The translations under genes were made by a program, and so were the position numbers. Below are positions 1-46,034 of a stretch of DNA of 46,034 nucleotides, one piece after another (within the stretch, counting starts at the first letter, position 1; each line of letters begins with the position of its first letter). Below the pieces are notes generated by a model. That model worked only from the letters and a program-made list of their open reading frames with translations, had not been told where the DNA came from and made no database searches. Source of the DNA: Candidatus Raymondbacteria bacterium RIFOXYA2_FULL_49_16 (GTDB taxonomy: Bacteria; Fibrobacterota; OXYB2-FULL-49-7; XYB2-FULL-49-35); assembly GCA_001789205.1 (NCBI GenBank), contig MFYT01000061.1, positions 2,480 to 48,513 on the forward strand. The letters run 5' to 3'.

Positions 1-187
1 TATCGGTGGATTCAATAGGCTCAAGCAATAATTTGGGAATTTTTAAAACTAAACGGGGAAGATCTGCTGCAGGATAATTTTTAGCAACATTACTGGCAAA
101 TATATTGCGGAAATCTGGTTCCCCCACCTGGGCATAAAGATTAAAGGCCAACCAATAAACTTGAATAATAATTAATATTCTAATCAT
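1..187 (-). CDS. 5' end of an exported protein of unknown function (runs off the window)
   Basis: An open frame starts at an ATG at 187-185 and stays open to the window edge (62 codons). A TAGGAG Shine-Dalgarno sequence lies seven bases before the ATG. The first ~20 residues (Met-Ile-Arg, then a hydrophobic run ending Leu-Tyr-Ala-Gln) look like a signal peptide with a cleavage site near Ala19. The visible mature part (start VGEPDFRNIF) has no motif I recognise. The gene is divergent from what follows, with an inverted repeat between. Being at the edge, it may be a much longer protein or a broken one. The signal peptide and ribosome binding site are seen directly; no function can be given. Confidence 0.6.
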   Translation of the reverse strand, partial: MIRILIIIQVYWLAFNLYAQVGEPDFRNIFASNVAKNYPAADLPRLVLKIPKLLLEPIESTD

Positions 188-225
188 TTAAAACTCCTAA
201 ACAAATAAGATAAAGCTTGCTTTCA

Positions 226-242
226 TGTCTAACTTTTAGACA
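226..242. promoter_or_regulatory. inverted repeat in divergent intergenic region
   Basis: TGTCTAA-CTT-TTAGACA is a perfect 7-bp inverted repeat with a 3-bp spacer, about 40 bp upstream of the minus-strand gene that starts at 187. It has the size of a dimeric repressor site. No regulator can be assigned. Confidence 0.35.
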
Positions 243-380
243 CCTGGCCAAGATCAGGTCAATTTCCCAGCTCTATCCAGTTTAAAATCATTGTTTTGCT
301 ATACAGGTAGTCATCATGCGAAAGCCGTGCCAGTCACTTTTGTTCTTGTAAATCAAAATACCCGAAAGTATTATTTTCCC

Positions 381-701
381 ATGATTCACCTTACGAAGAT
401 GACCGCTATACATTTCGATGCTTATTTAGGCAAGGCCATCGAAAGATATGCCAATGAAATAGCCCAATCCAACAATGAGGATTTACATACTGCTAAGGTA
501 AAAGCACATGAACAATTTCAAGACGTCTTACCCATCGGTCTGACAAGTCCAAATCAATACTTTTTTGATGTTGTGTTAACTGCCTCGGATACGACAATTG
601 GTATGATATGGTACATGCTCAAAGATAAAAATAATTCGATTGCCGACATTTGCCGGACCTTGGGCCTTTCCAAGGCCACCTTATACCGCTATGCACAGTA
701 G
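381..701 (+). pseudogene. chimeric fragment: GNAT acetyltransferase N-terminus joined to resolvase-type HTH
   Basis: From the ATG at 381 the product is 106 aa. Its first ~80 residues (FDAYL, AIERYANE, LPIGLTSP, then IGMIWYML) match the N-terminal half of a GNAT N-acetyltransferase, ending at the strand just before the acetyl-CoA-binding loop. The frame then passes at about 615-620 into a segment typical of the C-terminal helix-turn-helix of Hin/resolvase serine recombinases (SIADICRTLGLSKATLYRY). The acetyl-CoA site (Q/RxxGxG/A) and all recombinase catalytic parts are missing, so neither activity is expected. The frame is open further upstream to a TTG at 291, but that part does not look like either family. 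Most likely the scar of a deletion between two genes; a real small DNA-binding protein cannot be excluded. Confidence 0.5.
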
Positions 702-749
702 AGCAATTAAAAAACTGTATTATGGCACATTTTTAAAGGAATGAATCCT

Positions 750-1091
750 ATGGCTCGTCCGGAAGATGTTGCAGAAGTAAACCGAATTACACCGATTATA
801 AGTCAATACCTGAATACGTTGCAGGCAAAACATGTCAGCGTTCTAAGTGCCTTGGCAATTATTATTGCCAAAACGATTGACGAATGCCTCTTAGAACAGC
901 AGAGGAATCCGGAAAAAAAGACGACTCCAACCGCAGGACAAATCAACGTAGCATCAGTATTTGACACCCGGATTCGACAGTTAGAACAAATGGGATGCCG
1001 TTGGTCAGGATGGGTTTGTTTATTTGTGCGACAAGTTCGATGGCTTTTCCCGCTTTTCAAAGATTCTTCGGAAAATCGCGGCTGGAATTAA
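750..1091 (+). CDS. hypothetical protein
   Basis: A 113-aa frame. The ATG at 750 is preferred over an in-frame ATG at 741, because the AAAGGA at 735-740 then has normal spacing (9 nt). The first ~75 residues look like a soluble helical protein (YLNTLQAKHVSVLSALAIII, then a polar EQQRNPEKK stretch). The last ~35 residues are rich in Trp, Arg and Cys and look less protein-like, so the gene may be frameshifted or truncated near 980. No family recognised. It follows the GNAT/HTH chimera by about 50 bp and shares its low-GC character. Confidence 0.35.
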   Translation: MARPEDVAEVNRITPIISQYLNTLQAKHVSVLSALAIIIAKTIDECLLEQQRNPEKKTTPTAGQINVASVFDTRIRQLEQMGCRWSGWVCLFVRQVRWLFPLFKDSSENRGWN

Positions 1092-1208
1092 ATCAGGAAA
1101 GTGAAATAAGGCTTCTGGGAGGGGCCTAACGTGCTTTATAATCCGTTTCGTGAGGTGACCTCTAAAAGTATTTGTCAAATAACCGTTGAAAATAGTATCT
1201 CTTAATTC

Positions 1209-2342
1209 ATGAAACCAGTCAAACGCTCTGGCCCGCCCGTAGTCCTTAATGGCAGTATCGAGTCCCTCCATGCCCGTGTCCGTGAGCTTATCATCGCCGC
1301 CCGCCGGACGGTATCCCGCGGAGTGGATTTGGTGCAGGTGCATACCAATTACACGATCGGAAGATACATCGTCGAACAGGAACAGTGCGGAAAGTCGCGA
1401 GCGGGTTATGGGAAAGAGATCATCAAATGCCTGGCTGAAAAGCTCTCGGCCGAATTCGGCCGTGGTTTCGCCAAAAGCAATTTGGAATACATGCGCCGGT
1501 TCTTTCTTGCCTACCGGGATCGTGCGCGGATCGCCCAATCCGAAATTGGGCAATCTTCCCCTGCGCTGGACGGCAAAGCTGGAATTGCCCAATTCCAAAT
1601 TGGGCAATTGGCCGAACCCGGATCCGGCCCCCGCCCCTTTGGGCTGGGGTGGACGCATTACATTTTCCTGCTGGGCATCAGAAACACCGCCGAACGCGAC
1701 TTCTACGAGATAGAAGCCGCCAGCCAGGGATGGAACATCGATGAACTCAAACGCCAGTTCAACAGCGGCCTGTACGAGCGCCTTGCCTTGAGCCGCGACA
1801 ATGCGGGCATCCGCAGGCTGGCGAAGGAAGGGCAGAAGATAAGCGCTCCCAAGGACCTGCTCAAGGAACCCCTGGTCCTGGAATTTCTGGGGCTGTCCGA
1901 GCAGGCCCGGTATTCCGAATCCGATCTTGAATCCGCCATCATCAACCGTATCGAGCGGTTTCTGCTCGAACTCGGGAAGGGCTTCCTGTTCGAGGCCCGG
2001 CAGAAAAGGTTCACCTTCGACGGAGATCATTTCTTCGTTGATCTTGTTTTCTACAATCGACTCCTGCGCTGTTACGTGCTGGCGGATTTGAAAATCGGCG
2101 ACCTGACCCACCAGGATCTCGGCCAGATGCAGATGTACGTCAATTATTTCGACCGGTTTGTAAGGATAAAGGGTGAGAACCCCACCGTCGGGATTGTCCT
2201 TTGCAGGAAAAGGAACGAAGCCCTGGTGAAAATCACCCTGCCCAGGGGCGCCAACATCCACGCGCGGGAATACCAGTTATACCTGCCCAGCAAGGAAGAG
2301 CTGCAGAAAAAACTGGTTGAATGGACCGGTAACCAGCCCTGA
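1209..2342 (+). CDS. DUF1016 / YhcG-family PD-(D/E)XK nuclease
   Basis: 377 aa. The N-terminal half is the helical DUF1016 N domain (YTIGRYIVEQEQ, YGKEIIKCLAEKLSAEFGRG, SNLEYMRRFF). The C-terminal half is a PD-(D/E)XK nuclease-like fold, with Asp278 in FFVDLVFYN and Asp293-x-Lys295 in LADLKIG as the likely metal-binding and catalytic residues. The family is common on mobile and accessory DNA and includes Rpn/YhcG-type putative nucleases; its cellular role is poorly defined. Residues ~110-135 contain two related IAQ-x-IGQ peptides encoded by palindromic DNA, an insertion between the two domains. No good ribosome binding site precedes the ATG, so the start is uncertain. A short inverted repeat (GAACAC-TTGG-GTGTTC, 2341-2356) overlaps the stop codon but lacks a T-run. 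Confidence 0.85.
   Translation: MKPVKRSGPPVVLNGSIESLHARVRELIIAARRTVSRGVDLVQVHTNYTIGRYIVEQEQCGKSRAGYGKEIIKCLAEKLSAEFGRGFAKSNLEYMRRFFLAYRDRARIAQSEIGQSSPALDGKAGIAQFQIGQLAEPGSGPRPFGLGWTHYIFLLGIRNTAERDFYEIEAASQGWNIDELKRQFNSGLYERLALSRDNAGIRRLAKEGQKISAPKDLLKEPLVLEFLGLSEQARYSESDLESAIINRIERFLLELGKGFLFEARQKRFTFDGDHFFVDLVFYNRLLRCYVLADLKIGDLTHQDLGQMQMYVNYFDRFVRIKGENPTVGIVLCRKRNEALVKITLPRGANIHAREYQLYLPSKEELQKKLVEWTGNQP
1533..1609. repeat. two palindromic repeats inside the DUF1016 gene
   Basis: GCCCAAT-CCGAA-ATTGGGC lies at 1533-1551 and AATTGCCCAATT-CCA-AATTGGGCAATT at 1583-1609. They share the GCCCAAT/ATTGGGC core, and the second has perfect 12-bp arms with a 3-nt spacer. Both are read in frame as IAQ-x-IGQ peptides, so the nuclease tolerates them between its two domains. 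They look like a small palindromic element that has duplicated. Confidence 0.7.
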
Positions 2343-2445
2343 ACACTTGGGTGTTCTTAAACATATAGGGAAAAAGTGTCACAATAATACCGGAAAAAAG
2401 GATTTCGTATATAATGACAATTTTATTGATGAGAATGATTTAATT

Positions 2446-2677
2446 GATAAGCATTTTAATTTTCGGGTTCGTGTAATCTCGTAGTCCTTCATGCATGGCG
2501 AATTCCCGCCTATTCGGTCCGCTTCGCTCTCGCGATGCGAGGCGAGCGAGGCAAGTTGTTCCGGCATTCGATATTGTCCCCGCCTCGCCTTGCGGCGACG
2601 CGAGGCGGGCCCCCGGATTTGGTCTTCCGAGCCAAAAAAACATCGATTTCACGCTGCTTTCAGAAAAAATACCCCTT
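2446..2677 (+). repeat. dispersed intergenic repeat, copy A
   Basis: The 657-bp gap 2343-2999 has no convincing gene. This part starts GATAAGCATTTT and ends GATTTCACGCTGCTTT...AATACCCCTT; both ends match copy B at 4388-4540, and the 5' half matches copy C at 7921-8009. Copy A is longer because it holds two GC-rich hairpin insertions. One, at about 2515-2553, contains GCGAGGCGAGCGAGG. The other is a perfect 10-bp stem, CCCGCCTCGC at 2579-2588 with GCGAGGCGGG at 2600-2609. Short open frames here are not conserved between copies. The element type is unknown. Confidence 0.7.
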
Positions 2678-2876
2678 CACATCTGTGCAATCAAGAAAAA
2701 ACGAAAAAGCTCCGCCCTGGCTTTCTGGTTGGAGCGTTAAATATCGTATGATGGCAGGTCCTCAAATCCGCCTGCGGCGGAGTATAATCAGGCAATGGTT
2801 CTTCAAGGGACAGAGATTTGGGGCAGATTTCCGGTGGGGGACGGGGTTCAGGCCCTTTCTATATATTATACGCCAT

Positions 2877-2928
2877 AACAACACATAGATTTATCTGATT
2901 TTAAGCCAAAACAACCTATAGTTTTATC
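2877..2928 (+). promoter_or_regulatory. pair of 19-bp direct repeats upstream of the ATPase promoter
   Basis: AACAACACATAGATTTATC at 2877-2895 and AACAACCTATAGTTTTATC at 2910-2928 match at 16 of 19 positions. They are 33 bp apart start to start, about three helical turns. They end 10 bp before the -35 hexamer of the DUF4143 ATPase promoter, a position suited to an activator or repressor. Confidence 0.4.
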
Positions 2929-2937
2929 ATTTTCATC

Positions 2938-2966
2938 TTGACATTGACCTGTAATTTATCTATACT
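2938..2966 (+). promoter_or_regulatory. sigma-70-type promoter of the AAA/DUF4143 gene
   Basis: TTGACA at 2938-2943 and TATACT at 2961-2966 are separated by exactly 17 bp. Transcription would start near 2973, giving a leader of about 27 nt before the ATG at 3000. This is the closest match to the consensus that I found in the window. Confidence 0.7.
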
Positions 2967-2999
2967 TTCAGTACGAATAACAAATACACAGGCACAAAA

Positions 3000-4367
3000 A
3001 TGTACAGATCTGCTATAGAATATTTAAAAGAGTGGCAAAATAGCCAATCCAGAAAGCCATTGGTGATTCGTGGAGCACGGCAGGTTGGGAAAACATTTAT
3101 CGTCAGGGAGTTCGCAAAAGAATTCCAAAACTATGTGGAGATCAATCTCGAAACCGATATAAATATTTTATCATATTTTAAGAGTACCGATCCCAAAGAA
3201 ATTGTAGAGTTGCTTGCCCTTCATTTTAACACCACTATTATTCCAGGCAAAACGCTTCTTTTTTTTGATGAGATACAGGCTGCGCCCGGATTATTTGCAA
3301 AGCTCCGGTATTTTTATGAGCTTATGCCGGGCCTGCACGTGATTGCGGCTGGGTCACTTTTAGAATTTATTCTTAAAGAGCATGAGTTTTCGATGCCGGT
3401 TGGAAGAATAGAATATCTGCATCTTGGCCCCATGAACTTTGCTGAATATCTTTTGTCAACAGACAACGATAAGCTTCTCGACTTTATAAAGAATTACTCT
3501 TTGCGCGATACATTTCCTCAGCCAATCCATCAAAAACTTGTTTCTTTGTATAAAACCTACCTTGTAGTCGGCGGTATGCCGGAAAGTATCAAGTCATATC
3601 TTGATAAAAGGTCTTTTGTCGACAGCGACCGGATAAAGATGAATATCCTGTCAACGTATGTGGATGATTTCAGCAAATACGGAAAGCGCATCAACCGTGA
3701 ATTATTGACAACCGTATTCAAGGCTGTGCCGTCGCTGATAGGCAACAAAGTAAAATATTCGACTATTTCAAAGGATCATCGTTCAGCGGAGATCGCTACT
3801 GTGCTCAACAGATTGTTTCTGTCCAAAATATGCTATCCGATTTATCATAGCTCTGCACAAGGCATTCCTCTTGGGGCCGGACGGAACAACAAGGTCTTCA
3901 AACTGCTGTTTCTTGATGTTGGTTTAATGTGCAGTGCGCTGGGATTGTCCATGGCACACATCAGCAAACTGGATGACGTCTCCTTGGTAAATAAAGGCGA
4001 TATTTCCGAACAGTATGTAGGGCAACATCTTTTATATCGTAAAAACTTCTATTACGAACCGGAACTTTATTACTGGAATAGAGAGAATCCCGGCTCGAAT
4101 GCCGAGGTGGATTATGTTATTGCGCATGGGCCTGTGATTGTTCCGGTAGAGGTAAAAGCGGGTAAAACCGGTACGCTTAAATCGTTGCACCTGTTCGTAA
4201 GGGAACGGGCGCTTAAAACCGGTGTTCGCATAAATCTTGATATTCCCTCGGTAGTGCGCTGTGCCGGCGCCTTACCGAATGGCGATCGCTATGACTATAA
4301 CCTGATTTCAATACCCTGCTATTTAATAAGTGAATTGGACCGGTTTCTTGATAAACAAACAAGCTAA
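3000..4367 (+). CDS. AAA (AAA_14) ATPase with C-terminal DUF4143 domain
   Basis: 455 aa. The N-terminal AAA_14 domain has Walker A GARQVGKT at residues 25-32 and Walker B LLFFDEIQ with Asp90-Glu91. It is followed by AAGSLLEF and the GRIEYLHLGPMNFAEYL region typical of the family. The C-terminal DUF4143 domain has a PD-(D/E)XK-like pattern (NAEVDYVIA, then VPVEVKAG). Members are widespread, often on accessory DNA, and their function is not established. The gene is AT-rich, has its own promoter and upstream direct repeats, and stands alone between repeat copies A and B, which suggests an acquired single-gene unit. The ATG at 3000 has only a weak AGG before it. Confidence 0.88.
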   Translation: MYRSAIEYLKEWQNSQSRKPLVIRGARQVGKTFIVREFAKEFQNYVEINLETDINILSYFKSTDPKEIVELLALHFNTTIIPGKTLLFFDEIQAAPGLFAKLRYFYELMPGLHVIAAGSLLEFILKEHEFSMPVGRIEYLHLGPMNFAEYLLSTDNDKLLDFIKNYSLRDTFPQPIHQKLVSLYKTYLVVGGMPESIKSYLDKRSFVDSDRIKMNILSTYVDDFSKYGKRINRELLTTVFKAVPSLIGNKVKYSTISKDHRSAEIATVLNRLFLSKICYPIYHSSAQGIPLGAGRNNKVFKLLFLDVGLMCSALGLSMAHISKLDDVSLVNKGDISEQYVGQHLLYRKNFYYEPELYYWNRENPGSNAEVDYVIAHGPVIVPVEVKAGKTGTLKSLHLFVRERALKTGVRINLDIPSVVRCAGALPNGDRYDYNLISIPCYLISELDRFLDKQTS

Positions 4368-4540
4368 ATAACCGATAACCGATAACCGATAAGCATTTTG
4401 ATTTTCGAGTTCGCGGGATCGCTGATGGGGTGCTGCAGGGCGAATTTGGTTCCGGTATTTGATATTGCCGCCCCCTGGTCTTTGTCTTCCGGGCTGTAAA
4501 AAAATTAGATTTCACGCTGCTTTTAGATAAAATACCCCTT
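4368..4540 (+). repeat. dispersed intergenic repeat, copy B, with 7-bp tandem repeat at its 5' end
   Basis: Directly after the ATPase stop codon come three tandem ATAACCG units (4368-4388), leading into GATAAGCATTTT. The body matches copy A (GGCGAATT, TTCCGGTATTTGATATT, GTCTTCCG, GATTTCACGCTGCTTT, AATACCCCTT) without A's GC-rich insertions. It is in the same orientation as copies A and C. Confidence 0.7.
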
Positions 4541-4573
4541 CCTGGTCTCGAAATCAAGTGTAAAAAGAACAAT

Positions 4574-4792
4574 ATGGACAACGTTGTAGGGGTAGCATAC
4601 ACCTATCTTGGCATGGTAATGTCAGACGAAGCTCAAGAAAGCAAGTCAGTCCGGAATTCGCTTTCATTGTACCCGAATCCCTTTAACCCTACAGTCACAA
4701 TATCGATAGACTGGTTGCGCATGGATAGTAGGCCGGAGATACGAATTTATAACTTGAAGGGAGAACTTATCCAGCATTTACCAGGGCTTTAA
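4574..4792 (+). pseudogene. remnant of a secreted protein: truncated YPNPFNP-type C-terminal sorting domain
   Basis: A 72-aa frame containing SLYPNPFNPTVTISI followed by EIRIYNLKGELIQHL. This is the start of the C-terminal domain used as a type 9 secretion sorting signal (or the related FlgD-Ig-like tail) in the FCB group. A full domain continues for another ~40 residues (a turn, then a GxY-type final strand); here it stops after the second strand, where the frame runs into the 3' end of the convergent AraC gene. No catalytic domain or signal peptide precedes it. It is probably the 3' scrap of a larger gene cut by the event that brought in the AraC cassette. It shows the lineage uses this kind of tail, in line with sprA at 33.3 kb. 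Confidence 0.6.
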
Positions 4793-5654
4793 GATATTTT
4801 CTGGGTGATAGACCCGCATAGTGCTTGAACACTTTTGACAGGTGATAGGCGTCCCAGAAACCAGTGCGGCCGGCAATGACCTTGAGCGGTTCGCCCTGCA
4901 TGAGGAGTGCTTTGGCCCGGTCAATGCGCAGGCGCGCAAGCATTTTCATGGGGCTTTCGTCTGTTTCCGCTGCCAGTTTTTTGAACAGGCCCGGAACACT
5001 CAGGCTGAACCGGCGGGCAATGTCCCGGTTAACTGTTTTTTCTGCAAGCCGCGCCAGCAGATATTCATTCACCTGAAGGCGGAAGGAACGTTCGGCCCGG
5101 TCAGGGTGCCCCCCGCCTTCCAGCGTCCATACATGGTTTTTTTTATCAACCGGCTGCGCAGAAAGCAGCTGGTCCATTAACCCGTAGAGCGTAGATTGAA
5201 CCTTGCAGAAGGCTTTTGCCTTCAAGCTTGCCGCGTAGCGCGCCACATCGGAAATGGCTCTGGACACCCGGTTTTCGGGGTCCAGGAAAACCGCCAGGGT
5301 TTTTTTATTGCCCGTGAATTCCTGGAGACCTAGCGTTTCGCCGCCGGTAAAGGCAATAAAAGCGCCGCGCGTTGGAGCCGGGACCCGCGAAAAGTCCTGC
5401 CAGTAGAGGCTGCCCGGAGGCGTGAGCATGATCCTGCCGGCCATGACCTGCTGCCAGGGATTGCGTACGGTGTGCAGCCGGATATATTCATGGTTTGTGA
5501 AGCGGCAGGAGAGGACCCAGAAGGGGTGCGAGAATTTCCGTGGAGGAGCCTTGGAGTATTCGTGCGTAATATTATATGCGCCCAGCACCCGCAGCTGTGG
5601 TTTGCCCGCGCCAATACCTTCAAAATTAAACCCCGTGAACAGGGTGGTGTTCAT
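4767..5654 (-). CDS. AraC-family transcriptional regulator
   Basis: 295 aa from the ATG at 5654; a TTG at 5690 is in frame but less likely. The C-terminal ~100 residues form the double helix-turn-helix of AraC/XylS regulators (NRDIARRFSLSVPGLFKKL, MKMLARLRIDRAKALL, LKVIAGRTGFWDAYHLSKVF, GLSPRKYLK). The N-terminal ~150 residues would be the effector-binding cupin-like part (VMAGRIMLTPPGSLYW). It is divergent from the oxidoreductase/permease pair with a 92-bp shared promoter region holding an inverted repeat, so it probably controls that pair in response to a sugar or polyol; the ligand is unknown. Its 3' end overlaps the sorting-tail remnant by 26 bp, tail to tail. Confidence 0.85.
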   Translation of the reverse strand: MNTTLFTGFNFEGIGAGKPQLRVLGAYNITHEYSKAPPRKFSHPFWVLSCRFTNHEYIRLHTVRNPWQQVMAGRIMLTPPGSLYWQDFSRVPAPTRGAFIAFTGGETLGLQEFTGNKKTLAVFLDPENRVSRAISDVARYAASLKAKAFCKVQSTLYGLMDQLLSAQPVDKKNHVWTLEGGGHPDRAERSFRLQVNEYLLARLAEKTVNRDIARRFSLSVPGLFKKLAAETDESPMKMLARLRIDRAKALLMQGEPLKVIAGRTGFWDAYHLSKVFKHYAGLSPRKYLKALVNAG

Positions 5655-5696
5655 AATGGTATAATAATATACATCAAAGCTATAATTCAATACATT

Positions 5697-5712
5697 TTAA
5701 CCTGTAGGTTAA
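5697..5712. promoter_or_regulatory. palindromic operator candidate between AraC-type regulator and oxidoreductase
   Basis: TTAACC-TGTA-GGTTAA sits 42 bp from the regulator start and 34 bp from the oxidoreductase start. The position in the short divergent gap suggests a control site for one or both genes. Confidence 0.4.
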
Positions 5713-5746
5713 TAGTTATATTATACATGAAACAAGGAGAGAAACT

Positions 5747-7000
5747 ATGGAAAAAAAGATCAGGGTCGGCGTTATCGGGGTTGGGCGGGGCACTTCATTC
5801 ATGGATGGCGCGCCTTTTGCGGGTATGGAACTGGTGGCGATCTGCGACAAGTGGAAGGAAAAACTTCAGGAGATCAACAAGGCTTACGGGGTGGCTACGT
5901 ACACTGATTACAGCGAGTTTCTGCACCACCCGATGGACGCGGTAGTTGTGGCGAATTATTTCCATGAACATGCCCCCTTTGCTATTCAGGCGCTCAAGGC
6001 GGGAAAACATGTGATGAGCGAATGCACACCTGCGGTCACCATGGCGGAATGCGTGGAATTGGCGCGGATTGTGGAGAAAAGCGGGAAGATATACATGCTC
6101 GCGGAGAATTATCCCTATACGGCATACAACCTGGAGATGGCGGCTCTGTACAGGAAAGGCGCTGTAGGCGAGGTGCTTTATGCCGAAGGGGAGTACAACC
6201 ATCCCATGTCTGCGGAAGAACTGCTCGGGATGGCTCCAGGGTGGAACCACTGGCGGCTTTGGATACCCGCAACCTATTATTGTACCCATGCCCTTGCCCC
6301 GCTCATGGCCATCACGGGCCGGATGCCAAGGTCTGTCAATTCGCTCGGGTTTTCCAACCCGGAATTCAGCAGAAAGAACATTCGGTTCAGCGATCCAGGC
6401 GCAGTTACGCTGGTAAAAACAGACAGCGGGGCTGTGTTCCGGCTCTTTGGCATAATGGTTCCCGGCCATTCCATTTGGTATCGCGTACATGGCACGCGCG
6501 GCAGCATGGAGAATGTGCGGAGCAGGGGATATTGGGGAAACGGGAAAGTCCGTATTGTCCACGAACCGTACAACCTCTGTCCAGGTGAAAAGGGCGAGAT
6601 TATTTATAAGCCTGATTTTCCAGCATGGGCGCGCAAAAAGGCCGCAGACGCAGGGCATGGAGGCGGAGATTTTTTTACCAACCACTTTTTTGCAGAAGCC
6701 ATCCGGACCGGAAAGCAGCCATATCTCAATGTTTATCGAAGCACTGCCATGTCTGCGGTGGCTATCCAAGCCTGGCGCAGCGCTCTTGATAACGGGAATA
6801 ATTATCCGATACCTGATTTTTCCAGTGAAAAGGAGAGAAAAAAGTACGAAAACGACCATTGGTCGCCTTTTTACGCGAAAAAGCCGCGCGACCAGGCCCC
6901 TTCCAACCTTGCCAATACCAGACAGTGGACTCCCGGAATGCGGAAAAAGGCCATTGCGGCGTGGAAGAAAATTGGATTTAATCCGGGGAAACCCGAATGA
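5747..7000 (+). CDS. Gfo/Idh/MocA-family NAD(P)-dependent oxidoreductase
   Basis: 417 aa, preceded by a strong AAGGAG. The N-terminal Rossmann domain has VGVIGVGRG (residues 7-15) and MELVAICDKW, with AVVVANYFHEHAPFAIQALKAGKHV typical of the family. The usual Glu-Lys-Pro motif is replaced by Glu92-Cys-Thr-Pro95, so the conserved Lys, which takes part in catalysis in many members, is absent. The C-terminal domain is an alpha/beta substrate-binding fold (GEVLYAEGEYNHP, then AIRTGKQPYLNVYRSTAMSAVAIQAW). These enzymes oxidise or reduce sugars, inositols and their derivatives; the substrate cannot be told. The stop overlaps the permease start by 4 bp (ATGA), so the two are translationally coupled. 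Confidence 0.88.
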   Translation: MEKKIRVGVIGVGRGTSFMDGAPFAGMELVAICDKWKEKLQEINKAYGVATYTDYSEFLHHPMDAVVVANYFHEHAPFAIQALKAGKHVMSECTPAVTMAECVELARIVEKSGKIYMLAENYPYTAYNLEMAALYRKGAVGEVLYAEGEYNHPMSAEELLGMAPGWNHWRLWIPATYYCTHALAPLMAITGRMPRSVNSLGFSNPEFSRKNIRFSDPGAVTLVKTDSGAVFRLFGIMVPGHSIWYRVHGTRGSMENVRSRGYWGNGKVRIVHEPYNLCPGEKGEIIYKPDFPAWARKKAADAGHGGGDFFTNHFFAEAIRTGKQPYLNVYRSTAMSAVAIQAWRSALDNGNNYPIPDFSSEKERKKYENDHWSPFYAKKPRDQAPSNLANTRQWTPGMRKKAIAAWKKIGFNPGKPE

Positions 7001-7911
7001 CAGGTTGGCTGTTGCTTCTGTGTGCTCTTGGAGCATGGACACTCATTGCGTTCCTGTACCGGCGCGCGCAGGTTCACAATGCGGACTTTTTTGCCATTGC
7101 AGTAACACTCGGTGCTTCAATCTTTGCGGTCAACCTCGGGCTTGGCGCGTTGTTCCATGGCTTGTCGGGGGCGGCGCTTCTTCCCAAGGTCTGGGGAATA
7201 GCAAACAGCCTTCTTCTCGTCGTGGCCATACCCGTGCTCATGACTGCGCTAAGGCTTGGCGGGCTTGCTCCCACCTGGACCATGATGCAGCTTTCTTTTG
7301 CGCTTGCTACAGTGCTGACACTGTGGTATCCTGGCGGTACAATACAGGGGCCGGGCAAAGCCGGCCTCGCATTGTCCGTGATTGCCATTTTTATGCTGGG
7401 TTTCGATAAGACGCGGCAGGAAAAGGGGGTTGTATCCGCTTTCGGCGCGCAGCAAGTGCCGGGAATACGCTGGTTTGTTCTGGCGCTTTGCATCTTTATC
7501 CTTAACGGAATGAGTTCCTATAGTATGGCCCTTGGCTTTTACGCTGCGCCAGACAATGGTTTCAAACACAAGGCCGGATTCGTAGGCGGCATGGGCGCAG
7601 GCCTGATGGTCTTTGGAAGCCTGGCGCTTCTGGTTAAAAGGGTTTTTAGAAAATCAGGCAATGGCGGCAGCATGGTATCCGGATTTAAGCACGGCGCCAT
7701 CATCGGCCTTTGTTCCGTTACCGGAGTACATTGTTCCCTGGCTGCGTTTGCGTTTGTTCCGGGCTATATTCTGTATCCGGTTACCAGTGGTGGATCCACG
7801 CTGCTGGTAACAGTGCTCTCCATTGTCCTGTACCGCGAGCGGGCGGGCATACCCGGCTGGCTGGGTTTTTGTTTGGGTGTTGCCGGGATTGTGCTGCTCG
7901 GAATAGGATGA
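6997..7911 (+). CDS. DMT-superfamily (EamA/RhaT-like) membrane transporter
   Basis: 304 aa with about ten hydrophobic segments and short loops, in the two-fold (5+5) arrangement of drug/metabolite transporters. It ends in a segment typical of EamA domains (TLLVTVLSIVLYRERAGIPGWLG, then AGIVLLGIG). Inner-membrane protein. Its coupling to the oxidoreductase (ATGA overlap) and the divergent AraC regulator suggests uptake or efflux of the sugar-like compound handled by that enzyme. Repeat copy C begins about 10 bp after its stop codon. Confidence 0.75.
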   Translation: MTGWLLLLCALGAWTLIAFLYRRAQVHNADFFAIAVTLGASIFAVNLGLGALFHGLSGAALLPKVWGIANSLLLVVAIPVLMTALRLGGLAPTWTMMQLSFALATVLTLWYPGGTIQGPGKAGLALSVIAIFMLGFDKTRQEKGVVSAFGAQQVPGIRWFVLALCIFILNGMSSYSMALGFYAAPDNGFKHKAGFVGGMGAGLMVFGSLALLVKRVFRKSGNGGSMVSGFKHGAIIGLCSVTGVHCSLAAFAFVPGYILYPVTSGGSTLLVTVLSIVLYRERAGIPGWLGFCLGVAGIVLLGIG

Positions 7912-7912
7912 A

Positions 7913-8009
7913 CTGATACTGATAAGTATTTTGTTTTTGGGTTCGCGTGATTGCGCATGGACAGATGTAGGGCGAATGTTGTTTCGGCATTTGATATTCC
8001 CCCCCCCCC
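7913..8009 (+). repeat. dispersed intergenic repeat, copy C, ending in an 11-C run
   Basis: A double ACTGAT(A) start leads into GATAAGTATTTTG, GGGTTCGCGTGAT, GGGCGAAT and TTTCGGCATTTGATATT, all matching copies A and B in order and orientation. The similarity fades after a run of eleven C (7999-8009), although GGTCTTTCG at about 8031 may be a trace of the 3' half. This and the next two entries fill the 366-bp gap 7912-8277. Confidence 0.65.
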
Positions 8010-8042
8010 ATTCCCCACTCTGTATTTTCAGGTCTTTCGTGA

Positions 8043-8147
8043 GTTAATTTTTTAACAAAAAAGTAAAAAATTAACTTGAAGTAGAACCTCCAGTTTTTCT
8101 ATAACTCTATTGTCAATTAAATTTTGACAGAGCAGGTAAAATTTACC
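8043..8147. promoter_or_regulatory. three successive inverted repeats upstream of flgJ
   Basis: GTTAATTTTTTA (8043-8054) pairs with TAAAAAATTAAC (8064-8075), a perfect 12-bp inverted repeat. TGTCAA (8111-8116) pairs with TTGACA (8124-8129). GGTAAA-A-TTTACC (8135-8147) is a perfect palindrome. The first could be an AT-rich bidirectional terminator for the permease. The others lie 80-115 bp upstream of the sigma-54 promoter at 8225, where an NtrC-type activator would bind. Confidence 0.4.
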
Positions 8148-8224
8148 TTCACGTCAAACTTCATCTTTGCCGCTTTTCCCGCGTAATTCGCGGTAACCCC
8201 CATGATTATCAATACTCTGTAATA

Positions 8225-8240
8225 CGGCACATGGCTTGCT
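8225..8240 (+). promoter_or_regulatory. sigma-54 (-24/-12) promoter of the flgJNKL operon
   Basis: CGGCACATGGCTTGCT has GG at 8226-8227 and GC at 8238-8239 with ten bases between, matching the -24/-12 consensus (GGCAC...TTGC). Transcription would start near 8251, ~27 nt before the flgJ ATG. A sigma-54 activator is encoded 10 kb downstream. Confidence 0.6.
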
Positions 8241-8277
8241 TTTATCACTCTCTGAGGAAAAGAAAGGTTTGCTTAAT

Positions 8278-9120
8278 ATGTTAAATGAAAGTGGCGCAAT
8301 AAGCACTACAATATTAAATGATCTGCCGGGAAAAAAGGCCGCTGGAAGGTATTCCGACAAAGAGGTCCGGCAGGTTGCGGAACAGTTTGAAGCCATGTTC
8401 ACCACCTATATGCTGAAAGTGATGAACGAATCCATTGACCGGTCAGATCTGGTAAAACGAAACATGGGTGAGGAGATATTTCAGGACCTTTTAAACGAGC
8501 AATATGCGAACAAAGCGGCAAAGACCGGGCAAATGGGCCTTTCCAATCTCATATACAAGACACTGAAAAACGATCCCAGTCAGATAGCTGGTTTTCAAAA
8601 CAAGATCCGCGAACACAATGCCCAGAAACATCTGACCCCCGAGATCATGCAGGCCACTGCCGGGAATTTTGGAGGCCTTGAAAAATACATGAGGAAAAAC
8701 GAGGATGTTGAAACACGCATGAAACGGATCGACAATACCATAAACGCCATTGCAAAACACCATGGCGTTGATCCTGCCTTGGTAAAAGCTGTCATCCGGC
8801 AGGAGTCCCAGGGCGATCCTTACGCAGTCTCTCCAAAAGGCGCAAAAGGACTCATGCAGCTTATGGATTCGACCGCTACCGAGTATGGTGTGGGCAATGT
8901 ATACAACAGCAGCGAAAATATCAACGGCGGAACGCGCTATCTGAAGCAGCTTATTGACCAGTACAACGGCGATCTTGAACGCGCTCTTGCCGCTTACAAT
9001 GCCGGTCCTGACGCGGTCAGGGAATACAACGGTGTGCCTCCTTTTCCCGAAACGGAAAATTATGTAAAACGCGTCCTGGAATACATGAATGCATGTAAAG
9101 CAGGACAAAACCAAGGATAA
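8278..9120 (+). CDS. flgJ: flagellar rod-binding protein FlgJ with lytic transglycosylase domain
   Basis: 280 aa from the ATG at 8278; an in-frame TTG at 8236 lies inside the sigma-54 promoter and is rejected. Residues ~25-90 are the rod-binding domain (QVAEQFEAMFTTYMLKVMNES, then LLNEQYANKAA). Residues ~155-275 are an SLT-type lytic transglycosylase: IAKHHGVDPALVKAVIRQES with catalytic Glu176, GAKGLMQLM, NGGTRYLKQLI, ALAAYNAGP. In the model enterobacteria the second domain is a beta-N-acetylglucosaminidase instead; both types cut peptidoglycan so the rod can pass through the periplasm. First gene of the operon flgJ-flgN-flgK-flgL. Confidence 0.88.
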   Translation: MLNESGAISTTILNDLPGKKAAGRYSDKEVRQVAEQFEAMFTTYMLKVMNESIDRSDLVKRNMGEEIFQDLLNEQYANKAAKTGQMGLSNLIYKTLKNDPSQIAGFQNKIREHNAQKHLTPEIMQATAGNFGGLEKYMRKNEDVETRMKRIDNTINAIAKHHGVDPALVKAVIRQESQGDPYAVSPKGAKGLMQLMDSTATEYGVGNVYNSSENINGGTRYLKQLIDQYNGDLERALAAYNAGPDAVREYNGVPPFPETENYVKRVLEYMNACKAGQNQG

Positions 9121-9124
9121 ATCC

Positions 9125-9628
9125 ATGAAAACGCTCATCAACGCTGTTGAAGAAAAACTGGTCAGACTCACGGGTCTGTACAAGGAATACATGAATGCGC
9201 TCATCATTGAGCAGCAGTTCATTGTCAATGCACGCGCCGAGGAGCTCAACACGCACCTGATCAAAAAACAGGCACTGGTCGAGAAGATTCAGAGCGTGGA
9301 AGAGGAACGTCTTGAAATTATCTCGCGCATTGCAGAAAAAACTGGCAAAAGCATTGCCGAGCTCAAGCTCGACGTCCTTGCCGCAATGCTCGAACCAGCG
9401 GAACGCGACCAGCTTCTGGCCGTGAAAAAGGGACTGCAGCTGGTCATCGGTAGCGTTAGGGCGATTAACAATGTTAACAACCAGCTGCTGCAGGACTCGG
9501 TCGCGTATGTCAGGTCGACCTTTGAACTGGTGACTGGTAAAAAAGAGGTTAAAAAAGGCTATGGCCGCAATGGATGCGTGGCCAGTTCAGTGCAGGTGAG
9601 TAGAAACCTGCTCAATACAAAAATTTGA
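9125..9628 (+). CDS. flgN: FlgN-like flagellar chaperone
   Basis: 167 aa starting at the ATG at 9125, five bases after flgJ, with AAGGAT upstream. It is a helical, coiled-coil-like protein (NAVEEKLVRLTGLYKEYMNAL, EELNTHLIKKQALVEKIQSV, then AINNVNNQLLQDSVAYV), as expected of the FlgN family. FlgN binds FlgK and FlgL in the cytoplasm and delivers them to the flagellar export gate. The position directly before flgK and flgL supports this more strongly than sequence alone, since the family is poorly conserved. Confidence 0.8.
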   Translation: MKTLINAVEEKLVRLTGLYKEYMNALIIEQQFIVNARAEELNTHLIKKQALVEKIQSVEEERLEIISRIAEKTGKSIAELKLDVLAAMLEPAERDQLLAVKKGLQLVIGSVRAINNVNNQLLQDSVAYVRSTFELVTGKKEVKKGYGRNGCVASSVQVSRNLLNTKI

Positions 9629-9647
9629 TTCAGGGAAGGAGAGGAAC

Positions 9648-11645
9648 ATGGGACTTATTGAAGCAATGAACACCGGTGTACGGGGCCTTGCGGCCTCGCA
9701 GCTGGCGCTCGATATCACATCGCAGAACATCTCAAACGCCAATACCGAAGGATATTCGCGCAAACGGCTCACTCTGGAAAGCGCCTATCGGGCTGATCCG
9801 CAGTTTGGCCAAATGGGTTTTGGCGTTGAAATCACCAATGTTACCCGCATCAGGGACTTTTTCATAGACCAGCAGATCAACAACCAGAACAGCCAATGGG
9901 CATATTATAACGAATTGAACTCCACCCTAACGCGTGTGGAGAACATCTTCGGCGAACCTTCTGATACGGCCCTTAGCACAGTTCTCGATAAATTTTGGGA
10001 CGCCTGGGGTGATCTTGCCAATAATCCGGACAGTATTGCGGCCCGCGACGTGGTCAAAGCGACCACGCAGGTGCTTGTGGATACCATGCACAATATCAGC
10101 GGTGAAATCCGGTCGTTGCGCGATGACAAGAACGACAATATCACGGTCACGGTGAACCAGATAAACTCCTATCTCAAACAGATTTATGAATTGAACCGCG
10201 AGATAAGCCTGTCCGAAACAGGGAGCGGAAAAATAGCCAATGATTCGCGCGATGCGCGCGATCTTGCCGTTAAAAACCTATCGGAACTCATCAATGTCAC
10301 AACCGAGGACAATGGTGATGGTTCCATCAGCGTACTCACCAATGGCAACATGCTTGTGTCCCGTTCGGGTTATACGCCCTTGGAAACGACCACGGTTTCC
10401 TATACGAGGCCCGATGGCTCAAGTTATTCCGATTTGGGTGTCCGGTATTCGACAACCAAAGATCCCTATATACCATGGTCAGGCAAACTCAAAGGTATCC
10501 TTGAATCGCGCGATGAAGTGATTCCTTATTACGAAGACAAACTCGATGAAATTGCCAATACTCTTGTTGAACAGGTCAATACGCTGCACCGCCAGGGATA
10601 TACCTTGAATGGCACTGCGGGAATCGACTTTTTCGCGGTCAATTCTCACGACGAACAGACAGTCCGTCATACAGAGCAGGTCAAGAGCTACACATTTGCC
10701 TATACATCATTAGGTATGCCTTTTATCCAGAATCTGGGCACTCCCTATATTGAAAGTGGTTCAATGGCTGTAACCGACAGCTTGGGCAATGCCTATACAG
10801 AAGGAGTCGATTATACCATTGATTACACATCAGGAACAATCACCCTCCTGCCAGCCGGCGCTTTTTCGGCTTTTGCTCCAGGCACCGAGCCGAATGTCGT
10901 TCTCGCCTATAACTATGAGGTGCAACGCGGCCTGCAGTCGGTGCAACAGACCTACGCTTCAAACATAGAACTCTCCGCGGCAATAATTCAGGACGTTAAA
11001 AATATCGCGGCAGCCGAAGGCCAGACCAACCGGAAATACGCTGATGTTTTTACCGACACAGTGGGTCCCGGCGTGTGGCAATATATTCACCGGGCGCCCG
11101 GACCCGACAACACGCTTGGGACTGCGGATGATACGCGCGAACAAGCGTCCCTGGTTCAGGGCACGGTCAAAATCAAGGTGGGCAATACAACACTTCGCGA
11201 AAATCTGGATTACATTATTGATTATTCCAGCGGTCGCTTTTCGCTACTGAACGGCACATACGCGGGCGCAAACTTTCAGGTAGAGTATTCAGCGTCAGTG
11301 TATGGCAGTGATGGCCGCACTGATAATAAAAATGCCGTTGCCATTGCGGCCCTCAGATACAAGGATCTCATGGCCACCGATGTTGCGGGCATGCCGACTG
11401 CGTCCATCAATATGTTCTATTCCGCCTTTATCGGTGAAATGGGCATACACAAGAACGAGGCCACAGCCAACACCGAATCACGGAAATTTCTGCTCGAACA
11501 GTTCGAGGCGCGGCAGGCTGAAATCGCGGGTGTGTCTCTTGACGAGGAACTCGCCAATCTGGTGAAGTACCAGCATACGTACCAGGCATCGGCGCGGGTC
11601 ATTTCAACAGTTGACAAGATGCTCGACATTCTCATGAATCTGTAA
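9648..11645 (+). CDS. flgK: flagellar hook-associated protein 1 FlgK
   Basis: 665 aa with GGAGAGG upstream. The N-terminal rod/hook motif (GLAASQLALDITSQNISNANTEGYSR) and the C-terminal LANLVKYQHTYQASARVISTVDKML helix are the D0/D1 parts that pack at the hook-filament junction. It is longer than usual (about 450-600 aa). The excess includes two beta-rich inserts, residues ~365-426 (GVDYTIDYTSGTITLL) and ~503-551 (VGNTTLRENLDYIIDYSSG), which resemble each other, an insert in FlgL, and a segment of SprA in this window. They would be surface-exposed in the D2/D3 region. Second of three secreted axial proteins encoded here. Confidence 0.93.
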   Translation: MGLIEAMNTGVRGLAASQLALDITSQNISNANTEGYSRKRLTLESAYRADPQFGQMGFGVEITNVTRIRDFFIDQQINNQNSQWAYYNELNSTLTRVENIFGEPSDTALSTVLDKFWDAWGDLANNPDSIAARDVVKATTQVLVDTMHNISGEIRSLRDDKNDNITVTVNQINSYLKQIYELNREISLSETGSGKIANDSRDARDLAVKNLSELINVTTEDNGDGSISVLTNGNMLVSRSGYTPLETTTVSYTRPDGSSYSDLGVRYSTTKDPYIPWSGKLKGILESRDEVIPYYEDKLDEIANTLVEQVNTLHRQGYTLNGTAGIDFFAVNSHDEQTVRHTEQVKSYTFAYTSLGMPFIQNLGTPYIESGSMAVTDSLGNAYTEGVDYTIDYTSGTITLLPAGAFSAFAPGTEPNVVLAYNYEVQRGLQSVQQTYASNIELSAAIIQDVKNIAAAEGQTNRKYADVFTDTVGPGVWQYIHRAPGPDNTLGTADDTREQASLVQGTVKIKVGNTTLRENLDYIIDYSSGRFSLLNGTYAGANFQVEYSASVYGSDGRTDNKNAVAIAALRYKDLMATDVAGMPTASINMFYSAFIGEMGIHKNEATANTESRKFLLEQFEARQAEIAGVSLDEELANLVKYQHTYQASARVISTVDKMLDILMNL

Positions 11646-11660
11646 CAAGGAGGTATTCAT

Positions 11661-12845
11661 ATGATGCGTGTAACATTCACCCAGATCAACGACAATGTCC
11701 AGCGTAATCTGGCGAGCAACTACGCTCAATTGGCAAAGCTGCAGGAACAGCTTAGTTCGGGCAGGAGGCTGAACCGGCCATCTGACGATCCCATTGACAT
11801 GAAAAACAATGTGAACCTGAAGGCGGAATTGGCCCAGGGAACGCAGTATCACCGGAATATCGAAGACGGACTCGCGTGGATGAACATGACCGAAGTGGCG
11901 CTTACGGACATGAACGAGCTTATGCAGCGGTTGCGCGAACAGGCTGTGTATGCAGGCAATGATACTATGACCGGCACTGACCGCCAGTATATCGCGGCTG
12001 AGGTGGAACAACTCCTCAGGCAGGTGGTAAGCCTCACGAATTCATCCTACAAGGGCAACTTTCTCTTTGGCGGTACCAATGGCGACAAGCAGGTCTATGA
12101 ATACACAACAGGCACTACCTTTTCATTTGATAACAGCACACCGGCAACTACCTTGGGCGCAGTGGGAACAACCAATACAATGGTCACCTATTCCAACCGG
12201 GAATACTACCAGTACCAGCGGCTCGATCCCAATACAGTATCAGTGGTCATTGACCCTGCGGGCGCGGGAACACGCGCAATCGAAGGCCAGGATTTCACTG
12301 TTGATTATGCCAATGGAACCATTACCGCCATTGCAGGCGGCCAGCTCGATTTTACTCTTGCGCCGCCGCCTCCTCCGACTGTGGCGGTCACCTTCAGTCA
12401 CTATAACAAGGTAAACAGAGAAAATTCCAGTTCCATCATGCGTGAAATAGAGGAAGGGGTCTCGACCCGGATCAATATCTCGGCAGATGAAGCCTTTGAT
12501 GACACTCAGAGCGGCAGAGAACTCATTGGTATTATTCTCAATTTCAAAGACGGTCTTTTAAAGAACAATGGAACTGTTATAAATGATTCCATCACTGAGA
12601 TGGACCGGATTTTTGAGAATATCAGGGCAGCTCAAAGCACCAATGGTGCGCGTATCAATCGTTTTGAACTTACTCGCGATCGCAATGAGAGCCGGGAAAT
12701 TGAAGTGACCAGGCTCCAAGGAGAACTGGAAGACCTTGATTTTGCTGAGGCTATCATGCAATTCTCCATGAGTGAAAATATCTATAATGCCTCGCTTCGG
12801 GCAGGGGCAAAGGTCATACTTCCAACCCTCGGGGATTTCATATGA
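11661..12845 (+). CDS. flgL: flagellar hook-associated protein 3 FlgL
   Basis: 394 aa, preceded by AAGGAGG; the start may be the first or second ATG (11661 or 11664). The flagellin-like N-terminus (LAKLQEQLSSGRRLNRPSDD) and C-terminal helix (EDLDFAEAIMQFSMSENIYNASL) form the D0/D1 bundle. It is longer than a typical FlgL (~300 aa) because of an insert at residues ~188-250 that includes GQDFTVDYANGTIT and a run of prolines (APPPPP), related to the FlgK inserts. It joins FlgK to the filament. Last gene of the operon; a weak hairpin (TTGCC/GGCAA, 12865-12883) follows. Confidence 0.92.
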   Translation: MMRVTFTQINDNVQRNLASNYAQLAKLQEQLSSGRRLNRPSDDPIDMKNNVNLKAELAQGTQYHRNIEDGLAWMNMTEVALTDMNELMQRLREQAVYAGNDTMTGTDRQYIAAEVEQLLRQVVSLTNSSYKGNFLFGGTNGDKQVYEYTTGTTFSFDNSTPATTLGAVGTTNTMVTYSNREYYQYQRLDPNTVSVVIDPAGAGTRAIEGQDFTVDYANGTITAIAGGQLDFTLAPPPPPTVAVTFSHYNKVNRENSSSIMREIEEGVSTRINISADEAFDDTQSGRELIGIILNFKDGLLKNNGTVINDSITEMDRIFENIRAAQSTNGARINRFELTRDRNESREIEVTRLQGELEDLDFAEAIMQFSMSENIYNASLRAGAKVILPTLGDFI

Positions 12846-12945
12846 TAAATTTACCGGTTAATTATTGCCCCTTTCTTAGGCAAATATGCTATTCACAAAC
12901 TACTTTAAGTTTGCGTAATACTATGTTGAACAATGAAATATGGAA

Positions 12946-12961
12946 TGGCATACGGGTTGCT
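12946..12961 (+). promoter_or_regulatory. sigma-54 (-24/-12) promoter of the flagellin gene
   Basis: TGGCATACGGGTTGCT has GG at 12947-12948 and GC at 12959-12960 with ten bases between, a very good -24/-12 match. The start would be near 12972, with a ~75-nt leader before the flagellin ATG. Confidence 0.75.
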
Positions 12962-13046
12962 TATCATTCATGTGGTCTTGTGTGAAAAAAAAGGTGAAGA
13001 AGAAAATTAAGAATAAGATCAAAGGAAATAATAAAAGGAGGTTCTA

Positions 13047-13889
13047 ATGCCGAGAATTAATCACAACATACCGGCGATGATCACCGGTTCAGCTCTCAGG
13101 CATGTAAACAGGCAGATGGCCACTTCGCTCGAAAGGCTCTCTACAGGTTTACGGATAAACCGTGCGAGCGATGACGCAGCAGGTCTTTCAGTGTCAGAAT
13201 CATTGCGTACCCAGGTACGCGGCACTGCAATGGCCAACAGGAACGCGAACGACGGTATCGCGCTTCTGAGAATTGCGGAAGGAGCGGCCAATGAAATATC
13301 GGCCATGCTTCAGCGTATGCGCGAATTGGCTGTCCAGTCGGACAACGATACGCTTATCACTGTTGACAGGGGATACCTCAACCTGGAATACCAGGCGCTA
13401 ATGGAGGAAATCACCCGTATCTCCGCGGCTGCCCAGTACAACAGCCAGACCCTCATCTATGGCGATGGGTTCGGCGTGTCAGGCGGGAATTCATCTATTC
13501 TCCATATTGGGGCGAACAACCTCAATGGCGTGGACCGCCTTTCGGTCACTATTACCCCGGCTTCCGCGGGCGCCATTGGCCTCACAGGCTCCAGCATTGG
13601 TTCGAACTCGGCCGCGCTTGCAGCCATCTTCAGCCTTGATAACGCCATTCATTCGGTCAATGCCATGCGCGCTAATCTCGGCGCCTATATAAACAGGCTC
13701 GAACACGCGGTAACAAGTCTCGACAACCAGGAAGAGAACATGCAGGCCGCTGAATCGACCATCAGAGATGTTGATTTTGCCGCAGAGACCAGCGCGTTTG
13801 CCCGCCACCAGATACTCATGCAATCATCGACAGCCATGCTTGCGCAGGCCAACCAGGTACCACAGTCGGTCCTGGCCCTGCTCCAGTAA
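13047..13889 (+). CDS. flagellin
   Basis: 280 aa with an AGGAGGT ribosome binding site. The N-terminal domain (INHNIPAMITGSAL, SLERLSTGLRINRASDDAAGLSVSE) and the C-terminal domain (NMQAAESTIRDVDFAAETSAF, ending QANQVPQSVLALLQ) are canonical D0/D1. The variable middle is short (about 75 residues, with HIGANN as in spirochaete FlaB), so the filament is built mainly from the conserved core. It is transcribed alone from a sigma-54 promoter and closed by a strong terminator, as fits a highly expressed structural gene. Confidence 0.95.
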   Translation: MPRINHNIPAMITGSALRHVNRQMATSLERLSTGLRINRASDDAAGLSVSESLRTQVRGTAMANRNANDGIALLRIAEGAANEISAMLQRMRELAVQSDNDTLITVDRGYLNLEYQALMEEITRISAAAQYNSQTLIYGDGFGVSGGNSSILHIGANNLNGVDRLSVTITPASAGAIGLTGSSIGSNSAALAAIFSLDNAIHSVNAMRANLGAYINRLEHAVTSLDNQEENMQAAESTIRDVDFAAETSAFARHQILMQSSTAMLAQANQVPQSVLALLQ

Positions 13890-13922
13890 CGTTTTCGAAG
13901 AGCGCTTCAAGAAATATTCAAA

Positions 13923-13948
13923 GGCCCGCCCGTGGCGGGTCTTTTTTA
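13923..13948 (+). terminator. rho-independent terminator after flagellin
   Basis: Stem GGCCCGCC / GGCGGGTC with a CGT loop, followed by TTTTTT, 34 bp after the flagellin stop codon. Confidence 0.85.
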
Positions 13949-13967
13949 TTATTTTCAATACAGGACA

Positions 13968-14579
13968 ATGAAATATATTTTTGCGGCGTTTTGCTGTATT
14001 GTTTCTTTCTCTTTTCCGGAAGAAAGCAACATTGAGAAGTTACGGGAATATTTTTCGCATCCCCACGACAAGCTTTTTTTCGGCGTTGGGGGAGGGATCT
14101 TTCAGGGCATAAACGAGCACTATACCGCTCAATTCAGCACACTCTACTCGCCTGCGCTTGTTCTGAATGCCGGTGTGGGCGACTATCCTTTTGTGTTTGA
14201 CATCAAATACTGCGTCCAATGGGCGGAAGGCTTTTCAGGCGCCTACAGGAGCGGGGCTGGCGCGTCGCTCACTGAATATGAGATCATGTCGGGCATGCGC
14301 ATTTACCTCTTTTGGCGGAATCGCCGTGTTAAAAATTACCTTTTGTTCTCCGGCATGGGCTCGCAGGAGGTGCTCAGGAGTTCTTCGGACGGCGGGGTGG
14401 AGCCTGTGCAGACAACCGAAGGTGTGCGTTTTGGATTTGCGGCTGGTCTTTGCTTCGATATTTTTCCCGCGGATTATTGTTTCTTGAGCTTGGACTTTGT
14501 CTACAAATACCTGCACAGCGACTTTTTTAAACGCAAGGAGCTGGTTGTGGTGGAGCTGATTTTCAATATCGGCACCTGA
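13968..14579 (+). CDS. small predicted outer-membrane beta-barrel protein, function unknown
   Basis: 203 aa from the ATG at 13968; the frame is open upstream into the terminator, which is ignored. The N-terminus (MKYIFAAFCCIVSFSF) is a signal peptide. The rest alternates polar and hydrophobic/aromatic residues in short strands (FGVGGGIFQGI, ALVLNAGVGDYPFVFDIKY, MSGMRIYLFWRN, FGFAAGLCFDIF, FLSLDFVYKYL, ELIFNI), like an 8-stranded outer-membrane barrel, though the last residue is not aromatic. No named family recognised. It sits between flagellin and the YiiX-like lipoprotein gene, 39 bp before it, so the two may share a transcript. Confidence 0.6.
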   Translation: MKYIFAAFCCIVSFSFPEESNIEKLREYFSHPHDKLFFGVGGGIFQGINEHYTAQFSTLYSPALVLNAGVGDYPFVFDIKYCVQWAEGFSGAYRSGAGASLTEYEIMSGMRIYLFWRNRRVKNYLLFSGMGSQEVLRSSSDGGVEPVQTTEGVRFGFAAGLCFDIFPADYCFLSLDFVYKYLHSDFFKRKELVVVELIFNIGT

Positions 14580-14618
14580 TGTTTTGTTTACCCGCCCGCA
14601 TTTGTTATATTTACAATC

Positions 14619-16214
14619 ATGAAAAAAGCAATTCCGGTCCTTGTCATACTATTGATGTGCGGATGTATTCTCCCGCGTCTTTCTTCAGGCCCGGCCAGCG
14701 GCCTGAGCATGCCTTCGCCAATGGCCGAAGGAGAAAGCGACTCCCAGTTTTGCGCGCGTGCGCGCGACCACTGTCGCCAGGTGCAGGAGTATGCGCTCGC
14801 ACTGGAGAGGGCGCTTTTGTATGCTGAGTCGCATCCGGGTCTTTTCACCGAAGAGGAGGGCACGGTGCTCCCTCCTGAGGCAAAAGACTCCATTCGTATG
14901 GCGTGGCAGGCCCTGCTTCCGTATTTTTACGGTCTTGAACAGGCGCGGGCCCTCTACAGTTCCTTCTGGAAAATCAACTATCTTGCGCACAAAGAAGCCA
15001 ACCTGGAGGCCTTCTGTGTTACCTACACCGCGTTTCTGGCCATGCAAGTCCACGGGTCCAGGTTCATTCATTTGATCAATGGCAAGAAGCAGATCGAGAT
15101 TTGTCTCAATGAGTCAGACCGTGACCTGTTTCCCGATTCATACGACCGACTCAAGTACAACACTCTCAATATAGTCACTTTTTCCCAGATACAGGAGGGC
15201 CGCGGCCATTTTGATACCTGGTGCGCTCCCTATCTCAAGGAACAGGATGATTCGCTCCATGCGTGGGTGTACGACCGCGTGCGTTTCTGGTCCGATAGCG
15301 CTCTGTCGCAGGCGCGCGGACTCAATTTTGCGCTTACGGTAAAAAATGGCGATGACCTGACCGCGAAACAACACCTTGCGCTCTGGTTTCCCCTGCAAAA
15401 GCAGCTGGCCGCATGGATGGGTAGGACAACCTATGGCGCTGGCAGGCGCGCGCCCCTCATTACCCCTCAGCAGATCGACTCTCTTCAGAACATCCTCGAA
15501 CCCGGCGACATTATCTTTGAGCGGAGCAACTGGGTCCTTTCGAACATAGGGCTTCCGGGTTTTTGGCCCCATGTCGAGTTATACGTGGGCACACCAGGCG
15601 ACCTTGACGCCTATTTTAACGCAAACGATGAATGTCTCTCCCTGCTCAGGGACTTGAATAATGGAGAACAACTCTCGCCAACAGCCCATGTGCAAAAGCA
15701 TTTTCCAGAGGCATACGCGGCGCTTACCGCGTCGCGGAGTGAAGGCCCGGTAAACATCATTGAGGCGCGCAGTAATGGTATTATTTTTTCACCGGCCCAG
15801 GAAGCCTGTCATGCGGACTATGTGGCTGCTTTGCGGCCAAGGCTTTCGAAAAAAGAACGTTTGGTCGCGTTGTTCGCGGCTTTCTCCTATTTTGGCAGGC
15901 CCTATGATTTTGATTTTGACTTTGCCTCGGACGCAACCCTTGTTTGCACGGAACTTGTTTATAAGGCGTACCAGCGGCGTGAAGGCGTGTCGCGCGGTCT
16001 TTCCTTTCCCCTGACCGAGATACTGGGACGGCTCACCTTGCCGCCCAACAACATGGTCGCGCTTTTTGACCGGGAGTACGGCATGCCGGATTGCCAGTTG
16101 GAGTTTGCCGCTTTTTTCGACGGTGTTGAAACAAAAGGACTGGCCATGTTCAGGGACGCGGACGCGTTCAGAAAATCATACCTCAGACCCAAATGGGACT
16201 TTTTACAGGACTAG
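14619..16214 (+). CDS. lipoprotein with YiiX/YebB-like permuted NlpC/P60 (papain-like) domain
   Basis: 531 aa. The signal peptide ends in a lipobox (LMCGC), so it is a lipid-anchored envelope protein. The first ~280 residues are helical and match no family I know. The C-terminal ~250 residues look like the permuted NlpC/P60 fold of the YiiX/YebB group: EPGDIIFER, then WPHVELYVG with His318, NIIEARSNGI, and ATLVCTELVYKAY with Cys443. The order His before Cys is the permuted one, and the pair is the likely catalytic dyad. Members are thought to cleave amide or ester bonds in cell-wall peptides or lipids; the substrate is not established. It lies just before the sensor kinase gene (5 bp gap). 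Confidence 0.72.
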   Translation: MKKAIPVLVILLMCGCILPRLSSGPASGLSMPSPMAEGESDSQFCARARDHCRQVQEYALALERALLYAESHPGLFTEEEGTVLPPEAKDSIRMAWQALLPYFYGLEQARALYSSFWKINYLAHKEANLEAFCVTYTAFLAMQVHGSRFIHLINGKKQIEICLNESDRDLFPDSYDRLKYNTLNIVTFSQIQEGRGHFDTWCAPYLKEQDDSLHAWVYDRVRFWSDSALSQARGLNFALTVKNGDDLTAKQHLALWFPLQKQLAAWMGRTTYGAGRRAPLITPQQIDSLQNILEPGDIIFERSNWVLSNIGLPGFWPHVELYVGTPGDLDAYFNANDECLSLLRDLNNGEQLSPTAHVQKHFPEAYAALTASRSEGPVNIIEARSNGIIFSPAQEACHADYVAALRPRLSKKERLVALFAAFSYFGRPYDFDFDFASDATLVCTELVYKAYQRREGVSRGLSFPLTEILGRLTLPPNNMVALFDREYGMPDCQLEFAAFFDGVETKGLAMFRDADAFRKSYLRPKWDFLQD

Positions 16215-16219
16215 CGCCT

Positions 16220-18307
16220 ATGACCAGTTACTACGGCGTTGTTCCCCTGCTTGCCGCACTGTTCAACGTGGTGACCGCTGTCATAGTCTTTCGCAGGGAC
16301 GCTGTCTTTAAAATCAACCGGCGGTTCAGTTATCTCTGCGTGGCCCTTGCCGTATGGAACGCGGGATATTTCGCCGAATCGTGGTATGCCGGTGATGTCG
16401 CGGGCAGGCTTTTTTGGTCAAAGATAAGCCATGCGGCCGGGCTTCTCGCCTCGTCCATTGCGTTGCATTTCATAGGAAGATTTACCCGCACGCTCCAGGC
16501 CCGGCGTCCGCCGGTGCTCGCGGTCTCCTATGCGCTTTCAGGACTTGTCTGTCTGACGCTCTTTTTTACCCCCTGGGTCATCCGGAGCGTACTGCCCTAC
16601 AAATATGGTTTTCACGCGGCCTGGGGTGCGCTCTATTCAGCGTATCTTGCGGTTCTGGTTTTTAATTATATGCTGCTTTTCTTTCTTCTCTTGCGGGCCA
16701 TGCGCACCACATCACTGCATATTGAGCGCAACCGGCTGCGCTATATTCTATACGGCAGCCTTATTGTTGTTTGTACGTCGCTTACCAATTTTCTTCCCGC
16801 GCTCGGGTATGGCGTCCATACCCTGGGCAATCTGGGATCGCTGCTTTTCATGGTACTCGTGCTTTTTGGCATATACAAACACCGTCTTATGAATTTGCGG
16901 CTCGCAATAGCCAAATACCTCCTGCTCGCTCTGTTTTGGGTCCTTATCGGCGCCGCGTATTCAGCCATTGTATTTGTGATTGCGCGCGCATGGCCGGTTC
17001 CTCTGCGCGATGAACATCCTCTGCTTTTCAATTTTCTGGTCATAGGTTTGTTCGTCGTGGTGTTTCAGATGGGGCTCAGGTATGTATTGCCCCGAATCGA
17101 AGGTTTAGTATATCCATTGAAATCAGACCTGCGCAGGCTTCTTGAAAGACTCGATGAGGAGATGTTGAAATCCTATGATGCAAAGAGCGCGGTGAACGTC
17201 CTTCTTTCAGTCACGTTTAACGCGATTACGGTCCCCTCGGCCGGGGTTTATCTTAAGGAGAGACGCAGCGGCCGCTTTGAACTGGCCGGTGCGCTTGGCG
17301 CCGGGAACAGCGCCCTTGGTAGGGGATTTGATGCATCGTCGGTGCTGGCATGGTGTCTTGATGCGGTCATACGGGAAGAGGTGCGCCGCGATCTTGCGCT
17401 CGAAAATTTTGGCAGTTTTGCGCGCGAGACAATGGAGGAACTGGTTGCGGAAATGGACCGGCTGCACGTTGAAGTGGCAGTGCCCCTCATTGCCGACACC
17501 GAGAGCGTGGGCCTGCTCTGTTTTGGCAAAAAGCGGTTCGGCGGTGTCTATGACATGGACGATGTGGGCGCGCTCAAACTCCTTGCGGGAAGGACCGCTT
17601 CCGCCATAGCGAACATTGCCGCCATCTCCCGGCTCAGGGAAAAAGAAAATCTCGCCCTGATCGGCGAAATGACCGCGTCAATTGCGCATGAGATAAAAAA
17701 CCCCCTGGGTGTCATAAAAGGGGCGGCTGATACGCTGCTGCTGAACGCGGCTGATGACAAGACCAGAAAATTTTCGGGCATGGTTGTGGATGAAAGCGCG
17801 CGGCTTGATCGCATAGTGCGCCAATTTCTCCAGTTTGCCCGTCCTGCAGAGGCGGCCCTCTCCGCCATGGACTGCGCGGCCAGTTCACGGCGGTGCTGCG
17901 AACTCTTTCTCGCCGAAGATGCGCGGAACCGGTTTTCAATCAGGGTCACGGGCGCTGAAACGCCTCTGATTGCGCGCGCTGATCCTGATTTCTTCAAGCA
18001 GATATTTTTCAACCTTGCCAAAAACAGCCGCGAAGCGCGGTCAGATGGCGAGTTTGTTGTCTCGTTCGAGGAAAACGCCGCGTCACTCACCATTGTTTTT
18101 TCCGACAACTGCGGCGGCATGCCTGAAGAAACCGCGGAACGGGTTTTTGACCCGTTTTTTACCACAAAAACAGACGGTACCGGTCTTGGCATGGCAATAG
18201 TCAAGAAACTAGTCTCTCTTATGGGAGGCGTTGTGTCCGTGCACGCACGCGCTGGTCAAGGCACTGATATCCGGGTTTCCTTGAAAAGAGAGGGGGAACG
18301 GCAATGA
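16220..18307 (+). CDS. sensor histidine kinase: 7TM N-terminus, GAF, HisKA, HATPase
   Basis: 695 aa from the ATG at 16220, which has AGGA at proper spacing; an ATG at 16193 overlaps the previous gene. Residues 1-~225 are seven or eight membrane segments like the histidine-kinase N-terminal 7TM region (FSYLCVALAVWNAGYFAES). Residues ~290-460 are GAF-like. The phosphoacceptor is His490 in MTASIAHEIKNPLG. The ATPase domain has NLAKNSREA (N box), FSDNCGGMPEETAERVFDPFFTT (G1/F) and GTGLGMAIVKKL (G2). The stop overlaps the NtrC-type regulator start (ATGA), so the pair is co-translated. The flagellar setting and nearby sigma-54 promoters suggest it times late flagellar gene expression. Confidence 0.9.
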   Translation: MTSYYGVVPLLAALFNVVTAVIVFRRDAVFKINRRFSYLCVALAVWNAGYFAESWYAGDVAGRLFWSKISHAAGLLASSIALHFIGRFTRTLQARRPPVLAVSYALSGLVCLTLFFTPWVIRSVLPYKYGFHAAWGALYSAYLAVLVFNYMLLFFLLLRAMRTTSLHIERNRLRYILYGSLIVVCTSLTNFLPALGYGVHTLGNLGSLLFMVLVLFGIYKHRLMNLRLAIAKYLLLALFWVLIGAAYSAIVFVIARAWPVPLRDEHPLLFNFLVIGLFVVVFQMGLRYVLPRIEGLVYPLKSDLRRLLERLDEEMLKSYDAKSAVNVLLSVTFNAITVPSAGVYLKERRSGRFELAGALGAGNSALGRGFDASSVLAWCLDAVIREEVRRDLALENFGSFARETMEELVAEMDRLHVEVAVPLIADTESVGLLCFGKKRFGGVYDMDDVGALKLLAGRTASAIANIAAISRLREKENLALIGEMTASIAHEIKNPLGVIKGAADTLLLNAADDKTRKFSGMVVDESARLDRIVRQFLQFARPAEAALSAMDCAASSRRCCELFLAEDARNRFSIRVTGAETPLIARADPDFFKQIFFNLAKNSREARSDGEFVVSFEENAASLTIVFSDNCGGMPEETAERVFDPFFTTKTDGTGLGMAIVKKLVSLMGGVVSVHARAGQGTDIRVSLKREGERQ

Positions 18308-19671
18308 GGACAACAATTCTTGTTGTTGACGACAATCTGAATATGCGGCTTGTTCTGCGCGAACATCTTGAGCGTTTTGGCCACAGAGTGAGTGAGGCTT
18401 CCGACGGCTCGGAAGCCGCGGCCATGCTGAAGCGGGAACAGTTCGATATCGTGATTTCAGACCTGAAAATGCCTTCAATGGACGGCCATCAACTCCTTGC
18501 CTATGTGCGGAAGAACCATCCTGAAGCGCTTTTTATCATGATTTCCGCGCACGGGACCATCAAAGACGCGGTTGAAGCAATGAAGAACGGCGCGGCCGAC
18601 TACATCACCAAGCCGTTCAATATGGAGGAGATTGAACGCATTATTTCCAATGCGGAAGGTGTGATTGACGCCAACGAGGAGCCGGCTGCCATGCCTGATT
18701 TTCAGGCAAAGACCATGATCGGTGAAAGCAGCGCCGCGAACGAGGTGCGGAGTTTGATTGAAAAGGTCGCGCCCGCTGATTCCACGGTGCTCATTCTGGG
18801 CGAAAGCGGGACAGGCAAGGAACTTGCCGCGCGGGCCATTCACAATCTCAGTTCCCGGGGCAAGCGACCTTTTATTGCCGTCAATTGTGCGGCTTTTGGC
18901 GCGGGCGTCCTTGAAAGCGAACTCTTTGGCCATGAAAAGGGCGCTTTTACCGGAGCGTCATCCCTGCGGGCCGGCCGTTTCGAGCTTGCCGATGGCGGCA
19001 CCCTCTTTCTCGACGAGATCGGGGAACTGACCGCCGATATCCAGGTCAAGTTTCTGCGTGTGCTGCAGGAGAGGCGGTTTGAACGGGTGGGCGGGGTACG
19101 GGAGCTTTCCAGCGACTTCAGGCTTATCGCGGCGACCAATAAAAACCTTGAGGAGGAAGTGGAAAAAGGCGCATTCAGGCGCGACCTTTTTTATCGTCTG
19201 AACATTATTCCGCTGGTACTGCCGCCGCTGCGGCAGCGGACAAGCGATATACCGGTGCTCATCGGCCATTTCATCGCCCGTTTCAACGTAAAACTGGGGA
19301 CAACCATCCAGGGCGTGCACGAGCGTGCGCTCCAGACCCTCTGCGCCTATGCGTGGCCGGGCAATATCCGCGAACTGGAAAATATCATCGAACGATGCAT
19401 GGTACTGGCGCGGGGCGCGACCATTACTTTCAACGATTTGCCCCCCCATCTTTCAGTATCAACAATCCGGGGAAACGAACCTGGAGCAGACCAGGCCGCT
19501 GGAAAGAACCTGAAACAGGCCCTCAGGACTTCAATAGAATACCTTGAAAAGGATTTCATAATCAGTGCCCTCAGGGAAGAAGGGGGCAACAGGACCAACG
19601 CGGCAAAACGGCTGGGCATAAGCCGGAAATCGCTTCAGTTGAAAATGAAAGAATACCAGATCGATGTGTAA
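18304..19671 (+). CDS. NtrC-family sigma-54-dependent response regulator
   Basis: 455 aa with all three domains. The receiver has Asp9-Asp10 and phosphoacceptor Asp53 in VISDLKMPSMDG. The AAA+ domain has Walker A GESGTGKE (166-173), the sigma-54-contacting GAFTGA loop (213-218), Walker B TLFLDEIGEL and YAWPGNIRELEN. The C-terminal Fis-type helix-turn-helix is NRTNAAKRLGISRKSLQLKMK. All parts needed to activate sigma-54 promoters are present. Encoded with its kinase and within 10 kb of two -24/-12 promoters (flgJ and flagellin), it is the likely flagellar activator, like FlgR or FlrC in other bacteria. That role is inferred from position. Confidence 0.92.
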   Translation: MRTTILVVDDNLNMRLVLREHLERFGHRVSEASDGSEAAAMLKREQFDIVISDLKMPSMDGHQLLAYVRKNHPEALFIMISAHGTIKDAVEAMKNGAADYITKPFNMEEIERIISNAEGVIDANEEPAAMPDFQAKTMIGESSAANEVRSLIEKVAPADSTVLILGESGTGKELAARAIHNLSSRGKRPFIAVNCAAFGAGVLESELFGHEKGAFTGASSLRAGRFELADGGTLFLDEIGELTADIQVKFLRVLQERRFERVGGVRELSSDFRLIAATNKNLEEEVEKGAFRRDLFYRLNIIPLVLPPLRQRTSDIPVLIGHFIARFNVKLGTTIQGVHERALQTLCAYAWPGNIRELENIIERCMVLARGATITFNDLPPHLSVSTIRGNEPGADQAAGKNLKQALRTSIEYLEKDFIISALREEGGNRTNAAKRLGISRKSLQLKMKEYQIDV

Positions 19672-20542
19672 AAAGTATCCTCTCCCCGGGAAACATCAGG
19701 GTCGCTTTATCGTTTTTGGGGAAGTCGTTTGGGACGTCTTTCCGGATCAGAAACGGCTTGGGGGCGCGCCGTTCAATTTCGCCTATTACTTCAAGAGAGC
19801 TGGCGGCAACCCGGTTATCATCAGCGCTGTGGGAAACGATGCCCTGGGGACAGAGGCGTTGACTGAAATAAAAACCGCTGGAATCGCAACGGGTAACGTC
19901 AGGATAGACCCCGAACGCGAGACCGGCAGGGTTGTTATCACGCTTTCAGGTAACCGCCACAGGTTTGAAATCATCAGAAATACGGCATGGGAGCATATCG
20001 ATTGTCCTGGTGCGATCGCTGAAAATGGCACGGGTTTGTATATGGGCACGCTTGCGCGTGTGTCCATACACAACAAGGGCGTGTGCGACAGGCTGCTCAC
20101 CGCGTGCCGGGGAAAACCCGTATGCGTTGATCTGAATTTGCGCAAGAGACTGTACGATAAAGACGATATCGCCTTTCTCCTGAAACAAACGACCCACGTA
20201 AAAGCGAACGAGGCTGAGATCCGTATTCTCCGGTCATTGGGCCTGATTGGCGACGCTGGATTTGAGACAGCGGCTGAAGAGCTCATCACCAGGTACGGTC
20301 TTCAGTACTGCTGCATTACTCTGGGTGCGCGCGGCGCTGTTGGCGCGGACAAGCGTACCACGGTCAGAATAAAGGCCTTTCCCGCAAAAAAAGGCGGGGA
20401 CAGCGTAGGCGCGGGCGACGCCTTCACGGCAACCTGGCTTGCGCATCTGTTCAGGGGCGCTTCCCTGTCCGAGGCATTGACCGAGGCGGCGCAAGTGGGA
20501 GCAATTGTCGCTTCCAGCAAAGGGGCCCTTGCGGTCTTCTGA
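19664..20542 (+). CDS. PfkB-family carbohydrate kinase (fructokinase-like)
   Basis: 292 aa, overlapping the regulator gene by 8 bp. The ribokinase/PfkB signatures are present: an N-terminal RLGGAPFNFAYYFKRAGG and the C-terminal VGAGDAFTATW with catalytic Asp252. GEVVWDVFPD at the start and the GGAP glycine pair resemble bacterial fructokinases. It phosphorylates a sugar using ATP; fructose is the best guess from overall likeness. The link to the two-component genes may be only transcriptional. Confidence 0.85.
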   Translation: MCKKYPLPGKHQGRFIVFGEVVWDVFPDQKRLGGAPFNFAYYFKRAGGNPVIISAVGNDALGTEALTEIKTAGIATGNVRIDPERETGRVVITLSGNRHRFEIIRNTAWEHIDCPGAIAENGTGLYMGTLARVSIHNKGVCDRLLTACRGKPVCVDLNLRKRLYDKDDIAFLLKQTTHVKANEAEIRILRSLGLIGDAGFETAAEELITRYGLQYCCITLGARGAVGADKRTTVRIKAFPAKKGGDSVGAGDAFTATWLAHLFRGASLSEALTEAAQVGAIVASSKGALAVF

Positions 20543-20550
20543 ATACCATT

Positions 20551-20596
20551 GTAAAATACTCTCTTCCCAAATTATTTTACCTTTTTAAGTTTTTTC
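20551..20596 (+). terminator. weak candidate terminator after the sugar kinase
   Basis: GTAAAAT (20551-20557) can pair with ATTTTAC (20574-20580), followed by CTTTTTAAGTTTTTTC. The stem is short and AT-rich with a 16-nt loop, so the call is tentative. Confidence 0.25.
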
Positions 20597-20610
20597 AAGG
20601 AACCCAGCCT

Positions 20611-21810
20611 ATGGATCTCTTCTCTTTTTCCGACAGCGCGCAAAGCTTCAAAGCATCAGAAATACGCGAACTCATGAAATTTGCCAATGAACCCGGCATC
20701 ATCACCTTTGCCGGAGGTATGCCCGACGCAGCCCATTTTCCAGTCAAGGAAGTAACAAGCATCATCAATACCTGGGACGAACCCCGGAAGCGGGCTGCTT
20801 TCCAGTATGGAGCCACGGATGGGTATCCGTCCCTGCTCGCAACACTGGCAAAACGCATGGAAAAACAGGGTCTTTCCCTTGAAGGGCAGCGTATCATTAT
20901 CACCACGGGTGCGCAACAGGGCCTGTTTTTAGTGTCTGAGGTGCTTCTTAATCCGGGCGATGTGGTGATCGCCGAATCCCCCTCGTTCATTGGAGCTATT
21001 GCCGCGTTCAAGTCGTTCCAGGCGCGTATTGCATGGGTAGCCCTTGAAAACGACGGCATTTCAATTGTCGAGACCGAGCGCACAATCAGGACCCTGGCTG
21101 CGGAGGGAAAAAAGCCCAAATTTATCTATACCATCCCCAATTTTCAGAACCCGGCGGGCATCACCCTTTCCCAGGAAAAACGGAAGCAGCTTCTCGACCT
21201 TGCCCTTGCCTATGGCATCCCGATTCTCGAGGACGACCCGTATGGCGAATTGTACTATGCGGGTAGCGCTGCTGATTACCGGCCCATCAAAGCGTTGCCA
21301 AAAGCGCGCGAGTGCGTTCTCTACCTCAATACATTTTCGAAAATTCTGTCGCCCGGCATGCGGCTGGGATGGCTTACCGGATGCCAAGACATTATCAATA
21401 CAATAGAGGTTGCCAAGCAATCGGTCGATGCCTGTTCGTCATCCTATACGCAGGTCATTGCCCACGACTATCTCGAAAAAGGGTATGTGGACGGCTATGT
21501 GACTGCCATGCGCGATATTTACAGGGAAAAGTGCGGGGCAATGCTCCATGCTCTCACCAAGTATATGCCGCAGACCGCCTCATGGTCGCATCCGACAGGG
21601 GGTTTTTTTATCTGGATCACCCTGCCACAGGGTGTTTCCGCGCTCAAACTCTTTGAAAAGACCATTGCGCGCAATGTCGCGTTTGTCACCGGGCACCCTT
21701 TTATGCCCGAAGGCATGGGCGACGGCACCATCAGGCTGGCTTTCAGTAATGCCTCGCTCAGGGAAATCGACGAGGGCGTTCGCATCATCGGCGACGCGCT
21801 CAAAGGATAG
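20611..21810 (+). CDS. PLP-dependent aminotransferase, class I/II (LysN / 2-aminoadipate-aminotransferase-like)
   Basis: 399 aa with AAGGA before the ATG. The fold-type I aminotransferase core shows ITFAGGMPDAAHFP, YGATDGYPSLLATLAKRM, TTGAQQGLFLVSEVLLNPGDVV, TIPNFQNPAGIT, LEDDPYGELYY and the Schiff-base lysine Lys244 in TFSKILSPGMRLGW. It resembles the LysN/ARO8 group and the enzyme half of MocR regulators, but has no DNA-binding domain. It probably transfers amino groups between an aromatic, branched or 2-aminoadipate-type amino acid and 2-oxoglutarate; the exact substrate is not visible. It starts a run of genes with no real gaps that leads into the ATP synthase operon. Confidence 0.88.
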   Translation: MDLFSFSDSAQSFKASEIRELMKFANEPGIITFAGGMPDAAHFPVKEVTSIINTWDEPRKRAAFQYGATDGYPSLLATLAKRMEKQGLSLEGQRIIITTGAQQGLFLVSEVLLNPGDVVIAESPSFIGAIAAFKSFQARIAWVALENDGISIVETERTIRTLAAEGKKPKFIYTIPNFQNPAGITLSQEKRKQLLDLALAYGIPILEDDPYGELYYAGSAADYRPIKALPKARECVLYLNTFSKILSPGMRLGWLTGCQDIINTIEVAKQSVDACSSSYTQVIAHDYLEKGYVDGYVTAMRDIYREKCGAMLHALTKYMPQTASWSHPTGGFFIWITLPQGVSALKLFEKTIARNVAFVTGHPFMPEGMGDGTIRLAFSNASLREIDEGVRIIGDALKG

Positions 21811-21815
21811 AAGGC

Positions 21816-22217
21816 ATGGAAAAAATACTCGCCTATTTTAAGAACGACGCTTTTGCTGCGCATAACAATATCCGGCTGGTCGAGGTTGCGCCGGGCACAG
21901 CGACTGCGACAATGGAGATAACGGCCAACCATTTAAACAGCCTGGGGACCGTGCAAGGCGGCGCTATTTTCACCCTTGCTGACCTTGCTTTTGCAGCCGC
22001 GTCAAATGCCCACGGTACCGTGGCTGTGGCGCTCAACGTGAGTATCAATTTTCTCAAGGCCGTGGGCGTTGGAACGCTCTACGCCAATGCCACGGAGAAT
22101 TCCATCAATCCAAAAGTCGCGACCTATACGGTGCGGGTCACCAATGAAAAAGACGAGTTGATCGCGACCTTCGAGGGACTGGCATATAGGAAAAAGGACA
22201 AGGCGCCCTTTGCCTGA
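21816..22217 (+). CDS. PaaI-type hotdog-fold thioesterase
   Basis: 133 aa, 5 bp after the aminotransferase. HLNSLGTVQGGAIFTLADLAFAAASN is the hotdog signature of the PaaI/YbgC group (GG after the Asn-containing strand, Asp in the long helix), followed by ALNVSINFLKAV. It hydrolyses acyl-CoA thioesters, possibly aryl-acyl types. The acyl group is not predictable. It ends 7 bp before atpZ and is probably transcribed with it. Confidence 0.82.
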   Translation: MEKILAYFKNDAFAAHNNIRLVEVAPGTATATMEITANHLNSLGTVQGGAIFTLADLAFAAASNAHGTVAVALNVSINFLKAVGVGTLYANATENSINPKVATYTVRVTNEKDELIATFEGLAYRKKDKAPFA

Positions 22218-22224
22218 AACGCCA

Positions 22225-22470
22225 ATGGACAAATCGGGCAAATCAGCTCTTTCCAACATGATGTGGGTGTCAACACTGGGCATCCACCTTGTACTCACCA
22301 CTGTCGTGGGATTTGTCATTGGGTACTATGCCGACAAATGGTTTGAAACAGCGCCCCTATTTATTATTATATTCGTTATCCTTGGGATTGCTTCGGGCTT
22401 CAGGCAGATTTTAAAGGAGATACGCCACCTCAATGAGCAAGATATTCCAAAAGACCCTTCTAATAATTAA
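22225..22470 (+). CDS. atpZ: AtpZ/AtpI-type ATP synthase accessory membrane protein
   Basis: 81 aa from the ATG at 22225; an in-frame TTG at 22210 lies within the previous gene. Two hydrophobic helices (GIHLVLTTVVGFVIGYYADKW and FIIIFVILGIASGFRQILKEI) with G-x-x-x-G-x-x-x-D and G-F-R patterns match the small AtpZ family encoded at the head of atp operons. In other bacteria these proteins help c-ring assembly or Mg/Ca supply. The 3' end overlaps the next gene by 38 bp. Confidence 0.75.
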   Translation: MDKSGKSALSNMMWVSTLGIHLVLTTVVGFVIGYYADKWFETAPLFIIIFVILGIASGFRQILKEIRHLNEQDIPKDPSNN

Positions 22471-22831
22471 TGCACTTTTTTTATTGGGTACTGTGGCTGC
22501 TTTTATTGTGTTTGGCAGGGAAAGACTGATAACCGGCATATTCTGCGGCCTTTTCCTGGCCATGTTCGCGTTCTGGCTTCTTTCCATGGGCCTTCACTCA
22601 ATCCAGCAAGATTCTTTTAGCCGCATGGTCAGAAAATATCTTTTAGGAGCGCTGCTTATCAGGCTGCCGGTTATGGCCGTTATTTTTTCTATTGCGTTGT
22701 TTTGGTTAGAAATACATATTCTTGGAATACTGGCTGGACTCACTATCGGTATTTTTGGAGTCAGCATTATCATTTTTGTGCAATTCATGCTGCTCCGCAA
22801 ACAGAACATAAACAGAACGTTAAGAGGATAA
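22433..22831 (+). CDS. atpI: ATP synthase protein I-like membrane protein
   Basis: 132 aa with four predicted membrane helices and a basic C-terminus (RKQNINRTLRG). Its sequence is weakly conserved, as is usual for AtpI. The assignment rests on size, topology and its place between atpZ and atpB. It overlaps atpZ and ends 4 bp before atpB. Confidence 0.65.
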   Translation: MSKIFQKTLLIINALFLLGTVAAFIVFGRERLITGIFCGLFLAMFAFWLLSMGLHSIQQDSFSRMVRKYLLGALLIRLPVMAVIFSIALFWLEIHILGILAGLTIGIFGVSIIIFVQFMLLRKQNINRTLRG

Positions 22832-22835
22832 GCCG

Positions 22836-23579
22836 ATGTTTTCTGCAGCACTTGTACCCGAATCTATTGAATATCATGTCGGTCATTTGCCTGTTAGTAT
22901 TCTCATGACCATTTTGGTCTGGTTTGTCATTGTTTTTTTATCGGTGCTTGTGGCACATTTCCCTCGTTTCATACCTGCAAAAATGCGTATGGCAGCTGAA
23001 GTCCTGTTCGAATACGTCTGCACATTAGCCAAAGATCTCATCGGTCCACAGGCGCCAAAGTTTTATCCGCTTTTTCTGGGTCTTTTTATTTTTATTCTTG
23101 TGGCAAATTTAGTGGGGCTTATTCCCGGGCTTATTTCGCCAACAGCCGATCCCGCACTCACCTTTGGCCTTGCACTCATGGTTTTTCTTTATTTTAATTT
23201 TCTGGGCCTCAAAGAACACGGATTCAGCTATTTTAAGCAGTTCCTCGGTCCCAAACTGCCCTGGTTTATGGCGCCGGTTTCAGTCCTGTTTGCTCTTATC
23301 GAGATTATTTCACTTTTCATGCGGCCGTTTTCTCTGGGGCTCAGACTTTTTTGCAATATTTTCTCAAAAGAACTTTTTTTAGGGATCCTTGCTCTTCTGG
23401 TTATCCAGTTTTTTACCAGCGATGTGCTTCAGGAACGGCTGCTTACCGCTGGCCCCCTGCTGCTGCGTCCCTTCATTCTACTGCTTGGGCTCCTCGTAGG
23501 GTTAATTCAAGCCCTGGTTTTCACCATTCTATCCATGTCCTATATTGCCGGAGCGGTTCAGGCGCAGGAACACCATTAA
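22836..23579 (+). CDS. atpB: F-type ATP synthase subunit a
   Basis: 247 aa, polytopic. The essential arginine that faces the c-ring is Arg170 in FSLGLRLFCNIFSKELF, and the last helix holds QALVFTILSMSYIAGA. The N-terminus (VPESIEYHVGH) is the usual start for this subunit. It provides the two half-channels for proton passage. AGAGGATAAG lies upstream as ribosome binding site. Confidence 0.95.
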   Translation: MFSAALVPESIEYHVGHLPVSILMTILVWFVIVFLSVLVAHFPRFIPAKMRMAAEVLFEYVCTLAKDLIGPQAPKFYPLFLGLFIFILVANLVGLIPGLISPTADPALTFGLALMVFLYFNFLGLKEHGFSYFKQFLGPKLPWFMAPVSVLFALIEIISLFMRPFSLGLRLFCNIFSKELFLGILALLVIQFFTSDVLQERLLTAGPLLLRPFILLLGLLVGLIQALVFTILSMSYIAGAVQAQEHH

Positions 23580-23613
23580 CCTTAATTATTAAGACAAAAA
23601 GGAGGTTCATCAT

Positions 23614-23955
23614 ATGAACAAAAAAGCATTGAGCGTTCTCTCGATCCTGTTTTCCGCAGGAGCACTCTTCGCCGAAGGGGCTGCGCCAGCAGCTGGTAAT
23701 GCAGTCATCTTTTTCAGCTCAACCGTGCTTGCCGCGGGATTGGGACTTGGTATCGCAGCGGGTCTTTGCGGCCTGGCCATGGGTCTTCTTATTGCCAGCG
23801 CGTTGCAGGGCATGGCCCGTCAGCCCGAATTGCTGCCCAAGTTGCAGCTGAACATGCTCATCGGCTTTGCGCTTATCGAAGCGCAGGTGCTGTATGTGCT
23901 GTTTATCGCCATTATCCTGTTGTTCGCCAATCCGTTTACGAAGTTTTTCATGTAA
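23614..23955 (+). CDS. atpE: F-type ATP synthase subunit c with N-terminal signal-like extension
   Basis: 113 aa, longer than the usual 75-90. The first ~30 residues (MNKKALSVLSILFSAGALFAEGAAPAAG) look like a cleavable signal peptide with an Ala-Pro linker. The hairpin follows: glycine-rich helix 1 (AAGLGLGIAAGLCGLAMG), the polar loop MARQPEL, and helix 2 with ion-binding Glu89 (GFALIEAQVLYVL). The Gln in helix 1 and the Ser/Thr after the Glu that mark sodium-binding rings are absent, so protons are the likely coupling ion. AGGAGG precedes the start. Confidence 0.93.
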   Translation: MNKKALSVLSILFSAGALFAEGAAPAAGNAVIFFSSTVLAAGLGLGIAAGLCGLAMGLLIASALQGMARQPELLPKLQLNMLIGFALIEAQVLYVLFIAIILLFANPFTKFFM

Positions 23956-23980
23956 TGTTTCAGCGCAGGAGAGGTGACTG

Positions 23981-24466
23981 ATGATTGAGGTAAATCCGAG
24001 TATCCTCGGCGTACAGGTGGTGACCTTCCTGATCGCCTTGTTCGTGGTTTGGAAATTGGCCTGGAAGCCAATAATCAAAATATTGAGCGACCGGGAGGAG
24101 CTTGTCCGCAAATCCATAGCGGACGCTGAAAAGGCGCGCCAAACCCTCGAAGATGCCATCAAGAGCCAGAAAGACATCATTGCCAAGGCCGACAACGACG
24201 CCCAGCTCATCATCCAGAGTTCGCGAGAAACCGCCCAAAACCTGGCGATGGAAATCGGCGAAACCGCCCGGCGCGAAGCCGAGCGCATGGTCGAGTCGGC
24301 CCAAAAGGCCATCAGCAGCCACAAAGAGCAGGCCATACGCGAGCTGCGTACCGAGGCTGCGACCATCGCGGTCATGGCAGCGTCAAAGCTCATTGCCGTC
24401 AATCTCGACGATGAGCGCAACCGCTCGCTGGTAAATTCATATATAGCCGAACTGACGCAGAAATAG
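23981..24466 (+). CDS. atpF: F-type ATP synthase subunit b
   Basis: 161 aa: one N-terminal membrane helix (VQVVTFLIALFVVWKLAWKPI) and a long charged coiled coil (REELVRKSIADAEKARQTLE...). It forms the peripheral stalk holding the catalytic head to subunit a. Only one b-type gene is seen, so the stalk is probably a homodimer. Confidence 0.93.
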   Translation: MIEVNPSILGVQVVTFLIALFVVWKLAWKPIIKILSDREELVRKSIADAEKARQTLEDAIKSQKDIIAKADNDAQLIIQSSRETAQNLAMEIGETARREAERMVESAQKAISSHKEQAIRELRTEAATIAVMAASKLIAVNLDDERNRSLVNSYIAELTQK

Positions 24467-24481
24467 GGTTGGAGAACACAG

Positions 24482-25018
24482 ATGAGCGAATGGGTAGTAG
24501 CAAAACGGTATGCCACCGCGTTTTTCCAGCTCGCGCTCGAGCAAAAAGTGCGTGACCAGGCCGTGCGCGACATTCAGAGCATATACGATTGCTGCCGCGG
24601 TTCGGTTGAACTGCGGCAGGCGCTCGCCAATCCGGTTATACCCCATGCGGTCAAGCGAAATGTTGTCAGTGAGCTTTTTGCCGGTTCGCTCTCGCCGCTT
24701 ACCGACTCCTTCATCAGGTTTCTGGGGTATCGGGACCGTATAAATATCCTTCCCCTTATTTGCGAAAAATTCATAGTCATTGAAAAGGAAGAGCGGGGTT
24801 TTGTCAATGCGAAACTTTTCACCGCAAAAGCAGTGCCTGCCGATTTAATAGGTATGCTTGTCAAGGGGCTTAACCGCAAATTTGGCAAATCATTCGAAAT
24901 AGAAGCGAATGTTGAACCCGAGCTGCAGGGCGGGTTCAAGCTCTGGATACAAGACAAAATTTACGACTGCAGCATACAGAACCAGCTCGAACGGCTGAAA
25001 CAGAAAATGGTGGGATAG
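24482..25018 (+). CDS. atpH: F-type ATP synthase subunit delta
   Basis: 178 aa. The N-terminal helical domain (VVAKRYATAFFQLALEQ) and the C-terminal strand region with LQGGFKLWIQDKIYDCSIQNQLERLKQKM are typical. It links the b stalk to the top of the alpha/beta head. Start ATG 24482, 15 bp after atpF. Confidence 0.93.
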   Translation: MSEWVVAKRYATAFFQLALEQKVRDQAVRDIQSIYDCCRGSVELRQALANPVIPHAVKRNVVSELFAGSLSPLTDSFIRFLGYRDRINILPLICEKFIVIEKEERGFVNAKLFTAKAVPADLIGMLVKGLNRKFGKSFEIEANVEPELQGGFKLWIQDKIYDCSIQNQLERLKQKMVG

Positions 25019-25054
25019 TCACCCAAACACAGCACTCACACAAGGGAAGTTTTT

Positions 25055-26578
25055 ATGGAAATCAAAGTCAAGCCCGACGAAATCTCGGAAATACTGAAAA
25101 AGCAGCTGAGCGATTTCAACCGGGACATCAAGGAATACGAGACCGGCGTTGTGCTTCAGGTGGGCGATGGCATTGCCCGCGTTCACGGGCTTTCCGAAGT
25201 CATGGCCGGCGAGTTGGTCGAATTCAGCGACGGCGTGGTGGGTATCGCGCTCAATCTTGAGGAGGAGAATGTCGGCATCACCATCATGGGCGAGGACATT
25301 CACATCCGTGAAGGGGATATTGTCAAACGTACCAAGCGCATCGCCCAGGTGCCGGTAGGGGAGGCCCTGCTGGGCCGTGTGGTCGACGCCCTCGGCATGC
25401 CGCTTGACGGCGGACCGTCAATCCAGGCCGCGGAGTTCCGCAACATCGAGATCAAGGCGCCCGGTATCGTTGCGCGCCAGAATGTGTGCGAGCCTCTGCA
25501 AACGGGCATCAAGGCCATTGACGCCATGACCCCCATTGGCAGGGGACAGCGCGAGCTTATCATCGGCGACCGCCGTACGGGAAAAACCGCCATTGCGGTC
25601 GACACGATCATCAACCAGAAGGGCGGCAATGTCCGGTGCTTCTACGTGGCAGTCGGACAAAAGCAGTCGTCAGTGGCCCAGGTCATGGAGAAACTCACTC
25701 AGGCAGGGGCCATGGAATACACAACAATCATCTGCTCGGGCGCGGCTAGTCCCGCTTCCCTCCAATATATTGCTCCTTATGCGGGTGTCACCATGGCCGA
25801 GTATTACCGCGACAAGGGCGAACATGCGCTCATCGTTTACGACGATCTTACCAAGCATGCGCAGGCCTACCGCCAGATCTCTTTGCTTTTACGGCGTCCA
25901 CCCGGCCGCGAAGCCTTTCCCGGCGATGTATTCTACCTCCATTCACGGTTACTTGAACGCGCGGCAAAAATGAGCGATAAAATGGGCGGCGGGTCGCTCA
26001 CGGCCCTTCCGGTCATTGAGACCCAGGCAGGCGATCTTTCGGCGTATATTCCAACCAACGTCATTTCCATCACCGATGGACAAATATTTCTCGAAACCGA
26101 ATTGTTCAACTCGGGCCAGCGTCCGGCCATCAATGCGGGTGTTTCAGTGTCCCGCGTGGGAGGAGACGCCCAGATCAAGGCCATGAAGCAGTCGGCCGGA
26201 CCGTTACGCGTCGAACTTGCGCAATACCGCGAACTCGCCGCCTTTTCCCAGTTCGCCAGCGACCTCGACGCTGCAACCAAACGGCAGCTCGATCGCGGCG
26301 CCCGGCTCACCGAGCTGCTCAAACAAGAGCAGTATCGTCCCTATCCCGTGCACCAGCAGGTAATCTCCATTTTCGCGGGCACCAACGGTTTCCTCGACAC
26401 ATACACGGTGGACCAGGTGAAAGAATACGAACGGCAGATGCTCGAATATGTTGATATAAACCAGAAGCAGTTTATCGAAAAGCTCAAGACAAAAAAGGCC
26501 TTTGACGATGAGATGAAGAAAGAGCTTATCGAAATACTGGGGAAATTCAAGTCCATATTCGTACCACGGAACAAATAA
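25055..26578 (+). CDS. atpA: F-type ATP synthase subunit alpha
   Basis: 507 aa. Walker A GDRRTGKT at about residues 171-178, the Q-x-x-S-x-V region ([11 protein letters not shown]) and [22 protein letters not shown] followed by [11 protein letters not shown] give a clear match. It forms the non-catalytic nucleotide sites of the head. It is followed 4 bp later by atpG. Confidence 0.97.
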
Positions 26579-26582
26579 AAAT

Positions 26583-27440
26583 ATGCAGAGCCAGAAAAGT
26601 CTACAGAAAAAAATAAACTCGCTCAAGAGTACTGGCAAAATCACCAAGGCCATGAAGATGATCGCGGCCACGCGTCTCACCAAGGCGCAGGCGAATTTTG
26701 AACGCTCCGATCCATACGCGAAAAAGCTGTCACAGGCAATCTTTAACATCGCCCGCAGCCATAGTATTTCGCACTGGCTTTTCACTCCGCACCACGAGGT
26801 GAAAAACGTACACCTAATCGTTTTTACTTCAGACCGTGGCATGTGCGGACCATTCAATGGCAATATTCTTAAAAAAGCCGCCATTTTTTGCGCCGAACGC
26901 AAGCATTTGTCGCTTTCCCTCAGCTTTTTTGGCAAACGGGGATACGACCATTTCCGGAAGCGCGATTTCATTATCACCAACCACTACGCTGGGGTCATCA
27001 ACAAACCGAGTTTTGGCGCGGCCCAGTGCGTTGCCGAGGAAATGATTGGATATTTCCGGAAAGGCGCATACGACGAGGTCTATCTCCTGTACAACGAATT
27101 CAAATCAGCAGTGCTTCAGATTCCCCTGTTGCAGCCGCTGCTGCCCATGGGTAAGGGACTGCTCGAGGGAGAGGCGGAGAAAACACAGTATATTTTTGAA
27201 CCGCAGCCCGACGCCATTCTCGATGAACTGGTAGACCGCAGTGTCAAACTTCAGATCTACCGCGCCCTGCTGAATTCATCTACGTCTGAACACGCGGCCC
27301 GTATGACAGCCATGGATTCCGCCTCGCGCAACTGCGAGGATCTTATTGAAAAGTTCACCCTTGAGCGTAACAAGGCCCGCCAGGCCTCTATTACCAAGGA
27401 GCTGGTTGAAATAGTCTCAGGAGCTGAATCATTGAAATAA
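26583..27440 (+). CDS. atpG: F-type ATP synthase subunit gamma
   Basis: 285 aa. The N-terminal helix (KINSLKSTGKITKAMKMIAATRLTKAQ) and C-terminal helix (ARMTAMDSASRNCEDLIEKFTLERNKARQASITKEL) form the rotating central stalk; the Rossmann-like middle (LIVFTSDRGMCGPFNGNILKK) is typical. Complete. Confidence 0.95.
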   Translation: MQSQKSLQKKINSLKSTGKITKAMKMIAATRLTKAQANFERSDPYAKKLSQAIFNIARSHSISHWLFTPHHEVKNVHLIVFTSDRGMCGPFNGNILKKAAIFCAERKHLSLSLSFFGKRGYDHFRKRDFIITNHYAGVINKPSFGAAQCVAEEMIGYFRKGAYDEVYLLYNEFKSAVLQIPLLQPLLPMGKGLLEGEAEKTQYIFEPQPDAILDELVDRSVKLQIYRALLNSSTSEHAARMTAMDSASRNCEDLIEKFTLERNKARQASITKELVEIVSGAESLK

Positions 27441-27447
27441 TTTCTAG

Positions 27448-28896
<1,449 letters not shown>

Positions 28897-28920
28897 ACGG
28901 ACGGACAAGGGAGAAACCTC

Positions 28921-29181
28921 GTGTTCACAGTGGAAATTATCACCCCCGAGGCCCGGGTTTTCAAGGGCGAGGCGGTGCAAGTGATAGCACCCGGTGTTAT
29001 GGGCCAATTTGGCATCCTAACAGCGCACGCGCCGCTCTTTTGCATCCTGCAGAAGGGAGTCGTCCGTATCGATCACAGCAATGGGGCTCGGGATTTTTTT
29101 GATGTTGTTGGAGGGTTTTGCGAGGTAAATAAAAATGTCGTGATCATCCTTGCCGATAGCGCTGAAAAGAAGCCGCAATAG
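28921..29181 (+). CDS. atpC: F-type ATP synthase subunit epsilon, short form lacking the C-terminal helices
   Basis: 86 aa from a GTG start with AAGGGAGAAA upstream. Only the N-terminal beta-sandwich is present (FTVEIITPEARVFKGEAVQVIAPGVMGQFGILTAHAPLF, then FFDVVGGFCEVNKNVVIILAD). The C-terminal helical hairpin of the usual ~135-residue protein, which inhibits ATP hydrolysis, is missing. Similar short forms occur in several FCB bacteria, so this is probably natural. It closes the atp operon. Confidence 0.9.
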   Translation: MFTVEIITPEARVFKGEAVQVIAPGVMGQFGILTAHAPLFCILQKGVVRIDHSNGARDFFDVVGGFCEVNKNVVIILADSAEKKPQ

Positions 29182-29230
29182 TTTTCTATCTGAAAGCCTG
29201 TTTTTTGCCTATTGCCACCACAGACTTTAC

Positions 29231-29245
29231 ATACCATGGTATAAT
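29231..29245 (+). promoter_or_regulatory. extended -10 promoter of the rplY-pth-rpsF region
   Basis: TGG-TATAAT at 29237-29245 is a perfect extended -10 element, overlapping a 12-bp palindrome ATACCATGGTAT (29231-29242). No good -35 is seen, as is usual for extended -10 promoters. The start would be near 29252, leaving a ~65-nt leader before rplY. Confidence 0.55.
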
Positions 29246-29266
29246 TGTTTATATTTCATGTTCTTT

Positions 29267-29290
29267 GCGTTACCCGAGGAACGGGAACGC
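29267..29290 (+). promoter_or_regulatory. hairpin in the rplY 5' leader
   Basis: GCGTT-A-CCCG pairs with CGGG-AACGC around an AGGAA loop, giving nine base pairs with one bulged A. It ends 14 nt before the AAGGAGGA ribosome binding site and has no T-run, so it is not a terminator. Possible translational control or mRNA-stability element. Confidence 0.4.
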
Positions 29291-29316
29291 CAACCGAAAC
29301 TACGAAGGAGGACTGT

Positions 29317-30165
29317 GTGTCCGAAGCAACCATACATGTGAAGTCCCGGAGCACGGGGCCCAGGAGCATGGTAACAAAACTGCGCAAAAACGAGGAAATC
29401 CCTGCCATTCTATACGGCAAAGGAAAGGGCTCAACCTCGCTCTCGGTCGAGGCTTACGAATACGCTACGGTCACGCGCGGCCATGGCCAAAACCAGGTTT
29501 TTAATCTTGTATTAGACAAAGACGAATCAAACGCCCATAAGGCGATGGTCCGTGAGGTGCAGCGCCATCCTGTCAAACGCAACGTCATGCACATAGATTT
29601 CCTCAGTATTGACGAGAACGTTCCGGTCAAAGTCAGCGTACCGGTCAAGTTTAAGGGAGAAGCGTACGGCGTAAAAACAGAAGGTGGTGTGCTCCAGCAT
29701 GTGTTGCGTACCGTGCTTATCGAAGCACTTCCCGCCAATGTTCCCGAACATATAGAAATCGATGTTACCGAGGTCCGCAAGGGCCAGCCTATTTTCGTCA
29801 GCTCAATCAAGTCCGACCTTTTCAAGGTCCTTACACCGGGCAATATGGTTGTGGGAACCATTAAAATCACCAAGACCATCGAAGAGGAAAAAGCTGAAGC
29901 CGATGCAAAGGCAGCGGCCGAAGCGGGCATTGTTCCTGTCGAAGGCGAAGCAGCGGTGGCAGCCGATGGCACACCAGTCGCTCCTGGCGCAGCTCCTGCT
30001 CCTGGTGTTGCTGCACCTGCGGCAGCAGGCGCCAAGGGCGCTACTGCAGCTCCCGCTGGCGCCAAGGGTGCCGCGGCTGCTCCTGCGGCAGTCGGGCCGG
30101 CAGGCGATAAAAAGGCCGCGGGCAAAAAGCCCGAGGGCAAAAAGCCCGAGGGCGGTAAGAAATAG
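29317..30165 (+). CDS. rplY: 50S ribosomal protein L25/general stress protein Ctc, with Ala/Pro-rich tail
   Basis: 282 aa from a GTG at 29317, chosen because AAGGAGGA lies five bases upstream and the family starts here (SEATIHVKSRSTGPRS). The N-terminal L25 domain (EIPAILYGKGKG, MVREVQRHPVKRNVMHIDFLSI) binds 5S rRNA; the TL5-like C-terminal domain (VPVKVSVPVKFKGEAYGVKTEGGVL, VPEHIEIDVTEVRKGQPI) follows. After residue ~205 comes a low-complexity tail of Ala, Pro and Gly with AAPAGAKGA-type repeats, ending in a lysine-rich KKPEGKKPEGGKK. The tail makes it longer than usual (~200-220 aa). It is followed by pth, a common arrangement. Confidence 0.93.
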   Translation: MSEATIHVKSRSTGPRSMVTKLRKNEEIPAILYGKGKGSTSLSVEAYEYATVTRGHGQNQVFNLVLDKDESNAHKAMVREVQRHPVKRNVMHIDFLSIDENVPVKVSVPVKFKGEAYGVKTEGGVLQHVLRTVLIEALPANVPEHIEIDVTEVRKGQPIFVSSIKSDLFKVLTPGNMVVGTIKITKTIEEEKAEADAKAAAEAGIVPVEGEAAVAADGTPVAPGAAPAPGVAAPAAAGAKGATAAPAGAKGAAAAPAAVGPAGDKKAAGKKPEGKKPEGGKK

Positions 30166-30174
30166 GCAGCGTGC

Positions 30175-30752
30175 GTGGAAACCTTGCTTATCGTGGGGCT
30201 GGGAAATCCCGGTTCCGAATACGCGCATACACGGCACAATGCCGGTTTCCTCGCCATCGACGCCTTTGCATCAAGAAATGCCCTGGTATTCGATAAAAAA
30301 AAAATTTTTCATGCGCCGCAAACGGCGTGCTCTTTGGTAAAAAGATAATACTGGCAAAACCGCGGACCTATATGAACGAGAGCGGCCGGGCAGTGCTCAG
30401 CCTTCTCACCGCGAACCGGGTGCACCCCCAGCAGATGCTGGCGGTGTTCGACGACGCTGATCTTCCCTTCGGAAGACTCAGACTGCGCACCAGCGGCGGA
30501 AGCGGCGGCCACAACGGCATCAAGTCCATTATCGATTCCGCGGGCGAGGGTTTCAACCGTCTGCGCATCGGCATCGGCAGATCAGGAGAATCTCAGCGCG
30601 GCCTCACGGGCCATGTTCTCTCCCGTTTCTCAAATGACGAGGAGGCCGGACTGCCTGCGGTGATCGAAAACGCCGCATGCGCTATCGAAACCTTTGTGCA
30701 GCGCGGCATGCGCGCCGCAATGGACGCCTTCAACCGAAAACAGGACCAGTAA
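30175..30752 (+). CDS. pth: peptidyl-tRNA hydrolase, reading frame broken at a run of ten A
   Basis: The N-terminal part starts at a GTG at 30175 and reads [24 protein letters not shown], with the conserved Asn and the catalytic His of the family. The C-terminal part is in another frame from about 30297: [17 protein letters not shown], then DDADLPFG with the catalytic Asp, GGHNGIKSI and LTGHVLSRF. The frames would join exactly ([17 protein letters not shown]) if the A-run at 30295-30304 had eleven A instead of ten. All catalytic residues are present across the two parts. Pth frees peptides from stalled peptidyl-tRNA and is essential in most bacteria, so a dead gene is unlikely: either a homopolymer sequencing error or slippage at the A-run restores the frame. 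Confidence 0.85.
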
Positions 30753-30788
30753 TTATCGCTTTACACAGTCTCAAACCTACTAGCTCCT

Positions 30789-30822
30789 GCTCGTTCCTTC
30801 GGCTGTGCGGAAGGGAGCGGGC
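30789..30822 (+). promoter_or_regulatory. hairpin in the rpsF leader (possible ribosomal-protein autoregulatory site)
   Basis: GCTCGTTCCTTC pairs with GAAGGGAgCGGGC (12 pairs including two G-U, one bulged G) around a 9-nt loop. It lies between pth and rpsF, ~20 nt before the GAGGAGGT ribosome binding site, and has no T-run. S6:S18 binding motifs occur at this position in many rpsF operons; I cannot confirm the conserved bulge of that motif here. Confidence 0.35.
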
Positions 30823-30853
30823 CTAAAAACTTCAATAGACCAGAGGAGGTACT

Positions 30854-31129
30854 TTGAACTACGAAACAGTCCTGATCATCGACGGTTCTCTTGATGAAGC
30901 CGTGAAAGATGGCGAGATCGGAAAGGTTACCGCGCTCATCGGAAAAAGCGGCGAAGTCAAAAATATCAACAAATGGGGCAAGCGACGGCTGGCTTATCCC
31001 ATCAAGAAAAAGACCCACGGCGACTACACCATCATCACCTACACGGGCGACAACACCCTGGTGCGCGAAATTGAAAGCGGTCTCCGCATAAACGAAAACG
31101 CGCTACGCTACCTTACCGTGCGGCTGTAA
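30854..31129 (+). CDS. rpsF: 30S ribosomal protein S6
   Basis: 91 aa from a TTG start with a strong GAGGAGGT. NYETVLIIDGSLDE, INKWGKRRLAYPIKKKTHGDYTIITYTG and the closing NENALRYLTVRL are the S6 ferredoxin-like fold. S6 pairs with S18 on the small-subunit platform. The order rpsF-ssb-rpsR-rplI is the widespread one. Confidence 0.93.
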   Translation: MNYETVLIIDGSLDEAVKDGEIGKVTALIGKSGEVKNINKWGKRRLAYPIKKKTHGDYTIITYTGDNTLVREIESGLRINENALRYLTVRL

Positions 31130-31146
31130 GGGGTGGGAAACGCGCT

Positions 31147-31617
31147 ATGAGCGAGAAAAAACTTCCTACGCTGAACCGCATCTTTATTGTCGGCAACCTA
31201 ACTAAAGATCCTGAATTGCGGAAGACCAATTCCGGGGTTCCGGTGGTAAATTTTCGCATTGCTTCGAGCAGGCGCTTCCGCGACAGTTATGGTGTGTGGA
31301 AGGAAGAAGTTTGCTATGTAGGGGTGGTTGCCTGGCAGAAACTTGCCGAAGCCTGCAAAGACTACCTGTTTAAAGGGAGCGCTTGTTTCATCGAAGGCGA
31401 GCTCCAGAGCAGGAGTTGGGAGACTGGCGACGGCGCCAAGCGGAGCATGGTCGAAATCCACGCTCATAAGATACAGTTCCTCGACAAAAAACCAGGCGCC
31501 GCCCGCGATGGCGACCCCGGGGATACGGAGTATGGTGCGCAGGAGAACGATTTTAATTACGAAAACGGCAATGAAAACGAATATGAAGACATGAAGGGAG
31601 AACACAATGATCAATAA
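31147..31617 (+). CDS. ssb: single-stranded DNA-binding protein without the usual C-terminal tip
   Basis: 156 aa. The OB-fold is clear (LNRIFIVGNLTKDPELRKTNSGVPVVNFRIASSRRF, VCYVGVVAWQKLAEACKDYLFKGSACFIEGELQSRSW). After residue ~115 comes a short acidic, Asn-rich tail (NDFNYENGNENEYEDMKG) that ends HNDQ, without the DDDIPF-type tip that recruits repair proteins in most bacteria. The last 11 bases overlap the rpsR start and encode its ribosome binding site, which may constrain the tail. It sits between rpsF and rpsR as in many genomes. Confidence 0.9.
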   Translation: MSEKKLPTLNRIFIVGNLTKDPELRKTNSGVPVVNFRIASSRRFRDSYGVWKEEVCYVGVVAWQKLAEACKDYLFKGSACFIEGELQSRSWETGDGAKRSMVEIHAHKIQFLDKKPGAARDGDPGDTEYGAQENDFNYENGNENEYEDMKGEHNDQ

Positions 31618-31852
31618 ACGCATGGGCCCGGGTATTGAACGGGTCAAGACCTGCTTTTTTTGCCACAACAAAAACGAAAAGATCGATTACAAGGACGAAA
31701 AAATGCTCTATCGGTACATGTCCGAACGCGGGAAAATCAGCGACCGCGGCCGTACCGGGCTATGCGCAGGATGCCAGCGTGAAATGGCAAAGGCCATCAA
31801 GCGGGCGCGGCACATCGCCATCATACCTTTTGTGCAGGAAAACATACGGTAA
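31607..31852 (+). CDS. rpsR: 30S ribosomal protein S18 (zinc-ribbon form)
   Basis: 81 aa. RGKISDRGRTGLCAGCQREMAKAIKRARHIAIIPFV is diagnostic of S18. Two CxxC pairs (CFFC and CAGC) suggest it binds zinc. Overlaps ssb by 11 bp, with AAGGGAGA upstream inside ssb. Confidence 0.92.
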   Translation: MINKRMGPGIERVKTCFFCHNKNEKIDYKDEKMLYRYMSERGKISDRGRTGLCAGCQREMAKAIKRARHIAIIPFVQENIR

Positions 31853-31854
31853 CA

Positions 31855-32646
31855 ATGCCGCTTTTTCTGGTATACTGTACGGTTATTTTTCTGTTCCTTA
31901 CCGGCCGCAGACGGATGCTTGTGGCGGCCATAGCCGGATTTGGAGCGATAGTTGCCGTGCGTCAGGGATGGGCCTCGCTCGATGCGCTCCAATACGGGCT
32001 CAACGGCGTTACCTTTGGCTTGTTTTTCGCATGGACCTTGGGCAAACGGCTGCCCTTTTTCTATGTTCTGCTGGCGGGATTCATTCCCGGGGCGCTCTTT
32101 TTCGGGTTGTGCGAAACCGTGTGGTACCGTCAGGAATACCAGGAAGTGCTGAAAGAGCTTTTCGCTTATTTTACAAGTACGGCAGGCGCGCAACTCTCCG
32201 GATATCGGGTTGAATATTCCGATTTTGTGCGATTCGTACCCATCAGCGAGAGTTTCCGGATCCTTATGGTCACAGTACTTTTAGCATTCGTATTCTACCG
32301 GTTTGCGGGAAGGTCGCGGCCCCGTATCAGCCGGTTCAGGGTGCCGGACTGGTTCGCCTGGGTGCTTATAACCGGACTTACCTTGCAACTGACCGGCATC
32401 CTCAAACCTGCCGGCTATTATCTGCTTGTGGTGTCCGTGCTTTTCTATCTATGCAACGGCGTCGCGGTCATCAGACTCTTTTTCGAGCGGTGGGGAAACG
32501 CTTATCTGATAGAGGCGCTTTTTTACGCGGTCCAGGCGGTGCTTTTCCTTGTTCCACTGCTTCTCATCGGCGTACTTGAAACCTGGCTCAATATGCGGGG
32601 CAAGCTCGCCCATTCGCACGATCCAAAGACAGAAAACCATATTTAA
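31855..32646 (+). CDS. DUF2232 (YybS-like) integral membrane protein
   Basis: 263 aa with seven to eight hydrophobic segments. The LLAGFIPGALFFGLCE segment, the mid-protein soluble stretch and the C-terminal helices resemble DUF2232/YybS proteins, which are typically encoded beside rpsR and rplI. Function unknown. It begins 2 bp after rpsR and ends 12 bp before rplI, so it belongs to the ribosomal operon. Confidence 0.7.
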   Translation: MPLFLVYCTVIFLFLTGRRRMLVAAIAGFGAIVAVRQGWASLDALQYGLNGVTFGLFFAWTLGKRLPFFYVLLAGFIPGALFFGLCETVWYRQEYQEVLKELFAYFTSTAGAQLSGYRVEYSDFVRFVPISESFRILMVTVLLAFVFYRFAGRSRPRISRFRVPDWFAWVLITGLTLQLTGILKPAGYYLLVVSVLFYLCNGVAVIRLFFERWGNAYLIEALFYAVQAVLFLVPLLLIGVLETWLNMRGKLAHSHDPKTENHI

Positions 32647-32658
32647 AGGAGTCATACC

Positions 32659-33162
32659 ATGGAAGTCATTTTGCAGAAAGACGTTGACCGGCTCGGTAAG
32701 GCCTTTGACCTTGTCAAGGTGCGGGACGGGTACGCGCTTAACTATCTCCTTCCCCTCAAACTGGCGGTCCTGGCCGCAGAAGGAAGAAAGAAACGGATAG
32801 AGCTCGACCGGAAAACATACGAGCGCAAACAGGCGCAGATTATGCAATCCGCCCAGGACATTGCAAAAAAGCTTGAGGAGCTTTCGGTAACCATATCGGT
32901 CAAGGTGGGAGAGGGAGAAAAAATGTACGGATCAGTGACCGCCCAGGCCATTGCCGATAAGCTGGCCAAGGAAGGATACGAGATCGCGAAAAAAGACATC
33001 AGAATTAAAGAACCCATCCGTTCCATCGGTGTCTATAATGTTCCGGTCAAGGTACATGGGACCATCACCGCCGAACTTAAAGTATGGGTGGTGAAAGAAG
33101 GCGAAGAGGGAGCAACTCCCGCACCTGCCGTCGTTCCCGCAGAAGAGCTTGCGAAAGAATAA
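32659..33162 (+). CDS. rplI: 50S ribosomal protein L9
   Basis: 167 aa. The N-terminal domain (MEVILQKDVDRLGKAFDLVKVRDGYALNYLLPLKLAVLA), the long connecting helix and the C-terminal domain (KMYGSVTAQAIADKLAKEGYEIAKKDIRI) are complete. An extra acidic, Ala/Pro-rich tail of ~18 residues follows. Last gene of the block; a stem-loop follows. Confidence 0.93.
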   Translation: MEVILQKDVDRLGKAFDLVKVRDGYALNYLLPLKLAVLAAEGRKKRIELDRKTYERKQAQIMQSAQDIAKKLEELSVTISVKVGEGEKMYGSVTAQAIADKLAKEGYEIAKKDIRIKEPIRSIGVYNVPVKVHGTITAELKVWVVKEGEEGATPAPAVVPAEELAKE

Positions 33163-33181
33163 GTTATGCATGTCGTGAGCA

Positions 33182-33208
33182 GCAGGAACGGGACGGTCCC
33201 GCTCCTGC
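33182..33208 (+). terminator. stem-loop after rplI
   Basis: GCAGGAACGGGAC pairs with GTCCCGCTCCTGC (one mismatch). It lies 20 bp after the rplI stop but is followed only by CAGCTTTATTG, so termination may be weak. Confidence 0.5.
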
Positions 33209-33291
33209 CAGCTTTATTGAAAACATTCCCCGCTTCTTACTATTTTTTCTCAACATAAATTATTGATTATTATATTTCCTTCGGATAGAAT

Positions 33292-36200
33292 TTGAAAATT
33301 TCATTTCTCAGCATAGTAGTGGCGGTCTGGTGCGCCGCAATCGTCCATGGCGCTGGTAACACCGGCGTTAGCTACCAGCTTGTCCCCAGCAGGAGCTTTT
33401 ATGCGCCCGTGGACACGGCTTCTTTCCCCAATACACTCACCAACCCGGACCCCGCCTTTCTCGAATTAAAAAGCAAGCAGCTTCGCAAGGAGGTATTCGT
33501 CGACTTTGAGAAAAGACAGGTGGAATTGGTCCGGTACTATCAATCGTCCCTTACTCCGACCATCTATTCGGGCGAAGACTCGGCCATCGCGGGCGTACGT
33601 GTTTGGAGCTACATGTTCATGGAATTGAACGAGTATCTCGAATACAACAATACGCGCCAGCTCGCCGACGCATGGAGAAAAGGCAACCCCTTTTTCGAAC
33701 TAGTGGAAAAGGAGCGCAAGGCTTTCAATGTGCTCGACATCCAGATCCCGGTCAAACTTCCCGCATGGGCGCGCCGCGTGGTGGGTTCAGAGGGGCCGCG
33801 GCTCACTATTTCCGGCATGTTCAAAATAACCATTGGCGGCAACAGCAATTGGACCAAAGGCAGCAACAATATTGACAATCAGAACGAAGGTTTTCCGGAT
33901 ATCTCAGTGAAACAGGACATGAACTTCACCGTGACCGGAAAAATAGGACGCCTTATAAATGTATCCATTTCCACTGACAATACACAGGACATTCAGAGCG
34001 AGTTGAAGAAACAGATGAAGATCCACTACAAGGGTGAAACAGAAAATGAACTCGAAGACGATATTATCCAGGAGATTGAGGCCGGCTATACCAATTTCGC
34101 CATGCCCGGCGCTGAATTCGACGGGTATTCCGAGAGCCATGAAGGACTTTTTGGAATCAAGGCGCGCATGAAATTAGGCGATTTTGAACTCACCACTATT
34201 ATTAGCCAGGAAGAGGGGCAGAACAAGAGCGACACTATCAACCCTTCCAGCGACAAGTCAGCAACCTCGCTGACCGACAAGGAAATTTACTACGACAAAC
34301 TTTTTTTTCTCGACACAAATTATTATTACACCTACTACAAAGAGTATTTCAACCAGCCCCAGCGGACCGTGCCGCGGGTCACCAAAGCCTATGTCCTGAA
34401 AAAGGAATCAACACCCACGTTCGATCAATTCCGTCAGAATCCCACTGAATATCCCAACCATCGCCGCATAGGCGATGGTATATATAAAATCCTGCGCAGC
34501 AATACCAGTGAGGAGCCGGAATACTACCTCGATGAAACACGCGGTTTTATAGCCCTCCAGTTTCCCCTGAGCCAGAAATCCGACCAACTACTCGCCTATT
34601 TCGAAACAGCCTCCTTCAAGAGTTCAGGCACCTATGTATACTATATCGATTCGGAGCACGAAAAAGCGGGAATACCCGAGTCAACCTCAGTTGATGGAAA
34701 CATCATTCATCCCTATAGACTTAGACCGGACAACCCGTCAAAGACCGATCCCACGTGGGTCCTCTCGTGGAAAAACGTGTACGAGCTTGGCGCCATTACC
34801 GTTGAGAACCGCGACAAAGTTTCATTGGCCATGAAGTATATCTACGATAGTCAGAACCCGCGCGAAAAAATAAAGATCAAAGGCAGGGACACGCTGCTCA
34901 CCAGTTTTTTCGGCATTACGGACGCCAATGGCAACCCGTATGTTAAAAACGCGGACATTTTCATGTTTGATTATGGGGTTCTTGCCTTTCCCGCTTTGTG
35001 CGGTCCCACGCCCTTTAACGATCTGGAACGGCTCGCCGGCGATTCCCTGCTTCGCAATCCCAAGATCTACGATCATCTGGCCGAAGACCAGGGCTCAAAT
35101 GAAATATCGGCAATATACCAGATTGAAATACACGCGGTCTCAACCCGGACCAGCTTTTCCCTGAACGCCATCAATATCCTTGAAGGTTCGGAAAAAGTAA
35201 GGATAGGGTCTGCCACATTGACCCGCGATGTGGATTATATCATAAACTATGAAGTGGGCCAGATAACGCTTATTTCAGACCGGGCCATCAATTCCGCGAG
35301 TAAAATATCCGTCGAGTTTGAATATTCCCCCTTTTTCGTTCCTGAGGAAAAGACTTTCATGGCGGCGCGCGCTGAATACAAACTTCCCGCGATTGGCAAG
35401 GAGTCGTTCATTGCGGCGTCAGTGCTCAGGAAGAGTGAGACCTCGCAGGACAAGCGGGCCCAGGTAGGCCGGGAACCCAGCTCAAACATGGTTTTTGACC
35501 TGAACACCAAACTCAACTGGGAACCCGAATGGATGACCAGCGCGGTCAACAATATCCCCCTGATCCGTACCGATGAGAAATCGCAGCTTTCCTTTTCCGC
35601 CGAATATGCCCATAGCATGGTCAATCCCAACCGGAGCGACAGGGCCGAGGCGCTCATCGATGATTTTGAGGACAGCAAGACGCTCTTCTCCATTCCCATC
35701 AGCTATATCAACTGGCACTGGGCAAGCGAACCTCTTGATCCGCGGCCGGATTTCCATCCCGAACTCCAGTGCTGGGGCGGTAATGGCAGGGAGGAAAAGG
35801 GGCCATTGGCTGACGTGGGGTGGTTTTCGTGGTTTTCCAAGGACACGCAGACTGTCTCTATTTGGCCCGGTTCGGCCACCCGGACGGATAAAACAAAATA
35901 TTTGGGCCTGGTTTTACGGCCCCATGCGCGCAGGGCGGGGGCTGAGGGCGCTGCCGCCGCTGGTTCATGGCTCAAAAAAGCCAGCTGGGGCGGCATTATG
36001 TCAAAGCTCGGTTATGGCGTCGCGAGTCAGTTGGACAATGCGCAATATATCGAGATCTGGGTGCGCGTTGCCGACGGCGACCAGGGCGTGCTGCATATCG
36101 ACCTTGGGGAACTGAGCGAAGATTTACGCATTGCCAAAGAGAACTCGGATGATCCTAACGACAGTACGTCGATAGTCATCACGAACGCCAATCCTGACGG

Positions 36201-39200
36201 GAAAATGAACGACGAATGGTACAATCGCGATCTCCAGTCCACGTCCATGACCCCGAGGACCGACCTGGGGCTCGACATGCGCCTTGATCAATACGAGAAA
36301 TTCCTCGCGCCCATGGACTGCGGATTAATCGGCCGCATTTGTTTTGACACAATAACCCCGGCACGCGTTGCCGACCCGGCGGGCGATAATTTCAATTGGA
36401 CCCTTGAAAACAACAATTGGGAAACCTTCAATGGCACGCAGTCCAATGGAAGCGGTGAAAGTTTTGACAGGAACAAGAACCTCTATCCCGACAATGAGGA
36501 CCTCTTTTATGCCAATGGCCAGGTTGACCGGACCAACAAGTATTTTCATTACGAGATCAATCTGCAGAAGAACAGCTCGAGCGAAGAGCCCTACCTGGTG
36601 ACAGAGGACGCGCCCAGGGGAGGGTGGCGGTTGTATAGAATTCCGATCCTGAAACCCAAGTCCGATTCAATCCCTTTTAGAATAAATGATCCGAAGCTTG
36701 TGGACGCAACCGGCATCAGGGTCTGGTACAACGGCATCGAGAAGAGTTCATTCATCCAGATCGCGCGAATGGAGATCGTGGGAAACAAATGGATATCGCG
36801 CGACACAGCCACGGTCATAGCGTCTTCTGATTCCGGGGCGGTTTCCAATCCCGAACCCTCGCACCGGAAAACGCGGGTCTCTGTCGTCAATACGGTCGAT
36901 AACCGGGATGTGTATCAGCGGCCTTCGTTTGTGCCGCGCTACTACGATTCCGAGAACAATATCGAAATACGCGAACAATCGCTCAAAATCGAATACGACT
37001 CTCTTTCGCTCCGCGAACGCGAATCGCGCGCGATCCGTTTTTTTCAACAGCCGCTCGATTTCCGGAACTATAAGAAATTGGTGCTCTACTATCAGTTGCA
37101 CGCCTCTGATGCGCGGAACGGAGAGGTGGCGTTTTTCTTCCGGTTTGGCACCGATTCCCTGAGATATTACGAATACCGCTGCACGCCAACGGTACGCAGC
37201 GGCGCCTCGTGGGACTCCATGGTTGTTGATCTTTCCGAGATAGCGCTTTTAAAACAGTATGAGATAGTGGAACAGAAGAAATTGGTCGCCGAAAAAGGCG
37301 CCCTGCGCGTGGTGGGCAGCCCTACTTTTGCCAATGTCCAGTGGCTGGCCATGGGTTTTGCCATCGATACAACGCGCCCCAATATTGATGGAAACGATTA
37401 TTTCAGCGGAAGTATTTTTGTCAACGACTGCAAACTCACCGAGCCCGAACTGCAAAACGGCAATGCCGCGCGGATGAGCCTTTCATCGAAATTCGCGGAT
37501 TTCATCGACCTTACCTCCGGCGTGTATTACCTGGACGGCAGTTTCCTGAAACTCACGGAAAAACGTCAAGGCGGCGGCGAATCTCAACTGTCGCTTGACG
37601 TGAATTCAACAATCCAGATGAGCAAGTTTGTTCCCGCGAAATGGGGGGTCGCCGTTCCCCTCAACCTGAGCATAAATTCGAGCGTCAAGCGGCCGCGTTT
37701 TATCTCGAATTCCGATGTCTTTCTTTCCGAAGACGGCCTAGGCGACATGGGCCCCAGACTGGTGAACCTCATTACGAGCAGCGAGCTCATGGGGTCCCGG
37801 GCCACCGAGAGCGAACGCTATGAGGAAACGCGCACCCAGCGTTCGATATCAACATCGTACAGCAAAAACAAGTCCTCGGACAATCTCGTGGTAAATCTTC
37901 TGGCCGATCGCATTCGTACCGGCGGGAACCTCTCTGTCATCGACGCCAAGAATGTTCAGAAATACGAAACGAACTATGCCTACAACACCAATCTCACGTA
38001 CGAAGCGCGGGCGGCGGAAGACCGTAAATTCACCCCGTTTAAAAACATAAAAACGACCTTCCTGAACACGCATCTGTCCGATCTTACGCTTTTTTATTAT
38101 CCCAATACATTTAATTTCGAAGTGTACAAGCTGAATTATACCAAGTCGTTTGCCTGGGACCGGACAACACTTGACGCAAAAGAGGGGCGGCCTGTTGCGT
38201 ACCAGCTCAGTATGTCCCACGGGTATACCATGAATTTCAACCTTCTCGAATGGAAACACCTCGACCTCTCCGTGAACCATACTGACGCGGTCACCAGGAA
38301 CCTGAACGATTTTGTCACGCAAAACGATGGTTTGAAGGCAAACGCCTTTTCCGATTATGTGCTCAAATACGACCCCTATTGGAACCTTCAGAAAGGGAAC
38401 GGGCCTGCACGTTTCATTCTCTACGGTGAAACCAGCGATAAGCAGAGTTTTGACTACGCGATTGAACCGAAAATCGTTGAGTGGCTCACCCATGATTTCA
38501 GCTATCGTTCCGATTACAGCCATTCGATCAACAACAAGACCATTGATACGAGCTCGTACAATTATCTGGACATGAACACGTCAACAAATTTCAATACGGG
38601 CGTGGATTGGATGTTCGTTAAGATGTTTGAGGCGGCTGGCAACCTGATTGGGACCGAGAGATCCAAGAGCGTGACAGCCGCCATAAAAAAGCCTTTTGCG
38701 AAGCTGAATTTCAGCAAAATAGGTTTTGATTATTCGGTCGGCGTCAACCGGAGGCTTGGCTTTCTGCGCGATATGCCCCTTACCCCTTCCCAATACCTGC
38801 TGTTCAGGGGTGGGTTACTCGGTCTTTCTCCGTACAATATCATCACCGGGACCGAGGACAAGACCATGTTCGGCGCCTGGAAATACCGTGAAACCACAGC
38901 GGGGGCCAATGGATATTTTGTGCCTGACCAGCAGTCAACCAGCGATGGCAGGGACGTCAACATGACAGCATCGACCAATACAGGCGTCACCCTGCCCTTT
39001 CTTCTGAACATGTCGGTGAACGCGAGCGCGCGCTACACCATGAAATACGGGGAAAAGGCCGGATATGTCACCGTGGATACCACTGTCGAATGGCCCGATA
39101 TTTCCATAAACGCCCGCGTATCCGACATCATGCCCCTTGTTAAAAATCTGCCCATTGCCGGGGAATATACGCAGAGCGCCTCCGTCAACAGCGGTTTTAC

Positions 39201-39831
39201 CTACAAAAAATCGACGAACATCAGGTTCGACAAAGAGAATATTTCCAAACGTTCCGGTGATTTTGAATACCTTTTCGGGATGAGTCCCCTGGTAAGCCTC
39301 GTCATGACTTTCAAAAACGCAATATCGCTGAACAATGGACTCGACTGGTCCCTGAGAAGGAAGTATTCGGATGAATTACTCGGTATGAATGACATGAGCG
39401 AAGGGAATGAAGAGTATTCGTTGAAAGATGCGCTTAAGCTCAATTATACATTCAAGAAGAACCGGACACTCAAACTGCTTCTCTGGGAGATTACCCTCAA
39501 CAACCAGCTCGATATGTTCGCTGGATACGAATATACTAGGAACTGGACCTATAAATGGGACATCCGCTCCTTGGACAGGAAGACCGTTTACCGGACATAC
39601 ACCGAATACATGGATGCAAAGAAGATCGCCCAGCCCGAACTGTTCACTAAAACCATGACCCATGCTATTAACGGAGGATTTAATTATAATATCACTGATA
39701 AAATGAAGTCAGGCGCTGAGCTTGGCTGGAAACGTAAACTTGAAGTGCCCAAAGGAAACCAGGACGACGACGCAAGCAATACGCGTACCTATGACGTGAA
39801 TGTGCAGCTTTGGGTACAATGGAATTTTTAA
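33292..39831 (+). CDS. sprA: SprA-like type 9 secretion / gliding translocon protein
   Basis: 2179 aa from a TTG start with a signal peptide (MKISFLSIVVAVWCAAIVHG). The region from residue ~165 (LTISGMFKITIGGN..., FSV/ISVKQDMNFTVTGKIGRLINVSIST, QMKIHYKGETENELEDDIIQEIEAGYTNFAMPG, LFGIKARMKLGDFELTTI) follows the SprA N-terminal pattern closely. Later parts are strand-rich, ending WVQWNF with a terminal aromatic as in barrel proteins. SprA of Flavobacterium is the very large (~2400 aa) outer-membrane barrel through which type 9 cargo passes, so this is likely the translocon here too. A segment near residues 635-680 (VRIGSATLTRDVDYIINY) matches modules in FlgK and FlgL. No other T9SS gene lies in the window. 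The start codon is uncertain; RNase E/G follows 16 bp later. Confidence 0.88.
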   Translation: MKISFLSIVVAVWCAAIVHGAGNTGVSYQLVPSRSFYAPVDTASFPNTLTNPDPAFLELKSKQLRKEVFVDFEKRQVELVRYYQSSLTPTIYSGEDSAIAGVRVWSYMFMELNEYLEYNNTRQLADAWRKGNPFFELVEKERKAFNVLDIQIPVKLPAWARRVVGSEGPRLTISGMFKITIGGNSNWTKGSNNIDNQNEGFPDISVKQDMNFTVTGKIGRLINVSISTDNTQDIQSELKKQMKIHYKGETENELEDDIIQEIEAGYTNFAMPGAEFDGYSESHEGLFGIKARMKLGDFELTTIISQEEGQNKSDTINPSSDKSATSLTDKEIYYDKLFFLDTNYYYTYYKEYFNQPQRTVPRVTKAYVLKKESTPTFDQFRQNPTEYPNHRRIGDGIYKILRSNTSEEPEYYLDETRGFIALQFPLSQKSDQLLAYFETASFKSSGTYVYYIDSEHEKAGIPESTSVDGNIIHPYRLRPDNPSKTDPTWVLSWKNVYELGAITVENRDKVSLAMKYIYDSQNPREKIKIKGRDTLLTSFFGITDANGNPYVKNADIFMFDYGVLAFPALCGPTPFNDLERLAGDSLLRNPKIYDHLAEDQGSNEISAIYQIEIHAVSTRTSFSLNAINILEGSEKVRIGSATLTRDVDYIINYEVGQITLISDRAINSASKISVEFEYSPFFVPEEKTFMAARAEYKLPAIGKESFIAASVLRKSETSQDKRAQVGREPSSNMVFDLNTKLNWEPEWMTSAVNNIPLIRTDEKSQLSFSAEYAHSMVNPNRSDRAEALIDDFEDSKTLFSIPISYINWHWASEPLDPRPDFHPELQCWGGNGREEKGPLADVGWFSWFSKDTQTVSIWPGSATRTDKTKYLGLVLRPHARRAGAEGAAAAGSWLKKASWGGIMSKLGYGVASQLDNAQYIEIWVRVADGDQGVLHIDLGELSEDLRIAKENSDDPNDSTSIVITNANPDGKMNDEWYNRDLQSTSMTPRTDLGLDMRLDQYEKFLAPMDCGLIGRICFDTITPARVADPAGDNFNWTLENNNWETFNGTQSNGSGESFDRNKNLYPDNEDLFYANGQVDRTNKYFHYEINLQKNSSSEEPYLVTEDAPRGGWRLYRIPILKPKSDSIPFRINDPKLVDATGIRVWYNGIEKSSFIQIARMEIVGNKWISRDTATVIASSDSGAVSNPEPSHRKTRVSVVNTVDNRDVYQRPSFVPRYYDSENNIEIREQSLKIEYDSLSLRERESRAIRFFQQPLDFRNYKKLVLYYQLHASDARNGEVAFFFRFGTDSLRYYEYRCTPTVRSGASWDSMVVDLSEIALLKQYEIVEQKKLVAEKGALRVVGSPTFANVQWLAMGFAIDTTRPNIDGNDYFSGSIFVNDCKLTEPELQNGNAARMSLSSKFADFIDLTSGVYYLDGSFLKLTEKRQGGGESQLSLDVNSTIQMSKFVPAKWGVAVPLNLSINSSVKRPRFISNSDVFLSEDGLGDMGPRLVNLITSSELMGSRATESERYEETRTQRSISTSYSKNKSSDNLVVNLLADRIRTGGNLSVIDAKNVQKYETNYAYNTNLTYEARAAEDRKFTPFKNIKTTFLNTHLSDLTLFYYPNTFNFEVYKLNYTKSFAWDRTTLDAKEGRPVAYQLSMSHGYTMNFNLLEWKHLDLSVNHTDAVTRNLNDFVTQNDGLKANAFSDYVLKYDPYWNLQKGNGPARFILYGETSDKQSFDYAIEPKIVEWLTHDFSYRSDYSHSINNKTIDTSSYNYLDMNTSTNFNTGVDWMFVKMFEAAGNLIGTERSKSVTAAIKKPFAKLNFSKIGFDYSVGVNRRLGFLRDMPLTPSQYLLFRGGLLGLSPYNIITGTEDKTMFGAWKYRETTAGANGYFVPDQQSTSDGRDVNMTASTNTGVTLPFLLNMSVNASARYTMKYGEKAGYVTVDTTVEWPDISINARVSDIMPLVKNLPIAGEYTQSASVNSGFTYKKSTNIRFDKENISKRSGDFEYLFGMSPLVSLVMTFKNAISLNNGLDWSLRRKYSDELLGMNDMSEGNEEYSLKDALKLNYTFKKNRTLKLLLWEITLNNQLDMFAGYEYTRNWTYKWDIRSLDRKTVYRTYTEYMDAKKIAQPELFTKTMTHAINGGFNYNITDKMKSGAELGWKRKLEVPKGNQDDDASNTRTYDVNVQLWVQWNF

Positions 39832-39847
39832 GAAAGGCCTGATTACA

Positions 39848-41422
39848 ATGGAAAAAGAGATCATTATCAATGTGGCTCCGCACGAGAAACGCATGGCCAT
39901 ACTCGAAAACAAGAAGCTCGCGGAAATCATCATCGAGCGGCCCGAGGACGAGCGCCTGGCCGGCAATGTGTACAAAGGAAAAATCACCAAGATACTACCT
40001 GGACTGCAGTCGGCCTTTATCGACATAGGGCTCGAAAAGGCGGCCTTTTTAAGTATCTCGGACGTTAAAAGCGGCCTTGATTTTTATAAGGATGAATACG
40101 GCGAAGAGGAGGATGAAGAGGAGGACGTGGAAGAGGCGGCGCCGACCCAGCACAATCGCCGCCCGCGCCCTGAACACGTAAAGATTGAAAAGATGTTCAA
40201 GGAGGGCCAGGAACTGCTGGTCCAGATTATCAAGGAACCCCTTTCAACCAAGGGCGCCAAGGTGACCAATGGCATATCCTTCGCTGGCAGGTTTCTGGTA
40301 CTGGTTCCCGGAACGGATTTTATCGGCGTTTCGAAAAAAACCAATGACCGCAACAATCGCCGGCGCCTCAAAGACCTCATCCGTAAACTGAAGCCCGACA
40401 ATACCGGCGTCATTGTGCGGACCATTGGCCTGGAGAAAAACGACAACGAGTTTAAGGCCGAACTCGACGCATTGGGCAAAAAATGGAACCTGGTCCGCAA
40501 GGCCGCTGAAAAGAAAAAGGCGCCCGCGCTCCTCTATACCGAGGAAGACCTCACCTCCATAACCATTCGCGATGTCTTTTCAAGCCAGTTCAAACGGTGT
40601 GTGGTCGATTCGGCCGTGGAATACCGCCAGATCACCGCCTATCTGAAGTCAACCAGCCCCGAGCTTGCGGACAGGGTGCTGCTCTACAAGGAACGTCAGC
40701 CCATATTCGAGACCTTCGAGGTTGAAAAGGAGTTTGAGAAGTCACTGCGCCGCAAGGTGTGGCTCAAAGGCGGTGGATATCTGGTCTTTGATTACACTGA
40801 GGCCATGGTGGTCATTGATGTCAACACGGGAAGAAACGTGGGCCGCAAAGACGCTGAAGAAACAATTTTGCGCACCAATCTTGCGGCCGTGGACGAGATC
40901 GCCAGGCAGATCCGGCTGCGAAATCTGGGCGGCATGATTGCCATTGATTTTATCGACATGCGTTTCGACCGCAACCGTCAGAAGCTCATGAACGAGTTCG
41001 ATAAATTGCTGCAGCAAGACCGGGCGCCCCTCAAATTGGGCGCCATGGGCGAGTTCGGCGTGGTCATGCTGACCCGCAAACGGGTACGCAACAACTTGCT
41101 TACCTCAGTCACCGAGATCTGCCACAACTGCGGCGGCACAGGGCGCATTTATTCCAAGCCGACTATCCTGGCGCAGATAGACCGCTATTTGCATAAGATT
41201 AAAAACGTGCTCGAACTCAACAGTGTTCGGCTTGTGGTGAATCCCGTTTTTTCGGCCTATCTTCTTGAAAACGGCCAGAAGCTTTTCAACGAGATTCGGA
41301 AGGCGGTTCATATTGATATCACGCTCGAGGAAGACAGTTTCCTGCCCATGGACAATTTCAAAATATTTGATATGGACAGGGTACAGGAGTTCACCCAGCT
41401 TCTCCAAAACACCCGGGAATAA
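39848..41422 (+). CDS. rng: Rne/Rng-family ribonuclease (RNase G/E)
   Basis: 524 aa from the ATG at 39848. The S1-like domain (LAGNVYKGKITKILPGLQSAFIDIGLEKAAFL) is interrupted by an acidic insert of about 25 residues (EEEDEEEDVEEAAP), then GISFAGRFLVLVPG. The DNase I-like catalytic domain has metal-binding Asp324 (VVIDVNTGRN) and Asp367 (IAIDFIDMR), and the zinc-link is Cys425-x-x-Cys428 (CHNCGG). There is no long C-terminal scaffold, so it is an RNase G-type short form. It processes rRNA and starts mRNA decay. It is probably co-transcribed with sprA. Confidence 0.93.
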   Translation: MEKEIIINVAPHEKRMAILENKKLAEIIIERPEDERLAGNVYKGKITKILPGLQSAFIDIGLEKAAFLSISDVKSGLDFYKDEYGEEEDEEEDVEEAAPTQHNRRPRPEHVKIEKMFKEGQELLVQIIKEPLSTKGAKVTNGISFAGRFLVLVPGTDFIGVSKKTNDRNNRRRLKDLIRKLKPDNTGVIVRTIGLEKNDNEFKAELDALGKKWNLVRKAAEKKKAPALLYTEEDLTSITIRDVFSSQFKRCVVDSAVEYRQITAYLKSTSPELADRVLLYKERQPIFETFEVEKEFEKSLRRKVWLKGGGYLVFDYTEAMVVIDVNTGRNVGRKDAEETILRTNLAAVDEIARQIRLRNLGGMIAIDFIDMRFDRNRQKLMNEFDKLLQQDRAPLKLGAMGEFGVVMLTRKRVRNNLLTSVTEICHNCGGTGRIYSKPTILAQIDRYLHKIKNVLELNSVRLVVNPVFSAYLLENGQKLFNEIRKAVHIDITLEEDSFLPMDNFKIFDMDRVQEFTQLLQNTRE

Positions 41423-41431
41423 CAGGCCCGT

Positions 41432-41797
41432 TTACTGCCGGCCCAGGCTCTCGTACGTATGACGGTCCAGACGCACCCTGAAGGCGTATCCGGGAGCGAC
41501 TATCTCGACAAGCACGACGCTCTGACCTTGGAAAAAGCCAATTGACGAAGCGTTCTTGAAAAGGAGCTTTGCCCCGGGTTGCGCAAGACAGGCCGCGTCA
41601 GATATTCCCGCTGGCAGCGAGACCATCCCGGCCTCCAGCGCCATTCCGCAAATGTTCAAGGTATCATAGGTGAAAAGGATTTTTTCACCACGAAACGTTC
41701 CCGGTGCAAACGGAACGCTGTCCCAGAAGACAATTGCTGGAATGGCAAGGGCGAGGAACAAAAGCGCGCAGGCTGTTTTTTTAACGGGAAGGGCCAT
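41432..41797 (-). CDS. small exported or membrane-anchored protein, function unknown
   Basis: 121 aa from the ATG at 41797; the frame is open further upstream but that part only mirrors the next gene. It starts with a basic N-terminus and one hydrophobic helix (MALPVKKTACALLFLALAIPAIVFW), so it is a secreted or single-span protein. The rest is a small beta-rich domain (TLNICGMALEAGMVSLPAGISDAACL, VVLVEIVAPGYAFRVRLDRHTYES). No family recognised. It overlaps the TadE-like gene by 17 bp, suggesting joint expression with the pilus-type proteins upstream. It ends 9 bp from the convergent RNase gene. Confidence 0.6.
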   Translation of the reverse strand: MALPVKKTACALLFLALAIPAIVFWDSVPFAPGTFRGEKILFTYDTLNICGMALEAGMVSLPAGISDAACLAQPGAKLLFKNASSIGFFQGQSVVLVEIVAPGYAFRVRLDRHTYESLGRQ

Positions 41798-42245
41798 GGG
41801 TCTCTCCAAACAGGTTTTTCCGCAGCAGGTTTTCAGGGCCGGGCGTTTTTGAAGGGCCCTGCGTCCGCATGTTCTTGTCAACCATGAAGAATGACACTGC
41901 AACCCGGTTTTTAAAGCGCTGCTCAGACACAGCGCCCAGGGTGACCAGAGCGTGGCCGTGGCTGTCCAGTTCCCGCTCAAAGTCTTTGGTAAAACGGTAT
42001 ATTTCAGCGTTGCTCCTTACATAATCTTCATACCCCGCCCACGTTGTTGTTCCCTGGCCCTGCAACGCGCTGTTCCGTGCGGCAATGGCGGTGGAAAACG
42101 AGATGATGCCGAACCTGCCGAAAAAGACAATGCCGCCAAAAATAATCGCCACCACGGCCGCACAAACGACGAATTCGACCATTGCCTGGCCTGTATCGCC
42201 GGACCTAGTGGAGGATTGCGGTATTGATTTCATCCTGTGATTCAC
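41781..42245 (-). CDS. TadE-like pseudopilin-type protein
   Basis: 154 aa from a GTG at 42245, or 150 aa from an ATG at 42233; the start is not certain. GQAMVEFVVCAAVVAIIFGGIVFFGRFGIISF is the TadE pattern: Gly before a Glu-containing hydrophobic helix (GxxxxEF). The periplasmic part (ARNSALQGQGTTTWAGYEDYV, VAVSFFMVDKN) has no known motif. TadE/F proteins are minor pseudopilins cut by a prepilin peptidase in tight-adherence (Flp pilus) systems. It overlaps the TadG-like gene by 41 bp. Confidence 0.65.
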   Translation of the reverse strand: MNHRMKSIPQSSTRSGDTGQAMVEFVVCAAVVAIIFGGIVFFGRFGIISFSTAIAARNSALQGQGTTTWAGYEDYVRSNAEIYRFTKDFERELDSHGHALVTLGAVSEQRFKNRVAVSFFMVDKNMRTQGPSKTPGPENLLRKNLFGETHGPSR

Positions 42246-42996
42246 CTATAAAATGAAGTTGTAAATTGTCCTTTATATAGGCGTATGCCCGGCCAGTGAG
42301 GAGCACGGGAGTTATTTCAGCTGTAAAGTCCGGAACAATTGGGATGCTCGTTGACAGTAAACTCGGTGAATGGGCATAGGCGGATGCAAAGGCGTATCCT
42401 GGACCAGCATCAAACCGGTTAAAGACCGTTTGCATGACTCCGGATAGCCTCGAACGCCTCCAGGCAACCGCGAGCACACGGCTTGCTTGGTCCTGGAACT
42501 GATTGCCCGAGAACTGATAGCGCCAGGCGCCGGTGGTTCCCAGTATTTCCGCTCCCCAAGGACGTGAATTCGAGCGGTCCTTTGCCGGATGGGGAGTGGA
42601 AAGGAGCGTGGCCACGCCATTTTTCCGTGCAGCTTCAGCCGCAAATTTGGGAATAGACCGTTCAACCTCGCTGATGACCGCGGTAAAGGACCGTTGTTCA
42701 GCCTCAATCATTCTTGTTTGGCCGCTACGTGGGCCATAGGAACGCTTGAGCAGGTCGCCTGCTTTAATACAGGCGTTTGCCATGGCTATCTGGTTCAGAC
42801 CACGAGCCTGCCATTCGGCCGCAGTAAGCGCTGCCGCATCAGCGCTGTTTTGAAGTCGTGTGCGGTCGTGTACCAGAAACGCAATGTTGGCAACAGAGAA
42901 AAGCACAAAGAGCAGCATGGGAACAAGGACAATGAAGAGAACAAAGACCTGGCCTTCCTGCCCCTTCAATGGGTGCGCATAATTTTTATTTTTCAA
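42205..42996 (-). CDS. TadG-like protein (putative Flp pilus-assembly family)
   Basis: 263 aa. The N-terminus (GQEGQVFVLFIVLVPMLLFVLFSVANIAFLVHDRTRLQNSADAAALTAA) matches the TadG/Flp-assembly N-terminal domain, in which RLQNAADAAALAAA follows the membrane helix. The rest is probably periplasmic and not recognised. The usual von Willebrand A domain of large TadG proteins is absent. It overlaps both neighbours, so the set is one operon. Confidence 0.68.
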   Translation of the reverse strand: MKNKNYAHPLKGQEGQVFVLFIVLVPMLLFVLFSVANIAFLVHDRTRLQNSADAAALTAAEWQARGLNQIAMANACIKAGDLLKRSYGPRSGQTRMIEAEQRSFTAVISEVERSIPKFAAEAARKNGVATLLSTPHPAKDRSNSRPWGAEILGTTGAWRYQFSGNQFQDQASRVLAVAWRRSRLSGVMQTVFNRFDAGPGYAFASAYAHSPSLLSTSIPIVPDFTAEITPVLLTGRAYAYIKDNLQLHFIGESQDEINTAILH

Positions 42997-43444
42997 GGGT
43001 CACCTGCGATACAATGGCTACATGGGAACGCAGTTTTTCTTCCCACGATTTGACCGCCGATGCTTCAGTAACCGCGGCCGCGTGTTTTTCAGGCAGGAAG
43101 GTGTTTCCCAGAAGGCGCGCGAGCGGCAGTACAGGAAAGACCGGCCGGTAGAGAAAAACTGTTGTAGCCTCCACAGCATGGCTGTTTTCGAAAATGCTAA
43201 TATACGACAATGATTCGGGTGTATCGCGGCGCGCCAAGGGCGCAATAGTGCGCCACAATGCCTGGCTGGCCGCTTCTTGCTGGCGCCGGGCTCGGAACGA
43301 CCGAGCGGCCCTGAATGTTCCAAGATCAGCGCAGTGTTTCGCCGTATAGAGGAGCCCGGTTTCAGTCGCGGCAAAGAGAAAAAAGAGCAGAAAAGGAATG
43401 ACAATGGCGAATTCGATTGCTGCCTGTCCTTTGCTGCCGCGCAT
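42986..43444 (-). CDS. TadE-like pseudopilin-type protein
   Basis: 152 aa. MRGSKGQAAIEFAIVIPFLLFFLFAATETGLLY is a textbook TadE N-terminus (KGQAAIEFA). The periplasmic part (FRAARSFRARRQQEAASQALWRTIAPLAR) has no known motif. First of four overlapping minus-strand genes that form a TadE/G-like group. No prepilin peptidase, secretion ATPase, secretin or major Flp pilin gene is in the window. Confidence 0.75.
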   Translation of the reverse strand: MRGSKGQAAIEFAIVIPFLLFFLFAATETGLLYTAKHCADLGTFRAARSFRARRQQEAASQALWRTIAPLARRDTPESLSYISIFENSHAVEATTVFLYRPVFPVLPLARLLGNTFLPEKHAAAVTEASAVKSWEEKLRSHVAIVSQVTLEK

Positions 43445-43450
43445 GGTGCA

Positions 43451-44437
43451 TTATCCCAGTTTTGGATAGGTGATGTTGTACCGTTTTAAAAAATAGAGAC
43501 GGGTCAGGGCAAAGGTCATGATTCCGAAGAAGAAGAACCAGGGAAAGATGAGGACTTCGAGCGCCATTAAGAACCCGCCGCAGAACTGAAAGGTCATCAT
43601 GACATGCTTGGGATTGTTTGTCAGCAGGTACCGGAAAAAGAAGGGAATACAGACGAGGCCGGTGACAATGGCGATTGGGTCGTGGTTTTGGAAAGCGAAC
43701 GCCAGTGCGCAGATAATAGCACCCGTACTGATTCCGTTCGATAAACGCGTTCCCATGAATACGGCTGTTGTTGTTTTACCGGCTTTTTCATCGCCTTCCA
43801 TGTCCGGTATTGTCGAGTTTATCGAACCGGCAACCATGAAAAAAAAGTACGGCGCAGCTTCTTTCAGGTATGTCCGGACCCCCATGAATTCATTGCCCAG
43901 CGCATACAGCCATCCGAGCCCAAAGGCTAGAAGACCGTATCCCAGCGCATTTGAGAGGAAATCAAGAAAAGGCCTGCCCGTGAATCGGAATGGCTTTGCG
44001 CTATAGGCGACAAGCAGCAGAAGTGAACACAGAAAAAGGGTGCATGTATGTCCGCCGACATATACCGAATATAAAGAAGGGACAAGCAGAAGAATACCGG
44101 TTTCAATGGCTGCCAGTCTGGTGGAAACGCCCGCTTTCGCAATAAGAGGTAATCCTTCGTTCTCCTTGTCAGCCTCAATATCCGTCAGTTGATTCAGGAC
44201 ATAGGCGCCGCCAAGAAGCAGGGTGAACATGATAAGCCCTGTGATGGTTTCCGCGCTGCCAAAGGACAGCATAATGGGAAAATCACGGCCAAGAATGGTG
44301 ATGTGATAGAGCGCTTCAGGAGCGAACAGGACTTTTGCGCGATACACGCCAAGGATGAAATATCCCCAGACCGGGATGAAAATTATGGGGCGCGTGATGA
44401 AAAGAGCGTCGCACAAGAACAAGAAGGCTTTTTTCAT
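43451..44437 (-). CDS. UbiA-family prenyltransferase-like membrane protein
   Basis: 328 aa with eight to nine membrane helices. The two Asp-rich motifs that hold the prenyl diphosphate through Mg are present: NQLTDIEADKENEG (NxxxDxxxD) and DMEGDEKAGKTT (DxxGD). Family members attach isoprenoid chains to quinone or other aromatic rings, or make archaeal-type lipids and haem derivatives; the acceptor is not predictable. It lies 6 bp upstream of the TadE-like gene on the same strand, and diverges from purB over a 77-bp gap. Confidence 0.82.
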   Translation of the reverse strand: MKKAFLFLCDALFITRPIIFIPVWGYFILGVYRAKVLFAPEALYHITILGRDFPIMLSFGSAETITGLIMFTLLLGGAYVLNQLTDIEADKENEGLPLIAKAGVSTRLAAIETGILLLVPSLYSVYVGGHTCTLFLCSLLLLVAYSAKPFRFTGRPFLDFLSNALGYGLLAFGLGWLYALGNEFMGVRTYLKEAAPYFFFMVAGSINSTIPDMEGDEKAGKTTTAVFMGTRLSNGISTGAIICALAFAFQNHDPIAIVTGLVCIPFFFRYLLTNNPKHVMMTFQFCGGFLMALEVLIFPWFFFFGIMTFALTRLYFLKRYNITYPKLG

Positions 44438-44514
44438 TTGCGAAAAATATAGTTAATTGTTCCTGTCCCCTAAAATGAGTTATTTTCTGATAGTATATCC
44501 ATGAAAGGAAACTT

Positions 44515-45951
44515 ATGAAAAAGGCAGTCTACGAGAACCCACTCATATCCCGTTATTCGAGCAAAGAAATGCTCTATGTATTTTCCCCTGACTTCAAATT
44601 CAGGACCTGGCGGAAGCTCTGGGTCGCGCTCGCAGAAAGCGAACAGAGGCTGGGCCTGCCCATTTCCAAGGCGCAGATAGCTGAACTTAAGAAGAACCAA
44701 GATGCAATAAATTACGCTGTGGCTGAAAAGCGGGAAAGAGAGACCCGCCACGATGTCATGTCGCACGTCTACGCGTATGGCAAACAGTGCCCCAAGGCCG
44801 CGGGTATTATCCACCTGGGCGCCACCAGCGCTTATGTGGGCGACAATACTGACCTGATACAGATGAAAGACGCGTTTGGGCTGGTCCGCGCGCGGCTTTT
44901 CAAGGTCATCGGCAACCTGTCACGCTTTGCCCATCAGTACCGTGCCATGCCAGCGCTTGCCTACACGCATTTCCAACCCGCGCAACTTACGACCATTGGC
45001 AAGCGTGCAACACTTTGGATACAGGAACTGCTCATGGACCTGTCCGACCTCGACTATTACCTGTCCGGCCTCAAATTCCTGGGTGTCAAAGGCACCACAG
45101 GCACACAGGCGAGTTTTCTCGAATTGTTCAATGGCAATCACGCCAAGGTCAAAAAGCTGGATGCATTGGTCGCGCGCGCAGCGGGTTTTGCAGCGACGTT
45201 TGGCGTATCGGGACAAACCTATTCACGTAAGGTGGATTCCCGGGCCCTTGCCGTGCTGTCGGGCATTGCCCAATCAGCGCACAAAATGACCAATGATATC
45301 CGGCTCCTGCAAAGTCTCAAGGAAATGGAAGAACCTTTTGAAAAAAAACAGATTGGTTCGTCCGCCATGGCGTATAAGCGCAATCCCATGCGTTCGGAAC
45401 GGGTCGCGTCCCTTGCCCGCTTTGTCATGGCGCTTACCTCGTCAGTCAACCATACCGCCGCAACGCAGTGGTTTGAGCGCACGCTCGACGATTCAGCCAA
45501 CAAACGGCTTGCCGTATGCGAGGCCTTTCTCGCGGCTGATGCCATTCTCATCCTTCTCGAGAACATCTCCTCCAACCTTGTGGTCTACCCCCGGATCATA
45601 GAAGAGCGCATCAAAGCGGAATTGCCGTTTATGGCCACGGAAAACATCCTCATGGAAGCGGTGAAACGGGGAGGCAACCGGCAAGAACTTCACGAAAAAA
45701 TAAGGCGTTATTCCATGGAAGCTGGCGCGGAGGTGAAGCTGCATGGCCGGAAAAACGATCTGCTCGAACGTATCGCGCGCGACCCCGCTTTCAGGCTCGA
45801 TTTCTTACGTATCAGGAAGCTTATGGCGCCCGCGGCGTATACCGGCCGGTCTTCGCAGCAGGTTGTTGAATTCCTCAATGCCGAAGTGCGGCCACTACTG
45901 CGGAGGCGGAAAGGGGCCTTGGCGCTCGCTGAGGTCAAGCTTAAGGTTTAA
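44515..45951 (+). CDS. purB: adenylosuccinate lyase
   Basis: 478 aa with GAAAGGAAA before the ATG. The fumarase/aspartase superfamily signature is GSSAMAYKRNPMRSE from about residue 281. TRHDVMSHVYAYG and GIIHLGATSAYVGDNTDL give the His-containing and substrate-binding regions, as in the eukaryote-like PurB group (~480 aa). It cleaves SAICAR and adenylosuccinate in purine synthesis, releasing fumarate. It stands alone; the last 83 bp of the window contain nothing I can call. Confidence 0.94.
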   Translation: MKKAVYENPLISRYSSKEMLYVFSPDFKFRTWRKLWVALAESEQRLGLPISKAQIAELKKNQDAINYAVAEKRERETRHDVMSHVYAYGKQCPKAAGIIHLGATSAYVGDNTDLIQMKDAFGLVRARLFKVIGNLSRFAHQYRAMPALAYTHFQPAQLTTIGKRATLWIQELLMDLSDLDYYLSGLKFLGVKGTTGTQASFLELFNGNHAKVKKLDALVARAAGFAATFGVSGQTYSRKVDSRALAVLSGIAQSAHKMTNDIRLLQSLKEMEEPFEKKQIGSSAMAYKRNPMRSERVASLARFVMALTSSVNHTAATQWFERTLDDSANKRLAVCEAFLAADAILILLENISSNLVVYPRIIEERIKAELPFMATENILMEAVKRGGNRQELHEKIRRYSMEAGAEVKLHGRKNDLLERIARDPAFRLDFLRIRKLMAPAAYTGRSSQQVVEFLNAEVRPLLRRRKGALALAEVKLKV

Positions 45952-46034
45952 AGAACTGTGATTCAGACAGTATAATTTATCCACACTGATATCTTGCCGC
46001 ACGCCTCTGGGAATACGGGTAATCACCCATCTGG

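Follow-up and report, generated by a model that had tools for sequence, protein, structure and literature searches.

FlgK and FlgL of a Raymondbacteria flagellum share an old, widely reused beta-strand module with the SprA translocon

The window analyzed here is the whole 46,034-nucleotide stretch of contig MFYT01000061.1 of Candidatus Raymondbacteria bacterium RIFOXYA2_FULL_49_16, a member of the Fibrobacterota. It encodes the hook-associated proteins FlgK and FlgL, a flagellin and, about 20 kb beyond the flagellar genes, the T9SS outer-membrane translocon SprA/Sov, whose gene is flanked by a ribosomal L9 gene and by an RNase E/G-type gene. Segments of about 55 to 65 residues with a common pattern, hereafter called the module, occur twice in FlgK, once in FlgL and once in SprA, all on the plus strand.

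9648-11645, plus strand: flgK, hook-associated protein 1, 665 aa (TIGR02492, E 8.5e-113; PF22638, PF06429)
10737-10931, plus strand: FlgK module copy 1, aa 364-428 (profiles; AF2 strands)
11142-11315, plus strand: FlgK module copy 2, aa 499-556, at the D2 position (profiles; AF2 strands)
11661-12845, plus strand: flgL, hook-associated protein 3, 394 aa (TIGR02550, E 5.7e-69)
12222-12413, plus strand: FlgL module, aa 188-251 (profiles; AF2 strand order)
13047-13889, plus strand: flagellin, 280 aa (PF00669 at 4-139, PF00700 at 197-279)
33292-39831, plus strand: sprA/sov, T9SS outer-membrane translocon, 2179 aa (TIGR04189, E 9.3e-175)
35161-35337, plus strand: SprA module, aa 624-682 (profiles; alignment with 6h3i)

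FlgK scored 377.9 bits against the equivalog model TIGR02492 (cut-off, 170.75), FlgL 233.3 bits against TIGR02550 (cut-off, 127.2) and SprA 583.6 bits against TIGR04189 (cut-off, 200), the last also matching the solved Flavobacterium johnsoniae SprA 6h3i at E 9.9e-35. The core of FlgK comprises aa 1-333 and about 557-665, with the outer part and its two modules in between, and the protein aligns to the solved FlgK 9go6 over residues 7-333 plus the C-terminal part. The FlgL module sits between the F-x-G-T and R-E-I-E-x-G-V stretches of the core. In contrast to FlgK and FlgL with their outer modules, the flagellin, at 280 aa, is by its size an N- and C-terminal core only, and no module was found in the other flagellar proteins of the genome, including the flagellin and the FlgE-like frames. 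The closest named FlgK is that of "Fibrobacteres bacterium MAG-297" (59% identical over the best segment), followed by those of Fibrobacteria, Chitinispirillales and Chitinivibrionales MAGs; a search of named genomes with FlgK alone gave no match, whereas the alignment search did find relatives. Of note, a single frame at positions 8236-9120 of the window combines rod-binding (FlgJ-type) and SLT lytic transglycosylase domains.

The module reads N-I-x-x-G-S-x-x-V ... L-x-E-G-x-D-Y-x-I-D-Y-x-x-G-x-I-x-L-L ... V-x-V-x-Y-x-Y, and a six-frame scan of the window with a profile of the four copies gave no further significant match. Since four segments picked by eye in one window and pooled in one profile are weak proof, the test was repeated with held-out profiles, which were built from copies of other genomes with the window left out, and with reversed sequences as decoys. 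The SprA-only held-out profile detected the window FlgK at E 1.6e-16 (each copy at about 1e-7) and, weakly, FlgL at E 0.014; the FlgK-only profile detected SprA at E 2.3e-10 and FlgL at E 4.4e-6, and the FlgL-only profile detected SprA at E 1.2e-7, the reversed decoys giving E values of about 1 or worse. These matches cover most of the module in both FlgK copies, FlgL and SprA, FlgL being the weakest. Furthermore, the Smith-Waterman score of FlgK copy 2 against SprA is 85, a value reached by none of 20,000 shuffles (maximum, 58), and the local similarity of the two proteins is that of VRIGSATLTRDVDYIINY to IKVGNTTLRENLDYIIDY. The two patterned inserts of FlgK and the one of FlgL that the original prediction had described are thus present, and the same pattern, placed by it near 35190-35335 in SprA, corresponds to the module at 35161-35337 that the held-out profiles cross-detect.

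Corroboration comes from TIGR04189, NCBI's SprA model, which was built by others: it matches the window FlgK at E 4.5e-13 for the whole protein, residues 502-546 aligning with model positions 604-648, and it also matches FlgK and FlgL from numerous further genomes of the phylum at model positions of about 587-658. FlgK was considered as a member of this SprA/Sov family and rejected, as its 47.3 bits and a best stretch of only about 45 positions reflect the shared module. Profile-profile comparison of FlgK with SprA gave, as E values for a single comparison, 9.1e-12 with the whole profiles and 1.2e-6 with the nine DYxIDYxxG columns masked, and the match spans about 47-55 columns with all elements in a consistent order. 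Because the profiles still match with these columns masked, the similarity is not confined to the short motif. No Pfam model matched the module stretch at E 1 (FlgK) or E 5 (SprA segment), and no description of the module in flagella was found in the literature searched. On this sequence evidence, all four segments are homologs, copies of a single module.

AlphaFold (AF2) models were made from the window FlgK and FlgL segments with aligned relatives, and their mean pLDDT values of 70 and 63 are only fair. Confidence is high for the core of FlgK copy 2, with block pLDDT values of about 86-93 (strands at aa 508-511, 522-525, 530-533 and 543-552), and moderate for copy 1, with values mostly of 70-87 (strands at segment residues 45-51, 63-66, 71-74 and 90-99), as well as for the initial part of the FlgL module, with values of 81-87. 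The three flagellar copies share one predicted order: a strand, the D-Y-x-I-D strand, the G-x-I-x-L strand and, after a short helical turn, a long last strand. Foldseek searches of the PDB with the FlgK and FlgL models gave no match at E 0.001 or better (best, 4.5e-3, with TM-scores of 0.2-0.3). The top matches of the FlgK model were phage tailspike TSP4, adhesin Sgo0707, a baseplate protein and the YSD1/Chi tail-tube protein; those of the FlgL model were pilin RrgB and the YSD1 tail tube. The YSD1/Chi tail tube ranked 6, 9 and 10 with one model, with probabilities of 0.54-0.97 yet E values of 0.02-0.03 and low TM-scores, and 2 with the other; as Foldseek and the sequence profiles both point to it, this protein is the best structural lead. 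SprA 6h3i was not among the 50 Foldseek matches listed for either model. By alignment, the window SprA module corresponds to residues 689-750 of 6h3i; the module profile, which included the F. johnsoniae sequence, matched 6h3i at 696-750, and the four-copy profile of the window alone found it at 7e-4.

FlgK was found in 31 of the 61 Fibrobacterota genomes, and all 30 of the FlgK loci read carry the module, in one or two copies, directly before the conserved core stretch G-x-G-D-N-x-N-A, which is the position of the D2 domain; its phylum-wide presence in Fibrobacterota FlgK is confirmed in these sequences. FlgL, which adjoins FlgK, carries it in most cases. The original prediction had described two inserts in FlgK, and both exist, but the second is not particular to this protein; it is a standard outer-domain element of FlgK in the phylum. 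Copy 2 is the phylum-wide copy and copy 1 an extra one, common to the nearest relatives (L012 and L069), while in another lineage (L019 and L070) the extra FlgK copy lies at a site other than that of copy 1. In Chitinispirillales MAGs, FlgL proteins of 570-583 aa contain several module copies or fragments (L071 4767-6515, L079 4176-5885).

FlgK at 62 loci of other groups (Zixibacteria, Firmicutes and others) showed no module match, and the FlgK proteins of sampled Zixibacteria and of many Firmicutes are short and devoid of such an outer domain. The exception is FlgL of an unclassified bacterium (L087), which has the module; another unclassified bacterium, L078, has a Fibrobacterota-like FlgK that carries it as well. 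A canonical feature of FlgK or FlgL of all bacteria is ruled out by these 62 loci, L087 FlgL being the sole exception.

The original prediction also called for a search for other carriers in the lineage, and such carriers exist: all 61 Fibrobacterota genomes have the module in SprA, typically together with one frame of about 950-1,230 aa. In the genome studied here, this is a 1225-aa frame with two module copies (L006 520-3138; G000:C5, ~62.1-63.0 kb), which has no Pfam match and is likely an outer-membrane protein. An NHL-repeat frame lies immediately upstream of it. A module scan covered 22 genomes to which other FlgK loci had led: those of Zixibacteria, Marinimicrobia and similar bacteria have it in SprA-sized frames (about 1,400-2,300 aa) and in frames of ~1.1 kaa, and it is absent from most of the Gram-positive genomes, from an actinobacterium and from a Geobacter. 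A Zixibacteria-like genome encodes a protein of ~280 aa with two tandem modules (L196 1240-2079). Short frames like this one were also seen in related genomes, and they are perhaps phage derived. Taken together, the sequence distribution indicates that the module is an old, widely reused element.

The major tail proteins of Chi-like (Casjensviridae) phages carry the module, as does that of Pseudoalteromonas phage HS6. Chi itself is a phage that attacks flagella.

L200 1102-1878, L201 1117-1884, L202 1132-1881 and L199 ~1381-1800: phage major tail proteins (Casjensviridae and other) and a capsid/protease frame of Virus Rctr41k, all with the module

FlgK copy 1 matches the YSD1/Chi-like tail families at profile E values of 2.6e-6 and 1.7e-6, the former with the phage tail tube model NF052337 over FlgK residues 363-407. 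Whole-family membership of FlgK in phrog_807/NF052337 was rejected (27 bits against a cut-off of 60, in two short stretches). A direct tblastn search of phages with FlgK copy 1 gave no match, and the FlgL copy of L087, used as a query, matched Chi-like tail proteins. In the tail tube of phage YSD1, domain2 is an inserted beta-sandwich that docks on the sheet of the adjacent subunit and enlarges the contact (PMC8718954). Since the module shared by FlgK and SprA is broadly reused, in phage tails among other places, a special link between flagellum and gliding is not needed to explain it. What survives of the original interpretation is the shared module itself, supported by profiles in both directions and by the predicted strand order of the flagellar copies; the specific, unexpected connection between flagellar junction and gliding/T9SS is not supported, as the module also occurs in phage tails, in other outer-membrane proteins and in FlgK and FlgL across the phylum.

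Our current working hypothesis, towards which we lean slightly, is that the module is a mobile beta-sandwich used for packing or decoration, which would have been recruited as the outer domain of FlgK and FlgL, where it would pack against neighbors and stiffen the hook-filament junction. Hook and filament are joined by two rings, FlgK and FlgL. The D2 domains of both are exposed and face outwards in a solved junction (PMC12221982). By analogy with these other FlgK and FlgL proteins, the module, lying between the FlgK core halves where D2 domains sit, would form an outer, solvent-exposed domain. It would consist of a strand, a short edge strand with L-x-E-G at its end, the D-Y-x-I-D-Y strand and, after a tight turn, the G-x-I-x-L-L strand, followed by a short helical turn and the long V-x-V-x-Y-x-Y strand. 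Two adjacent rings bearing the same module, next to a core-only flagellin, might form a collar wider than the filament, and the modules may pack on neighbors within or between the rings, as domain2 of YSD1 does on the next subunit; a packing fold would fit this phage precedent. In SprA, and likewise in the related outer-membrane protein, the module probably caps the extracellular end of a group of strands. Two strands linked by a short turn follow it in SprA, and short turns of outer-membrane barrels are usually periplasmic; we infer an outside location only on the condition that this holds for these turns.

It is also conceivable, if unlikely, that the outer slot of FlgK and FlgL tolerates any compact beta-module and that this family was captured and kept without a strong function. 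The short FlgK proteins of the sampled Zixibacteria and many Firmicutes, which do without such a domain, would agree with this, as would the variation in copy number and site between the window's order and L019/L070 for FlgK and in L071/L079 for FlgL; on the other hand, all FlgK sampled from flagellated Fibrobacterota and the majority of FlgL have retained the module with its sequence pattern conserved, which argues against it. Rather doubtful is surface adhesion, in which the modules would be Ig-like domains that bind ligands or surfaces on the flagellar junction and, through SprA, on the cell surface. The exposed position and the structural and weak sequence likeness to adhesins and pilins (Sgo0707 4igb, RrgB) point in this direction, and Ig-like domains of phage tails have been proposed to touch cell-surface sugars (PMC8718954). 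However, no conserved binding residues were identified, the conserved positions being of turn and core type (D, Y, G), few subunits per flagellum would display the module, and flagellin, present in far more copies, is without it.

Beyond the packing reading that we prefer for the junction, a more speculative extension, to which we give little weight, is that one mobile module family serves as an outer-surface building block of three tube- or pore-forming export machines (the Fibrobacterota hook-filament junction, the T9SS translocon and the tail tubes of Chi-like phages), locking neighbors by lateral packing in each, with phages as possible carriers in view of the grouping of FlgK copy 1 and the FlgL copy with phage copies. 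Convergence of unrelated beta-hairpins on a common D-Y-x-x-D-Y-x-x-G turn motif is quite improbable: the hairpin motif does recur in Ig-like adhesins and in a Paenibacillus protein, but the 47-55 matching columns, the consistent order of all elements and held-out profiles many orders of magnitude away from decoys speak against it, and a pure D-Y-hairpin coincidence was rejected on the E value of 1.2e-6 left after masking.

Module trees are weak, as they rest on 54 usable columns. In the tree without phage and Bacteroidota rows, SprA and the outer-membrane protein stand apart from the flagellar copies (support, 98/88), SprA copies from the phylum fall together with proteins of SprA size from other phyla, and FlgK copy 2 groups with other FlgK. 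When phage copies and Bacteroidota SprA were added, the envelope copies no longer formed one group, and FlgK copy 1, the FlgL copy and L087 FlgL grouped with phage copies (96/88, on only 54 columns). Direct copying of this lineage's SprA module into FlgK, or in the opposite direction, is barely credible despite the striking local similarity given above, because SprA and FlgK copies group separately and a recent exchange in this genome, with FlgK copy 2 and SprA as sisters, was rejected (AU p = 0.018); with only 54 columns, the tree leaves room for a very old single transfer. The safe conclusion from these sequences is that the module family is old and much reused, with no recent swap in this genome, and that the SprA module appears as an old translocon element, found also in related phyla.

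Among flagellar axial proteins, outer domains vary and are seldom of known origin. Here one of them can be traced to a defined family with a phage relative and with SprA as a member of solved structure. This makes the role of the outer domains at the junction testable in a phylum whose flagella have been little studied, and defines a stretch outside the coverage of Pfam. Annotation likewise calls for caution, as short matches to SprA profiles can fall on FlgK or FlgL.

Among known systems, the Ig-like domains of Gram-positive adhesins and pilins have an L-x-E-G-x-D-Y-T stretch (Sgo0707 4igb) and resemble the module in Foldseek as beta-sandwiches (including RrgB 2x9w), but the sequence similarity extends over only ~20 residues and lineage and architecture differ; as the short D-Y hairpin is also found there, part of the module pattern is generic. 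The outer (D2/D3) domains of other FlgK and FlgL proteins (9go6, 4ut1) occupy the same insertion position between the core halves but have no detectable sequence similarity to the module, and module profiles gave no match to solved FlgK or FlgL. The YSD1/Chi-like major tail protein (6xgr, 8vhx; NF052337; phrog_807) likewise has an inserted beta-sandwich outside a tube-forming protein, although its tail-tube core is unrelated to FlgK and FlgL. Finally, the module of the SprA/Sov translocon (TIGR04189; 6h3i, ~690-755) aligns end to end with the FlgK and FlgL copies, being embedded there in a giant outer-membrane beta-barrel protein and, in FlgK and FlgL, forming the outer domain of an axial flagellar protein.
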